Assembly: GCA_964020085.1 (NCBI GenBank)
Contig: OZ026601.1
Coordinates: 2,810,401-2,874,400, forward strand
From: Micromussa lordhowensis
Lineage: Eukaryota > Cnidaria > Anthozoa > Scleractinia > Lobophylliidae
Length of the DNA: 64,000 nt
Direction: 5' to 3'
Both the position numbers and the translations under genes were made by a program. The notes beneath the pieces were generated by a model that was not told the DNA's origin, searched no databases, and worked only from the letters and a program-made list of their open reading frames with translations. Shown one piece after another: positions 1 through 64,000 of this stretch. Position 1 is the stretch's first letter. Each line of letters begins with the position of its first letter.

Positions 1-2157
1 CGCGACGGCTGAGATAGATTTAACCCCTTTCGGCAAAAAATAAAATAACATAAAATAATCAAAATCAATTCCCTTTTACAACTGCTTGGCTAAAACGTTT
101 TAATGGTTACGCGCGAGAAAATGGCCTCTTTCTGTTGTTGCTCATTTTTGGTTTTCTCCAATTACGAATATATCAAGGCTGAGAGGCTTTAGGAGACCCT
201 TAATTTCACTTAAATGAAAAATCACTGATGTGTGAACAGGTCTCATTAGCACCATTTTCACCAAAGTGCGTTTATGCATCTTATTTCGAAACTTTTTGTG
301 AGTACCTTATCAGTGTAAAAGTACACATGACCAGTGCTTAATGGACACTTAGAATAATGATTGAGAAGAACCAGTTGAACGCGCGTGTTTTTTGGGGGCG
401 AAAAGAATCAGGGCACTTACGCTTTCCCCTTTAAATTGCGCCTTACATTCCATGATCGACAGAGAAAATTACCAACTGAAACTAAAAGGAGCAGCAACTT
501 TAATTGGAGTAGTGTTTAATACGCTAACTGCATGATAGTTGTGTTTGAACAAGTAAATAAATATTAGACGAGAGCAAGGGCCGATTAAACTGTTTACAAT
601 TATGGAGGATTGTGTATCACAGAAAACGTTTTAGTCAATGTTAGCAGGTCGATATCCTATATACAGTGGATTACAAACAAGGATGCCTTCTAAATCAAGT
701 TTTGGTGCTACACGGTCTTCGGTGTTTTTTATCACCTATTATTGGGATCAACACTGTTTTGCTTAATCTTAGTTAAGTGCCGAAATGCATTGCTGACAAA
801 CTGCTAACAACACCAATATTTAGCTCATCCACTAACACGAAGCACCACGGTCCACAGAAATCCGGGGCAACCAAACGTAGCTGCGTCCAACAGGATCCAA
901 ATCATGTACAGCGAGAGCGTGGTGATTGGAATCGGTGAATGCGATCGATCGCGATACGGGGCCAAATTCAAGGAGGAAAAGTCCCAAAAATACACTATTT
1001 GCGGACCTGTCAAGTTCTGTGGCTGTAAACGTGAGGGATTTTTTACCTTATGATGATAATCATGCAATTTTAATGCATCATTTTAAGAAATAACTGCAGA
1101 GGGTAAATGTTTACAGCCGATACGTTAACTCCACAACCGCCCACGTTATTTGAACCCGATAGTTCAGGACTTTTTTGAAATGTAAATATTTTAACGTGTT
1201 TTCACCAGAAAACCAAATCGGTTTTCAAAGTGAAAACTCCGTTAGTCCACAACAGAAATTTAGAAAGATACATGCAGTTACAATAACAAAGCACTGCCGT
1301 AAACGGTAATATGAATTGACCCCACACATGCGCCTACTAGTGGAGAATTTAGTTGAATCTCAAAATCCGGCACTCGGATTCTAGGATATGTTTCAGTTAC
1401 TTAAGACACGCTTATCTCATGCATATAATTTAAACTGAACATATAATTTTAAACTTAACATATAATTTAAAACTAAACAACAACAAAACAAAAGACAAAG
1501 GTGTCCGTGTCCAATCTTTACTTTGTTCGTGAAAAACATTGCCAACGGTTTTACTTATATTTGGAAGCTAGACTGCAAAATACAAGAGTGCTTTTTCATC
1601 ACAAAAAGTCCTGTTGATATGCTGAACTTTCTCAAGGTGCGGTTCCGCCTGTTTGATTTCATCGAAACATTGTGCCTTCGGGTATTCTCTAACAACCATG
1701 AGACAGCAGAAGTTTATCGCGAACACGTAAAAGTTGGTTAGTTTACTTTATACTGTTTACTTAGCTTTCACTTTCCCACGCGCGAAGGTTGTTTTCACGA
1801 TAACTTGTTTGAGTAAGATGAATATCATTTATTAAAACAATCAATAGTTTTTTTTAAAAAAAGCTCAGATAACTTAATTACTTGCACGCGAATAAGTAAA
1901 CGACTTCAGGTTGCACAGAAAATAAGTGGAAACAGGCAATGTGTCTCCTAATATTGAGACCTGAGAGGTGGAAGAAAACTTCAACAGGCTGCGTGATAAA
2001 CAACTGACGACTTCAAAATGACGAGGTATTTGATAACGTTGATATTTTCCACAGATTAATGGATGGTACATTCCAAGCACTCAAGAAACATTAGGGCATC
2101 CAGCTTTTTTACTACCGTACACTTGATACTCTTGTTACATTCTGGACTTTCGATGTT
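1..2157. other. Intergenic AT-rich DNA, left edge
   Basis: I see no convincing coding region. Short open frames here have no recognisable domain. A three-copy AT-rich minisatellite of about 20 bp lies at 1422-1479. A minus-strand AATAAA at 1828-1833 is about 325 nt beyond the predicted stop of the bHLH gene at 2.5 kb and is a candidate polyadenylation signal for it. Confidence 0.5.
1422..1479. repeat. Three-copy ~20-bp AT-rich minisatellite
   Basis: Three consecutive imperfect copies built on CATATAATTTAAA followed by an ACT/CTT-A variant. Seen directly; no function implied. Confidence 0.7.
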
Positions 2158-2908
2158 TTAAAATACTGGTGATAACTCGCTATCAGCGCTGCCACTTAGT
2201 TCGTCCTCTTTCCAAAAGAAAACTGCCAGTTCTGTGACAAATTAAACAAAGAGAGCAAACAACCTCAGTTTCTAATTATCTTCCATATCAAACAGGCTTA
2301 TCTCACTCTGGTTAAATTGTTGTAAGAGTCGAGCTAGCGAGATATATTTTAATTATAAAAGGTGTAGTATTTCCTGCATAAAGCAAATTCTTCTTGTAAA
2401 TGACGCTTTGCAAACAATTGCAATTTTGCCATAAAGGTCCTTTAATTGTTGTTACTAATTTGTTGTTACATAAACGAGATGTTTCAATAAAATGATGGCA
2501 TGTTTACGTTCACGTAACAAATAAACTGCACATAATTACGCTACCTCCCGTATCGACGTCGAACGGATCAAACTCCAAAGAAGTCACTGACATGTCTTCG
2601 TCCAAGCTTTCTCGTGCCGCCATATGATCAGTGTTTTCCATGGCTAAGAGTTCCGTCATATGCGAAATATACAGAGCTGCGAGCCTGATAGTATCCGTCT
2701 TGGACGGTCGTCTTTCGTTCGGAAACAGCGGAATGAGATCTCTCAACCGATCTATACTCTCGTTGATCACATGGACACGATTTCTCTCTCTTGTATTTGC
2801 AATTCTCCGCTGCTTGCTCAGACCAGTCAACCTCCGACCACGCCTCTTTGTCTTTTTCTTTGCAGTCGTTGTTCTTGCATTCTCATCCTCTGCAACTTCG
2901 TTGTCCAT
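2158..2908 (-). CDS. bHLH transcription factor, array copy 1 (two exons)
   Basis: Small class-A-like bHLH protein expected to bind E-box DNA as a dimer in the nucleus. Exon 1 (2908-2545) begins at ATG. A Lys/Arg-rich stretch (residues 17-27) leads into R-L-T-G-L-S-K-Q-R; the basic region is about 31-45 (A-N-T-R-E-R-N-R), and helix 1, loop and helix 2 run to about 88, ending K-T-D-T-I-R-L-A-A-L-Y-I. An acidic tail follows. The unspliced frame runs on to 2510, but a donor (G|GTAGCG) lies at 2545/2544. A matching acceptor (TTTGTCACAG) opens a 74-nt exon (2231-2158) that continues the phase-1 frame for 24 residues to TAA, giving about 145 aa. The bHLH domain is certain in kind; the second exon is a prediction supported by phase and splice sites only. 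Confidence 0.8.
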
Positions 2909-3475
2909 GTTGCGTCGCCCGCGTAACGTAATTTGCTTTAAAATATCTGTTTTCTTTTAAAACGAAGACAGCGCTTCAGCAGCCAGATTGTTGATCACTA
3001 TCACAGGGAAAGCATTTTTAAGCTATTACCACCGTGTCACAGACGTCATAGCTGGAGCCTTCTTGACTGGGGCTTGATGATATTATTATCCAATAATTGA
3101 AATTGCTCTTTCGTAAGGAGAAAATAATCCAGTTATTGAATCTGCCCATTTTCAGCTTCGATCGAAACTCAGTGGGTTGTTTAGAGTCGTGCAGTCGTGC
3201 AGCCTTGATTAAAATCTACTCCCCCAATTCGTAATCTAAGCAAACATACCTCATGGGGTCACCAACGTTCACGAGATTGCGTCAACGATATTGGATATGT
3301 TCCTTCTAACTGGGTGTCACGGAAGTAGCACTTTGTAACCTTCTATCAGCAGCTAATCCAGAGAGTTACTTGAAAATAAATTGTGGCGTGTAACGGCACT
3401 GCCGTGATCTGATTGCTCCTACGTCAGAAGTTTCAAGCTTTCCTGTTTATATAAGAATAGGGCCGGATTTTTTTT
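2909..3475. other. Upstream region of bHLH copy 1
   Basis: No gene seen. This is the likely 5' flank of the minus-strand bHLH gene; no clear TATA box found in the expected interval. Confidence 0.4.
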
Positions 3476-5785
3476 ACCTTGTACTTGGGGCCCGATGCCA
3501 GTCCCTTTCAGAATATCGTTGAATTTTAATTCCACTAATTTGTAGATGTAATTGCCTTACATTACATAACCAACGCGTGTTTTATCATTTTAATAATTCT
3601 AATAATTTTAATTAATTTAGGGCAAAGGGGAACCTAGGTGGGGCAGGTATTAGGAACTAGAGATTGGGGCACGTGAAAAAATTACAATCACACCACCGAA
3701 GTCTGGATTTCGTTCATGTTCAACTCGACGGGATTCACTGGTTGAATGAGGTATTGTTCATGCTTAGCTAGAATAAATCTCACAATATTTAAGCAATAGA
3801 GCACTTTTACCGTGTTTACATAGCCTCGTCTAAACACGAGGAGTGTTGGGAGAATTCGAGACTGTTATGCAAACCCGAGACGTAGTCGTGGGTTTGCATA
3901 ACTTTCGAGAATTCTCCCAGACCCCAAATCATAAGATGAGGTTATGTAAACATGGAAAAAGTTGTTCAAGCTTAGCTAGAATAGATCTGAAAATATTATA
4001 TTAATTCCAAATTAAGAGTCCACATTGCCTCTTCACATAAATAAAAATATTTGTCAAACTCTAAGAGGAAAGGCTGCAAACATTCATTACGTACTAGCTT
4101 TTTCTTTAAACATACAATAGACCAGACTGCAAAGACGCACAGAACATTCCTTCAAAGTCAAGGAGCTGGTCCAAGGAGTACATAGGATTTAGCTTATGAC
4201 GAAATTCGATAGGAAATCGAGCAATTTCAATTTTTAGTGAACAAAAACCTTGTACCATGATTTTAAGTATATTACAGCCCTTTTTGCTTTTTCTAAAAGC
4301 TAAAGATATAAATCTTTCCCTGAAATAACACCGAAAAATCATTTCCCATGGGAAGTCGAGGAAATATATTTCAAAGTTCAGAGAAATTGTGCAATCACAG
4401 GTAAATTTTTATCATCAGTTTAATTCCGATTCACCCGTGATACATTAAAGTGTTTAATATGAACTGTACATTTGCTTTTAACACTTGGTGTTGTTAGAAA
4501 TGATTTCTTTTGAGAAGATATTTAAAACAGTCACACAGAAGTTTGCAATACGATGTAAATAATATTGGCACAAAGTTTTTGTTCACTAGTTCACTCGACC
4601 TTTCGGTGGATTTCCTCTTATAAAACAAATTATCATTATCGTCGCGTCTGGTCTAGAAAACGTTATCTTCAAGTGGTTTATCTAACCTTCACGCTATCTC
4701 CAACAAAAACCCGCTTTCTGTAATTTTTATTATTATTTTTTGCATTAACTCTCTGTCATGGCCACTATACAATCTCCAGTATTCACGGCTATTTTCGAAC
4801 TGGCGTGCTATCTCGAACCAAACATGAAGTTACCCCTCCCCCCTCCCCTAATTTACACCCCTTATCTCGAGCGAATAGGCCCGACTTCACAGGCAAAGGT
4901 GTAAATTGTTTTGGCAAGAGACCGACGTCTGAGACCCTGGCCTGTGTTCAAGGAGAAAGGGTAGTGTTCTTCTGGCTCTACCCTCAACAGCTTGTCCAAA
5001 TGAAGGTCCAGGTTCACAGGTCCGAAAAGTCTGAGAGGGATCAACAAGCTTCAAGTAGCTAAAAAACAATCGCTTTGGCTGAAAATCAGTAAAATACCCA
5101 GTGGCAGTTACTTGGAACGACATTTCTGACACTTTAAGGCCCTTGAACACAATATAATCTTTTTATAAAGCTGTCCGCAGCCTTAGGTTCTGGTTTATAA
5201 GTTACTTTTTATAGGTTCAAATCACTAGTGTGGTGATACCATGAGTAGCCTATCTTCTTTTTCCCCTCTCCTTTATTCTGAATTTTATTTGTCTACCATT
5301 TCTTTCTCGGAAAATTAGCATACTCCATTGCTAGAGGCCTAATCAGCCTTACTAACCCAAGCGTAAATAAAGTTATGTTTGTACGTAGGTAGAGTTACCA
5401 ACTCAGGCAACGAAAAATTTATTTAACATTAAACCCAATAGTAGTTTATCACTTCTAGTAAAATTACTGAGCCCACTGAAAATCCCCCATAATGTTTGAA
5501 ATACTTTTTGAATGGCAAACGATAGACTTTTTGGTTATCCAGTGTTTTCGATTAGCAACATAATCGCTGAACGGCCGTAAAATGAAATAAAGTTTTGATG
5601 AACAGGATGGCTTTTGGTCACAATTCGTTGATTTCGTCGTATTTATTTTGTTCATATTTTTATTCTTAGAGCCAAAATAAAGCTGTCTCGGTTAAGGAAA
5701 GCTATCCCGAGCAAACAGCTTTCGTGGTCTCGGGCGAGTTATTTTGTTACTTTTTTATGAGAGATAAAGTCTTTCACCTTAAACT
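3476..5785. repeat. Tandem unit I of a ~2.3-kb triplication
   Basis: The unit opens with a GCCCGATGCCAGTCCC-like block followed by TTTCAGAATATCG, then a GGGCAAAGGGGAAC block, a block with CCACCGAAGTCTGGATTTCG, a block with AAGGAGCTGGTCC, and ends near the ATAAAGCTGTC block. The same blocks recur in the same order and orientation from about 5786 and 8186. Unit I additionally carries a palindromic insertion at 3801-3963. No coding potential recognised. Confidence 0.8.
3801..3963. mobile_element. Palindromic (foldback) MITE-like element, copy 1
   Basis: The outer arms (ACTTTTACCGTGTTTACATA and the complement of TATGTAAACATGGAAAAAGT) and inner arms (GGGAGAATTCGAGA versus TCGAGAATTCTCCC) pair almost along the full length, so the element folds on itself. 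A ~40-bp host segment (GCTTAGCTAGAATA...AATATT) is present on both flanks. No coding capacity. Related copies lie near 6.1, 53.0, 55.95, 62.3 and 63.7 kb. Confidence 0.75.
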
Positions 5786-6097
5786 TGGAACCCTTTTCAG
5801 AATATCGTTTTAATTCCACTAATTTGTAGACGTAATTGCAGTACATAACATAACAGACGTGTTTTTTATCATATTAATAATTCTACTAATTTTAATTAAT
5901 TTAGGGCAAAGGGGAACTTAGTTGGGTCAGCGATTAGGGACTAGAGATTGGGGCACGAGAAAAATTTACAACCACACCACCGAAGTCTGGATTTCGTTCT
6001 TGTTCAACTCAACGGGATTGAACGCGGTATTCAGTTGAATGAGGTATTGTTCAAGCTTAGCTAGAATAAATCTCACAATATTTGAGTATTAGAACAC

Positions 6098-6260
6098 TTT
6101 TACCGTGTTTACATAGCCTCCTCTAAACACGAAGAGGGACGGGAGAATTCGAGACTATTATGCAAACCCGAGACGTAGTCGGAGATTTGCATAACTTTCG
6201 AGAATTCACCCAGACCCCGAATGTTTAGATGAGGCTATGTAAACATGGAAAAAGTGCTCT
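6098..6260. mobile_element. Palindromic MITE-like element, copy 2
   Basis: Same arms as the element at 3801: ACTTTTACCGTGTTTACATA at the left, TATGTAAACATGGAAAAAGT at the right, and the GAGAATTCGAGA inner arm. The sequence continues to the right with CTCTATTGCTTTTATAAA and AAATACGCGCGAA, an extension also seen in the copies of the tRNA array. Confidence 0.75.
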
Positions 6261-6366
6261 ATTGCTTTTATAAACAATTCTCGAAAATACGCGCGAAATC
6301 TTAAACGTCAAAACCGTGTTTAGATACTCTCATCTAAACACCTACCGACCACTGAGATTGCGCGTA

Positions 6367-6661
6367 ATAAAAGTCTGCATACGAGCCAAGTGGCCCATCA
6401 GGCCGGAGCTTATCCCGGTTTCTGTAGCATGAAGCGACTAGGAATATTTCTACTCCCCCCTGGATGGGATGCTAGTCCATCGCAGGGTTACCCCCAGCAT
6501 TAAATTCGCCGGTACCCATTTATACACCTGGGTGGAGAGAGGCACCGTGAGAGTAAAGTGTCTTGCCTAAGAACACAACACAATGTCCCCGGCCAGGGCT
6601 CGAACCCGGAGCGCTCGCTCCGGAGTCGAGCGCACTAACCATGAGGCCACCGCGCCTCCAC
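6367..6661 (-). mobile_element. tRNA-derived SINE with 12-bp target-site duplication
   Basis: On the minus strand the element starts with a tRNA-like head (GGAGGCGCGGTGGCCTCATG, then a B box GGTTCGAGCC). It continues with the AGGCAAGACACTTTACTCTC and GTATAAATGGGTACCGG segments typical of a widespread SINE tail class, and ends with a region containing TAGTCGCTTCATGCTACAG. The duplication AGATTGCGCGTA is present at 6355-6366 and 6662-6673. Insertion is into an extension of the palindromic repeat, so it is younger than that repeat. Confidence 0.85.
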
Positions 6662-6691
6662 AGATTGCGCGTAGTAGCTCAGTTATTTTAT

Positions 6692-6733
<42 letters not shown>
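6692..6733. repeat. (AAT)n microsatellite
   Basis: Uninterrupted AAT repeat of about 13 units within unit II. Confidence 0.95.
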
Positions 6734-6979
6734 TCCAAGTTAACAGTCCATACTGTCTCTTCAAAAGGATAAAATACTTGTCGGACTCTAAGATGAAAGG
6801 CAAACTGCAAACAGTCAGTACGTACTAACTTTTCCTTTGAGCATACAATAGACTAGACTGCTAGGACACAGATAAAGTTCTTTCAAAAGTCAAGGAGCTG
6901 GTCCAGGAATACATAGGATTTGGTTTATAAATCAAATTATCATTATCGTCGCGCCTGGTCTAGAACTTCGTTATCTTAA

Positions 6980-7607
6980 GGACGTTCGCGCCCAAAAACT
7001 TCCCACGCACAGATTTTTTTAAAACTTTGACTGTAGGTAGAAAATGATAAGATTAGATTAAAAACGTAAAAAAATCGGGGGTCACCGAACTCGTTTTGAA
7101 GATAAGGCGTATCACAGACCATAGCATTTCTAGGATTTCCAGTCATTCGAGGCGATTCTGGCCGGATTCATTACTATCGGCATATGTTTAAGTTGAAGAA
7201 TCATATCTAAGTTATGTGTCTTTAACGCAGCATATATAGGCCTGTATGATAGATCTTTGCTACATATGTCATAAAATCAGCTAGAATTAGCCTTAAAAAA
7301 TACAACTTTAAGTCACGCACACCTGTCATAGGTGTACCAATTCGACCCTATTTGAGTAGTATATGAGAAATAATTAAAACTTCCCACGCTCAGATTTTTT
7401 TTGTTTTTTAGTATAATGGAAAGAATCAGAAAAGGAATTGATCTGCCGAAAAAAAAGTGGGGGTCACCGAGTATCCAACAAAAATATTCGCACACAAAGT
7501 TAACGCAAAGGTCATCAGCTCTATATTTTGTTGAGTTTTGGACTCCGTGCGCGCGCTTGAAAATGACGTGGCACGTGCGTGACCAATGAATAGCGTGCGC
7601 ACTTGAG

Positions 7608-7636
<29 letters not shown>
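6980..7636. mobile_element. Non-autonomous DNA transposon (MITE) with TTAA duplication
   Basis: Perfect 15-bp terminal inverted repeats, GGACGTTCGCGCCCA at 6980-6994 and its complement at 7622-7636, each flanked by TTAA (6976-6979, 7637-7640). Two internal segments (about 6996-7090 and 7376-7475) are diverged direct repeats sharing AACTTCCCACGC and GGGGTCACCGA. No transposase frame. The paralogous units I and III read ATCTTCAAGTGG at this point, an essentially empty site. TTAA targeting is known for piggyBac-type transposases, so piggyBac mobilisation is a reasonable inference. Confidence 0.85.
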
Positions 7637-7640
<4 letters not shown>

Positions 7641-8185
7641 GTGGTTTATCTCGACCTTCTAGCTATCTCTAACAAAAACCCGCTTTCTGTAATTCATTTC
7701 AATATTCTTTTTTTGTAGAAATTCTCTGTCATGGTCACTATACAATCTCCAGCATTCACGGCTATCTTCTGGCGAACTCTGGCGTACTATCTCGAACAAA
7801 ACTTGAATTTCCCCCTCCCCTAGTTTACACTCGTTATCGCGAGCGAATAGAACCGACTGAACCTGCTGAAAATCTACAAAAATACTTCTTCCTAAGTTTG
7901 AAGCGCATTATGAACGCCAGACAACTGTAGACTTTGGATATCCAGTGTTTTCGATTAGCAACATAATCGCTGAACATGGCAGTAAAACTGAAGAAACCAA
8001 GTTTGAATGAACGGAATGGCTTTTGATCACAATTCGTTGATTTTGCCTGTATTAATTTTGTTCATAGTTTGATTCTTAGAGTCAAAGTAAAGCTGTCCGG
8101 GCAAAGTAAGTTAAGCCGAGCAAACCGTTTGGCCTCTCACGAATTCTTTTGTTACGGTTTTTTTTTATTGATGAATTTTTCATCT

Positions 8186-9330
8186 TGAACTGGGAGCCCG
8201 ATACCAGCCCCTTTCAGAATATCGTTTAATTCCACTAATTTTGTCGCACATTACATAACAAACCTGTGTTTTATCATTTTAATAATTATAACAGCTTCCG
8301 TTATTTAGGGCAAAGGGGAACTTAGGTTAGGCTGGTATTAGGAACTAGAGATCGAAGCATGTGAAAAAATTGCGATAACACCACCGAAGTCTGGATTTCG
8401 TTCATGTTCAACTCGACGGGATTGAACGCGGTATTCAGTTCGGAATGAGGTATTGTTCAAGCCTAGCTAGAATAAATCTTACAATATTACTAATTCCAAG
8501 TTAACAGTCCATACCGCTTCTCCACAAGGATAAAATGTTTATCGAACACCAAGATAAAAGGCAAACTGCAAACAGTGAGTACATACTATAGCTTTTCCTT
8601 TAAACATGCAATAGACTAGACTGCTAAGAAGCACAGAAAAATCTTTGAAAAGTCAAGGGGCTGGCCAAGGAATACATAGGATTTAGTTTATAAAACAAAT
8701 TATCATTATCTTCGCGCCTGGTCTAGAACTGCGTTATCTTCAAGTGGTTTATCGAAGCTTCTCACTATCTCCAGGAAAAAGCTGCTTTCTGTAATTATAT
8801 CATTAGTATTATTTTTGTAGTAACTCTCTGTCATGGTCCGGCACTATACAATCTCCAGCATTCACGGCTATTTTCGAACCGCTGGCGCGATATCTCGAAC
8901 CAAACTTGAATTTCCTCCTCCCCCCCACCCCCCTTTCCTAGTTTACACCCCTTATTTCGAGCGAATAGATCCGCCTTCACAAACTGGTGTAAATTGTTTT
9001 GGCAAGACACCGACTTCTGAAGCCCTGGCCTGTCTTCAAGGAGAGGAGAAAGGGTAGTGTTATCCTGGCTCTACCGCCAAAAGGAAGGTCCATCTGAAAA
9101 ATCTGAGCGGGATTTACAAGGTTCAAGTACCTAAATCTACCTTTAAATCGGTAGAATAATCAGCGGCCGCTACTTCGAACACCATTTCTGACACCCGTTA
9201 AGATCCCTAGCTTATCCCTAGCTTGAACACTTGGTTCTTAGAGTCAAAATAAAGCTGCCCCCTCTAAGGCAAGCAATCCCGAGCAACCGATTTCGTGGCC
9301 TCCCACGAATTCTTTTTTACGACTTTTTGA
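8186..9330. repeat. Tandem unit III of the triplication
   Basis: Shorter third copy with the same block order as unit I and without the palindromic, SINE and MITE insertions. It best approximates the ancestral unit. Confidence 0.75.
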
Positions 9331-9789
9331 CTGACGATATAGATTGAACACTGCGAGATTTGTTGTCGTAAACTCATTAAGTATTTTTATTTGAGCTCAG
9401 TCGCTTTTACGTTCGTTTTCCTTGCTACGCATGCGTGTACACGAGTTTGCATGATTCTACCGTGATTTCGGTAAATGAGTTTCTTTAATTTTTCAGTGCT
9501 GAAATTTTCATCGGACTAGAATGAGTTAAATCTGTGATGGGCTTTAGACTGAATTACTTGATTTTGGCCTGTTGTAGCATCTGTACAAGCCACTAGGCTC
9601 CTAATAACCCCACTGATGATGTATAAAATTATAAGCAGTAAGTGCCTTGAGTATTTGAAGGAACATCTACAATATTCCAAGAACACCCACAGTTTTAACA
9701 CCATATCAGCTTCGCGCATCCCATACTAGGGGAGTAACCCTATGGAATGATTTAAAAAATAAGGTAATGTGTATTCATAGACATATTCT

Positions 9790-10870
9790 GTGTTCGTGCG
9801 GGCGGCAGTAGTCTCTACATATGCACCAACCCTACTGGCTGAACCTGAAGATAAAGAGATATTCTTCTCCACTCGTGATTCTGTGTTATCACAGGTGCCT
9901 CCCAGCCACAAGATTATTCTTCTTGGAGACTTCAACGCTCGTGTAGGCAGACGATCACTCAGTGTAGGAAAATGTCATTGGGAAGAAAGGGAGGGGTAGG
10001 TAACGCTAACTCCAATCCATCTACTGATCAACTACGCGGAGCACTAGTCGGTGATCACAAACACCCTCCGTTAGAAGAATATGAATAAGACATCATGGAA
10101 ATGATGATTGTCACCATTTTCAAGAAGGCTGAGAAGACAAGTTGAAGAAACTATCGAGGTATCTCCTTGCCTTATATAACTGGAAAGATCTTCGCTCGCG
10201 TCCTCGCTTGTCGCCTCATCTCTATAGCTGAAGAGGTCCTTCCAGAGTCATAATTTGGATTCAGATCAGCACGTGGGTCTGTTGCCTTGATATATTCTCA
10301 GCACGTCAGATTCAGAAAAAGCACAGGAACAGCATAAGGAACTTTATGCGGCTTTCATCTAAGGCTTTTGACTCCGTTCACCGGCCTCGTTCACCGGTTC
10401 ACGCTGTGGAAAGTGTTCTCTAGGATCGGCTGTCCAGAGAAATACATCAAAATTGTACGACTACTGTTTGAAAACATGTCTGCATCAGTTCTAATTGACA
10501 GCGAGGCCACCGAGAATTTTGAAGTGAAGACCGGAGTAAAGCTGGGATGTGTCATAGCCCCAACACTCTTCTCGATATTCATTTCCGCTGTAGCACATTT
10601 TGTGCCGGAGAAACTAGCCCGTGGTGTAGATATACAGTTTAGGATGGATGGCAAGCTGTTCAACCTACGACGACAGAGGATGACAAAACTTGAGCTTTAA
10701 TATGCTGATGACAATGCCATAGTGGCTTACTCAGGGGAAGACCTTCAACCAGCCATGGATGTCTTTAGTCATGTCTACATTGGTCAAGGCCTCACACTCA
10801 ATGCTCGGAAGACACAAGGGTTGTTCCGACCATTACCTGACAACACCCAAGAGTGACAACAGCCAGAGAT
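9790..10870 (+). pseudogene. Decayed non-LTR retrotransposon (endonuclease + RT fragments)
   Basis: The first part (9790-9999) translates to an AP-endonuclease-type piece containing S-T-Y-A-P-T and L-L-G-D-F-N-A-R-V-G. After a deletion, 10130-10320 shows N-Y-R-G-I-S-L and F-G-F-R-S-A-R-G, and 10368-10830 carries the RT core around G-V-K-L-G-C-V-I-A-P-T-L-F and Y-A-D-D-N-A. Several in-frame stops (one directly before Y-A-D-D) and a missing middle make it non-functional. The endonuclease motif style suggests one of the common metazoan LINE clades; I cannot place it further. Confidence 0.85.
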
Positions 10871-13800
10871 CACAGTTGAAGATCACGGCCACAATGTAAA
10901 CTACCGGGCAAACAGTATGCGTTTCTGCCCAATAACGTATTTATTTATTGATTTATTTACACTCAAAGCGGATCCATATCCTTCAAACTAAACTGTGAGG
11001 GATGTATGGGGATTATTCCGTGCAATTGACTAGACGAAGAGGCTCCGCCCAAATTAAAGGGGCGCATTTTTCAAAACTTGTGCGATATGTTAACACCCAC
11101 TGGACCTTCCATTGAGCAGACAGAAAATAGGCATGAGAATGATTTGCGATCCTAATTGATGAATTAGTGTTTTTTGCCAGAAGGTCAAGGTGGCTTTTGG
11201 AGTGAATGGCGAGTTTTTGGGGAAGGCATTTTTCGTCTTGGACTAATAATTGAAGTGCCAGAGGTCAAGAATTCCAGGCCGAATGCCGTTGTTGTTTTCT
11301 TTTCTTAAGCAAGACACTTAACTCTCACAACAATGTCAATAATGAATATGGCGAGTTGTTTCTATCAAATTAAAGTAACAGCATGCATCGGTGGGTTAGT
11401 GAAAGCTGAATTATCAACTTGAAGTTCCTCGGCGAATCCGGGTAGATTGACCACCGTGGCAAACCTGGAAAGCCAGCATTTTGAACTTAAAATACCTCCC
11501 GCGCTAGCTACTGACTTGAGAAAAATATGGGAAGCGGTAATCTGCCACGGGGTGGAATCCCGTGCAGTTTGGATAGCAATGGTCGAAGTAAAACCCGAAG
11601 AAAGCCGCACTGTGAGCCTGTTGGCTTAATTACAATAAGCAATACTCTACTTGTGCCTTATGACAGTGATTTACGACCCTAATTCATTGTATGTCGGCAG
11701 TCCGAAGCTTCTCAACACTACATTAAGATGTTTTAGCTAAATAGATTGTTTGTACCAATTAAAATTTTGATGCATATTACTTTAATTGTACTTTGGACTT
11801 GTTGAGTGGTACACTTGATAGGTTACGATATCATGATGTATTTACGCACAATAAACTAAGCATAAGTTGAAACTTCTTCGATGATGTTTTATCAGTACAA
11901 AACCGGTGAAATTGTCCTTTTAGCTAAGTAATGCTCTCTTAATTAAATACCTCAAGCTTACTTTTTCCTGTTTTGGTAGACATTCCAGTAATGCCATTCA
12001 GCCAACCTTTAGAAACCGCATACATGAATCTTCTGCCTGCAATTAACAAAATCACCATTAGTCCACATCTTTTTTCATTTCGGATACTACTACTACTGAC
12101 AAACAATTTCTTTGTCACCCTTCCAAGCATCATTCAATACACCAATTATGACCTACGCTGTGAATAGGGGTAATGTACCAAACTTGACCTAGCGCTCCAG
12201 ATATGATCGTGTATACAAAGTACATTTTCACAGTAAATTTTACCCAAATGATTTACTAGATACAACCTTTTATAAAATAGCGCACAGTTAACTTTGCTGA
12301 TGATATCATTGGGACACTTTTCTGATGGTTACAAAAATAGAAAATAATTAGACGTCTGACCTTTTGTGCCGTCACGTGCTGAGAACTCATTCGCGTTTTT
12401 GTCCATGTCTCATCTCGTTTGCAAGCACCTGGTACTGTTTAGGTCTTATTGAATTTTAAAATAAATTGTTGTAGCATAATTTAATTTCCAGTAAATGAGA
12501 GTTTAAATACCTTAGGGTTAATTTCTCTATATCCCAAAGCATTTAATTCTCCATTATGTTTGCCTGAAGTATAAGCTGTTAAAGGCTTCATCTAAATTTC
12601 ATCTTTCTGGAAGTATAAATTATAATTAGTCATTAGCAAGGCTAAGATCAGCAATGAGCTTTCTTAACTGATCGAGGAAGCGGTTAATTTGGCAAGACAT
12701 TCCTTACACCAGTATGAGCAAATTTCACTTGTAACTTCTCCGTCGGCGTGAATGCAAATGCAACTTGTTGCCACCCAATTTAACTCGATGTTCAAGTTAG
12801 AATCGATGTTTTCCTTAAGCTGTGGACAAGATGGACGATATAAATATGCGAGGAATATCGATATTTATATTTAATTACTTCTCCTGATTGATTATGGACA
12901 ACCTGCCCGACTATACATTTCGATATCTGTCTTCAAGAAAGTGTTCATGTTACAGCTTATTGACTTGGTAGCAGAATACAACGTGCCACACATACATGGA
13001 TTGAAGAGTCTTGATAAGTTGAGAGGGGGATAAGGTTGCTCAGCGAGGAGTCGTTTATGTAGCAAGGCAAATCGAGCATTTGATCAAAGTTGAACACAAG
13101 TTTGGATAAACATCACCCTATATACAATGCAGTGAAATAAAACTTGACGTTTTAAGGTTATCGTATACATTTGGTGCACCTTTAGAGGTGTCTTACGCTT
13201 CTTCGTTTATTTCACTTTATCCCGGCAAGTCACCATTTCACTTATCATTTATCTACATTTATCATTTCGACATATTGAGCCATGCAGTATGGCAGGGAAT
13301 GTGTCACACATAAGAACCTAGTTTACGACCTGGCTGGCCACGAGCCCTCCATAGCATAGTGGTTAGAACGTCCAACCGTTTTCTGGAAGGTCATGGGTAC
13401 GACTGCCGTTGGCGAACTCCAAAAATTTATTTTCTCGGAGTAATTTGACTTGAGAACGCTTCTTCATTTACTCTTATATCTGTCGGTTTGTTAAGTACAT
13501 GTATACGTTTCTAGGAATGCCACTGACAGCATTGACGTCGCTTGGGTAATTCCTTTCGGTTCTATTTTAACACAAAAGTCGAACAACACTGAAATAAATT
13601 CCTGCAAACCGGCAACTATCGATATTACTAAATGTATGATTTAACTTCTTTAGTACATGGTAATTACCCCCTAGATAACTGCACACTCTAAAATCCTAAA
13701 ATTTGCCCCGTATATTATCCATTGACGAAGAATCTTAGGCGAGGACAAACGACAGGAAGTCGAGTCATGTTATGATGTTGAATGTCATTATATTACGGAT

Positions 13801-16452
13801 TACATCATAATTTCATGATGTGGTGATTTCCACAATCAATACTTGTGATGTTCTTTTGCCTGATTGTATTTTGACAGACAAATGATGATGAAAATGTTTC
13901 AGTTAATGCAAGTCTTTCATCTACAAATAGCTCAGTTTTACTTGTCTCTTCACAGGAGTTGTTACGGTTTCTCTGGGAAGGGAAATGTCTGGTTGAGTTC
14001 GACACACAGGAATAGAAAATTTGGTAAAACAACTTGCGAACAAGTCTTTGAATAACCTGATTTCCTTTCATCATGGTTCTGTTGGAATACGTTTTAGGGT
14101 TGTGGTGCCCGAGCTGGCTTTATAGATCATGAAAATCTGGAGTGGCACTGAGGATTGCTTTATGTGCAGTACATTGAAATGCCGCTCAAATCGCTCGGCA
14201 ATAGCTCTCATTTGAAAGGTCTTACACTAGGTTTTAACCACAAACTGAAAAGTTGGAACCACATAAACGCACTCCGCGAGGTTTGACCCTGTGAGTAACA
14301 GGGCTGTTTCGGAATTAATAAAACGAAACGAAACTGAAACGAAATATCGAGGTAAAGAAGAACTGACAATTTTAATAAAGGTTCTATTATTTTATTTTTA
14401 TAAATATGAAATTCAGAAGTATTATCTCTGTCAGTCAATGTGCCGCAAAACCGGCAGTCAGTATAGAATTGGTCAGAATCACCCAAATCAAATCCTGATC
14501 AGTGTGCCAGGTGTGACGTCAACAAACCCACACAAAACGGAATTAGCAGCAAGACGATAGTCTAACCAAATTTAACTTTATAGCCGGCCAGGGTGTATTG
14601 CGCAAAATTCCTTGTGTGGCTATTCTTGGGTCTCAGACAGTAACATGTCGCTCAGGTTTTGCTCAAAAATTATACAATGGTGAACTATTCAAGCAGCGAA
14701 GACTATCCAATGTTGTATTTTGAACCAACCATGGCCGGTGAAAAGAAGAAAATCGCTGTTTTTCCTTTAACTTATAGTAAACAAAACTGTACTTGAAAAT
14801 TGAATTCTTGCAGTTTAAGCTATTCCGGTCTATTTGTAAACAATATATCATTATAAACTGATTGAGATCAACAGACTGATTTTGGGAGAAAAAAATTTAA
14901 TTTACATCTCCGACTTTTGAAATTGATGACTTCTTTCGTCTATAAATGTGTTATTACCTACCGCCACTCCCCCCATTGATAGAGGGTCCATTTATATACA
15001 GTGTTGAAGTTTCATAAATTTCTGAAATTCAATGATATCTAGGTAACTATGGAGAAAACCCATCTGAGACGGCCCAAACACAGTAAAAATCATTCCTGCT
15101 ACCGTCGGGTTGTAAAAAGCTTTGCAGTAATCCAGAAAAGAAACTCCCGCTTACGAAAAAATATTATATTACAAAACTTTGCAAGCAGAACTTCTAGACG
15201 ACTTTGAAAAGCTTTCGACGGCTTTTAAAAGTAATGATGGTAACATGAGGGTAAAATAATGAACTCGTAAAGCTAAATTAAGCTGTTTCGGAAGTGATTT
15301 TGGCACACATTTAGCTAACCTTCTGTTTGAAAACTCCGTCGTTACAACTTCCCGTGGTTAAGTGGTCTCCCCATGTGTTCCTTTACCTACCATTGGGCAA
15401 TTAACTCCATTACAGACAAGAATTGGAAAATTCAGCTGTTTTTTATTTAGGTTAATCGCAGCTAAAACGCCTATTTAACAAAACTGTTTCTGGCTTGATT
15501 CTAGAAAAATCCCTTCTCAAAATTGTGGAAAGAGATCAGTTAAAACACGCACATTAAATAAATATGTTCCTGGCTGAAATCTAGAAAAATCATTCTCAAA
15601 ATGAAGAAATAAAATAACTTGTATACGTTACAGAATTTAATATGTAGACAATCCAGTATTAAGTTAATCCCGCAATGGAGAAACACGTCTGAACTGCATG
15701 CCACCTGCTTTTGATTTAAACTAATTTTAATTTAATCGAACGGTTTAAACGAACTTGAGTCATTTTTCAACAGAAAAATGGTCCCTAGATCATTGGGTGA
15801 AACATTTTATAGTCTACGATTACAGCGTTGTTCTTTTAGCCACTTGACTGTTCAATCGTACACCGTAAGACTTGTTGAAAAGTAATGATTGTAAAAGTGG
15901 TGTGGGAAGATCATTTCCGGAGATGATATCCTTATAACTCAATATTCCATTGTTCAACCTGTCATCATGCAATATCATAGTAATATCAGGGTGATTTGTA
16001 GCGGCTTGGAGATTATGATTTTTTTTTTCACTTTAGTCTTATTTATATCTCAATGACCACTCATTTATCTAAGTCGTTGTGTCAGTAAAGAAGAGTAATC
16101 CAGACTTATTTCGCGTTTTCGATCCAACAGTTGCAACCTAACGCATTACGTTGTAGGAGTGATTTCAAGAAAGGTAACCACGTTATTGACTTGGGAACCT
16201 TGCTTTGTAGAGGTCAAGTATTCACTTGCGTCTTTTTTGTAATTTGCTTTATTAGTAAGCTCATCCCGCTTACTCGCACGAGGTTGCCGCGTAACTAGAT
16301 CTAGCACGTCACCAGACAAAGTGGGAGGAGATTGTTTGCATTGGTCTTGTATTAGGTTGAGCATTGTTTGCTTTTGTTTATATCTTGCATGCCACGAGAC
16401 ACCTTGCATCACTGTCATGCTGACTGCACCATCGAACGGATAACTAAGGAAT
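10871..16452. other. Intergenic DNA, no gene recognised
   Basis: No coding region I would defend. It contains a tRNA-derived SINE relic at 13344-13420. The remainder is AT-rich unique-looking sequence that may hold regulatory DNA for the flanking bHLH genes. Confidence 0.4.
13344..13420 (+). mobile_element. tRNA-derived SINE relic
   Basis: A box-like TAGCATAGTGGTTAGAACG is followed 30-odd bases later by a degraded B box (GGGTACGACTGCC), then by an AAAAATTTATTTTCTCGGAG segment. The head resembles a tRNA, but the acceptor ends do not pair. Confidence 0.55.
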
Positions 16453-17117
16453 ATGGGTAACATAGGAGAAGAAGGCGGCAAAGAAATCAAGCCTGATAAA
16501 AATGTCAAGAGGAAAACCAAGCGGAGGCCTCCTCGGTTGACGGGTGTCAGCAAGCAGCGTAAAATGGCAAATGAGCGGGAAAGACGAAGAGTTCATGCTC
16601 TGAATACGCACATTGAGAATCTACGAGATCTTATTCCACTCTCGCCATTTGAGAAACGACCGACGAAGACCGAGGTAATCTGGATGGCAGCAACGTATAT
16701 TAAATTTCTCACAGACCTGCTGGAAAAGAGCGACAAAAATGCTGACAAGACATTGGAACTGGATGCTGACGATACTTCCCAGAGTTTGGATCTAACTTTT
16801 ATAGATATAGCAGGTTAGTAACGTGTCATTCTGAATATTACAACTTTCTTTAACTGTGCAATCTTACTTTGATGTATTTTATTTTCTTGATACATAGTAT
16901 CCGATATTTTTTCCCTTGACGAATGTTCTGCAGTGGCCGAACTGGATCTTGACGACATTTTATTTCTTACAGGTACTTAATCTATCTTCTAAATGTTGCC
17001 CTTGAGCAGTTAATCATGATTTCCGTTTATCTTAATAAACTTCTGGCTTTTCAAGTTTTTAATATTGTTTACATATTTTTCTTTGTAGACTCTGAGGCAT
17101 CCTTGAGCGAAAATTGA
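16453..17117 (+). CDS. bHLH transcription factor, array copy 2 (three exons)
   Basis: Exon 1 (16453-16813) encodes a basic N-terminus, P-R-L-T-G-V-S-K-Q-R (27-36), the basic region with A-N-E-R-E-R-R-R (39-46; Glu replaces the usual Ala), helix 1, and helix 2 with K-T-E-V-I-W-M-A-A-T-Y-I (72-83). The open frame stops just after the donor G|GTTAGT. Two short exons continue it in phase: 16934-16972 after TTCTGCAG, encoding an acidic stretch ending L-F-L-T, and 17089-17117 after TTTCTTTGTAG, ending S-L-S-E-N then TGA. Predicted length is 142 aa. A plus-strand AATAAA lies at 17456. Role inferred: nuclear E-box-binding factor with an acidic C-terminal activation-like tail. Splicing is predicted, not shown. 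Confidence 0.82.
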
Positions 17118-20100
17118 CATCTCGGTGGTAACTACTCCAATTGCCGTTTGAAGAGGCTCTTCAAGTAGCTGATGACTATGTCACAAAGGCGATTAAACCA
17201 TCAGTTAGCTGGATTGAGCACCAAGTGTTTGGAAATAGAGAACGTTCTGTATATACAACTGCAAAACCCTTTAATTATTGTATATTTTTGGCATTTTTGT
17301 TAAAAACGCAGATTACCAAATTCGTCAACTTGCAAAATTAATGATGATGGCAAAAACATCAATAGCCCACGACCTGGAATGACGATAAAGTTCTCGAGTT
17401 TTGAGTTAAGATCTATTTCGCGTTTGAAGAGTTTGTAATTATATGCACTTTGTAAAATAAAACCTTGCTTGAATTATAACTTGAGTCGTAGGGGAGTTGT
17501 CTTCTCTGATAAGGAACAGCGAAAGACCGACGCGACCCTTTTTTGGTGAATACTAAAAAACACACACGTTGGAGCAACGTAAACACGACTGGGAAAGTTT
17601 CGTTTCTTATTGAGATGAATTATTGCTTTATTGTACTATTTTTGGCTTAGATCATTTGCCTTGAATTTTAATAGCTTGAAGATATTTTTAGTCCTTGGCG
17701 GCTCCGGAGGCTTACCCATGAAGTTATCCGGCGGTCTTATTGAGAATATATATACCCGGCAAGCGTTGACAAGTGGTTTCAACTGGCTAATCACGGAACT
17801 TAAAGTGCACCTTACACTAGATAACAAAGATATTTTGTAACCGCACGAAAAATCAGCCAACGTTTTTATACCATATATGAACAGATTGCACCCAGTAACA
17901 GTCAGAGCTGCCAAACATCTCAGTCGAAAAAGTGATTCTTTTTTGTCGGTGTTGAACTTATGTGTTTACTTCACGAATAGACGTGGGTATGTTCGGATAA
18001 TTAAATATCACTACTTAAGAGGCATTTATCATTACATTTATCAGACATTTTACACGATGACTACGCCAGCCGGCAATATTGGAATAACATGTTTAGTACA
18101 AGTTACTGAAATCAATTCACACACCAAAAAACCTTTCATACACCGGGTAAAATTATTCTGAGATTGAACAGCGCAATGCGGTAATTGCCGATGGAATCAG
18201 TTTGTATATGCAGCAGTTTGGCAATAACTGGCAATATTATTCTTCCGGAGTTGGAATTCCGCCATAAAACGCTAAAAGAGTCTTCTGAGGAACATACGAG
18301 AATCTTTGAACATGTGTAAAAGTGCCTTACCTTGCAGATGTGACATGACGCGGTCACTGCATACATTTTGTAGAGATAAACTGAGGTAAAATGGCATTTC
18401 TATTCTCTAGTGACCGCCGTTGTTTACAGTGACCTTTTCGCTTCTAAGTAGTTTTACTGTAAAAACTGTTTTTATCAAAACGTAAACGCCTTTGTCGGCT
18501 GGTATAATTACCACATAACACTTTCAACAGACATTTCCAGACCTTACTACTTCACTGTGCACGTGATTATGGGAAAACAACAAGGTCGCGCATTTGATTG
18601 TGTGAGAAGGATATTCTTTGAACTTAAAATGTGGTACATGCATTTACAACCCTTATAAACATTATTTTACTTTCGCTTTACACGATTGGAACTTTAATTT
18701 TCCATGTCAAAATCACTTTTTAATTTATGCAGGAGACAAAACTGCTTTTGGAGCGGTTCTTGGCATGTGAGAGAAGTTTCTGTTTAAGACTTAAAATGTA
18801 AACATTTATTCAAAATAGTGTTTTACTCACTTTGATGTCTTTTCTCTCTACTGATTTCCGAGGCAGATTGGTAGACGGGGCACATTAGGTCGTGCCCGAC
18901 GGCTACTATTTTGTTATCATGTTATATTTGCCGTTCGTACGGCGGGTGAAAAACTGATTTGCTAAAGATAATCCTGGAAGGAAAATTTCGACTCTATGGG
19001 AACAAAAACACGCGAGACTGTAAACACTTCTACTGCTATTTTGGGCATATTCAAACAGGAAGCTTTGTTTGTTGACGGGTGTTTGGTTTCTTTATGGCAA
19101 AATCTTCCATCCCACCAAAAAATCGATTCTGCCGTAATCGAAATTTAAACCAACTCAGTTTTGTTGGCGATTATTTGGACAGTAGTTGTGTTTTTGTGAT
19201 ATTGGGAGCTTTTTTCCGCCCCGGTTTGTCATTTCTATATTAAAATTTCAGTAAATTTCAGTCACTTAAAAAGCGTGAAGCATATTGCCCTCGACCGCAT
19301 AACAACAAGTTCAAATACCCGGAAATTTTTTTAAAGTTAGCAGTGTAGCTGAAACGAAAGCGTCCCGACCACAAATCATACACACACACGAAAAAACCTG
19401 AAATCTTAACTACCTGGGTGTGGTCGTGAAAAATGGGTTCAAGACTTCCGTGGGGGTGGATGTTAAGGTGAAATCGGATTCTCGTGTTTGTCTCATTTTT
19501 CAATCTATCATTATAGGTCACTTTCAAGTCTTGAAGCTCAGGGGAATGAAACAAAATATATTTTTTGTTAATTCGTCAGCCACTCTTGTTTTGATTGCTC
19601 AAAAATAGCCAGTTGCTGTTAGTCGCGCATGAGTGACCATGGTGCAGGAAGTATTTTTGTCCTAGCCTCCAAACAAGCTCTTGACGTTTTGGTGTTTCCG
19701 AGTCTTTCGAAAGTCAAGTTTGGAAGTAAAACTTACCAGAGCTCATCAGATGTGTGCCTATGAATTGCTTGTTAACGAGTTTGATTAGGCTCCATCATTC
19801 TCTGCATTCCAAATCAGCCAAAAATTGAAAAAAAAAAAAATAAACAAATAAACTCTTGGCTTTTTCATCGGCACTTTACAAACATTCGTTTTAGTTTGCG
19901 TAATTAGTTGCATCCATCTTCCTAATCCCCTATCTAATCCTTTAACGATGATCTAATTGAATCAGGGTTTTGTTTGAGCAGACTTTGACAAAAACTGAGC
20001 TGGAAGGATGAATGATCGCTTTTTACACCGAGCTGCAAGAAAGGAAAGACAAATTTATGATCAAATTGCAGTTGGTAATTAATCTTGTGCACCGAAAACT

Positions 20101-20421
20101 CTGAATGTACCAGACACGCATTGGCCATTACATTTTACAATAACTAGTAAACAAACGAATTCCTTCGTAAGCTAGATGTGAGTAGAAACGAAATATTTAT
20201 TTACAGGACTGAAAGTTTCAGCCTGCCATTTAAAAACGTTAAAACACAGATACTTCAATTTGAAGAAAGCGCTGTTAACAGTATCAGCTGTGTAGTGTAC
20301 GTATAGTTCCAGTCTGATACAGTCTGTTATGAGATCTCATAATAGCGGAACACACTTATTCCATTATGGAAAAATAATCAAATATACTACACAAAAAAAA
20401 CAGCTCCCAAGCTTTGTAGTT
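17118..20421. other. Intergenic DNA, no gene recognised
   Basis: It contains the probable 3' UTR and AATAAA (17456-17461) of the upstream bHLH gene and a minus-strand AATAAA (20197-20202) for the next one. Short open frames have no recognisable features. Confidence 0.4.
17456..17461 (+). promoter_or_regulatory. Candidate polyadenylation signal
   Basis: AATAAA about 340 nt past the predicted stop of the three-exon bHLH gene. Confidence 0.4.
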
Positions 20422-20844
20422 TTAATTGGTATTGTTCCAAAAGTCTTCATCGTCAATCTTTTCCTTTTTGACTACAACGGTAAATGCCTCAGCGCTCCCA
20501 TGGACATCTGACTCACGCTTGTCGCCAATGTTGGTGAGCAATTCTGTGAGATGGTGGATGTAGAGCGCAGCCAATTTAACCGTCTCTATCTTTGATGGTC
20601 GTTTCTCCGTCGGTGACAGTGGTATTAACTCACGAAGGCTCTCAAACGCGCTGTTTATAACTTGTACACGGCTTCTTTCGCGAGCGTTTGCTGACTTTCT
20701 TTGTTTGCTGACTCCAGTCAATCTTGGTCCTCGTCGTCTGTGCTTTTTTCTTGTCTGCACCAGTGGAGAGGGTACTTCGGGTGTCTCTAACTTGCACTCA
20801 GTTTTCATGACTCTAACGCCACCTCCCATTGTCGAATTAACCAT
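20422..20844 (-). CDS. bHLH transcription factor, array copy 3
   Basis: A 140-aa single-exon frame from ATG. The N-terminal 30 residues are followed by a basic cluster (32-38), G-P-R-L-T-G-V-S-K-Q-R (39-49), the basic region A-N-A-R-E-R-S-R (52-59), helix 1 with V-I-N-S-A-F-E-S-L, and helix 2 with K-I-E-T-V-K-L-A-A-L-Y-I (85-96). Of the small copies this is closest to the TCF15/scleraxis-like gene at 42.9 kb (N-S-A-F, S-K-I-E-T). The tail contains V-K-K-E and ends in an acidic D-D-E-D-F-W segment; V-K-K-E and M-K-T-E near residue 13 fit the SUMO acceptor pattern. A TATA-like TTAAATAAGG lies about 90 nt upstream, and AATAAA lies 220 nt downstream. Confidence 0.88.
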   Translation of the reverse strand: MVNSTMGGGVRVMKTECKLETPEVPSPLVQTRKKHRRRGPRLTGVSKQRKSANARERSRVQVINSAFESLRELIPLSPTEKRPSKIETVKLAALYIHHLTELLTNIGDKRESDVHGSAEAFTVVVKKEKIDDEDFWNNTN

Positions 20845-20930
20845 TTTTCAAGACCTGTTCAGTAAGAAAACCCTCTCAGTAGTAGAATAGTTTTTCAGTT
20901 GTGAGTATTCGGCCCCATGTGACGACTACG

Positions 20931-20940
20931 CCTTATTTAA
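20931..20940 (-). promoter_or_regulatory. TATA-like element for bHLH copy 3
   Basis: Minus-strand TTAAATAAGG sits about 90 nt before the ATG at 20844, a distance similar to the TATA-like element of the bHLH gene at 37.7 kb. Confidence 0.4.
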
Positions 20941-20944
20941 GACA

Positions 20945-23386
20945 ATACATTGTTGGCTGCTGTTAATTAAATGTTCTTGTAAAGTTTGCTTGTTGATGAA
21001 ATCGATGAGGTAAATTTATTAAAGTCTGGCTTTCTACAAACACAAACATTTTATAGGGAAATGGAATGATGTTTGTCTTTGCCTTAAGAGGAATGTCAAC
21101 AGATTTTCTACGTGATGTCACTTCCAAGTACTCCATGCTGAATTTTGTTTCTCGATTCTTCCACTTTATTTCTCGATATATGGAGAAAACAAACATTGTG
21201 TAGTATTATGTGCGACACTGCTCTCCACAGCTTTCATTTTAATGGCCCGACACTCTAGAATAAAAATCCATCATCCAAAACTACTACTACTACTAAATCC
21301 AAACCTGATTTGACACAGAGGTTTGCTCCGCTGTAAATTGACATAATTGGTAGTGTGGGAACTACGACATCCGGACAACCAAAATATAAAAGCCTATTTC
21401 ACATTCACAAAAAGTAATTAGTTTTCAAGTTGTCACTCGCCCGGAACTTGGTATACGAGTTTCGAATCGACCAGCGATCTTTCTGGGACAGTCCAAAGGT
21501 CATAATCTTTTGATCCAAGCTTTTCTAAGCACAATTGAAGACAATAAATGGACTGTTTTATTAGCACCCACAGTCTGGGCCCACAGCATATCAGTCATTT
21601 TATCTCAGGGATGCACCAGTATTTACCGTCAGGGGGCCCAATGCTTTTTCAGTATCTGCCTCAGTGAGTAATTGTCTCGAACAATGACTTGGACAATTAT
21701 GGTCAAATCAAGGCCAAGTCGCTTTGGTTAACAAAAGGGTCGCCAACGAGCACTTTCATAAAACTTCTAATTGCATTGCAGCAAAACCCGAAATTATTTG
21801 TGCTATAAATTGTTCTCGATTTGATGTCGTCTGCACTGGCGAAACACTTTAACAGACTAATTTGGTCACGTTTCTGTAGCAAAATTTGCTGTCTAAGTTG
21901 TCTGAAGTCGAATGACGAGGAATGAAATTCTTACTTTTGCACGAGGAACTTGTTAAATAAAGCTGAGTAGCTCTCAGAAAAACTGAAATCTTAAGGAGCT
22001 GATAAAACTCTACGAATCCAAGATTGAATTTTTTGGCAGTGAAATTATAAATCGTTTTCTAGTAACTGAAATACTTAAGTCCTGCAACAAAATATTGAGC
22101 ATATCCAGCGCGTGCCATCAAAACAACAATTTAACGAATGACATAAGGTTAGATAACTGGAGATTACCTCTCCAGAGGAAAGTAAAACAAGAATCTTACC
22201 TTCGCTGTTTGATCTAGGTGCTAGAAAACGTTGGTTCCTTAATTGAAGCTCTTGTGGCGTTATATTGTCCCTGGTCCTTCAAAAGATCGAATCAACTTGT
22301 GCTAGAATATGCTTTGCTCGACTTCACTTTCACAGCAGGTAACTTACCTCGAGCTAAACTAGGGGGTAAAGAATTTCAAACTCTTTAAAAACAAATTATA
22401 CTTGTGCAACTTTTAGCGTTCTTTGCGAATACCGTTAATTTCCTTCGATCCGATGTTTAGTCGAACGTCAAAGCAATCCCAAAATTCTTTCCTCAGTCGG
22501 TGGCTATTAACTGATAGGGGTTTAATAATATAACTACCAGTTTCCTAGCTTATCTTTAATGAAGTTTTCCGTTTGAGTGGCCATGAAAGAGGTCGAAGGA
22601 ACTTAAAAGCAACAGTGTAAATTGATACAACTTACAACTTCTAAAGTGTTTGGAGGAAAAAAAAAAGCTTTAAACCAACTCCTCTGCGTTATTAAGGAAA
22701 ATACAATCGGAATTTTATTTGTAAAATGCAACAAATGTCAGTGGTTTGATGGCGGCGGTAGTTATTTTATACATTGTGGATGTTAAAAATAGAATTAACC
22801 TAGCCCGAGGGATAAACGAGGCTTAGCATAAATTCTCCATGGCTAATTGCACTTGTGTTTACATTTTTTGATAGTAACATCATTCCCGGCTTTCTTTCTC
22901 TTAACCTTATGTGTCTTTTTAAAATATCTTGACTTAATTTGACCACGCAAAGCCAGTTAAATAAAACTGTTCTGTTTTATTATGATCTACAATGATTAAA
23001 TTTATACTTTTAACGTTTATGCCGGGTTGCTGCACCGTGAAGGTGGTTCCTTTTAAGGAGCCAAGGAAAGTGTCAACTCTGTATTAAAACTTTGGAATTT
23101 GACTGCATCTTATCAGGAAGCCCCGGTGAAGCGGAATACAAAAAAATGACTTTTTAAACTTTAAAATTACCAAAACGTTGCCTTGTCAGTTTCCATTAAC
23201 TAATTTTAAAGGTACCATGCACACGGGCGTCAGTTCGTTGTCATCTACATAATTGGCCACAACTGTATATGACACAACTAAATTACTCTCACGTCACGTG
23301 AACAGCATCGCCATCCAGTCTCTTTTTTATATAAAATGTTTTCAAGTTTTAAAGCAGTGTTTTAGTTTCCTCCATTCCTAATGTTG
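20945..23386. other. Intergenic DNA, no gene recognised
   Basis: AT-rich, apparently unique sequence. No repeat family or coding region identified. Confidence 0.4.
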
Positions 23387-23722
23387 TCATTGGCTTTCAA
23401 CCAGATCTTCAACGTCCATCGCTTTGCTGACTGTGAAATCGTGCTCTTCTTGTAAGATAGACGAAAGCTGTGAGATGTACGCGGTGGCGCCCACTATCAC
23501 ATCAAACTTTGTGGTTTTGTGGCTCTTCTGCGATTGTGGAATGAGGGTTCGTAGAATTTGGATGTAGTCATTAAGGACACTTACCCGGTTTCTTTCCCGA
23601 GCATTTGCCTTCTTACGTTGTTTACTGACGCCAGTTAATCGTGGGCTACGTCTCTTTTTGCGTTTGCGGTTTCTTGTTGAGTCTTCTTCGGTTGTAAAAC
23701 GCTGTGCAGTTGATGGAGGCAT
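23387..23722 (-). CDS. Divergent bHLH transcription factor, array copy 4
   Basis: A 111-aa single-exon frame. A Lys/Arg-rich stretch (18-25) precedes P-R-L-T-G-V-S-K-Q-R (27-36), and the basic region A-N-A-R-E-R-N-R (39-46) is intact, so E-box contact residues are kept. The loop and start of helix 2 differ strongly from the other copies: Q-S-Q-K-S-H-K-T-T-K-F-D-V-I replaces the usual P/S-x-x-K-x-P-S/T-K-T-E-x-I. The tail is short and acidic (D-V-E-D-L-V-E). It is either a fast-evolving paralogue with altered dimerisation or a gene under relaxed constraint; the open frame argues against an old pseudogene. Confidence 0.82.
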   Translation of the reverse strand: MPPSTAQRFTTEEDSTRNRKRKKRRSPRLTGVSKQRKKANARERNRVSVLNDYIQILRTLIPQSQKSHKTTKFDVIVGATAYISQLSSILQEEHDFTVSKAMDVEDLVESQ

Positions 23723-26613
23723 TATTTTTTCTTGTTAGGAACCTGTTTCTGTTCTGACACTTTGATGAGCAGGGCTGGCTATTCCTTGGGTATCCTTTTG
23801 CAGTTCTTTTCAGGTTTGCACCTTGTAAACTAGCGTGGAGACCTTGTATCAGCCACAGGTCATTCCTACAGCTGTTCACTGAACAATAACTTTAAAATTT
23901 AAAAATAACACACGCTTATTAATCATTAGCCTTAGATCAATTGTTTACCTTGGAACACGTCAATATTGAAACAAAGGAACAATTCAAACCCTGGTTCAGT
24001 TATTATTTGTATAGTTAAATATACAATTTTAACAGTTGGCCAGCTTAGAGAAATCCACCCAGTGAAAGTAAACTGGAAACTGATCAGGATATCTTGTCGA
24101 TTCCTGAATCTTGCACTAAACTTTTATACAACTTGTTTCATCTCATTTGCCCGCTTTTTAAAAACAACTTCTTTGAAAAAAAGCATTCACCATAGGTGGT
24201 CCACCCAGAATGAAACAGTCAAATCTAATGTAAAAATTGCGAAATAAATTAAACCGTTTGTTCAAAATTAAATTGGTACACTCGAGCCTTTATCCATCAT
24301 GAGCGAAGATTTCAGTTTTAAGAACTATTAGACACATGGGTTTTGGTTAGATATTGTTTATTACGCTTCTCTCAAGCCTGTTTCTTCGAAAAACAAAACA
24401 CTGTCAATTGATCAAAGTCACTCTTTGTCGGCTTGCCTGACACGTGCGCCAGCCGTCCTAAAAATGTTGATCACTTTCAGCTTATTGGCCAAATTTATCG
24501 ATGTTTTCATTTTTGTGTCATAAAGAGCTTCCCTGTGAAAGCCAACTATCTGCTCACATGTTGCCCAGCCTACCTAACCGTGTCGCTCTTCATGTGTAGG
24601 ACTTAGCTTATATGTGAAAAACAAATCAAAAACCTCGATACTAAAAAAAAATATTTGGACATTGACTGTTCGTTAATAGTTTGTTTGGGGTGGCGAGTGT
24701 GTACAATGTTTGATTCTTAAAAAATATGTTCGACATAGCGATGATCTCTCTCTTCGTCAAAACAAACCTTGGACCACAGTGGGGAGCCAGTCGAAGAAAG
24801 AGAAACGAGCAAAGTACACTTAACACATAATACGATGAATGAACAATATTCATATGCATAGCTATTCATTCTTTCTAAACGAACCTTGAATTCGTATTTC
24901 ATTATGCATGGATCTGTTTTTATTCTCATCATTATGAGGATATTTTTCCACGAAAAGTTCAGATAATAACTGGTACACCTATTAATATCATGAAATATCC
25001 TTTCAAGTAATTTTGATAAGTGAAGGCTTCCGAAAATGCCAGCACTGGTTGTTTTTTAAGTCCAGTCCCTGAACTCCCCTTTCCCCACTTTATATAGTAG
25101 ATGAACTCGAGCGAGAGAAAGCCATGTAATTAGGCCCTAAGTCATGTAAAGCATGTTACCGTGAAAAACAATTCAAAGCTTTCCTATCTTGCAAATGTCC
25201 ATAAAAATAGAGAAAGATTTACAGTGGAGGGTGCAATTTCTTCAATAACATCACACTGATTTCAAAGGAAGCAGTCAAAGTAAAATTTTACCAATCACAG
25301 ATCGATACATAAATTGAATTAATTAAAAATATATAATAAACTCCTTTTTTCTATAACACCCTAGCAGTCTTGTTAATTAACTTACAGCAGCACTTTCTAC
25401 ACACTACCGGCCTTCTCTAAACGTTACATACGCGCTGTTACAACGCGTTTTTTTTTTTTTTCACTTGTTGCGGAACATTTTGCACCCATGCAGCTTCAAA
25501 AAGCGACGAGGGAAAATTGCTCGCCCAGTAAAAGCGAAAACGGTAACCTGTGAAAAGTTTGAGCTTTCCTGCCCTACATTTCCCTACCATTCTGAAAAAC
25601 TGCAACATTTACCTAAGACTCTAGAACAAGCGATGAAGCGAAATCATAATCAAATCGCTCCTTCGGACGCCATATTTGTTTTTAAGATTTCGGCGCGCGC
25701 TAAATAAGAGTCTGAGTACCAGGGTAATGAACAAATTAGCCAATCAGACAAAAGTCCCCTTTGTTCTCTGGAGTGGAGAAAGCTAAACCCAAGTAGGAGA
25801 GAGTACTGGAACGAACCAGTGAAAAATGACTTCAACCCCTAGAAAGGGAAAAGGAGAAATCTGAACTAGTTGATCTTTATTTTCCGGCGGTCAAACATAA
25901 CGATCCATCCAGGGGAAAAAAACAAGAGAAGCTAAGGGTTTCAAGGCAGCATTTTTATGTTAATATGCGAAGTTTTGGGACCAAATATCCTGCGTCACAG
26001 AGTGACACGTTCGGCTGCCCCGAAAGCCAAGGATCAAACAGCATGCGAGAAAAACGTAACTAAGCCAAAGTTGGCAATGTAACAACTCTAAGCACGCTGC
26101 ATCTGTACTGTGTGCTCAAGATCTGGTGTATGAGGAGGACTCACTATAGGTGGGGAAGAAATAGGTCTGAAGGGAAACTACATTGCAAAGTTGTCAAAAA
26201 GGGCGATCTCTGTGAGTGCATGAATTATAAGAGAAGCATGCTGTTCATGTATGCATGACCAGAAAACGGGGACAAGCTTTTGCCAGACCAACAAGGAAAA
26301 GACCTTGCATAGGTAACAACAATATTTGTGTTCACTCAAAATGTTTCTTCATTTTCTAGAATAATCGTAGGGGCTAAGAGAGCGAGGCAGTGTTCTGAGA
26401 TTACCGAGATCGCTTCATTACGCTTCATCATCGGGCATAGGACGGAACAGCTCTACCCATAAATAAGTTCTGTCTTCTTTGACAAAACGATTGGTGATTT
26501 AGATGAGGACACTTTGAGATTGATACGGTGTGGAATGACATTCTATACTGGGCAATCAAGAATACATTGCAAGGCCACTCAGTACTGCATGGGGCAGACA
26601 TCACGGAATTTAA
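23723..26613. other. Intergenic DNA, no gene recognised
   Basis: No coding region supported. An 80-codon open frame near 25465-25707 has no recognisable domain, and its end (AGTCTGAGTACCAGGG) looks like a dispersed repeat end. Confidence 0.35.
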
Positions 26614-27388
26614 GGTGGCCGAACACAGTTTTCGCGCGTGCTTTTGCTGATGTAATTCAGCACGTGCACGAGGATTTCAAAACAACAAACATGCCGTCAA
26701 TAGAGCGATCATTTTACTTGCTCAACACCCGCACTATCTGTGCTATTTTTCTCTATAATTGAACGCAGTGTATTGATGACTTTAGTCTTTTATTACAAAG
26801 ATATGTTGGAAAAGGTAACGATGCAAAGAACCCAGCAATTTTCAGCTTTTGTTTGTTCCCGAAAGAACCCAGTTAAATGCAACGCATGCGCAGTTGCTCG
26901 AAAAATTGAGACCGATTGCTTTGGCACAAACTTGCCGATTTCTAACGATCCAGTCGTTAGAATTTCAAGAAATTTGGCAAAATAATAGTTCGGAACCCAC
27001 TTGAATGATCTATCGCGAAAAATCTGAATTTTGACATAGGGAATTTTTAGTAATACAGAAAACGATTTAAGGCGAATTACGAAAAACGCCTATGTCAAAA
27101 TTTTATTAGAATAGTGTTGACAGATCGGATTCAATGCCAATTCGTAGTGGGCAAGCGATGAAAAAAATCTAACGACTGGATTTTTATTAAATAAACAAAA
27201 ACCATTTTTTAAGCCTTGTTTTTAACCAGCCCCGTTGCCATGGCGACAGCACACACCCTTGCCAAAATGCGAGAATAAATACTTCTGAGGTTAACCTTGA
27301 TTCTTGCAGAAAACGGGCGCCAAAGCATAAATGGTTTAAAAGTAACGGTGAATTAGGCATAGGCACTTGAAAACTGTGTTCGGCCACC
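26614..27388. mobile_element. MITE with 20-bp perfect TIRs and TTAA duplication
   Basis: Terminal inverted repeats GGTGGCCGAACACAGTTTTC (26614-26633) and its exact complement (27369-27388), flanked by TTAA at 26610-26613 and 27389-27392. Length is 775 bp with no transposase. Internal inverted segments are also present: CGATCCAGTCGTTAGA versus TCTAACGACTGGAT, and TTTGACATAGG versus CCTATGTCAAA. The TTAA-GG end arrangement matches the 657-bp element at 6980 although the TIR sequences differ. Confidence 0.88.
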
Positions 27389-27869
27389 TTAAACGTTTTA
27401 GAAAACAGACTGAGGCAGGGCTGGATTAAGAAAGACCCAACTCATGGGACGAGGAAAGATGCCGTGAGGATTCTCGCAAAACAGACGTTCCGGTCCTTCT
27501 TTTTCATTCGGCTTTGACGATATGCAAGACATAACATCAACTATGGAAGTAATGACAGCGACAGGTAGGTAAATACGAGCCAAGTAACCCGTGTAATGGC
27601 AGCGGAAGACAAGGCCTTAAAAGTGGAAACTAAATCCGTCGGATGATGAGCTTAAAATACCGCCAACACAAACAACTTAAGAAGCTTCACGGGAGAAAAG
27701 GGGAGGAACTACAGGACGCATTCAATCAGTATGAATTGGAGCGGTTTTTGAATATGCTCAATAATTTGGCTGGACAAAACCGACTTTCATCAAAGCAGGC
27801 TGCGAGACGGTAGAAGGTGTGATGCTTGTTCCTATGCTGAGGAAAACTGAATAGCATGATGTAGAAGTT

Positions 27870-27965
27870 TTATAATGGCGAGCGTCCGATAAGAGAGGAA
27901 GGGTCATTTTGCAAGACGTGGGCAATAAAAGAGAACTGGCTAGGCTCTCGAGTAGACATAGACTT
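27870..27965. repeat. Dispersed ~95-bp repeat, copy a
   Basis: The segment with CGTCCGATAAGAG, CAAGA(C/T)GTGGGCAATA and GAGAACTGG recurs at about 28433-28530. The two copies flank a foldback element. Origin unknown; possibly part of an unrecognised transposon. Confidence 0.6.
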
Positions 27966-27966
27966 A

Positions 27967-28205
27967 GGGCCGGGTCAAACGCTGTACTTCACATGAGCCG
28001 AACCAAACGCATAATCAAAGGTATAACTTTACCATGATAAACCACTGACCAACAAGATCGCTTTTGTAATTTGTTTGGTGTGGCAGTTCGGTTCGACTGA
28101 ATTAAGTTCGACGTTTGACTCAAACAGGCGTTCTTTTAATTATTTGAGTCCACCCAAACTGTCATTAGGTTCGGCTCATGTGAAGTACGGCGTTTAACCC
28201 GGGAC
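27967..28205. mobile_element. Foldback MITE with ~36-bp terminal inverted repeats
   Basis: The left arm contains ACTTCACATGAGCCGAACC; the right arm contains its complement, GGTTCGGCTCATGTGAAGT, followed by ACGGCGTTTAACCCGGG, which pairs with CCGGGTCAAACGCTGT at the left. Length is about 240 bp and the element is non-coding. Exact ends and duplication are not certain. Confidence 0.75.
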
Positions 28206-28432
28206 TCAGTCGACTTATTTTGAGTTATCTTGGCCACGTACGAAATTACCTTTAAATTGAGGGAAACTTGAAAATAATAGTTCACTAAGATAGAAAGACA
28301 CCAAAGAGATAATTAATAAACCATAAAAGAACAAGGATGGTCAAAGATGGAGAAGATTGACGCGGATTACAAAAGAAGAACTTTAGAAATTTTTTCAAGA
28401 TGTGAAAACCGTGACGTAGCTCCTATGATAAA

Positions 28433-28530
28433 CGACGAGTGTCCGATAAGAGCCTGAGGAGAAATGTTCTTTTACAAGATGTGGGCAATATGAGAGAACT
28501 GGTTGGACTCACGAATGGGCGTCGACTTAA
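28433..28530. repeat. Dispersed ~95-bp repeat, copy b
   Basis: Second copy of the segment at 27870, same orientation, about 560 bp away. Confidence 0.6.
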
Positions 28531-29708
28531 GGTTGACGGTGTCTTTCAGCGGGGATTAGACCATATCTATTTTGCAGTACATCTATCGCCTTCCAAGGAA
28601 AACAATTACAAACAAATAAAGATTTTGAGATAGCTTAGGCATCATTGCGTTACCCGATTTTTAACATCTAACCTCTAAAGAGATAAGCAGTCATGCAGTT
28701 CACAAGGTACATCATTACGAGGGACTGAACACGGCAACCACGGTTTTAAGAAACAAACCACACTAAGTACAGGCGAACAACTCTGACGAAACTCGATCAA
28801 AGATTTTTAGCTCTTGTTTCAATAGTATAAAGAAAAATATACAGGACAGCTTAAATTGCAGTCAGTCAAATTGTTTGGCTGCTCAGTTTAAATTCCCTCA
28901 GTTTGTAAAGAAGCTTAAATTGTGTAGACAGCACCTTTCCGGTTAAGTCTACTTGTGTTGCGGCACTAGTCGCTAGATTGACACCCAGAAAAATATGTTA
29001 TTTTAAGAGTCGTTGATTAGCTCAATGTTCACTCCCTTGTGGCCATTGTGTCGGAAGATTGTGTCGAAGACTTTTGCAATCTCTTGAATCACAAGGGCTC
29101 AGAGCATGTCTGAACTTGGTTTGCCAGAAAAAAAAACAAGTTATGGTGCCTAGCGTTTTCTATGCGTTAAGATATGTTTGAGAATATGCGCTATCTAGAC
29201 ATAACTATATCAAATGTAACTGTGTTATCATCTGTATCTTTTCTGGATTGTCCTTGTAGACAAGTGCGTCTCAAAGATTGTAAACATAAGTATTTACCAT
29301 TTGACTGCTATAGGGTGTTAAGAAATAGACCATGGTAATTAACGTAGTTATAGGAAAACTCTTCACTCACAAACTCATTCGCGACGAAGCTAAAGGGATT
29401 AACTTCACACATCAAACATTCCTTAACAATCGCAAAGATTTTTAACGAGTAAAAGGGATATTAAAATGATAAAATGCTATCAAACGAAAGAATCAAAGAA
29501 ATGCAATCATTTTTTGTTTGGTAAATGTTATTTTTTTAGTGCAACACATCGGGCGGTTTATGTCTGTGAGATTTGAGATAAGTGTTGTTTTATCTCTCCG
29601 TTCCATTCCACTCACAAAGTGCAAGGTATCAGGCGGGTGTTAGTATTACGGGCTGGATTTTATTTAGACCTCGGTTAAGTCAAAATCAAGCAGTGCTCAT
29701 TTGCAGGC
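28531..29708. other. Intergenic DNA upstream of bHLH copy 5
   Basis: No gene recognised. It is the presumed 5' flank of the plus-strand bHLH gene at 29709. Confidence 0.4.
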
Positions 29709-30736
29709 ATGGCTGCAGAATACGAAACTTCGATTTTCGCCGTGGATAAGAAGAAGAGAAAACGTCGTGCTCCCCGTTTGACCGGAGTAAGTAAGCAGCG
29801 TAGGTTGGCCAATGCCCGAGAGAGAAAAAGAGTCCAAGCTTTAAACGAGGAAATTGAAGTTTTGAAAAGTTTGCTTCCTCTCTCACCACATGATAAAAAG
29901 CCCACAAAAACTGAAGTAATATGGCTTGCAGCGGCGTACATCGATGAGCTAACTCAGATGTTACACACGGCAACAAGCCAGGATGAGTTTAATGGCGGAC
30001 CCTTGATGGATTTTGATTCCTTACTGGGTGTAGATATTGAAAAACTCCTTGAATTGGACGGTAAGTGTACAATTGACCTTTAGAACTGAGGTAGATCGCC
30101 GTGGTTTTGTGTTGTCAGTAGGGATTTGACCCCAGTATTTATCTTACGCTCTGTCGGATATTCTGAGTTGATTCTCAATTTTATAGGGTTTCTAGAACTT
30201 TCTTGAATAAATTTAGCAGAGAGTTTTAGCTTAGCCAGTCAAGCAACTCTTTGCCCTTATTTTAAGGCTATTTCCATTTCTGGAATCCTGGTATTTCTTT
30301 CAAATGTTTCTTAGAGCAACTTAATGCATTTGTGCTATGGGGTGAATGAATACGCGTATAATTCACACACAAAAATATCGCTTTGATCATATGTTGTGCA
30401 ACTTATTTAAGAGCACTGCGTTTTTCATCATTAAACGATCTTTTCGCTCAAGAGGCTACACCCTAAGTGGGAAAATTGGACGAGCTGATTGAGCTTGCGA
30501 AGATGGCCATCTGTCAATATAATCATCTTATAATCTCTATGGAGAGGCGAGTTTTCCGCATACAAGTTCTGGTCGTTCTGTCTTGTTTAACGCATTCCAG
30601 TAACAACCTTAATTACTGCGGCACTGGTCGCGATGTTATCTGCTAATCGAAACGAACGTTGAATGTCAAGCCCACTCCTCCAGACTAAATTTTTGTTCAT
30701 GTTTATTTTTCAGATTTTGTTCCCATCGTGTTTTAA
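29709..30736 (+). CDS. bHLH transcription factor, array copy 5 (two exons)
   Basis: Exon 1 (29709-30060) starts at ATG and encodes a Lys/Arg cluster (14-20), A-P-R-L-T-G-V-S-K-Q-R (21-31), the basic region A-N-A-R-E-R-K-R (34-41), and helix 2 with K-T-E-V-I-W-L-A-A-A-Y-I (67-78). A 35-residue acidic/hydrophobic tail (D-F-D-S-L-L-G, I-E-K-L-L-E-L-D) follows. The frame meets a consensus donor G|GTAAGT at 30061; reading through would add only a few residues. A strong acceptor (GTTTATTTTTCAG, ending 30713) opens an exon that completes the phase-1 codon and encodes D-F-V-P-I-V-F then TAA (30714-30736), for a total of 124 aa. AATAAA motifs lie near 31100. Inferred role: E-box-binding activator. Confidence 0.85.
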
Positions 30737-31120
30737 ATATTGACGTAAAATCTTCGTTTTTCGATGTATGGACATCGAGCGGCCCTTGTCAAGAGAGTGT
30801 TTAACCCGTGATCCCAGTGGCGTGAGACCCAATCAAATGAGAGATTACAGCCAACTGCATTTATCACTTTATCTACACCTTTCAAATGTGTTATTTTAGG
30901 ATCAATTTCCATAACGTTCTAGTAATTTTGGCGGAGTTCTCTAATATGTTCTTCTGCGGCTTCCGCTATCAAGCGCTGAAGCGAAATAGGACCCAAAATA
31001 GACTACCTTGTGAGAAAGTGAATTAATGTCCTTTCCAGACATGGTTGACAATTATTTGTAAACAAAGTGTACTTTTAGAAACTTCGGTGTTCTTAATGAA
31101 AATAAATAAAATATATTACT
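30737..31120. other. 3' flank of bHLH copy 5
   Basis: Probable 3' UTR ending near AATAAATAAA at about 31100-31110. Nothing else seen. Confidence 0.4.
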
Positions 31121-31159
31121 ATGTCTAGAGAGGAAGTCACATCAGCCTCTTTCATGCTT

Positions 31160-31352
31160 TTGCTCTATCCTAGTCGAATAAGGAATTTGGAAATGTTGGG
31201 TTTTGTGGGAGGAAAACCAGAGAAACTGGAGAAAAACCCTCCGAACAGGGCGAGAACCAATAACTCAACCCACACATGGCACCGGGTCGGAATCAAACCT
31301 GAGTCACATTGGTGGGAGGCGAGCGCTCTCACCACTACGTCATCCCTGCTCA
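31160..31352 (-). mobile_element. tRNA-derived SINE
   Basis: On the minus strand the element begins AGCAGGGATGACGTAGTGG (A-box region), continues through GCTCGCCTCCCACCAATG and a degraded B box (GGTTTGATTCC), then GTGTGGGTTGAGTTATTGG and the pyrimidine-rich TTTTTCTCCAGTTTCTCTGG tail. The tRNA-like head plus unrelated tail marks it as a SINE and not a tRNA gene. Confidence 0.8.
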
Positions 31353-31429
31353 CCGCCACAATAATATTTTCGTTACGCGTCTTTCTTTCTTTCCCCAGCT
31401 CTTCTCCGCCACCTATTCAAGCTTGAGTC

Positions 31430-32200
31430 ACGACAAGCTCGATGACCCTGGGGCGAGATAATTGTTAGAACGAATAATTAATTAGGGAAAATCTCCCGAA
31501 AATTAAAACGGTTAGAAATTTTGTTGACTGCCCTGACATGATATTGAAAAACATTGAAATCACTTGGGATTTCTGTAAGCTAAGAGTCAACTTGACAGAC
31601 TCGTTGCAAAACAAATGGTGAAATAAATGAAAAAATGAAAGTTATGGGCCAATTCAAAATTAAATGTCGGTAATCAGTTAAAATTTCATCACTTTGCCAA
31701 TTTGTCAGTTATATTTTTCGCCCCGTTAACCCCATTCAGACCCTGTTAGTAGATAGCTGGGAAAAGCTAGAATGTATATTGTACAAATCAGGGCAGATGG
31801 AGGCTCTTTCTAAAGCCGTGAATTCTGTGCTCCTGGCTCGGGACTTCGTGAGGGTTTGCCCGACGCTCGTCAAGTGCCGTGACTCATTTTACTGAGAAGA
31901 GAATCCAAATGACGGAAATTTAACTGATAACCGAATTGAGTACTTCTTAGAATGGCATGGTGTTTTGCTTCTTTCGTCTGTACAATCTTGAGAACATAAT
32001 AAAACAGGTAAACTACCTACAATGAAACACAGATTACCAGCTGTATCGGGGTAGTTCGGAAGGTTTTCGGGAGATTTCGTATAGTACTGAACACTTGCGG
32101 CAATGTTGGATCGAGAAATACTATAGAAAATGTCACTGCCTGACGAGTGAATTTCACGTTAAATTTTACGTGAAAAACCAATATCGCACTCATAGCTTCG
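31430..32200. other. Intergenic DNA, nothing recognised
   Basis: No coding or repeat feature identified. Confidence 0.35.
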
Positions 32201-32286
32201 CTTCTCAGCTTGAGAGGCTGCGGTGCTTCTTGCTTTAAAATTGCATCAAGATTAATTTGTTTGCCGTGTTTTTCCTTGAACCAGGA

Positions 32287-32714
32287 CTACAAACGGCGCA
32301 CGGACGTACTTGTACTTTTTTTAGTGTTTTTCGAAACCATGTTGTCCTTAAAAGAGACCACTTCGTCATATGTATTGGTTGCAATGGTTTGGTTTTCCGG
32401 AATAGATGCTTGACTTTTCTCGGCATTGATACCTGTTTGGTTTTCTTTCGCGACGCTTGTTTGGTTTTCCTCGGCAAGAACTGTCGTTTGGCTTCCTTTC
32501 CTCGTCTCTGCCATTTTGTTTTTCTTCAATGCGTTTTCTCGTACTTGAGAGTTAGTGGTTTCCTCAAAATTTGTAAAAATTTAAAGTTCAATTCAAAATT
32601 TGGCAGACATTCATTTTCTGTGAATTTGTTCATTTCCAAGGTGATATTCTCGTAGCACGAGTTGCATTTTTGCTTTCGCGATAGCAACAAATTTTGCTCG
32701 CGACTTATCGACAT
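32287..32714 (-). other. Unassigned minus-strand open frames with Glu-Asn-Gln-Thr repeats
   Basis: Two adjacent short frames (32714-32526 and 32529-32287). The upstream one contains C-N-S-C-Y-E-N-I-T-L-E-M; the downstream one starts M-K-K-N-K-M-A-E-T and has three to four spaced E-N-Q-T/S-Q-x-S-type repeats (E-E-N-Q-T-S-V, K-E-N-Q-T-G-I, P-E-N-Q-T-I-A). The 5' part is duplicated in tandem just to the right. I recognise no domain; it could be part of a repetitive element or an orphan gene fragment. No function is proposed. Confidence 0.35.
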
Positions 32715-32903
32715 CCCTTCTTGCCGCGCAAGTGCAATTTCACGCTAAATACCCCTCTCTTCGATAGCTGTGAATTCGTCCATTTCCAAGGTGATATTTT
32801 CGTAGCACGAGTTGCATTTTTGTTTTCACGATAGCAACAATTTTTGCTCTCGACTCATCAATATCCCTTCTTGCGCAAGTGTAATTTCACGCTAAATACC
32901 CCT

Positions 32904-32918
<15 letters not shown>
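32617..32918. repeat. ~150-bp direct tandem duplication
   Basis: Copies at about 32617-32768 and 32769-32918 share TTTCCAAGGTGATATT, CGTAGCACGAGTTGCATTTT, TATCCCTTCTTG-type sequence and TTTCACGCTAAATACCCC, each ending CTCTCTTCGATAG. They are roughly 90% alike by eye. Confidence 0.85.
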
Positions 32919-32934
<16 letters not shown>

Positions 32935-34661
32935 CCTTTAGTTAACAGAACTGCAAAGGACCAAAATATTAGAATGTTCGAGTTCTGGCTGTATGCATTC
33001 AGTCATTAAGATTTTAAATTTTGCACATAACGAAGATATTTTGTTTCAATCCGCGAACCACGCCTCCGTTTCACAACGCAATGCCAAAAATTATATTTTG
33101 ACTATTGACATGTTGAAAACCCCAAGAATGTATCTGTTTTTCTTTGAAAAATCTGTAGGTTTATCAGAAAGACCGCGATAATTAAGTAAGTAAGTAAAAC
33201 ACAGTGCCTCTGTGTATCGCCAAATTCTCACATACGACTTTACAAGAAATATATGCCAACTACTGCGGAGAATTCATATTTCCATCTTAGAACAAAAAGA
33301 CCTGGGGACAATATCTCTGTACTCAAAGTTCCACACAGACAACGTTTCGTGGAAAACCTCTGAATATCACAATTTGGTGCTTATTCAGTCATCGAGGCTG
33401 AGACCAGTTGGCGGAAAAGATCGATTTTCGAATGTTAATTCAACTAGCGGCTTGATGAAAGCGAATTGTTGAAGAATGTCCAGTTGAGATAATTGTTCAA
33501 GTCTAGCTGAGACTAGCTTGCGGTTACAAACCACAACAAACAAAACATTAAATTCCTACTTAACACTGCCAACTACTTATCATGTAATGAGGTTTAATTT
33601 CTAATTTCATGTTCAGTTCAATTTTGTTGTGGTTAATTATCATAATTTTCCCATTTGTACCGTGCAAATTAAAAGCACTGCTTACCGCGTTTTTTTTTTT
33701 TCAATTTTTGCAAATGTGGATTGATTATGGCGATTACTGGAAGTATTCGCAATTGTGTCGAACCCATCAGGATTTTTTTCTTCCCAATTAATGGCTAGAC
33801 TTCTACACAAAACAAATGGAAACGTCAAGGTAATATTGAGTGTTCTATTGAAAGCCGTACACGCTCTATACTAAAAGAGCTAGTGAGATAACAATGCATA
33901 CAAGGACTCCTTGACAAGTTAACTGTCCATAACAAAACGCCACGCGTGAAGTCGTAAATATTTATATGCACCATTCTATCCTAGATTCAAATATTTACAG
34001 TAGGGGGCTTTATTCGCGGAAAAATAGCTGATTTAAACATTGTGTGGGAGGAGACGTGATAAAATTGTCGGAATAGTGCGGCACAACAGAGAAAATGTGC
34101 TAGAAAATTGGAAACGAAAAATGTCACTTTGCCCAAGTGAATCTTGCGGTTTTGGACTCGTTCCGTTTCGCATCCATCATAATTAAGTGAATTATTTCCG
34201 TAGTAATTAGTACATTTGTCTCATGTTATCAGTGTTACGTAAACTGAGGAAAATTGTAATTGTGCTTCGACTGAATAAAGCTTTCTCTTCCACGTCTCAG
34301 AAATGTCATTAGTTGTTGATCGTCGTCTAATTCCTCATACAGTAGGGCCTATAGCTGCTGAATCCAGGAGGCAATGTACCCTTAGGTGTTTCCAAACGGC
34401 CCTTGTTATTTATATTTACAAATCTTGTGAATTCCTTCGCTCTTGCCTGCAGGTACAAAAAGATAAAGGAAGGCAGTCAGTTCATCGAATGAAACATAAC
34501 GTGGTAACAAAACCAGAATCCAATAGGTACAAACTTACAAAACGAAAAATGTTAATACTGAATTTAAGCAACTCTTGCGTATTAAAGAAAGAAATAGTTT
34601 CATTTTTTCATACCTACGAAGCCTATAAAATAGTTTAAAGATCAGAACACAATACTTACGG
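32919..34661. other. Intergenic DNA, nothing recognised
   Basis: AT-rich sequence with short open frames lacking any domain. Confidence 0.35.
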
Positions 34662-34964
34662 TTAAAACTCAGTCTTTATCTGTATTTGGGGTTGAGAGCT
34701 CTCCTGGCTCAACAATAGCATCAGTCCATTGATATAGGAGGCTGCCATCCAGATTATCTCTGTTTTAGAAGGTTCTTTCTGTTGTGGAGGCAGGGGAATC
34801 AGGCGGCGTAAGATCTTGATGTTTTTGTTTAAAGTGTGAACTCGTTTTCTCTCGCGCGCGTTTGCAAGCCTTCTTTGTTTACTAATACCCGTCAGTTTAG
34901 GACCTCGGCGCTTTGGCCTCTTCTTCTGGTCGATAGATTCTCCCTCTTTAGGAATACTATCCAT
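34662..34964 (-). CDS. bHLH transcription factor, array copy 6
   Basis: A 100-aa protein if started at the ATG at 34964 (M-D-S-I-P-K-E-G). The frame is open upstream to an earlier ATG at 35033, but those 23 residues are hydrophobic and unlike the other copies, and the copy at 37.6 kb starts at the equivalent point. Features: Lys/Arg cluster 14-20, G-P-K-L-T-G-I-S-K-Q-R (21-31), basic region A-N-A-R-E-R-K-R (34-41), and helix 2 with K-T-E-I-I-W-M-A-A-S-Y-I (68-79). The tail is very short and ends I-K-T-E-F, matching a SUMO acceptor pattern. A consensus donor (CC|GTAAGT) lies immediately after the TAA, so an intron may fall in the 3' UTR or the stop may have truncated a former second exon. Confidence 0.85.
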   Translation of the reverse strand: MDSIPKEGESIDQKKRPKRRGPKLTGISKQRRLANARERKRVHTLNKNIKILRRLIPLPPQQKEPSKTEIIWMAASYINGLMLLLSQESSQPQIQIKTEF

Positions 34965-35033
34965 TGTGCAAATTTTGAAACTTAGTCGTAGGTAGCCAAG
35001 CAGCCGGTCAATATGTTTTCGAATAAGGCTCAA

Positions 35034-37386
35034 TTAATAACCGAGACATACCAGAGAAATAAGAATGGACAAACCCTGTGATTCGTTCCGCGTGTTTGAA
35101 GCTTTTCATTGGAAATGGCCGACTTAACACAAAACGCCGGAAACTCTTTCTTGCGATATGATTGATTCTATCGCATCTAAATTAAAGTTTCTTGTCCTCG
35201 AGGATATAATTATACCTTGGTGTTCATCTTAATTTTCCTTGTCTGAAAGTGTGCAATTAGCGGTCTGTATAGGTTTCCTTTTTAGCTTTTGCGTTGCGTT
35301 AGTGACATTCTTTAGCGACAAAAACGAGCTCTTTGCGGTCCATCTTTAAAGCTATTCTTTGACAGCCCCTTTGTGACGATATATCTTCCCAGCCAAGCCA
35401 CTCTTCAGTGAATTATCAGACACCTAATTAGCTTTTTTAAATAAGGTTATAATCGACACCTGCCATGCAATTCAGCCTTAGTGTGAAAGAAGTTGCAAAG
35501 TCATGTTCGTGTGTCTGTTGTGATGATCCGAGCTGTTTGATGAAAATAAAGTATGGCGCTCCCCAGGACATTAGCCAAGCATTGTTAAGAACCCCAAATC
35601 AAATTTGTTGAACAGTAAACAAAAATATGTAAATGTAAACATTGATCTTTCAAATTGGAAGAAATTGAATTGTTTTAAGTTAATTTGATTTTTACCGATG
35701 GCTAAGATATGTCGGACCAAAAATAGAAAGAAAACACTTTTTATAGTTCCTTTACGACACATTTTATCTTATTTCGCAGTCAAATAATTAAAGTTGCTTC
35801 TCAATAAGAACGAGATCAACACGAAACTGCGGTTTTGTAGCAATTACCGAAAACCTCAAAGTATCTGTTTGCAGGTGATTTTTTTTTTCTTTGAGAGTGG
35901 GTATTCCATGGCACTAACAAATAAGATACTGTTGTGACGATTGTCAGTTGTAGCCGGGGGGCGTTGTATATGATGGGGGTGAGGAGAACAACTGAATTAT
36001 TGCATATAAGGCAGCCCTACATTCCAATCTGTGTAAACATGCGAGAACAGTTTCCCATCCATCATGTTAATCGGCTCACTTAAGAAGCAGCAACAAGAGT
36101 TGCAAGTCTTCAATCTCGGCGACGTGACACTGAAAATAGTCATTCTAACAGTACAGTTACGAGACCACGATGCTTTTATTTAAGAACAACTCAGTAGCTA
36201 GGGACATCAGTACAAATGCAGTGGTACCCAATATGAGTTCTTTTCCACTCTTGAATATCAAGAAATATAAAAAAAAACCACTATTTTACAAAAAAAAATA
36301 GTTACACAAATAATAATTCTATGCTGAGCAACGCATATTATAGATATATACAGTTATCTTGACTGCAGCAATTACGTCATTCATTACGAATTTGCTTTGA
36401 TTTCTGTATGATTAAAGAAAACAGCTTTTCTCTGTGTTTGGCGCCATATTGATAAAGTTAAGTGAATTATCAGTCCTGATAAATAAGTTATCAGTCAATT
36501 AGCCCCGAAAGGTTCCTAATTTCGTATCTGCTTGCAGTCTTCAAAAGCACAATGGTGCACAATCTGAAAGACAAGAAAAGTTCACTGTCAGGTAATCAAT
36601 CACAAAAATTAAAGTATGATTGATCGCTACCGATCGACAAAGGCCCGGTCTGGTAGATATGCGGTTTGCTTAGCTTTATCAAGAACCATAAGCTAAGGGT
36701 CTTTAATGATCTCTAATTAATAATAAGCGCGAGTCTTCGCTATAACTGGAATCGCGTTTTGTTTAGCCACGGGGACACGGTTCGTTTCCGTCGTAAAGAA
36801 AGCCGAAGTCCTCGGTTAAAAGTACTATCATTAAAAAAACAACAACGGAAGTATGCAAAGGCAGTGCGCGTTTCTTTAAAAACATTCGCTGCCACAGCAA
36901 GAACCTAGTGTCTCACAATTAAATCCTGCTTCTCGAAAGAACCGACTGTTTTGCCAGCAAACAGTGCACCATAGGCAATCGTGAACGGACCCGTTAGGCA
37001 AATTACACAAAGATAAATTTAAATTGTTTGAGCAATCTTTAAGCTCCAGTGCTCAGCTAAGGGTTCGCCAGGGTTGTTGATGTACCACTGGTATTACATG
37101 TTCAAAAAATAAAATTGGAATGAAGTATGTCTCGGGTATTAGTTCATTTCATACCAGTTTTATTTCCCAAGCACAAGCCATCCTCCGTCACAATATGATA
37201 CGAAACCAGTGTTAATTCGTAGGTATGGGATCTTTAAATCTAAATTAATATTTCTTTGAACAATGTCCTTTGAGTTTAAAAAATAAGAGTTCATGTTTGT
37301 ATTTCCCAGCCTGGTACTTGGGCGTAACTCTAGGCTACATACTGAGTCGCACACACACCCTAACACTAGAACCGATGTCAACTTGC
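35034..37386. other. Intergenic DNA between bHLH copies 6 and 7
   Basis: No gene recognised. A minus-strand AATAAA at 37159-37164 probably belongs to the gene that follows. Confidence 0.4.
37159..37164 (-). promoter_or_regulatory. Candidate polyadenylation signal
   Basis: Minus-strand AATAAA about 220 nt beyond the stop of bHLH copy 7. Confidence 0.35.
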
Positions 37387-37764
37387 TCAATTCTCATTCA
37401 TTCCACTATACCAACCTTCAAAATTAAAAAGTGGACTGTCGTCTAAGCTGTCAATTGAATCAATATCGACCATTTCCAACTCAGCCTGCCATTGATCAGC
37501 GGAATCAAGCATTTTGGTTAGCTCTGTGATATAATCCACCGCTAGCCATATCACTTCTGTCTTGGAAGGTTCCTTGTCTTGCGGCGGAAGAGGGATCATA
37601 TGCCGTAATATCTGGATGTTCATGTTCAAAATCTCCACTCGACGTCTTTCCCGTGCGTTGGCGACTCGTCGCTGCTTGCTAACGCCTGTCAGCCGCGGCC
37701 CGCGTCTTCGTGGCCTCTTCTTGGGTTGCTGAATGGCTTTTCCAATGGGTGCGACGTCCATCAT
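37387..37764 (-). CDS. bHLH transcription factor, array copy 7
   Basis: A 125-aa frame from ATG (a second Met follows directly). Features: Lys/Arg cluster 15-21, G-P-R-L-T-G-V-S-K-Q-R (22-32), basic region A-N-A-R-E-R-R-R (35-42), and helix 2 with K-T-E-V-I-W-L-A-V-D-Y-I (68-79). A clearly acidic tail (about 96-116: M-V-D-I-D-S-I-D-S-L-D-D) resembles an activation segment. Its closest relative in the window is the copy at 34.8 kb (shared I-P-L-P-P-Q and K-E-P-S-K-T-E). A weak donor (GAAG|GTTGGT, exon end 37416) would be phase 1, as in copies 1, 2 and 5, so the last nine residues may not be used. A TATA-like CATATAAG lies about 85-92 nt upstream of the ATG. Confidence 0.88.
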   Translation of the reverse strand: MMDVAPIGKAIQQPKKRPRRRGPRLTGVSKQRRVANARERRRVEILNMNIQILRHMIPLPPQDKEPSKTEVIWLAVDYITELTKMLDSADQWQAELEMVDIDSIDSLDDSPLFNFEGWYSGMNEN

Positions 37765-37848
37765 TGATATGTGGCAGTGTTTGTATGTTTACCGGCTGGC
37801 ACACTCTTAATATATCAACGTATTTGTGAGTAGCCACGCGCCGTCACG

Positions 37849-37856
37849 CTTATATG
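37849..37856 (-). promoter_or_regulatory. TATA-like element for bHLH copy 7
   Basis: Minus-strand CATATAAG about 85-92 nt before the start codon, followed by GC-rich sequence. Confidence 0.45.
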
Positions 37857-37864
37857 AGTCTTTT

Positions 37865-39560
37865 GACTCAATACAAAGGCCTCGTCAGTCGGCCATTGGA
37901 AAAGTCCTACCGTTCGGAGTTTGTCCCCTGTGGTTATCCAATGACGTTATGGCGCTTGTTTAAGCTTGTTCCAGATTTTTTTTGACACATGAAATTAAAT
38001 TTCAGACAGTTTGTATTTTTCATTTTCACGTAGATTTTCTTCTGGTTTACTTCATGTTATCGTAAAGGGTTTGCCATTAACGAATTCACTTTTGCAAGTG
38101 AGTCAGCCTTGTTCAGATGTCCCTGATTTCTCACTAGTTGAGATAAGTTTACGAAGCCCCGTTATTAGAACTATCAAATATTGCAAACTATGATTAATAA
38201 AATTGACGTCTTTGGAATTTACATCTTCCTTAGATCATGCCATAAAGTAAGCACACGCTTGCTGGCCCAGCAGGTGTTTGATTTACATAAGTAAGAACAA
38301 AAACATGTCTGGTCGGGAACTATATACAAAACCTCTCCTCATACGCAGTATTTGCTACAATCAAAAATCGAACCACATATATTTCATGATCTTGTGTTAT
38401 CAAGCACTGATTATTGGTTTTAAGTGGCGTAAGAACATGTTTGGGAGGTGCTAATTAGCTTGTTAAATAACTTAACCCCAAAACTACTACGTCCATGTAA
38501 GACGTCCACCTTGGTAGATAGATAGATAGATAGAAACAACACAATGGCAACCTAGTGTCGGTTTATAATGAACAAACCCACTATACGAAAACAAAACATC
38601 ATTCATGTAAATATTCAAATATTAAAGTTTGCTTACTGCTAGATAGCAGCTCACTTCGGTCTTCAAACTGTTAATTACCTTACAGTAGAAAACGTTATCT
38701 AATTAAGAGATAGAACGTCTAATCAATCACCAAATAAACAGATCAATATCGATATTTACAGAGATAACATAATGATCAGAGAAAGGGCGGCCTGTTCTGT
38801 TCTTTTTGTCACAAGATAAGAAAACTTCTGTTGCTTATCATCTCTTAGGGCTAATGTAGACACCAAATAATCGTCAAATGATTGCCTTCACGGGGCTTAA
38901 AATGTTTATTAAAAAGACAGCTTTAAATAACACAGCGTGACGTGTCAATATTGGTAAACAACATTTCCATTTGATTTTAAACTTACATCCAAATTAGTTG
39001 ACGCTTAGTTAAAATCACAATTCTTGTTAGTAAAGTTAATGGCCTAAGTCTAGATTTTCTTGGCTATTTTTACTCTGATTCCCAAGAAAAACACATTTAT
39101 ACTTATACGATTATACGTTTTATACGAACAGGTGTTTGCAAGAGGTTTTACAATAATTCTTTTTATAGAGATATGTGTTTACACTTTGCTTGAATAGAAC
39201 AGCGAGGGCACACAATACGCTTCTCTTTCTTATAAAGAACTTTGGTTTGTAAACGCCAGGCGTAATGAAAAAATCAGTAATTAAAAATAGGAAACAATGA
39301 AAAAAATATCAGACAAAGGTAGTACCTAGAGGTTATGAGAATTCTTTTGAAGGAAACAATACAAGATTGGACAAACATTCGAACGTTCGATTCTAAAAAT
39401 CAGCTTGTTTCCGCAAAGGCCTGTCTTGTGACCTGGTAAATAATTCAGTCCTGGCTACCGTTGAAAGATCAAAAATTGCGGAGACAAAAAGCTATTTGAT
39501 TTCATTTATGCAACTAATGCTAAGCAAAATTCCATTGTTTGAACCGTTTCCCCTGAATAA
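37865..39560. other. Intergenic DNA, nothing recognised
   Basis: No gene. A short (TAGA)n tract lies at 38513-38535. Confidence 0.4.
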
Positions 39561-39574
39561 GAGTCAGGGTCCTA

Positions 39575-39720
39575 AAGGGGTTTGGGGCTCCAGGGCTCCA
39601 GGACTCCGGGCCTAAAAAAACAGGGCTCCGTGGCTCCAGGGCTCCATGGCTCCAGGGCTCCAAGACAAAAAGAAGTCGGGTTGCAGGGCTCCATAGGTTC
39701 CTACTGTAGGAGGCTCCGGT
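39575..39720. repeat. GGGCTCCA-type minisatellite, island 1
   Basis: Degenerate ~10-bp direct repeats built on GGGCTCCA(G/T), interspersed with GGACTCC and GGGCC variants. A second island of the same kind lies at 40565-40700. Confidence 0.8.
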
Positions 39721-40564
39721 CTCCACTGTTATCGTGTGGGCTGCAGTCCCAGTTTTCATCAAAATGCAATCAAGGAATAACCGAAATTAAAGATTCAGCG
39801 TTTTCCCATCTGTGTTCTGTCTTTCTTTACAAGTAAAGGCTAAACGGAAAAAAGGTATAAACAGAAAATGTTAATGGCGGGAAAATAATAATGGTCACGT
39901 GCCCATTTCCAAGGCCTTCCCACAAATGTCACGTAAAGTCGCCTAAATTTATTTCCAGAAACTTCTCAAAAACTCTTCTAAATATCGCAAAAATTAATCT
40001 AAATATCTCGAAAATCCCGAAACTGATCTCTTATTTTTGTCGTAAAAACACCAATTTTGAATCACTGGGGGTAAAATTGTCATAGTGTTCTTCCAGTAGT
40101 AACAGTCGAGGAACAAGATGTAGCCACTAGCTTCAATGTTACAGGAATTTAGCCCTTCTAGTGATGTGGAAAACAATTTTCGAGTGGGAAATCGCTGAAC
40201 TGGATCGTTTCTGGCATAGAACTGGGCATTTGCCGTAAATTTGACTCCGTCTTTGTTTTCCAACGTCAGGTTTTCAGCCGATGGAGTTTTAATAACTGCG
40301 TTTCGAAATTCCTGCTGTCTGCCTCTGTGGGTACAAAGAGACGGAACTGAGTGAAAGTTTGCTTGATGCGGAAATGGCCTGCCGCCGCCAGAGCTTCATG
40401 TCAAGGTAGACGACGGGATGGAACTGATCCGTTGCTTTCGGAGTTAAATAATTATTTGGCCATAAACCACGGTATAAATGAGGCAGCCAAAACATTAGCC
40501 GCATTCAAATCACCATGCACCAAAATCAGAAGTCTGGGTACAAAACTGCTGGACTTCTGTTACT

Positions 40565-40700
40565 TTGGGCTTCGGGCTTCAGAACAAAAATTTTCAGAGC
40601 TCCGGGCTCTACAGCTAAAAAAGATCAGGGCTCCAGGCAGTAAATTGATCGGACTCCGGGCTCTAGAGCAAAACATTTCGGGCTCCAGGGATCCATGGAC
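40565..40700. repeat. GGGCTCCA-type minisatellite, island 2
   Basis: Irregular copies of (C)GGGCT(C/T)(C/T)(A/G) spaced by short AT-rich spacers such as GAACAAAA and AGCTAAAAA. The G-rich strand is the same as in island 1. Confidence 0.7.
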
Positions 40701-42935
40701 CCCCACCCCTTTGAAGAGTTCTGGAACACTAGGAACAGGGAAATAGAGGAACGCTGGAACACAGTTGAAGAACCACAACGAAGGTGCACTGGTCAATACT
40801 CCAATAGTCCAATTAACCAGAGCTGGTCTCACTTTGGCAAAAAAAAAAACTTAAAAAGAAGATGACCTGTGCTCTTTTGTAAGCTGCCAAATGTTTCTGT
40901 ACGAAATTTCAATACTGGCAACTGTTCACATATTGACCCAGGTCATTACACTGTTTTTTCAAGGTTCCATGATTCCTCAGTAAGATTAGGCTACATTTCT
41001 CTAGTTGGAAGATGAAGAAAAAAGGGATGAAGACAGCCTGTGAAAACAGAAATGAACCTAAACAAGCGCGAAAACTGAGAAGAAGCGACAAAGAAGGAAA
41101 ATTCGCGACCAGGTTGCGGCGCTGACTGCTCTAAAAAATCGATAATCATTAACCAAGACGCTCAGTTCGTGAATGACGTCACCCGACTACTACTATCCGG
41201 TTGCAACTGTTCCTCGAGACATCTAGATTGATCAGTTCACGAGGACAGCGACGAGTCTAAAATTCGAACTGTTTACTAAAACTCCGAGATCTTTTTTACG
41301 CCCTGTAAGGCTCGCATCGTCCTCTCTCACCGAGAACAGATAGCTATTGATTTTACTACGCTCTTAAGACGCTGGTTTACCCACGGTTTTGTGGTATTGG
41401 TATTTGGCTGCCTGTATTTTTGTGATCAGTGTCATTGGCGGGTTGAATGGAAAACATAGTGCGCGTGAGAAAGGTATGTTCAGTGGAAGCATGCTCTGGT
41501 TACAGTAATGAGTGATTTGAGATATTCTTTAACTGCGCAGTAATGATGTAGAGCCGTTTGATGGTCTTTGATGTTTTTGTTAGAAATAGCTTTGTGTCTG
41601 ACAAGCCGAGAAACGGACACTTGAATCGACTGAGGATGGACGTACTGTAATCCTGTGCTCGTCAGCGGGGCTGTGCATAGTGTCTCCGGCTGAGGAGATG
41701 TTTGGATGGCAGACTCAAGTGGGTACTTGAGTCAAGCGGCTTAGCACAAATTCATTCCAATTTTCAGCGGATATAAATTATTTCCAAGGTCATTCGCACG
41801 ATTTAACCTCTGTGATTTCATCTTCTTTTTTGGATCAGTATCCCCTTGATCAGCGAGTTTTTTCAAAACACGGTTGCATGTTTTAGTACGTGGTTTTCGC
41901 TTTATCCCGTATCCATGCTAAGACCAGCTTCGTAACGTAATTTTAGGATAAAAGGCATAATTTAAACGCAAGGTTTTAATTAAAACGTAAATAACTGTCA
42001 ATGGAAGCCCTGAACATCCTGTACTTTTCGGACGCTTTTCAGGGCACGAAATTGCGTGATTCGCGTCAGCCGAAACAAGTTTTGTTACGGTTTTGCGATC
42101 AAGCTCGACGGTTTTAATCTGGTCACGTTGCATTAAATTTCTTTTGAATTTGAACGAGAGCTTTGTAAGCTTGTTCAAGTCAAGTGGCAAGCTCTCGAGC
42201 TTTGTTCTGAAGTGTTGCCATTATTAACCCTTCTGTTGTTCAATTCACCTTGGCTAATTAGATCAATTAAAGAAATGAAAGTTAAAAACCATGGCTCGAT
42301 TCGCTCTCAGTGTTTGTGATTCCCTGTTAATTCCTTAAACTCCTCCTTGATACAATTATTCGTTGATAGCGAGGAAGTCAGTTTATAGAATAGATCGACG
42401 AAGATGAAAATATCACATGATGTCGGCAATTGAGCTTTGTGGTGGAAATGGTGATCGATTTGGGTCGTTTTCATTTACGGTTTCACAAAAGGTATCTTCA
42501 ACACCTTGCCTGTGTTGGAATCGATTTATAGCCTCTTAACTGCTTCAAACCGCTGAGCTCTGACCAAAATTAATAGCAAATTCCTCTAGACACCCAGTGT
42601 GCCCTCTGAGGTCTATACGGTAATTATCTCGTCAACAAGCTCGGATGTTGTCTTAGAATTTTGCTTATAGACTCGAATGTAACTGATCTCGGGCTTCCTA
42701 TTGGTCAGTTACCAGGCGGCTCCGATTTCCCGTTGATCGTCAAAGGGCCCGCCGTGAATTATAATACAGCCCCTTCCTGATGGACTAATTATTTAAATTT
42801 TGACTTGCTTTGTTTTACGCTAGTTATACTATAGAATGTTCGCCGCATTGATGTAAACTTGCAGTGCTGTATGAGAGGTTTTAAAGTAATGTTGTTATCT
42901 GTGATTCCACTGAACTGACTGTCATTTTCTTTCAA
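40701..42935. other. Intergenic DNA upstream of the TCF15/scleraxis-like gene
   Basis: No coding region recognised. This is the likely promoter and regulatory region for the plus-strand bHLH gene at 42936; a non-coding 5' exon is possible but not demonstrable. Confidence 0.4.
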
Positions 42936-45900
42936 ATGGAGGGAACACGAAAGCGAAAACAAAGAGCGAAGCTAAGCGCCATCGACGATTTGGATTCGGA
43001 TGATTATGACTCCTCGCCCAAGCAACGCGGTTCGGACGCTGAGAACTCAAAGACCAGCAAGCGAAAGAGAAGGCGACCTCGCTTGACCGGTCTCAGCAAA
43101 CAAAGACAGGCAGCCAACGCTCGCGAACGGAGTAGAACGCACAGTGTAAATTCTGCTTTCAGCGCTCTACGAGTTCTTATACCAACGGAACCATCGGACA
43201 GAAAACTTTCCAAAATAGAGACATTACGGCTTGCTTCAAGCTACATCGCCCATCTTGGATCAATGCTTGTTAGTGGAACTCAATGCCCTAATGTTGCTAA
43301 AGAAGTTGAACACTCAGGAAACATTTCGCCTTCTTCTGCATCAAGAGTGTGTACATTTTGTTTGAGCTTACTTAAAGCGGTAAGTGATACTCATAGCATG
43401 CAACTCAATGTGTGCTGTTTTGCACAAGGTTTAAATTTTTCTATTTTGTTCATCGTCTTAGTTCGTCTAAAATCTCATATTATCCTCGTTCAGTTTTGAA
43501 TATCCCTTTCTCGCTATCGTCGGCGTTTCAATCGTTTATCACTTATTAACTATCGGAAACCCTCTGTTTGCTCCCCGTCGTTCAGAAGATTTCAGTATAA
43601 CCCCAAAATCAGCAGAAAATCCAAAGCTCTGCCTCTATGCAAAATTAGTGCTCCATAAACAGTTTATTGCTTTCACTGTATGTCTTATATCCTGCGCATT
43701 CTTACGTTATGATAAAACAACATTCATTAGAAGACAATCCAGACAAAATACATATGACTTCAGCGTGAGTGGACGGGTCGGAAGAACTTTATGTACTTAA
43801 GAACGTACTTCATAAACTACGATGTACCGCATAATTTCAACTCAATTCTCACTTGGAAACGACTATTTACAACGCGCTTTCAGTGTAATTCGATTTCCCA
43901 TAGACACGACATGTACATGTTAGTTTTGAAGGCGTCTTGCATGCTTCGTAGTGTATTTTCTTTTATTCTAGTGCTGATGGCCATCAGCATAGAACTTTAA
44001 CCTGAGGTGTGGAGAACTTCACTCCACAAAAATCATTTTTCTTTAACTGAACACTCTCTGATGTTTTCATTATCTAAAGTGGATTTTGTTCTAATCTCTT
44101 AACACGGCGAGTTCGGAGTCTTATTACCTTAATCCTCTCAACTGGAGTGCAAAGCAACAAAAGTCAATGCTTAGTTCTACAAGGCTATAGGCAAAGACGC
44201 CCCATAAACATTATTTTAATAATTACGGGCTTAGCAGGATGAGTGGATTGTTTGCATACGAAAATCGGTTAGGGATTTCCGAAAAGTATTTATTTATTGT
44301 CACCCAGTGGGTCTATATGCCAGAGGATCGCGCTCAAAGCGATTTTATCCCACCGCCCTTGTAGCCTGAATTTTGTGAATAAAATGAGTGAAGTTAATCA
44401 GCACTATACTGAACAAGGTGGCGAGCTTAAATTGTGACATGGTACCTATAATATAAATTAAAAAAAACTTAAAAGTCTATAATTCACAATGTTTTCTAAA
44501 GAAGAGGTCGCTAATATTGATGAGAATCCGTTAAGGAGCTGCGAACAAGAAGAAATACCTCTGATCAGTGTAATTAACATTAGTTCCCAAAGCAAATGAA
44601 AAAAACAAATGGCGAGTGGATTAGGCGAAAAGATATCATCACTAACAGAACTCTCTGATGTTATCTCAAATTCTTCAATCGGATAATCTCTGTGTGTTTT
44701 TTTTGCGTTGAAGTGTTATACACTCTCGCACTGTAGTCTACAGTCACTGTTTTATGATAAATATATATATATTTTTAATATAATGTAGTTTTGTTTTCGG
44801 CAGGTATTTCAGTGGTAAATCCCAGTACTAAAAAATATAATGTGTTTTTTTGGATTAGGTTTTGCAAGCAATTCGATGAGTTTCTTATAGTAAAAAATTT
44901 CCTTCTATCACACAAAATGGTTTAGTCAAATTTATCGCTATCCAGTGTAGAGAGAATGCAAATTCTGTTTATTGTTTTCCAAATAACACTTTGGTTAATA
45001 CTTACAATTTTCGTATGGCTTGCTATTTTCATATCATTTAAACGTTACTGTGACTTAAATTCTTTGCTCAACTCAAGTAGATTTAATTCATACATGTGTA
45101 TACATTTGGTCAACAAGCGAAATTGTTCTTTTTAACAATAAGTACCGGCGAATTTTTGGTAGGGTCAGAATTGTTCATGACCTATTCCTCGCAGCTTATT
45201 ACTCTTTGACCAAGAACGCAAACAGTTAATGAGTTTTCGGTTTTAAGATATTTCCTTTCCCTGAAAAGGCTGGACAAACACTCCGTTTAAAGGAGCGGTT
45301 TTGCAAAACAATTTGATATTTACGGTAATAAAATTCAGAAATGACTGGCGTAATGTCGTGATATGCTAATTGGTTTTAGGCGTTCAATTACGTGCCAGAA
45401 TTGTTCAGACTGTAATATACTGCTGTGAACTATGCAAGAAGATCTATTTTATAACTCTTAATGTGCTTTTAATAGAACTCAAATGTGCAGGAGATCAGAG
45501 ATTATTCCGACAATTCAGATAACGTCTTCAAGATGGAATGACGTCTTCGCTCGGTTTGAAACACTTCAAGTGACTTTTTATGCTCTTACTGCCTTTGTGT
45601 GTAGATATTTCCCTGAGTATAAGAGTTTGTTACAAGGATTAATATTTTATAGAGAGGTAATAAGCTCCCAGGCGTTTGTTATGCTGTCAAGTTTTATTGC
45701 CCGGCCATAATTTGCCTTTTTTCCGGTTTTCTCCTCTTCAGACACTAGTTTATCGATATCAATTTTGGCATGCCGCTCCCGTGATGTTGAGCGGTGTCCT
45801 TTGAAAAGGCAACCACTTCGACATCGGTTCAGCATATGTTAAAGTGATTATTTCGATAATTACACAGAGTCCTGGGAAGAAATACACATACCAAGCATCG

Positions 45901-46339
45901 CGCCATCTTAACGCTTAGAGACAATCTTCCACAACAGCAACGGTGCATCCTAAATATGACCTACAACTGTTCTGCAGCCATCATGTTTACTTGAAAAAAG
46001 TATTTTTCGGGCAGAAGGTGCAACATTCAACAAAACTATCACGCGAAGCTTTCCAGGCTCGTTGATCCCAAGCGTTGCTGCTCAGTCTTGTAACTATGTT
46101 GCCCCGCGCACCCTGATTCCCACTCCTTATTGCCTCCATTTGAAAAGAGCAAGCTTTTAAATTTGTTAATAACTTGTAAAAATTCTTCACTGCGTTCTGA
46201 CAGAGTCTGAATGTTTGTTATATAGTAATTTGTCTTCGGTGTTTTTCTCTAACTGACGCTTCCATAATTTGCTTTTTTTTCACTTAAGGTTTCGAAAGAG
46301 GAAGGCCCAAATAACAAACTACATGTGCAGGGAAAATAA
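42936..46339 (+). CDS. TCF15/scleraxis-like bHLH transcription factor
   Basis: Exon 1 (42936-43379) encodes 148 residues: basic N-terminus, an acidic stretch (17-24), a Lys/Arg cluster (42-47), [10 protein letters not shown] (48-57), and a bHLH (about 54-112) with [37 protein letters not shown] and L-A-S-S-Y-I-A-H-L. This is the signature of the paraxis (TCF15)/scleraxis family, mesodermal regulators in bilaterians. Residues 138-144 (V-C-T-F-C-L-S) match the conserved motif after the domain in vertebrate members. A consensus donor (GCG|GTAAGT) follows in phase 0; reading through to 43499 is unlikely to be real. The best terminal exon I can find is 46289-46339 (acceptor CACTTAAG, 16 codons, TAA), followed by AATAAA at 46909 and a GT-rich stretch. 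Exon 1 is secure; exon 2 is tentative. Confidence 0.85.
43500..46288. other. Probable intron of the TCF15/scleraxis-like gene
   Basis: No independent gene seen. An alternative acceptor near 44804 (TTTTGTTTTCGGCAG) would give only a four-codon exon. A short AT dinucleotide tract lies at about 44758-44772. Confidence 0.4.
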
Positions 46340-46908
46340 CTATTGATATTGTTTCCCAAGAGTTGTGTCCTTACATACTCAGCAGTACAAGACCTGGAGC
46401 AGACCTGACGGAATAGATATCGCAATACAGTTAAAATGCATATATAAGTAAAACCATTCACTGAAGAGTCTAATTTTCCTCTCTAAAGTCGTCCATCTAC
46501 ATAGCTAACATGTGAATAGCGCATGTTTCAGTAGTAAGCAGCTTACGTGAACCTTTTTTTTAATACAAACGAGATTTTGTCTTTCCGTCGGAAAAGATGT
46601 TGCGTTAGTTTGCGTGTGTTTATGACGTCACATGACGCATGTTTTGTTAAGAATTCTCAGCCTTCGGTTTGAAATTGAGGCGGAACGAAGTTTTTTCTTT
46701 AGAGACAAGCTATCGCAAAACCTACAAAAGATCCAGAAGTGTGATTTGTTCGTGAAACTTATCCGAGTAAAGAATTGAAACGTTTCCTGCAGCGAATCTG
46801 TTTGTAAAGCAGTTTCTGTCTGTCAGTTTTAGTGAAGTGTCCCCGTAAATTGGGCTTAATTGAATAACACTACGCAAAAACCTTTTGGGTCTTAAGTTTC
46901 AATCTTCA

Positions 46909-46914
46909 AATAAA
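46909..46914 (+). promoter_or_regulatory. Candidate polyadenylation signal
   Basis: AATAAA followed within 30 nt by a T/GT-rich region (TTCCTTGTGTTTGTCTGC), a typical cleavage-site arrangement. It lies about 570 nt beyond the proposed last exon of the TCF15/scleraxis-like gene. Confidence 0.45.
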
Positions 46915-47029
46915 ATGTTTCCTTGTGTTTGTCTGCTTCCTGATGTGATTTGCAGTTGTAGTGTCGTTTTTAATAGTTTCCCTCAGCTAAGATTTAGATC
47001 CGAGTAAAACGAGATTATCTGCGTACCAA

Positions 47030-47100
47030 GCACTGGTGGTTCAGTGGTAGAATTCTCGCCTGCCACGCGGGAGGCCCGGGTTCGATTCCCGGCCAGTGCA
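47030..47100 (+). tRNA. tRNA-Gly(GCC)
   Basis: Full 71-nt cloverleaf. The acceptor GCACTGG pairs with the 3' CCAGTGC, the anticodon stem CTCGC/GCGGG encloses the loop CTGCCAC (anticodon GCC at 47062-47064), and the B box GGTTCGATTCC is perfect. A T-run (CACCTTTTTTTTT) follows within 4 nt and serves as a Pol III terminator. It is the only copy lying outside the tandem array at 52-64 kb. Confidence 0.97.
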
Positions 47101-47578
47101 GTCACCTTTTTTTTTGTTGAATAGTGGGGCCAATATTAAGAGAGATTTAAAAAAAAATCATGATAAAAATTGGGAGGTCACGTTCAAGCTTCTTCCGGCC
47201 TACAGCAACTGTGACTTAATTTCTTTCACTTAAAACCTGTCCACTTATCTCTACATTACTAATTGTTACTCTTTTGTGAACTTCTGTTTATCTTTTTCTT
47301 TCGCGCAAAAATTATCTTAAAGTAATTTTGGAGGGAAAACTTACAACAATAATTCACGACCCTAGTTGCTCATATTTCTAAAGCCGTTGCTCGTGAAAAC
47401 GTTCTCGAAAAGGAAGCACTCTTCAAAAACGCGGTACGGTTTAAAGTAATTTGAGAGTTATGGCTTCGGTCCGGGCAGAAATATAAAAGGTGCACTTAAG
47501 TGCTAAATGAAAATTACAGCATTATTAGTTCTATGGTTTCAATGTTGCCGACCGTGATATTTTCTCCAGCGAATAAAA

Positions 47579-47830
47579 TACAGTGGAACCTCCACTAACG
47601 GCGAGTACAACGGCCACCTTTTTGTCCATACATTTACCCTTATATTAAAGGGCATTTGACACCCTTCTGCGCAAGTGCGGAAGTTTGATAGTATTAGGAG
47701 ATATTAGGATATTTATTGGTTAAAAAAAATTGGTGTCAATCAAGACCACACATGCGCTTTATCGTGACAATGGCCCTTTAATCTCACTGCATCAGCCACC
47801 TCTACCAACGGCAACGCCACTCGCCTAATG
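47579..47830. mobile_element. Nested MITE-like sequences
   Basis: An outer fragment begins CAGTGGAACCTCCACTAACGG, a transposon-end-like sequence. Inside it, 47644-47782 has inverted ends (ATTAAAGGGCATTTGACAC and the complement of GTGACAATGGCCCTTTAAT), suggesting a small second element inserted in the first. The ends of the outer element are not resolved. Confidence 0.55.
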
Positions 47831-48203
47831 CGTGGAAAATGTAACTGTCCTTTCATTTTAACTCACTGCGTTCGCACACATGAAAATTATTTTCTAAACC
47901 GTTAAAGGAACTTGCACAACACGAAAACCACAGTCAAATGGGTTGGTAACTCACGGAGAGCCAATATAAGCTTTATTACTGTATTCGAGCACTATGTGTA
48001 TAAACGGTCACATTGCTTTTAGTCCACAGAAATACGATACGCGAAGCTATATCCTTATTTTAAGCTAGTACACTTGCACAATACATATGATACGATTAAA
48101 TTATAGTGAAAGCACTGATTATAATCATACAAAACTTGGCTGTAACTAAAAGATAGCAAAACGTTCGCGTGTCCTACCACGCGTGGAAACTTAATGATAG
48201 CAA

Positions 48204-49226
48204 TTAAATACCTAGGCTAGATGAAACTGAAAGCCGTGCAGATATATCTTCTTGAATATACAAGTCTTTGGCGTAATCGGATTTCCATCGCCCGTGTAAT
48301 TTTAATAACCTGTCTGATACAGGGCCGCTAGGTGAATTTACGGCAGCGTTTGCCCCACCAGACCTAAGACTGTGTAACCCAAAAAATTTGGAGTCGTAAC
48401 CTAGAGCCTTGAGAGCTTCCAAAAAGATTTCTCGACACCTAGAATACGAAATTCCTTTGTTCCCTAAAACATAAGTATTACAATTTTTCTGAAATACTAA
48501 TTGCCTGATTAGGAGACCGTCTGCATTATGGTCCATTCTTGCAGCAGACATATACCTAAGGACCATATTAACTGGACAAGTGGCATTGTCCGTTCTAGCA
48601 ATAATAGCTTTATTACCTTCCCTGTAGACATCTGTTTTACTACTTGGTATAACAATGGACATATGGTCATCTGCGAAAGTTATATGCGAAGCTTTGATAT
48701 TTGCTAACTCATTGAATCTGAAGAAACCTGCAAAACCTAAGAGAACTATGACTGAAATTCGCAGATCTTTTAGATTAGCGTCTACCTTGCCATGTCTAGC
48801 AACTATTTTCTTGACCATATCAACAGAGAGAGGGAGCTTCCTATTCTTCCGTTGTGTGCCATTACGTTTCGCGGCTTCAACAACATTTCTACCCACTCCG
48901 GTTTTCAAAGGATTGTTACTACAAGTTACATCTACTACATCGTGTAGTACTAATGCAGCATAAGCCATACTAACAGTGCTGGGAGAACCAGTCTTCCTGT
49001 GAAGTTGAGACAAATAGCCGCTACAACAATAGGCTCTAGTAGACTATAGTGGCAAAACGAATTGAACCTAAACATCATTGTACCAACGCATAAATGTTCG
49101 ACACTCAAGTAAATATCTATTCATTGTCGAAGGTTGTCTGGCTTTAAACTGATCAGTAATGAGGCGCGGCTTGAAGGGAGCTAAAGATCCATAGAGACTT
49201 GCCCAACAGGACTGAACAGAGATGGC
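48204..49226 (-). pseudogene. Tyrosine recombinase of a DIRS-like retrotransposon, two in-frame TAG codons
   Basis: Tyrosine recombinases replace the DDE integrase in DIRS-type elements. The catalytic domain shows the conserved Arg in F-F-R-F-N-E-L, the H-x-x-R box (G-L-H-S-L-R-S-G-G), and the H/W...Y end (L-H-G-R-W-K-S-D-Y, then D-L-Y-I). The N-terminal SAM-like part (P-S-T-M-N-R-Y-L-L and M-R-W-Y-N-D-V) is in the same frame but separated from the catalytic part by TAG at 49068-49070 and 49044-49046. The frame begins after a good acceptor (TTTTGTTTTCCTCAACAG, ending about 49227), suggesting it was a spliced exon. This copy is probably inactive unless the stops are read through. Confidence 0.85.
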
Positions 49227-49330
49227 CTGTTGAGGAAAACAAAAGGAAAAACACATAACAGAGGGGTGTAAAAGTGGAACAATGTTTCTCACTGATTCAT
49301 GGCTAAACGGAAATAAGTTCTACAACCCGG

Positions 49331-49580
49331 GTGCTATTAGTTCTCAACACAACTACATTCATTAAATGAAGATCAAAAAAGGGCAATAAATAACACAGCA
49401 CTATTGGAGTGCTATTCGTTATCGACACAACTTCTGCACATTGACACATGGCCCGAAATAAATACCTCAACACTGGTAAGGTGCTATTCGTTGTCAGCAC
49501 ATCTACCTCATATATAATGATCAAAGTGAAATAAATAACGCAACACTGCCAAGGTGCTATTCGTAGTCAGCACAAATTCC
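49331..49580. repeat. Four-copy ~72-78-bp repeat between RT and recombinase
   Basis: GTGCTATTCGTTGTCAGCACA-like cores begin at 49331, 49409, 49481 and 49554; the last three are preceded by AAATAAATA(A/C)C and a short C-A-rich segment. The spacing is regular (78, 72, 73). Each core is itself partly palindromic (GTGCT...AGCAC). It lies in the interval separating the two enzyme genes of the DIRS-like element. Confidence 0.85.
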
Positions 49581-49620
49581 CCCCGCTAGATTGTGGCCGA
49601 AAGGCCAACCTGTCAGATTT

Positions 49621-51723
49621 TTATCCCGAAGGAACGAAATTCAATCTTAAAGCCACTACATATCCCGGAGTAGTTGGTGAACCCAGAATAGAATTGCGAT
49701 TTCGCCCGTGCGTCAAAGCTTGAGGCATAGACAAAACTCTTAAATCCTGAATAAAAGTGCAATAAATATTGGTTAACAGGGGCCAAAACACGGCTGACTT
49801 CCACAGTGGAACAATAAGGGTGCCCTTGGCTCCCTGACTATACATATAGGCAAGCGTTCTGGGAATAAGATAAACTGGCGGAACCAACCAGCAGTTCTCA
49901 ACTTCCCACGACTGCATGAATGCGTCAATGCCCGACGTTTCCGGGTTCCAAAATCTAGAAAAATACCACGTGATTTTTCTGTTGTAATACGTGGCAAAGC
50001 AATCCACCGTATAGGGACTCCAAAGACTATCTAAGTCTTTGAAGACGTCCTCGGTGACCTGCCAATCGTCAAAATCCACCAGTTTGCTAATAAAATCTGC
50101 CCTGGCATTGCAATCCCTAGGAACCCATTCAATATCCAAATGAATGCTGTGTTCGTAACATATCTTGAATATTTTTAAGGCAAGCGTGTGTAACTCGAGT
50201 TTCATGCTACCGACCTCAACGATTTTGGCAGTGGCCTGGTTATCGGTATACCACTTAACATGTGATGAACTTAAAATAGGAAGGCAAGACAGAAGTGAGA
50301 ATTCAATTGCACTTAATTCTCGCCACGTAGAACTTCTACTCCTTTCGTCGTGCGTCCACATTTTGCGGCAAACATGTTCGCCGTCATTGATATAAGAAAC
50401 AGCTCCGCAGGCAATATTACTAGCATCTGAAAAAGTTACTTTCTGAGGTTTGCGGAAAACAAAACAGTTTTTAAAATTGCGTAAATGGATATTTTTCTTC
50501 CAGAAAACGATTTCATCCTTACAATACTCGTCTAAAATCATAGGTGTATCCCAATGCTCAGCAATAGCAACTGTCATCTGACAGTGTCTGGTAGTAATTC
50601 TGGGTAAATTTCCAGTAACCGGACATGTAGACATAACTTTCCCGACAAATGATGACAATTGTCTAGCCGAAATTGTGCATTTTTGAGCTTCAATAAAAGC
50701 CACACAATCAACGATACCTTGGACCCTCCTGGGTGTAATACTAATAGTACCAAGAGTGGAGTTCCAGACCAATCCTAACCAAGTAATAATTTGCGTTGGT
50801 TCCCAAATTGACTTTTCGCTATTTGTTATAAATCCGGCTAAATGTATGTCAGAAGGAACCCTACTAGCTATCAAATTTGCTGAATTATAGTCGTCAGCGA
50901 TGGACCAACCATCGTCTAAAAATACCGCGATGTAAATACCGTTAGCCCTCCACCAACCAACCAAAGGGCGGAGTATCTTTGTAAAGATATAAGGAGCTAC
51001 AGAAAGGCTAAAAGGAAGAACTGTGAAAACGTAAAACCGCGTCTCCCCTTGAAACTCCCATGAAAAACCTAAGAATGTCTGATGTGGTTGGAAGATCTCG
51101 ACGTGATGATAGCCACTCTTAAGATCAAAAGAAAACATATAGCCATTCTTACGAAACATAAGAGAAGCAATTTTCCAATCATCGTACTTAATCCTCAGTT
51201 TCTTAAGGAAATGATTAACATATCTTAAATCAAGAATTAACCTTTTCTTTCCATTAGGCTGAACGGAAACCGACAATGGATTGACGACAAGGGGTTTGCA
51301 AGGCAATTGCTTTATGCGTTCGGACTCCAGTAGCTCAGTGATAGAATTCTCTACGAAGTCAATATTTTTCAGGGCAGAAGCGTTGTTCTTTGAATAATAT
51401 GCAGGCGGCACATCCCAGAAAGGCAAGGGATAACCAAATTTAATTACGTTTAATATGAAGGATGAAGCACCTAAAAATACCCAAAATTCTAATTTTTTCT
51501 TTAAATTGCCCTTTACATTGTTATTCCGTGCTAGATCTTCGTCGCTTTCAAAACGATTTAGTACCTCCGATTCCCTTAAGTCCGGTTCCTGAAGCGTTTG
51601 TGGTGGTGGAGGCTGGGGCAAAGGCGGTCGACTTGTACTGGCCGAAAGGGCGGGGGTAGAAGCTGGAGGCCCTACAATCTTTGGCCCAGTGACCTGGCCT
51701 TCCACACCTGAAGCATTCCCCAT
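49621..51723 (-). CDS. Reverse transcriptase/RNase H of a DIRS-like retrotransposon
   Basis: An intact 700-codon frame from ATG. The N-terminal 90 residues are Pro/Ser-rich linker. The RT domain (about 150-300) has R-L-I-L-D-L-R-Y-V-N, F-S-F-D-L-K-S-G-Y-H-H and the catalytic F-L-D-D-G-W. The RNase H domain (about 430-570) has T-F-S-D-A-S-N, Y-T-D-N-Q-A-T-A and W-V-P-R-D-C-N-A-R-A-D. The C-terminal region (P-Y-T-V-D-C-F-A-T, F-W-N-P-E-T-S-G-I-D-A-F) is the segment commonly following RT-RH in DIRS elements. The RT active-site Asp pair is intact, and the start overlaps the gag frame. A tyrosine recombinase lies downstream on the same strand. Confidence 0.9.
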   Translation of the reverse strand: MGNASGVEGQVTGPKIVGPPASTPALSASTSRPPLPQPPPPQTLQEPDLRESEVLNRFESDEDLARNNNVKGNLKKKLEFWVFLGASSFILNVIKFGYPLPFWDVPPAYYSKNNASALKNIDFVENSITELLESERIKQLPCKPLVVNPLSVSVQPNGKKRLILDLRYVNHFLKKLRIKYDDWKIASLMFRKNGYMFSFDLKSGYHHVEIFQPHQTFLGFSWEFQGETRFYVFTVLPFSLSVAPYIFTKILRPLVGWWRANGIYIAVFLDDGWSIADDYNSANLIASRVPSDIHLAGFITNSEKSIWEPTQIITWLGLVWNSTLGTISITPRRVQGIVDCVAFIEAQKCTISARQLSSFVGKVMSTCPVTGNLPRITTRHCQMTVAIAEHWDTPMILDEYCKDEIVFWKKNIHLRNFKNCFVFRKPQKVTFSDASNIACGAVSYINDGEHVCRKMWTHDERSRSSTWRELSAIEFSLLSCLPILSSSHVKWYTDNQATAKIVEVGSMKLELHTLALKIFKICYEHSIHLDIEWVPRDCNARADFISKLVDFDDWQVTEDVFKDLDSLWSPYTVDCFATYYNRKITWYFSRFWNPETSGIDAFMQSWEVENCWLVPPVYLIPRTLAYMYSQGAKGTLIVPLWKSAVFWPLLTNIYCTFIQDLRVLSMPQALTHGRNRNSILGSPTTPGYVVALRLNFVPSG

Positions 51724-51760
51724 TTGTATAAGAGCTTGGACGGCCTGCGGGTGTCAAGAT
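51615..51760 (-). pseudogene. Gag C-terminal remnant with one CCHC zinc knuckle
   Basis: In the frame overlapping the RT start, C-F-R-C-G-R-P-G-H-W-A-K-D-C (51715-51674) is a C-x2-C-x4-H-x4-C knuckle, as in retroelement gag proteins. It is preceded by a plausible splice acceptor (CTTGACACCCGCAG). No further gag sequence is recognisable upstream, so the element is either 5'-truncated or the rest of gag lies in an unrecognised exon. Confidence 0.7.
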
Positions 51761-52097
51761 GGGACGAAAATATGAATAGTTAAGTAACAACAAATAACAA
51801 CCAAAGAGCAAAACTTGCTAATTAACACAAAAGAAAAGGAGGAGTGGGCGGGCGGGAAAGCAGAATACAGTAAAGCTATATTGGTGACGCGAGAAGTGAA
51901 ATAAGCACACGGCTACTGGACTATATAGCAGTATATGCTATGACACCTTACTCCCATGTGGTACAGAAATCAGTGTTGCATACTTGACAGGTATTACGTA
52001 ACAGTAATGCACACGAAGGTGAGACAGAAAACAAAGTGTGAGCACTGACGTTCCGTAATCAACTCCTATAGAAAATACATTTACCACGCTTGAAAAT

Positions 52098-52172
52098 ATG
52101 CGTTGATTCGGTGGAAGAATTCTTGCCGGCCACTCGGAAGGCCCGGGGTTGATTCAATTCCCAGTCAGTGCA
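52098..52172 (+). pseudogene. Degenerate tRNA-Gly
   Basis: Aligns to the intact tRNA-Gly (GAATTCTTGCC, AAGGCCCGGG, CCAGTCAGTGCA), but the 5' acceptor strand is lost, the anticodon stem is altered and the T loop has a four-base insertion. Confidence 0.8.
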
Positions 52173-52285
52173 AATCTCAGGATTTTCTTTTAGCTGGACC
52201 ATATTTTGGTTGAATAGCGAGGCAACTTGTGAATCTTGGAAAGGGCACAAATGTGTAGCATAAATTGGAAACGAAGACATAGATC

Positions 52286-52520
52286 ATCATCGCAGTTATA
52301 TACACAACTTAAGCAGTTGTGAAATTAAAGCCTGAAAAAAATTCAGGCCTGAAAGGGGATTCGAACCCATGACCTCTGCGATACCGGTGCAGTACTCTAC
52401 CAACTGAGCTATCAAGCCAACTGGATCGGAAGCTGGTCACATTGTTAGTTCGTAAGATACCCGTAGATGGCGAGGAATGCAAATGAATATCTGAAAGATC
52501 ATATCGTATTATCATATGAT
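52286..52520 (-). mobile_element. tRNA-derived SINE with Thr(GGT)-like head
   Basis: The minus-strand tRNA-like part (52346-52418) has GATAGCTCAGTTGGTAGAGT, an anticodon-position GGT in loop CCGGTAT, and the B box GGTTCGAATCC. The acceptor arms do not pair properly. It is followed by an inverted motif TTCAGGCCTGAA and AAGCCTGAAAAAAATTCAGG, and on the other side by a palindrome AAGATCATATCG...TATGATCTTT. I recall this arrangement as an abundant anthozoan repeat. A predictor may call it tRNA-Thr; I regard it as a SINE. Confidence 0.75.
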
Positions 52521-52565
52521 CTTTCATATATTCACTGATTTGCATAAATTGCCTTGTGACATGTA

Positions 52566-52637
52566 AGGGGTATAGCTCAGTGGTAGAGCATTCGACTGCA
52601 GATCGAGAGGTCACCTGTTCAATCCCGTTTTCTATTT
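52566..52637 (+). pseudogene. tRNA-Cys pseudogene
   Basis: The 5' two-thirds match tRNA-Cys (ATAGCTCAGTGGTAGAGCA, anticodon loop CTGCAGA), but the 3' acceptor strand is replaced by TTTTCTATTTTTT and the T arm has a mismatch. Orientation is opposite to the array tRNA-Cys copies. Confidence 0.85.
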
Positions 52638-52985
52638 TTTTTATTGTCTTTTACAAGTGTTGCACTGGTTTCCGTGCCCTCCCCGCATAGTCAACCTAGT
52701 CAGCGAGCGAAGCGCGTACTCGAAAATCACCATGTACGTGGGGCCTTTATAATAGTGCGACCTATTCAACTGCTTATTTTGTAGTTATCATTTTAAGATT
52801 AAATATTTACGTGTTTCAGTTATGCTTTATTCAGTTAGAGATGTGCACAAAACGGAAGTCTTCTTTATTAAAGAACACTCTAAATAGCTGAGATTATCGA
52901 CGCTGAGATTTCTTAACCTGTGAGAGTAAAGTGAAGGTGAAATGCAGGTGAAGGTCTGAGACTTGCCGACGTAGAACAATTTTAT
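52638..52985. other. tRNA-array spacer
   Basis: Contains the AACCTGTGAGAGTAAAGTG block shared by the spacers of the downstream array units. No gene. Confidence 0.6.
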
Positions 52986-52992
52986 ATTTAAG

Positions 52993-53170
52993 GTTCGCGC
53001 GTATTTTTGAGAAATATTTTACGAAAGTAATAGAGCACTTTTCCTTCCGTTGTTTTGGCGAAACGCTGGAAACACGGAAAAACTACTCTATTACTTTTAT
53101 AAAATATTTCTCAAAAATACGCGCGAGTCTTAAACGTCCCAGCGTGTTTTAGATACTATTTTCTCAACAC
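52993..53170. mobile_element. Palindromic MITE-like element, array copy
   Basis: The left arm TTCGCGCGTATTTTTGAGAA, ...AATAGAGCACTTTTCC and the right arm CTCTATTACTTTTATAAA, ...CTCAAAAATACGCGCGA are inverted complements. It belongs to the same family as the elements at 3801 and 6098. Confidence 0.75.
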
Positions 53171-53490
53171 ACCTATCAACCAATGAGAACGCATATAGTA
53201 TTTGAGTTATTTAATAATTGCATGTGCAGCTGACGCAAAGCGCGGGAAACGTGTGCGAACGAGCCACGATTGGTTTTTGTTGTACTTCTGATTGGATGAC
53301 AAAGTAGTGCCGGCTTTTTAAACCAATCGCTTAGCGTAGTAATGCAACCAAAACCAAGGCAACAATGTAAATTACTTTGACTCTCAAGTGAAAACAATTT
53401 TGAAACTACCTCAATTGCTGCAACTTCAGATAGGTCTTTTCCTATAGCAAACCAACAGTGCTCTTGTGTCAAGCGACTGAATTCCGACAA

Positions 53491-53561
53491 GCACTGGTGC
53501 TTCAGTGGTAGAATTCTCGCCTGCCACGCGGGAAGCCCGGCTTCGATTCCTGGTCAGTGCA
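53491..53561 (+). tRNA. tRNA-Gly(GCC), possibly decaying
   Basis: A 71-nt cloverleaf with anticodon GCC, but with G10 to C, a T-stem G53 to C (B box GCTTCGATTCC instead of GGTTCGATTCC) and two T-arm changes compared with the intact copies. The B-box change would weaken Pol III recruitment; it may be a pseudogene. Confidence 0.6.
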
Positions 53562-53930
53562 ACCCCATTTTGAGTTTAAAAGTGAGGTTTTCTTTATGTC
53601 ACTATTTTACTTTCGTTTACCATCAACAGCCTTTCGTTCATCTTTCTTATTAAGCAAATCACTACGTCAACCACTTAATTAGGGTACTCTTTGTGATGGC
53701 ATAACATATTCTGTAGGCGACGTGAGCTCGTCTTCCTTGGGTCAATCGATTCGACGAAGCGACATTATATTTGATTTTAAGCTTAGAACAACTTAGCCGA
53801 AGAAAGAACAAGACTAGAAGGGTCGGCATGCCGACGCCAAGAGCAACGTGACCTGCCATTCGCCATTCGATCCTGGAATGCACCAGAAGCAAGACAGCAA
53901 TGTGAATTACTTTGATTCTCAAGTGAAAAT
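53562..53930. other. Array spacer lacking tRNA-Cys
   Basis: It starts with the CATTTTGAGTTTAAAAGTGAGG block that follows each array tRNA-Gly, but no tRNA-Cys is present before the LINE insertion. Confidence 0.5.
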
Positions 53931-55316
53931 AATAATAATAATAATAATACTTTATTTATATAGCGCTATTTCCCTTTAGCCCAATAGCGCTTTACAACAA
54001 TCGTAATTCGAAAAAAAAAAAAAAAAAAAAAAAAAAAATGCAATAATACAAATAGCATTACAGTAAAAAATATATTAAAAACTATTTAAGATGTTAAAAC
54101 TATATCGCAAAATAAAAGCTATATTACATGCTAAATTAAACTATAACATTTTTTAAAAAGATATGTTTTCATATAGGTCTTGAAACTTGATAATGAACTA
54201 CTCTGTTTGATATAGTCGGGGAGGGAGTTCCATAAAGTTGGTGCTGCAAAAGAGAAACACCTATGGCCATAACTTACTAGCTTGACGAGTGGTATTTTTA
54301 GGAGGTTTTTAGACGAAGATCTCAGATTCCTAGCTGGTGTATATGGCTTTAGTAGTTCAGTAATATAACTAGGGGCCTGGCCATTGAGCGCTTTGTAGGT
54401 CAGGAGTAGTATCTTATAGTTAATACGCTGATTAACTGGAAGCCAGTGCAGTTGCTTTAAGACAGGCTTAATGTGGTCATATTTCTTGGTGCGAGTAATA
54501 ATACGGGCTGCAGCATTCTGGACATTTTGTAAGCGATCTATTAGAAAGGTAGGTAGCCCATACAATAATGAGTTAACACTATCAAGCTTAGAGGTAATAA
54601 ATGCGTGAACCAGTTTTTCAGTGTCTGCTTGAGATAAACAGTCTCTTATCTTACTAATGTTCCTGAGGTGGAAAAAACAGGCTTTGCAGATATTGGCGAC
54701 ATGCTTATCTAGTGACATGTGCTCATCGAAGATAACTCCAATGTTCCTTGCAGATGAAGTTGGCTTGATCTGTTCACCAGACACATCGATGTATTCTATT
54801 GATGGGGGTGGACGGTGTCGTGCACTCAGGACCAATAGTTCCGTTTTTCCTCTGTTCAGTTTAAGCTTATTGCTTACCATCCATGAGTCGATTTCGGAAA
54901 CACACGCTCCTATCCTAGATATGGAGCCGGCTTGTTCAGCAGGTGTGGGCTTAAATGAGAAATATAGCTGAGTGTCGTCGGCGTAGAGGTGGTAATTGAG
55001 TCCATGCCGTCTAATTATGTTTCCGATGGGGGAAGTGTATAGCAAGTATAGGATCGGCCCTAAAACTGATCCCTGGGGGACACCATAGCGGAGTTCTTTC
55101 ACTTTTGATCTGATTCCGTCAACCGTCACAAACTGCTTCCGATCTTGGATGTAGGATTGGAACCATTTAAGCACATTTCCTTTCACACCGTAGCGTTTTG
55201 ACATTCTTTCCAGTAGCAGCTCATGGTCGACGGTATCAAATGCTGCAGACATGTCCAACAGTAGCAGGACAACGCATTTCTGATTGTCTATTTCACAGAG
55301 AACATCATTTTGCACC
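53931..55316 (-). mobile_element. 5'-truncated L2/CR1-like LINE
   Basis: The minus-strand 3' end is diagnostic: a hairpin GCGCTATTGGGC...TAGCGCTATATAAATAAAG followed by (TATT/ATT)n. The coding part occupies most of the element (see next entry). An internal A-run (plus strand) lies at 54011-54038. Flanking sequence on both sides belongs to the array spacer (AAGTGAAAA / AAAACAACTTTGAAACTGCC), so the insertion postdates array formation. Confidence 0.85.
54131..55316 (-). pseudogene. Reverse transcriptase fragment of the L2/CR1-like LINE
   Basis: The frame is open for 430 codons, but its first ~35 codons are read from array spacer DNA. LINE homology starts at about Q-N-D-V-L. RT motifs present: L-L-D-M-S-A-A-F-D-T-V-D-H, G-V-P-Q-G-S-V-L-G-P and Y-H-L-Y-A-D-D-T-Q. 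A C-terminal region follows (L-H-W-L-P-V-N-Q-R-I, then L-W-N-S-L-P). The endonuclease domain and the N-terminal RT portion are missing, so the copy cannot move itself. The intact reading frame suggests recent insertion. Confidence 0.9.
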
Positions 55317-55452
55317 TTTAAAAAACAACTTTGAAACTGAAACAACTTAGAAAACAACTTTGAAACTGCCTTTATTGCTGGAACTTCAGATAAGTGTTTT
55401 TCTATTTTTAACTTTGTTAGCAAACAAACAGTACTCGTGTCTCAAGCGATCA

Positions 55453-55521
55453 AACTGTGGTTCAGTGGTAGAATTCTCGCCTGCCACGCGGGAGGCCCGG
55501 GTTCGATTCCCGGCCAGTGCA
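55453..55521 (+). pseudogene. tRNA-Gly(GCC) with lost 5' acceptor strand
   Basis: Identical to the intact copies from the D arm to the 3' end, but about 11 spacer/acceptor bases are deleted so the 5' strand reads AAACTG and one G before the D arm is missing. A and B boxes are intact, so transcription is possible but the acceptor stem cannot form properly. Confidence 0.8.
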
Positions 55522-55716
55522 AGCTCATTTTGAGTTTAAAAGTGAGGGTTTTTTATGTAACTATTTTACTTTCGTTTACAATCAACAGTCGACTTTCGTC
55601 CATCTTTTTACTTAAGAAAATCACAACGTCAACCAGTTAATTAGGGCACTGAATAAGTTTGCAGACCACTTTTCTAATAGGATAAAATCTAGAGGAAAAA
55701 AGTAAAACAAAACTTA

Positions 55717-55788
55717 AGGGGGCAACCGGGATTGAACCGGTGACCTTTCGATCTGCAGTCGAATGCTCTACCACTGAGCTATGCCCCC
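55717..55788 (-). tRNA. tRNA-Cys(GCA)
   Basis: A complete 72-nt cloverleaf: acceptor GGGGGCA/TGCCCCC, D arm GCTCAGTGGTAGAGC, anticodon stem TTCGA/TCGAA, loop CTGCAGA with anticodon GCA (55754-55756), and T arm ACCGGTTCAATCCCGGT. Convergent with the tRNA-Gly about 200 bp upstream in the same unit. Confidence 0.95.
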
Positions 55789-56158
55789 TTACATGTCACA
55801 AGGCAATGAAGTTTCTATTCTTAACCTGTGAGAGTAAAGTGCAGGTGAACTGCATGTAAAGATCTTAAACTTGTCGACCTAGAACAATTTTATATTTAAG
55901 ATTCGCGCGTAGTTTTGAGGATTATTTTATAAAAGCAATAGAGTACTTTTTCCATGTTTCCATAAACCTCATCTTAACACGAGAGAGGTTGGGAGAATTC
56001 GAAACAGTTATGAGAATTCACCAAGCCTCCCGAGAGGATAACAAAATGGGGCGAGTTTTTTAAGTCAATTAAAACCAATGCAATTGTGAATTACTTCTAC
56101 ACTCTAGTGCTGCAACTTGAGATTGGTCCTCTTGTCACAAGCGAGAGGGTTCAGATAA
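55789..56158. other. Array spacer with half palindromic element
   Basis: Includes the AACCTGTGAGAGTAAAGTG block and a degenerate palindromic element (about 55900-56040: TTCGCGCGTAGTTTTGAGG, GAGTACTTTTTCCATGTTTC, GGGAGAATTCGAAAC). The equivalent spacer at about 62166-62535 is nearly identical. Confidence 0.7.
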
Positions 56159-56229
56159 GCACTGGTGGTTTAGTGGTAGAATTCTCGCCTGCCACGCGGG
56201 AGGCCCGGGTTCGATTCCCGGCCAGTGCA
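56159..56229 (+). tRNA. tRNA-Gly(GCC)
   Basis: A complete 71-nt cloverleaf, anticodon GCC; it differs from the copy at 47030 only by C to T in the D arm (GGTTTAGTGG). B box intact. Confidence 0.95.
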
Positions 56230-56424
56230 AGCTCATTTTGAGTTTAAAAGTGAGGGTTTTTTATGTAACTATTTTACTTTCGTTTACAATCAACAGTCGA
56301 CTTTCGTCCATCTTTTTACTTAAGAAAATCACAACGTCAACCAGTTAATTAGGGCACTGAATAAGTTTGCAGACCACTTTTCTAATAGGATAAAATCTAG
56401 AGGAAAAAAGTAAAACAAAACTTA

Positions 56425-56471
56425 AGGGGGCAACCGGGATTGAACCGGTGACCTTTCGATCTGCAGTCGAA
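56425..56471 (-). pseudogene. 3' half of a tRNA-Cys gene split by a LINE
   Basis: Identical to the 3' part of the intact tRNA-Cys at 55717 up to the anticodon stem (CTGCAGTCGAA on plus). The sequence then switches to the 3' end of the retrotransposon; the missing 5' part resumes at 62137. Confidence 0.95.
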
Positions 56472-56660
56472 TTTTAGCTTTTGAAATGAGTTTATTCACA
56501 ATAAACTACTAATGTACATAATAAAAAGTGCAAAGCACATGGGCCTGGCCCCTCACATAGAAATTCCGTATTAAAATAAAACCCTAGAGTATTACTTCAG
56601 CTTCACACTGTCAAATATAATGTTCAAGAATGTCTCTGTCCAACTATAAAATTGACTACA

Positions 56661-59600
56661 CTAGAGAAGAACATGAAAAGAAGAGTCGGCAACTTTACAA
56701 AGTGTAGATTCCCAGGCGGATGCAAAATCGGACTGCGACAAGCGAAAGTGATCTAAAGAAATTCTTTTCCGGATATCTGTTTTAATGTAACGAATAATAG
56801 CCTGGGAATCCTCGTGACCATTATGAAAAGTGGCTTTATTTCGGAATTTCCAAATTCCGTAAAGAGTTGTTTTAATCAGAAATCTGGCCAAGCGTGCACT
56901 CTTAGCGTCTGCACGGGGCCATTGGAAAAAGAAGACGGAAATGCAGTTAGGTAAAAATGTCACACCAAGAAGAGAAGACAAAAAAGGCGAGAAGTGTGAC
57001 CAAACGGCCTTCACGCGGGAGCAATTAAGGAAACAGTGGTCGATTGTTTCCTTTCGAGAGCACGACGCACAGCAATCGGAGTTAATGTAGCCCCAATTTT
57101 TCAAAGCATCGCGAACCTTAACCGCGCGTAATACAATTAACCAAAGTAGATCATTTTTGAAATTCTCACAAAACTCATCACGAACAAGTGACCAATGCCG
57201 ATCCAGGTCAAAACCAATAGTTAAAAACGAGACCCAATGTCGGTGAATAACGGGTGAGGATGACTTTTCCTTAAGTAGAGTGTAATAACATTTCTTTGAA
57301 GTAAAAGCAAAATTGCGCCAGTCTTGGCAAGACAAGATCTTGCGGAGACTGCTCAAAACAGAAAGGCAATTCGAATAAAAGGGTGTTAGAAGTTGAGCAC
57401 TCGGAGAGGAGTTATCCCGAAGGAAACGCCACTCCGGTCGAATTGGAGATAGCTTAGCCCCGAAAAAATACTTAATGAGATAAAAAGACTTTGAATCGGC
57501 ATTGGAGCAATTAGAAACTACGGATGCTAACTTTAAGGCATCTGCCTTGATCTTAAAATTAATGATGCCTAGACCGCCCTTTAGGAAGGGCTGATGACAC
57601 GACTGTCGGCTGACGGTCTCCATTCGGCAACCCCATAGGAAAGGCCAAATCAAATTATTTACCTCCGAAATAACCCATTGAGGGACAGGAAGAATAGTAG
57701 CTAGATACAGGAGTTTGCTAATTCCTATTGTATTCACAATCAGGGACTTGCCCACCAGGGATAAAGAACGAGATTTCCAAAAATTAAGATGATTTTCTAA
57801 CTTCTTAAGCTTTGGCCGCCAATTGTCAGACTCTGCATTCTGTCCGAAAACAACCCCTAGAATTTTCATTTTTGTTACCCATGTGAGGCCAAACGGCTGG
57901 TCAGGGCACGAGCGCCACGCGCCCAGCCACATGGCCTCTGTTTTGGATACATTGAGTTTCGCTCCGGATCCCCTCTCGTACACGTTGATTACGCGAAAGA
58001 GAGCTGCAAGAGAATAAACAGATTTGACTAGACTAGTCGTGTCATCAGCATAAATACTTACTTTATATTGAGACCCGTTAGCACCAGGTAAGAGAAAGCC
58101 TTCAATTTGGGAGCATAAACGAATTTGACATGCAAGAGTTTCAACGCAAAGAATATATAGCATTGGGGAAAGGGAATCCCCCTGGCGAACGCCGCGAGAC
58201 AAAGGGATCGGCTCTGTGAGCCATTCATTCACAATAACGCGCATATTAGCACCTTTATAAAACGTGCTAATCCAGTTACAAAAAGAGGGGCCAAAACCAA
58301 AACGAATTAGCAAACTCTGTAGAAAAGAACGGTTTACGCGATCAAAGGCTTTCTCCTGATCAAGACTTACTAAAATACCAGCTTCCCCTGTGCGGTCAAG
58401 GTAATCTAAAATATCCCTAAGAGTATGAAGATTCGCTGAAATCTTCCGCCCAGGAACAGAGCATGTTTGGTCAGGATCAACAATGAATTCCAGGACTTTA
58501 GAAAGGCGAATAGAGATAGCCTTAGAGCAGATTTTATAATCAACATTGAGAAGGGAGATCGGTCTCCAATTTTTTAGAGATTTCCGATCCTTCTTTTTAT
58601 AGATCACGCGAGTATTACTTGTTTTCATGGATTCACACATCTCACCAGCTTGAAAACAGGAGTTGAAAACAAGAACTAAATGAGGAGCTAATATATCCCA
58701 AAATTTACGATAAAATTCAACGGTTAAACCATCGGGCCCGGGAGATTTGTTCGTATTCATGTTCTTAACTGCAAAGGAAATTTCATCAATCGTCATTGTG
58801 CCCTCGCACAATGACGACTGATGAGGCGACAGCTGGCGAGAAAGTGAAGACAAAAGATCATCCTGGAAAACCATATCAACCGGTTCTTCCGAAAACAAGG
58901 AAGAATAGAAATCAAAATGTGCCTGCTCAATTTCATCTTGTGACGAAACCTCAACGCCGGATGAATTATATATCGATGATATTTTGCTTCTCTGCGCATT
59001 AGAAGAGTGCAGCTGAAAAAAATAACGAGTTGGGCGTTCGCCCTCCTCGAGCCATTCCGCTCGACTGCGGACTAAAATTCCTTCGATTTCTTTAGTGTAG
59101 ATGACCTTTAAGCGGCATTCTATATCTTGAATAGAATCAACAACGAAATTGTCACCGTTGACCAGGCGTTGACGAAGACTAATTAATTTATTCGTTAGAA
59201 AAACACGATCTCGACACAATTGCCGGCGCTTTTGGCGGGAAAACGAAATCGATTCTTCCTTGATGGAAATTTTTAAAAACTCCCACCAATCTTGAGGAGA
59301 CGGAAATGAAGCAAAATACAAAACGTGACTTTGAATTAAATTACGAATAATACCACAGAAGTTTTTGTCATCAAGGAGCGAGTTATTTAATTTCCACACG
59401 CCTGGGCCGCGTTTAGCGGCGTCAGGGATATCAAAAACAAAAGAAACAAAATTGTGATCAGATAGCGGACAAGGTGAGATTTCACATTGGCAATCAGATG
59501 TAAACAACTCCTTTGAGACAAAGAACTTGTCTAAGCGACTAGCAATTGAATAATCATGGTTGAACCAGGTGAATTCGCGCGCGCTAGGGTGTAACTTACG

Positions 59601-60164
59601 CCACGCATCAACCAAAACAAAATCAGATTTTAGAGATTTACATTCACCACCGACTGAAACATTCCCGCCAAATTTATCGAATGCATTTTCATAACAATTG
59701 AAATCGCCACCGATCACGAGAGCGGACGCAGGAACAAAGTATTCATGAAGGGATTCGTAAAACAATTTTCGATCAGTACGATTGGTGGGAGCATAAATAT
59801 TGACGAAGTTAAGATCTACACCGTCGATTCTAACCAGAATACTAATTATACGCCCATTAGAGTCCTTTTTCCAAGACACTACTTCGTCGGAGCACTTGGG
59901 AGATATTAAAACGGCAACACCTCCCTGTTTGCCAATTGAGGGGGACCAATAACTACGGCCCAGCCATCTACGGGAAAGAACTTTGATCTTTGCCTCAGAA
60001 CTAACTAAAGTTTCCTGAACGAAACAAATATCACATGCAGATTTCTCAATGAGATCAAAGAGGAGGTTATTATTAAGGGGACTCCCCAAACCCCTCGCAT
60101 TAATAGTCAAAACCTTGAAAATGTCTTGGAAAAAGGACTCGAAAAACTGGGAAAAAAGGTAAAA
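56661..60164 (-). CDS. ORF2: AP endonuclease-reverse transcriptase of the Tx1/L1-like LINE
   Basis: It nicks target DNA and primes cDNA synthesis. The frame is open from 60164 to 56661 (about 1,167 codons) but has no ATG before the endonuclease domain; the first plausible alternatives are non-AUG (TTG at 60110). Residue numbers below count from that TTG. Endonuclease (about 1-230): N-A-R-G-L, F-V-Q-E-T, I-Y-A-P-T-N, G-G-D-F-N-C, S-D-H-N-F. RT (about 480-760): N-K-S-P-G-P-D-G-L, W-R-P-I-S-L-L-N-V-D-Y-K, L-D-Q-E-K-A-F-D-R-V, G-V-R-Q-G-D-S-L-S-P, Y-A-D-D (687-690, DNA 58041-58052). C-terminus: W-G-Y-I followed by C-x2-C...H-C-F-L-N-C, an RT-associated zinc-binding segment. All catalytic motifs look intact, suggesting a potentially active copy. 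Confidence 0.92.
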   Translation of the reverse strand, partial: FYLFSQFFESFFQDIFKVLTINARGLGSPLNNNLLFDLIEKSACDICFVQETLVSSEAKIKVLSRRWLGRSYWSPSIGKQGGVAVLISPKCSDEVVSWKKDSNGRIISILVRIDGVDLNFVNIYAPTNRTDRKLFYESLHEYFVPASALVIGGDFNCYENAFDKFGGNVSVGGECKSLKSDFVLVDAWRKLHPSAREFTWFNHDYSIASRLDKFFVSKELFTSDCQCEISPCPLSDHNFVSFVFDIPDAAKRGPGVWKLNNSLLDDKNFCGIIRNLIQSHVLYFASFPSPQDWWEFLKISIKEESISFSRQKRRQLCRDRVFLTNKLISLRQRLVNGDNFVVDSIQDIECRLKVIYTKEIEGILVRSRAEWLEEGERPTRYFFQLHSSNAQRSKISSIYNSSGVEVSSQDEIEQAHFDFYSSLFSEEPVDMVFQDDLLSSLSRQLSPHQSSLCEGTMTIDEISFAVKNMNTNKSPGPDGLTVEFYRKFWDILAPHLVLVFNSCFQAGEMCESMKTSNTRVIYKKKDRKSLKNWRPISLLNVDYKICSKAISIRLSKVLEFIVDPDQTCSVPGRKISANLHTLRDILDYLDRTGEAGILVSLDQEKAFDRVNRSFLQSLLIRFGFGPSFCNWISTFYKGANMRVIVNEWLTEPIPLSRGVRQGDSLSPMLYILCVETLACQIRLCSQIEGFLLPGANGSQYKVSIYADDTTSLVKSVYSLAALFRVINVYERGSGAKLNVSKTEAMWLGAWRSCPDQPFGLTWVTKMKILGVVFGQNAESDNWRPKLKKLENHLNFWKSRSLSLVGKSLIVNTIGISKLLYLATILPVPQWVISEVNNLIWPFLWGCRMETVSRQSCHQPFLKGGLGIINFKIKADALKLASVVSNCSNADSKSFYLIKYFFGAKLSPIRPEWRFLRDNSSPSAQLLTPFYSNCLSVLSSLRKILSCQDWRNFAFTSKKCYYTLLKEKSSSPVIHRHWVSFLTIGFDLDRHWSLVRDEFCENFKNDLLWLIVLRAVKVRDALKNWGYINSDCCASCSRKETIDHCFLNCSRVKAVWSHFSPFLSSLLGVTFLPNCISVFFFQWPRADAKSARLARFLIKTTLYGIWKFRNKATFHNGHEDSQAIIRYIKTDIRKRISLDHFRLSQSDFASAWESTLCKVADSSFHVLL

Positions 60165-60168
60165 CTAT

Positions 60169-61959
60169 CTACTTCCTGCCTTTTTTCTTCTCCCGCCTCT
60201 CCTTGGGGGGAGCGTCGGCCTGGGCTTGAGCCTTGCGTTTTAGGTCTACCGTAGTCTCCATGGGCGTAGAAGAGGCAGCGGGAGTCTGCGACTCTCCAGA
60301 GACAAAAGGGTGATTCTTCTTGCGGAGGGCGGCTGCTTCTAGAGCTGTAGGAGCCACAGCGAAGGTACGGCGGGTAAGTCTAGGAACACGGACGGGAACC
60401 CGGCTTTTACTAGCTGAAGAATGAAGCGCACTTGAAGGATCAGATGGTTGACTTAGGTCATCAATTACTACGACTGGGGGCTTTATGAAGCCCTGGGAAT
60501 CTAGTACTCCATCAGGCTGATGGTCGGCCGGGGAGACCTGGTTTTCGGCAGTCTGATTTGGCTGGGCATCAGGCAAAGATTCTGTAGGCAGTACAGCAGC
60601 TAATACATCGGTGCCATGGTCGGCCAGGGAGGCCTGGTTCTCGGCAGTTTGATTTGGTTGGGCATCAGGCAGAGATTCTGTAGGCAGTACAGCAGCTAAT
60701 ACAGACGGCCCAACAGCTGTCGACTCAGCGGTCGATGGTTCAGTGGCAGCTGGCTCATTTTCAGATGGCTCAAAGAAGGACGGATCAGCGGGCAACGTAC
60801 TCACGGGCAAAGCCGTAGCAAGAGGTTGCGCCTCGGCATCTCTAAAATCATCATCCTCTTCACCCTCATCGGAAAGGTCCGAATCATCGGCCCATTTAAA
60901 TGAGTCTCCCGAGCGGGTCTTGAAGGAGGCCTCACTATCTTCCCCATCGGAACGATCCACATTAACAGGGGTTGACTCATCTGTTGTGGTACCCCTGATT
61001 AATGACGAAACCCAAGAATAACCGCATTCGCGGCTAGTATGGCCAGCTTCTTTGCAAAAATGGCATAAAGGTGGCGCCGGACACGAACCAGCCTCATGCC
61101 CGATGTTTTCGCAATTAAAACAAACCTTCAGGTTGCAATCATTACTAAAATGACCAGCGAGGTTACAGCGCCGACAGGTTGGTACCTGGCCGTCATGCTT
61201 CAAAAAAATCTGGTATTTACCAAACCGGATAAAACTTGGAACAGGCTTTGTTACCCTCACGCGGTAATGACGTAGGCCATTGTAGACTCCTGGCATAAAA
61301 TCGAATTTGCCCCGACGATAATGTACAACCTCGCAAAAGGGAGCAAGCCGCCTGATAATGGCCAAATCGCTCAGTTCAAATGGAGCGTCGTATATTGTCA
61401 AAAAGGTCATAGGGCGATCAATGTCTTGCGTCGCGTAGCTGTACTCTCCAACGGTGAGAGCGTTTAAACGAAGAAATTTTTCCTTAACATCCACTGACTT
61501 GAAAGTAATTACAACCTCACTGTTCATCTTTCGTTGCATGCACTGAATATCCGATGCGTCAATATGTGCCATACTCAAGGCTTCAAAGACAGATCTCGCT
61601 GATGTGGAACGTGATGGCGTAAATAAAGCTGTTCTGGGGCGTTTTGGCATATCATTAGCCGCGGAATGAGTAGGACGCCGCCAGGTTGGTTTATCAGAAG
61701 AAACACGACCAGCCGTTCTGGCCGCTCTCGAGGCATAGGAATCTGCATTTACATACGATCGAAGTTCATTCGGACCATCAGCAAATTGTGAAGCCCCATT
61801 ATCGTCAGTGGAAGTCGTGTTTACATCATTAACACTCTCAAGACTCTCTCCAGGGACATTATCCACAGCACCATCAGTACCCTCCGGGACAGTTTTGGCG
61901 CCAACAGAACTTTCCATATTCAAATTCGTAACGACTTCACTTTCAACAGAACTTTCCAT
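60169..61959 (-). CDS. ORF1: CCHC zinc-knuckle RNA-binding protein of the LINE
   Basis: A 596-aa protein from ATG, expected to bind element RNA. The N-terminal ~130 residues are Ser/Thr/acidic and disordered-looking. Residues ~130-255 form a folded region (R-R-L-A-P-F-C-E-V, R-F-G-K-Y-Q-I-F) resembling the RNA-recognition-like segment of gag-type ORF1 proteins. Three tandem knuckles, each C-x2-C-x4-H-x4-C, lie at residues 262-275, 280-293 and 299-312 (DNA 61176-61135, 61122-61081, 61065-61024). The C-terminal half is acidic then Pro/Ala-rich, with an exact-length 32-residue tandem duplication (DNA 60702-60607 and 60606-60511), and ends in a Lys/Arg-rich tail (K-E-R-R-E-K-K-K-G-R-K), possibly nuclear localisation. 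The stop is followed one base later by a stop in the ORF2 frame. Confidence 0.9.
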   Translation of the reverse strand: MESSVESEVVTNLNMESSVGAKTVPEGTDGAVDNVPGESLESVNDVNTTSTDDNGASQFADGPNELRSYVNADSYASRAARTAGRVSSDKPTWRRPTHSAANDMPKRPRTALFTPSRSTSARSVFEALSMAHIDASDIQCMQRKMNSEVVITFKSVDVKEKFLRLNALTVGEYSYATQDIDRPMTFLTIYDAPFELSDLAIIRRLAPFCEVVHYRRGKFDFMPGVYNGLRHYRVRVTKPVPSFIRFGKYQIFLKHDGQVPTCRRCNLAGHFSNDCNLKVCFNCENIGHEAGSCPAPPLCHFCKEAGHTSRECGYSWVSSLIRGTTTDESTPVNVDRSDGEDSEASFKTRSGDSFKWADDSDLSDEGEEDDDFRDAEAQPLATALPVSTLPADPSFFEPSENEPAATEPSTAESTAVGPSVLAAVLPTESLPDAQPNQTAENQASLADHGTDVLAAVLPTESLPDAQPNQTAENQVSPADHQPDGVLDSQGFIKPPVVVIDDLSQPSDPSSALHSSASKSRVPVRVPRLTRRTFAVAPTALEAAALRKKNHPFVSGESQTPAASSTPMETTVDLKRKAQAQADAPPKERREKKKGRK

Positions 61960-62136
61960 TATCCAAACTTCGAAATTAAACGGCTACGAAGAAGCGATGC
62001 CACTTATAATCTCGAAGCAAAAAGTGGCCAAAAGGCCTGTTACAATCTAACAAAACCAGGAAACCAGAGAACAAACCTCAAAGGCGCTAACGGGAAAAAC
62101 GGATCGCGGTGTCGACTGAAGGATTAACTCAAGGCA

Positions 62137-62165
62137 CGAATGCTCTACCACTGAGCTATGCCCCC
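62137..62165 (-). pseudogene. 5' half of the LINE-split tRNA-Cys gene
   Basis: Acceptor 5' strand, D arm and the first bases of the anticodon stem (GAGCATTCG on minus), identical to the intact gene. With 56425-56471, and counting the duplicated CGAA once, it reconstructs the whole 72-nt gene. Confidence 0.95.
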
Positions 62166-62535
62166 TTACATGTCACAAGGCAATGAAGTTTCTATTCTTA
62201 ACCTGTGAGAGTAAAGTGCAGGTGAACTGCATGTAAAGATCTTAAACTTGTCGACCTAGAACAATTTTATATTTAAGATTCGCGCGTAGTTTTGAGGATT
62301 ATTTTATAAAAGCAATAGAGTACTTTTTCCATGTTTCCATAAACCTCATCTTAACACGAGAGAGGTTGGGAGAATTCGAAACAGTTATGAGAATTCACCA
62401 AGCCTCCCGAGAGGATAACAAAACGGGGCGAGTTTTTTAAGTCAATTAAAACCAATGCAATTGTGAATTACTTCTACACTCTAGTGCTGCAACTTGAGAT
62501 TGGTCCTCTTGTCACAAGCGAGAGGGTTCAGATAA
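62166..62535. other. Array spacer
   Basis: Nearly identical to 55789-56158, including the half palindromic element at about 62276-62418. This shows that the two flanking units were recently duplicated before or around the LINE insertion. Confidence 0.75.
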
Positions 62536-62573
62536 GCACTGGTGGTTCAGTGGTAGAATTCTCGCCTGCCACG
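62536..62573 (+). pseudogene. tRNA-Gly truncated in the anticodon arm
   Basis: The first 38 nt are intact (A box, anticodon GCC), then the sequence jumps straight to CTCATTTTGAGTTTAAA, the flank that normally follows the tRNA. The entire variable and T arms are deleted, so the B box is lost. Confidence 0.92.
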
Positions 62574-62768
62574 CTCATTTTGAGTTTAAATGTGAGGGTT
62601 TTTTTTATGTAACTATTTTACTTTCGTTTACAATCAACAGTCTTTCGTCCATCTTTTTAGTTAATAAAATCACAACGTCAACCAGTTACTGATTAGGGCA
62701 CTGAATAAGTTTGCAGACCACTTTTCTAATAGGATAAAATCTGGAGGAAAAAAGTAAAACAAAACTTA

Positions 62769-62840
62769 AGGGGGCAACCGGGATTGAACCGGTGACCTCT
62801 CGATCTGCAGTCGAATGCTCTACCACTGAGCTATGCCCCC
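62769..62840 (-). tRNA. tRNA-Cys(GCA)
   Basis: A complete 72-nt cloverleaf differing from the copy at 55717 by one base in the anticodon stem (T-A to T-G pair at 27-43). Acceptor, A and B boxes intact. Confidence 0.94.
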
Positions 62841-63374
62841 TTACATGTAACAGGGTAATGAAGTTTCTATTCTTAACCTGTGAGAGTAAAGTGCAGGTGA
62901 ATTGCAGGTGAAGGTCTGAGACCTGCTGACCTAGAACAATTTTATATTTAAGGTTCGCGCGTATTTTTGAGAAATACTTTATGAAAGTAAAGCTCGCTTG
63001 CTTTTCTACCCACCACTGTTTTTTAAGCGTTTTAGGTCTCGTAAACGTAGACGCTTTTTTGTTCGTCAATGGGGTGGTAATGAGATCATCTGTTCCCTTA
63101 GGGGTTCGAGTCTAATTTTCCATCTGTGATGTTTGTTGCTCCGAAGTATTTTTTTCATTCTCCGGCTGCAGGTTCTTTTTATTGCCTCAGTTGTTTACTC
63201 TTTGTGACTGCTTAATCGATCTTGTTGATCTGAGAATGTAAATTACTTTGACTCTCAAGTGAAAACATTTTTGGAACTGCCTTTGTTGCTGCAACTTCAA
63301 AAAAGTCTTTTTCTATTTTTAACTTTGTTAGCAAACCAACAGTGCTCGTGTCTCAAGCGATTGAACTCAGATAA
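62841..63374. other. Array spacer with unrelated insert
   Basis: It begins with the shared spacer (AACCTGTGAGAGTAAAGTG, TTCGCGCGTATTTTTGAGAA). It departs after 62990 into sequence not shared with other units (about 62990-63235), then rejoins the shared block GTAAATTACTTTGACTCTCA before the next tRNA-Gly. Confidence 0.6.
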
Positions 63375-63445
63375 GCACTGGTGGTTCAGTGGTAGAATTC
63401 TCGCCTGCCACGCGGGAGGCCCGGGTTCGATTCCCGGCCAGTGCA
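63375..63445 (+). tRNA. tRNA-Gly(GCC)
   Basis: A complete 71-nt cloverleaf identical to the copy at 47030, anticodon GCC, B box intact. Confidence 0.96.
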
Positions 63446-63536
63446 ATCCCATTTTGAGTTAAAAGCTGCGTTTTTTTTTATGTCACTATTTTATTTTCGT
63501 TTACTACCAGCAGCCTATCGTCTGTCTTTCTTATTA

Positions 63537-63548
63537 AGCTATGCCCCC
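63537..63548 (-). pseudogene. 12-nt remnant of tRNA-Cys
   Basis: Only AGCTATGCCCCC (plus strand), the 5' acceptor end, remains. It is followed by the usual TTACATGTAACA spacer, so the unit once held a tRNA-Cys that was deleted. Confidence 0.8.
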
Positions 63549-63659
63549 TTACATGTAACAACGCAATGAAGTTTCTACTCTTAACCTGTGAGAGTAAAGT
63601 GCAGGTGAACTGCAGGTGAAGGTCTGAGACTTGTCGACCTAGAACAATTTTATATTTAA

Positions 63660-63830
63660 GATTCACGCGTTGTGTTTGAGAAATATTTTATGAAAGCAGT
63701 AGAGTACTTTTTCCTTCCGTTGTTTAGGCGAAGAGCTGTAAGCACGGGAAAACTACTCTATTGCTTTATAAAATATTCCTCAAAAACACGCGCGAATCTT
63801 AAACGTTCCAACCGTGTTTTAGATAACCTT
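63660..63830. mobile_element. Palindromic MITE-like element, right-end copy
   Basis: The arms GAGAAATATTTTATGAAAGC, ...GTAGAGTACTTTTTCC and the complementary CTCTATTGCTTTATAAAATA, ...CACGCGCGAA repeat the family at 52993. The flank to the window end (ACCAATGAGAACGCATATAG, GCGCGGGAAA) matches 53170-53340, so another array unit starts at the edge. Confidence 0.75.
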
Positions 63831-64000
63831 ATCTAAACACACCTATTGACCAATGAGAACGCATATAGTATTTGAGTTATTTTATAAATGCATGTGCAGC
63901 TGACGCAAAGCGCGGGAAATGCGTGCGAGCGAGTCACGATTGGTTTTGGTTTTATTTCTGATTGGATGACAAAGTAGTGCCGGTTTTTTAAACCAATCGC

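Follow-up and report, generated by a model that had tools for sequence, protein, structure and literature searches.

Keno, a LINE of U2 snRNA genes with an APE-type endonuclease, belongs to the Tx1 clade and has two ORFs. Dewa is a further member of the Tx1 group, and CCHC zinc knuckles in ORF1 are a trait of the Tx1 clade. NeSL-1_TV, LIN15_SM and LIN25_SM form part of a NeSL-related group that carries a restriction-like endonuclease. PMC4640811 reports genes for tRNA-Pro, -Arg and -Glu as the specific targets of these three; in the same paper, the U2 3' flank of Utopia (for Phytophthora) starts at nucleotide 39 and is identical to that of Keno. According to an excerpt of PMC3706591, Dewa of zebrafish inserts in the tRNA-Leu spacer. 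In Dictyostelium, the insertions of TRE5 lie 40-54 bp upstream of tRNA genes and those of TRE3 40-150 bp downstream, and the targeting of TRE5 proceeds via contacts with TFIIIB (excerpt of PMC5911963). Genes for tRNA-Lys are the target of Dada-tK DNA transposons (excerpt of PMC8869645). No APE-type LINE inside tRNA-Lys or tRNA-Cys was found among the papers listed in literature searches on target-specific LINEs, tRNA genes, cnidarians and LINE promoters, and a described family may exist.

The 64,000-nucleotide stretch of DNA analysed here (the window) contains a LINE in the anticodon stem of a tRNA gene, with an unusual and testable clue to the start of its RNA. It very probably represents a young two-ORF LINE, related to Keno, that inserts at one point of tRNA genes and whose RNA starts inside the donor tRNA, part of which is carried along as a tag. 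The window LINE and Keno both have two ORFs and an APE-type endonuclease, but the target of the window family is a tRNA gene, directly before T27, with a duplication of 4 to ~9 bp. Dewa is likewise a site-specific LINE linked to tRNA genes, whereas the window family lies inside the tRNA-coding sequence. From NeSL-1_TV, LIN15_SM and LIN25_SM the window LINE is set apart by its APE-type endonuclease and by a target that is common to three kinds of tRNA genes. TRE5-A and TRE3-A are also tRNA-directed LINEs, but they insert outside the gene and not at one internal point. Dada-tK elements share the tRNA-Lys target; however, they are DNA transposons with unrelated proteins.

The window copy occupies positions 56472..62136 (5,665 bp), with its sense on the minus strand, and splits a tRNA-Cys gene of a Gly/Cys tRNA array. 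On the minus strand, the 5' part of this gene (nucleotides 1-29) lies at 62137..62165 and the 3' part, from T27, at 56426..56471, so that the tRNA runs from nucleotide 1 at 62165 to its 3' end at 56426. Copies of the target-site duplication, TTCG (plus strand: CGAA), are present at 62137..62140 (upstream copy, minus strand) and 56468..56471 (downstream copy, minus strand). Intact tRNA-Cys neighbours on the minus strand are found at 55716..55789, which represents an empty site, and at 62768..62841. When the window flanks were joined and the 4-bp duplication was collapsed, they aligned to the neighbouring array unit without gaps over 727 columns (score 718 at +1/-2); with an uncollapsed duplication the alignment needed a 4-base gap. 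The neighbouring unit is also identical to the window in 300-nt stretches on each side of the copy (56165-56464 and 62137-62436). The ORFs, the joined-flank alignment and the intact neighbours confirm what the earlier note had described, a tRNA-Cys gene split by a 5,665-bp two-ORF LINE with a 4-bp duplication. Both halves that it had placed at 56425-56471 and 62137-62165 are present, although the true 3' end is 56426, one base off. The duplication can also be counted as 5 bp instead of 4, because an A is common to the site and to the element's terminal A's.

Within the element, all on the minus strand, ORF1 (60169..61959) encodes a zinc-knuckle (zf-CCHC) protein of 596 aa, and ORF2 (56661..60110) a protein of 1149 aa, counted from a TTG, with an APE-type endonuclease, a reverse transcriptase and zf-RVT. 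The 3' untranslated region (56472..56660) ends with CATTTCAAAAGCTAAAA, and a shared 5' untranslated region covers 61960..62109. A stretch of 27 nt at 62110..62136 (minus strand) is private to the window copy and occupies the place of the family 5' end, TTGAACGGACGTGTTTGAAGAGCT. None of the 20 copies compared with the window copy (L009-L028) aligns past window position 62109, and no other of 41 element 5'-end matches extends into 62110-62136. A 24-mer from the private stretch occurs once in the whole 580.8-Mb assembly, with no second exact place, which gives no support to a templated origin.

Pfam matches of ORF2 comprise Exo_endo_phos (2.4e-13), RVT_1 (2.4e-35) and zf-RVT (1.3e-08), and its best match among solved structures is the L1 ORF2 protein (E 3.9e-90), R2 reaching only 4.4e-19. 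An ORF2 with APE-type endonuclease and reverse transcriptase, nearest to L1, is that of the L1/Tx1 group, and the CCHC zinc knuckles of the Tx1 clade are represented in ORF1 by a zf-CCHC match (9.6e-07, whole protein). A restriction-like domain, as in NeSL/R2-like elements, is absent from the Pfam matches; the N-terminal endonuclease is APE-type. The best-scoring 40 places include 31 family members, and 27 of these 31 ORF2s are without a stop (two of the 27 are partial), in a list of best-scoring places that favours intact copies. The main aligned pieces of the 20 compared copies are ~96-99.8% identical to the window copy. Together, these values mark the family as young, and its sequences indicate that it is probably still active.

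When ORF2 was searched against ~5.8 billion proteins, the 8,000 scored candidates contained at least 1,475 matches; the 120 that are listed all lack a name. Relatives P0003-P0018 are 66-85% identical in ORF2. With P0021 as query, further families were detected in the same genome, of which ten copies were read. In four of them (L110, L112, L114 and L116), the 3' flank lies within U2 snRNA (Rfam U2, E 1e-25 to 4e-25) and starts at nucleotide 39 by our count on the U2 sequence. On their 5' sides, the U2 5' end is present to about nucleotide 21-31; roughly 7-17 U2 bases are lost, unlike in the tRNA family with its duplication. Genes for 5S rRNA occur in the same stretches as three of these four copies. 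The six other copies read (L118-L128) have flanks other than U2. By this count, the four relatives share the start at nucleotide 39 with Utopia and Keno (PMC4640811). A U2 flank from nucleotide 39, present in all four, was found in none of the 77 3' flanks of the window family described below. In IMG/VR, 174 stretches match a pattern, and none of these was confirmed as a relative.

The ORF2s of the U2 copies (L134, L135, L136 and L138) are 56-68% identical to the window ORF2. A quick ORF2 tree was calculated from 45 rows, namely the window, 5 sequences of its own genome and 39 of the 120 listed, unnamed matches. L135 and L136 belong to a group that is sister to that of the window (support 91), both being enclosed in a clade of 22 rows (support 100); L134 and L138 are placed elsewhere, among 13 rows that also form a group with support 100. 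The tree was rooted at its midpoint, where the forks are weak (23). Since U2 families are found in two separate tree groups, one switch from U2 to tRNA would suffice if U2 is the older target, and the tree suggests such a target switch. One genome would thus hold an apparent switch between U2 snRNA at the Keno site and the tRNA anticodon stem, both hit with equal precision, and the residues of the APE-type endonuclease that govern target choice can be compared across relatives at this level of ORF2 identity.

The assembly consists of 580.8 Mb in 1,383 contigs. A search with the element 3' end gave 40 matches among 40 scored of 88 candidates. An exact 16-mer of the 3' end was counted in the whole assembly and is present in 77 places (reversed control: 1), a number that leaves out copies with an altered or absent 3' end. 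The 3' flanks of all 77 exact ends were classed by script, allowing ≤8 differences. In 32 of them, the insertion is at a single position in the anticodon stem of a tRNA gene, immediately ahead of T27: 20 in Lys-CTT, 10 in Lys-TTT and 2 in Cys, the latter being the window copy and L026. All 32 insertions are in tRNA sense, with T27 following 2-5 terminal A's; a recurrent single point hit in one orientation is the hallmark of a site-specific LINE. ARAGORN, applied to six Lys sites with joined flanks, returned tRNA-Lys in all six (three ctt and three ttt). The other 45 exact ends are located outside the tRNA point and form 30 groups by shared flank, some being duplicates of each other. Specificity for the tRNA point is therefore a strong preference and not absolute. 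The tRNA-Leu spacer used by Dewa is not the site of this family, with 32 of 77 ends inside Lys or Cys tRNA genes and one each just 5' of a tRNA-Cys (L105) and of an apparent tRNA-Gly (L083). Copy L037 is immediately followed by another copy, and at L009 a 3' end is followed after ~20 nt by a further copy whose 5' end is tagged.

The census supports the earlier note in its description of a site-specific Tx1/L1-like LINE within a tRNA array. Its Tx1-group assignment is backed indirectly, by the use of the U2 Keno site by relatives in the same genome and by L1 ORF2 proteins as the nearest solved structures. It had further proposed a tRNA-Cys-specific lineage for which the tandem tRNA array serves as a safe harbour. 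The expected tRNA-Cys point is indeed occupied in the window copy and in L026, and L105 is next to a tRNA-Cys, but 30 of the 77 3' ends are in Lys genes as opposed to 2 in Cys genes. Moreover, 49 exact Cys motif sites stand against 185 of Lys type in the assembly (the latter including 5' junctions of insertions), the 5' junctions of the two Cys copies are aberrant, and in L026, which has the Cys gene on its 3' side, the element is preceded by a Lys-CTT tag. Specificity for Cys alone is ruled out by the 3'-flank census, and the proposed Cys lineage deserves next to no credence; the family shows a tRNA-Lys-centred preference for the anticodon stem with rare Cys hits. Scattered copies, with the window copy as the sole tRNA insertion, had been named as the outcome that would refute this proposal. 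It is half borne out: 45 of 77 lie elsewhere, but 31 others share the tRNA point of the window copy. Very improbable, too, is an origin without sequence-specific insertion, in which a few early insertions were amplified via unequal exchange or duplication of tRNA array units. Such a history fits the clustering of most Lys-site copies at two places, C2:44.2-45.2 Mb and C6:37.7-37.9 Mb, and the near identity of some flanks. It does not fit the use of the same point in three kinds of tRNA genes and on five contigs (C2, C3, C6, C7 and C12), nor the differences among copies in 3' spacers, terminal-A numbers and 5' nucleotides, nor the four relatives that hit U2 with equal precision.

The target common to the tRNA genes that were hit reads GGTAGAGCA|TNNGACT. 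The motif GGTAGAGCATNNGACT is common to Lys-CTT, Lys-TTT and Cys and occurs at 308 places in the assembly (reversed controls: 2). These comprise the 185 places of Lys type, some of which are 5' junctions of inserted copies, and the 49 of exact Cys type. Among the remaining places, as far as they are listed (~100 of 308), a CC type (GGTAGAGCATCCGACT) predominates. All five CC-type places that were read are in tRNA-Ser-like units, and head-to-head pairs were seen in each of the three loci in which both sides are covered. None of the 32 tRNA insertions is at a CC-type site. The motif is thus not sufficient for targeting, and as sole explanation of target choice it is ruled out.

With the 5' end as query, 40 of 61 candidates in the window's assembly were scored, and 41 matches were obtained, of which one is partial. 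Leaving out the partial match, 5' flanks were read at 40 places, 39 and the window copy. Besides the window copy, 20 of the elements start in tRNA-Lys 5' halves (19 by automatic cut and L019, reassigned with one mismatch at nucleotide 2), 13 carry a tRNA-Lys tag and lie, by their 5' flank, outside Lys genes, five are untagged (L014, L021, L034, L035 and L036), and one, L037, is in tandem with another copy's 3' end directly in front. The 3' flank was read as well for the tagged copies other than L020, L041 and L046. The 13 tags start at tRNA-Lys nucleotides 13, 14, 15, 15, 15, 16, 16, 17, 18, 19, 21, 26 and 28, values in which one or two bases may match by chance. No tag starts before nucleotide 13. 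L010 and L018 share their 5' flank, leaving ~12 independent starts; for 12 roughly independent tags the absence of any start below 13 has a P of ~0.001 under a uniform start over 1-28. A pattern of tRNA motif followed by the element was found at 33 places genome-wide (control: 0). Four of these are additional: L133, about a duplicate of L045; L131 and L132, both Lys sites; and the anomalous L130, which has a whole tRNA-Lys 5' half while a nearby 3' end (L055) is outside any tRNA, a combination for which we have no explanation.

Lys-CTT and Lys-TTT are distinguished by nucleotide 28 (G or C). Of 23 Lys-type 5' halves, 17 could be paired by position with a 3' half; L012, L016, L019, L022, L038 and L130 had no clear pair and were left out. 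In 8 of these 17 Lys-site copies, nucleotide 28 at the 5' junction mismatches the 3' half of its own gene. Within the CTT cluster (C2:44.49-45.18 Mb) a foreign C is present at 3/12 element junctions vs 0/46 other sites (Fisher 0.007), and within the TTT cluster on C6, as far as it is listed, a foreign G at 3/5 vs 0/18 (Fisher 0.006); in both clusters the junctions may include array duplicates of one another. The tags and the foreign nucleotide 28 both indicate that the template RNA includes the donor tRNA from ~nucleotide 14 on. Later gene conversion could partly account for the wrong-isoacceptor nucleotide. Donor tags thereby point to where the RNA would start.

Two other readings of the tag have to be weighed. 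The tRNA piece might never be transcribed, and the tags outside Lys genes might be captured from DNA or represent a decayed former tRNA gene. L130, in which a tRNA-Lys leader and 5' half adjoin a copy with a non-tRNA sequence at the nearby 3' flank, would agree with this; however, the 13 tags outside Lys genes all start at nucleotide 13 or later and run directly into the element, a decayed gene should have left traces of nucleotides 1-12, and Lys genes that are pure except for a foreign nucleotide 28 would be left without explanation. We regard an untranscribed tag as improbable. More serious, and quite possible although we lean against it, is a longer read-through RNA, beginning for example at the tRNA start or upstream, which a ribozyme or nuclease trims back to tRNA nucleotide 14-15 in the manner of R2. 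The sharp 5' limit suits processing as well as initiation, and there is a precedent in R2, which according to an excerpt of PMC3414825 encodes a 5' self-cleaving ribozyme whose substrate is a 28S co-transcript. Against trimming by a ribozyme, Rfam gave no ribozyme match: the 5' region of L015 contained only an unrelated snoRNA hit (E 6.4), and six sources searched at gathering thresholds contained tRNAs only.

An RNA that starts inside the donor tRNA can be joined with the insertion data as follows. Judged from its domains, the element would insert by target-primed reverse transcription. The endonuclease presumably nicks the bottom strand within GGTAGAGCA|TNNGACT, at positions that are visible in the insertions, between A26 and T27. 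The nicked bond may also lie one base earlier, since A26 of the tRNA is indistinguishable from the element's terminal A's. This 16-mer is present in Lys-CTT, Lys-TTT and Cys, of which the Lys genes are mainly hit and Cys rarely. The element RNA, starting at ~nucleotides 14-15 of the donor tRNA, would carry the D-loop and half of the anticodon stem. If the target is a Lys gene, the end of the cDNA made from this piece could pair with the 5' half of that gene, resulting in a clean junction. At a non-homologous site the piece is retained, as seen in the tagged copies. A likely benefit is that multicopy tRNA arrays serve as a landing place where the loss of a single gene is cheap.

The tRNA A box contains TCAGTC, a perfect match to a Pol II initiator, whose A is tRNA nucleotide 14 and coincides with the RNA start suggested by the tags. 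CGGACGT lies within the first bases of the element, and GGACGTG begins at +27 relative to that A. The first nucleotides of the element contribute CGGACGTG, an exact DPE-like motif starting at +26. The canonical DPE position, +28, is missed by a single base, the motif here falling short of it, and the match to Drosophila motifs was made post hoc. In Drosophila promoters, TCAGTY is an initiator and CGGACGT a DPE-like motif, according to excerpts of PMC9302807 and PMC1779564. Tentatively, and with more doubt than confidence, we consider that the target gene might complete the element's promoter, with the A box as Pol II initiator, TCA(+1)GTC, and the DPE-like motif supplied by the element. A working promoter would then form only in the right tRNA, and a Pol III A box would be turned into a Pol II start. 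If so, target specificity, RNA start and self-renewal would be a single feature, and such elements would be bound to return to their target again and again. In the window copy, CGGACGT is absent from the 5' end and the Cys site has a shorter D-loop; this copy may therefore be a poor source of further copies.

The ORF2 of the window LINE copy, which lies on the minus strand (56472-62136), has no in-frame ATG ahead of its conserved N-terminus (TINARGL; window 60110-60171). In this interval the ORF2 frame opens within a few bases of the ORF1 stop. This suggests that ORF2 is translated by reinitiation or from a non-AUG start. Among five related ORF2 starts compared, a methionine was found at a single one (L135).

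Outside tRNA genes, family copies can carry a tRNA-Lys piece, or tag, before their 5' end. At L037/L039 (G000:C1168), the tRNA target within the tag of such an older copy has apparently been hit by another copy. From this arrangement, it appears that a tag can turn into a new target. At L130 (G000:C2:7107380-7107530) a piece of the element's 5' end directly precedes a tRNA-Lys-TTT leader, after which come a complete tRNA 5' half and a further copy.

Relatives of the element were also observed within the same genome. Where U2 genes are interrupted (L111, L115 and L117), 5S rRNA genes adjoin them according to Rfam, and judged from these sequences the loci are a mixed U2/5S array. Six further relatives (L118-L128) have other repeated flanks in common; these may mark an additional target, or the copies may be off-target ones that were duplicated. 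The ORF2 of one of them (L137) is 68% identical to that of the window copy.

The motif GGTAGAGCATCCGACT is contained in tRNA-Ser-like sequences on several contigs (L139-L143; G000:C1, C2, C3 and C4). In the three loci covering both sides, these units are paired head to head. In appearance, the sequences resemble a mobile element whose inverted ends are tRNA-like.

Within the window, a 430-aa reading frame adjoining the tRNA array (54131-55423) resembles, as judged by eye, the reverse transcriptase of a different LINE. Two long minus-strand frames (48204-51723), perhaps a DIRS-like element, look on visual inspection like a tyrosine recombinase and a reverse transcriptase/RNase H.
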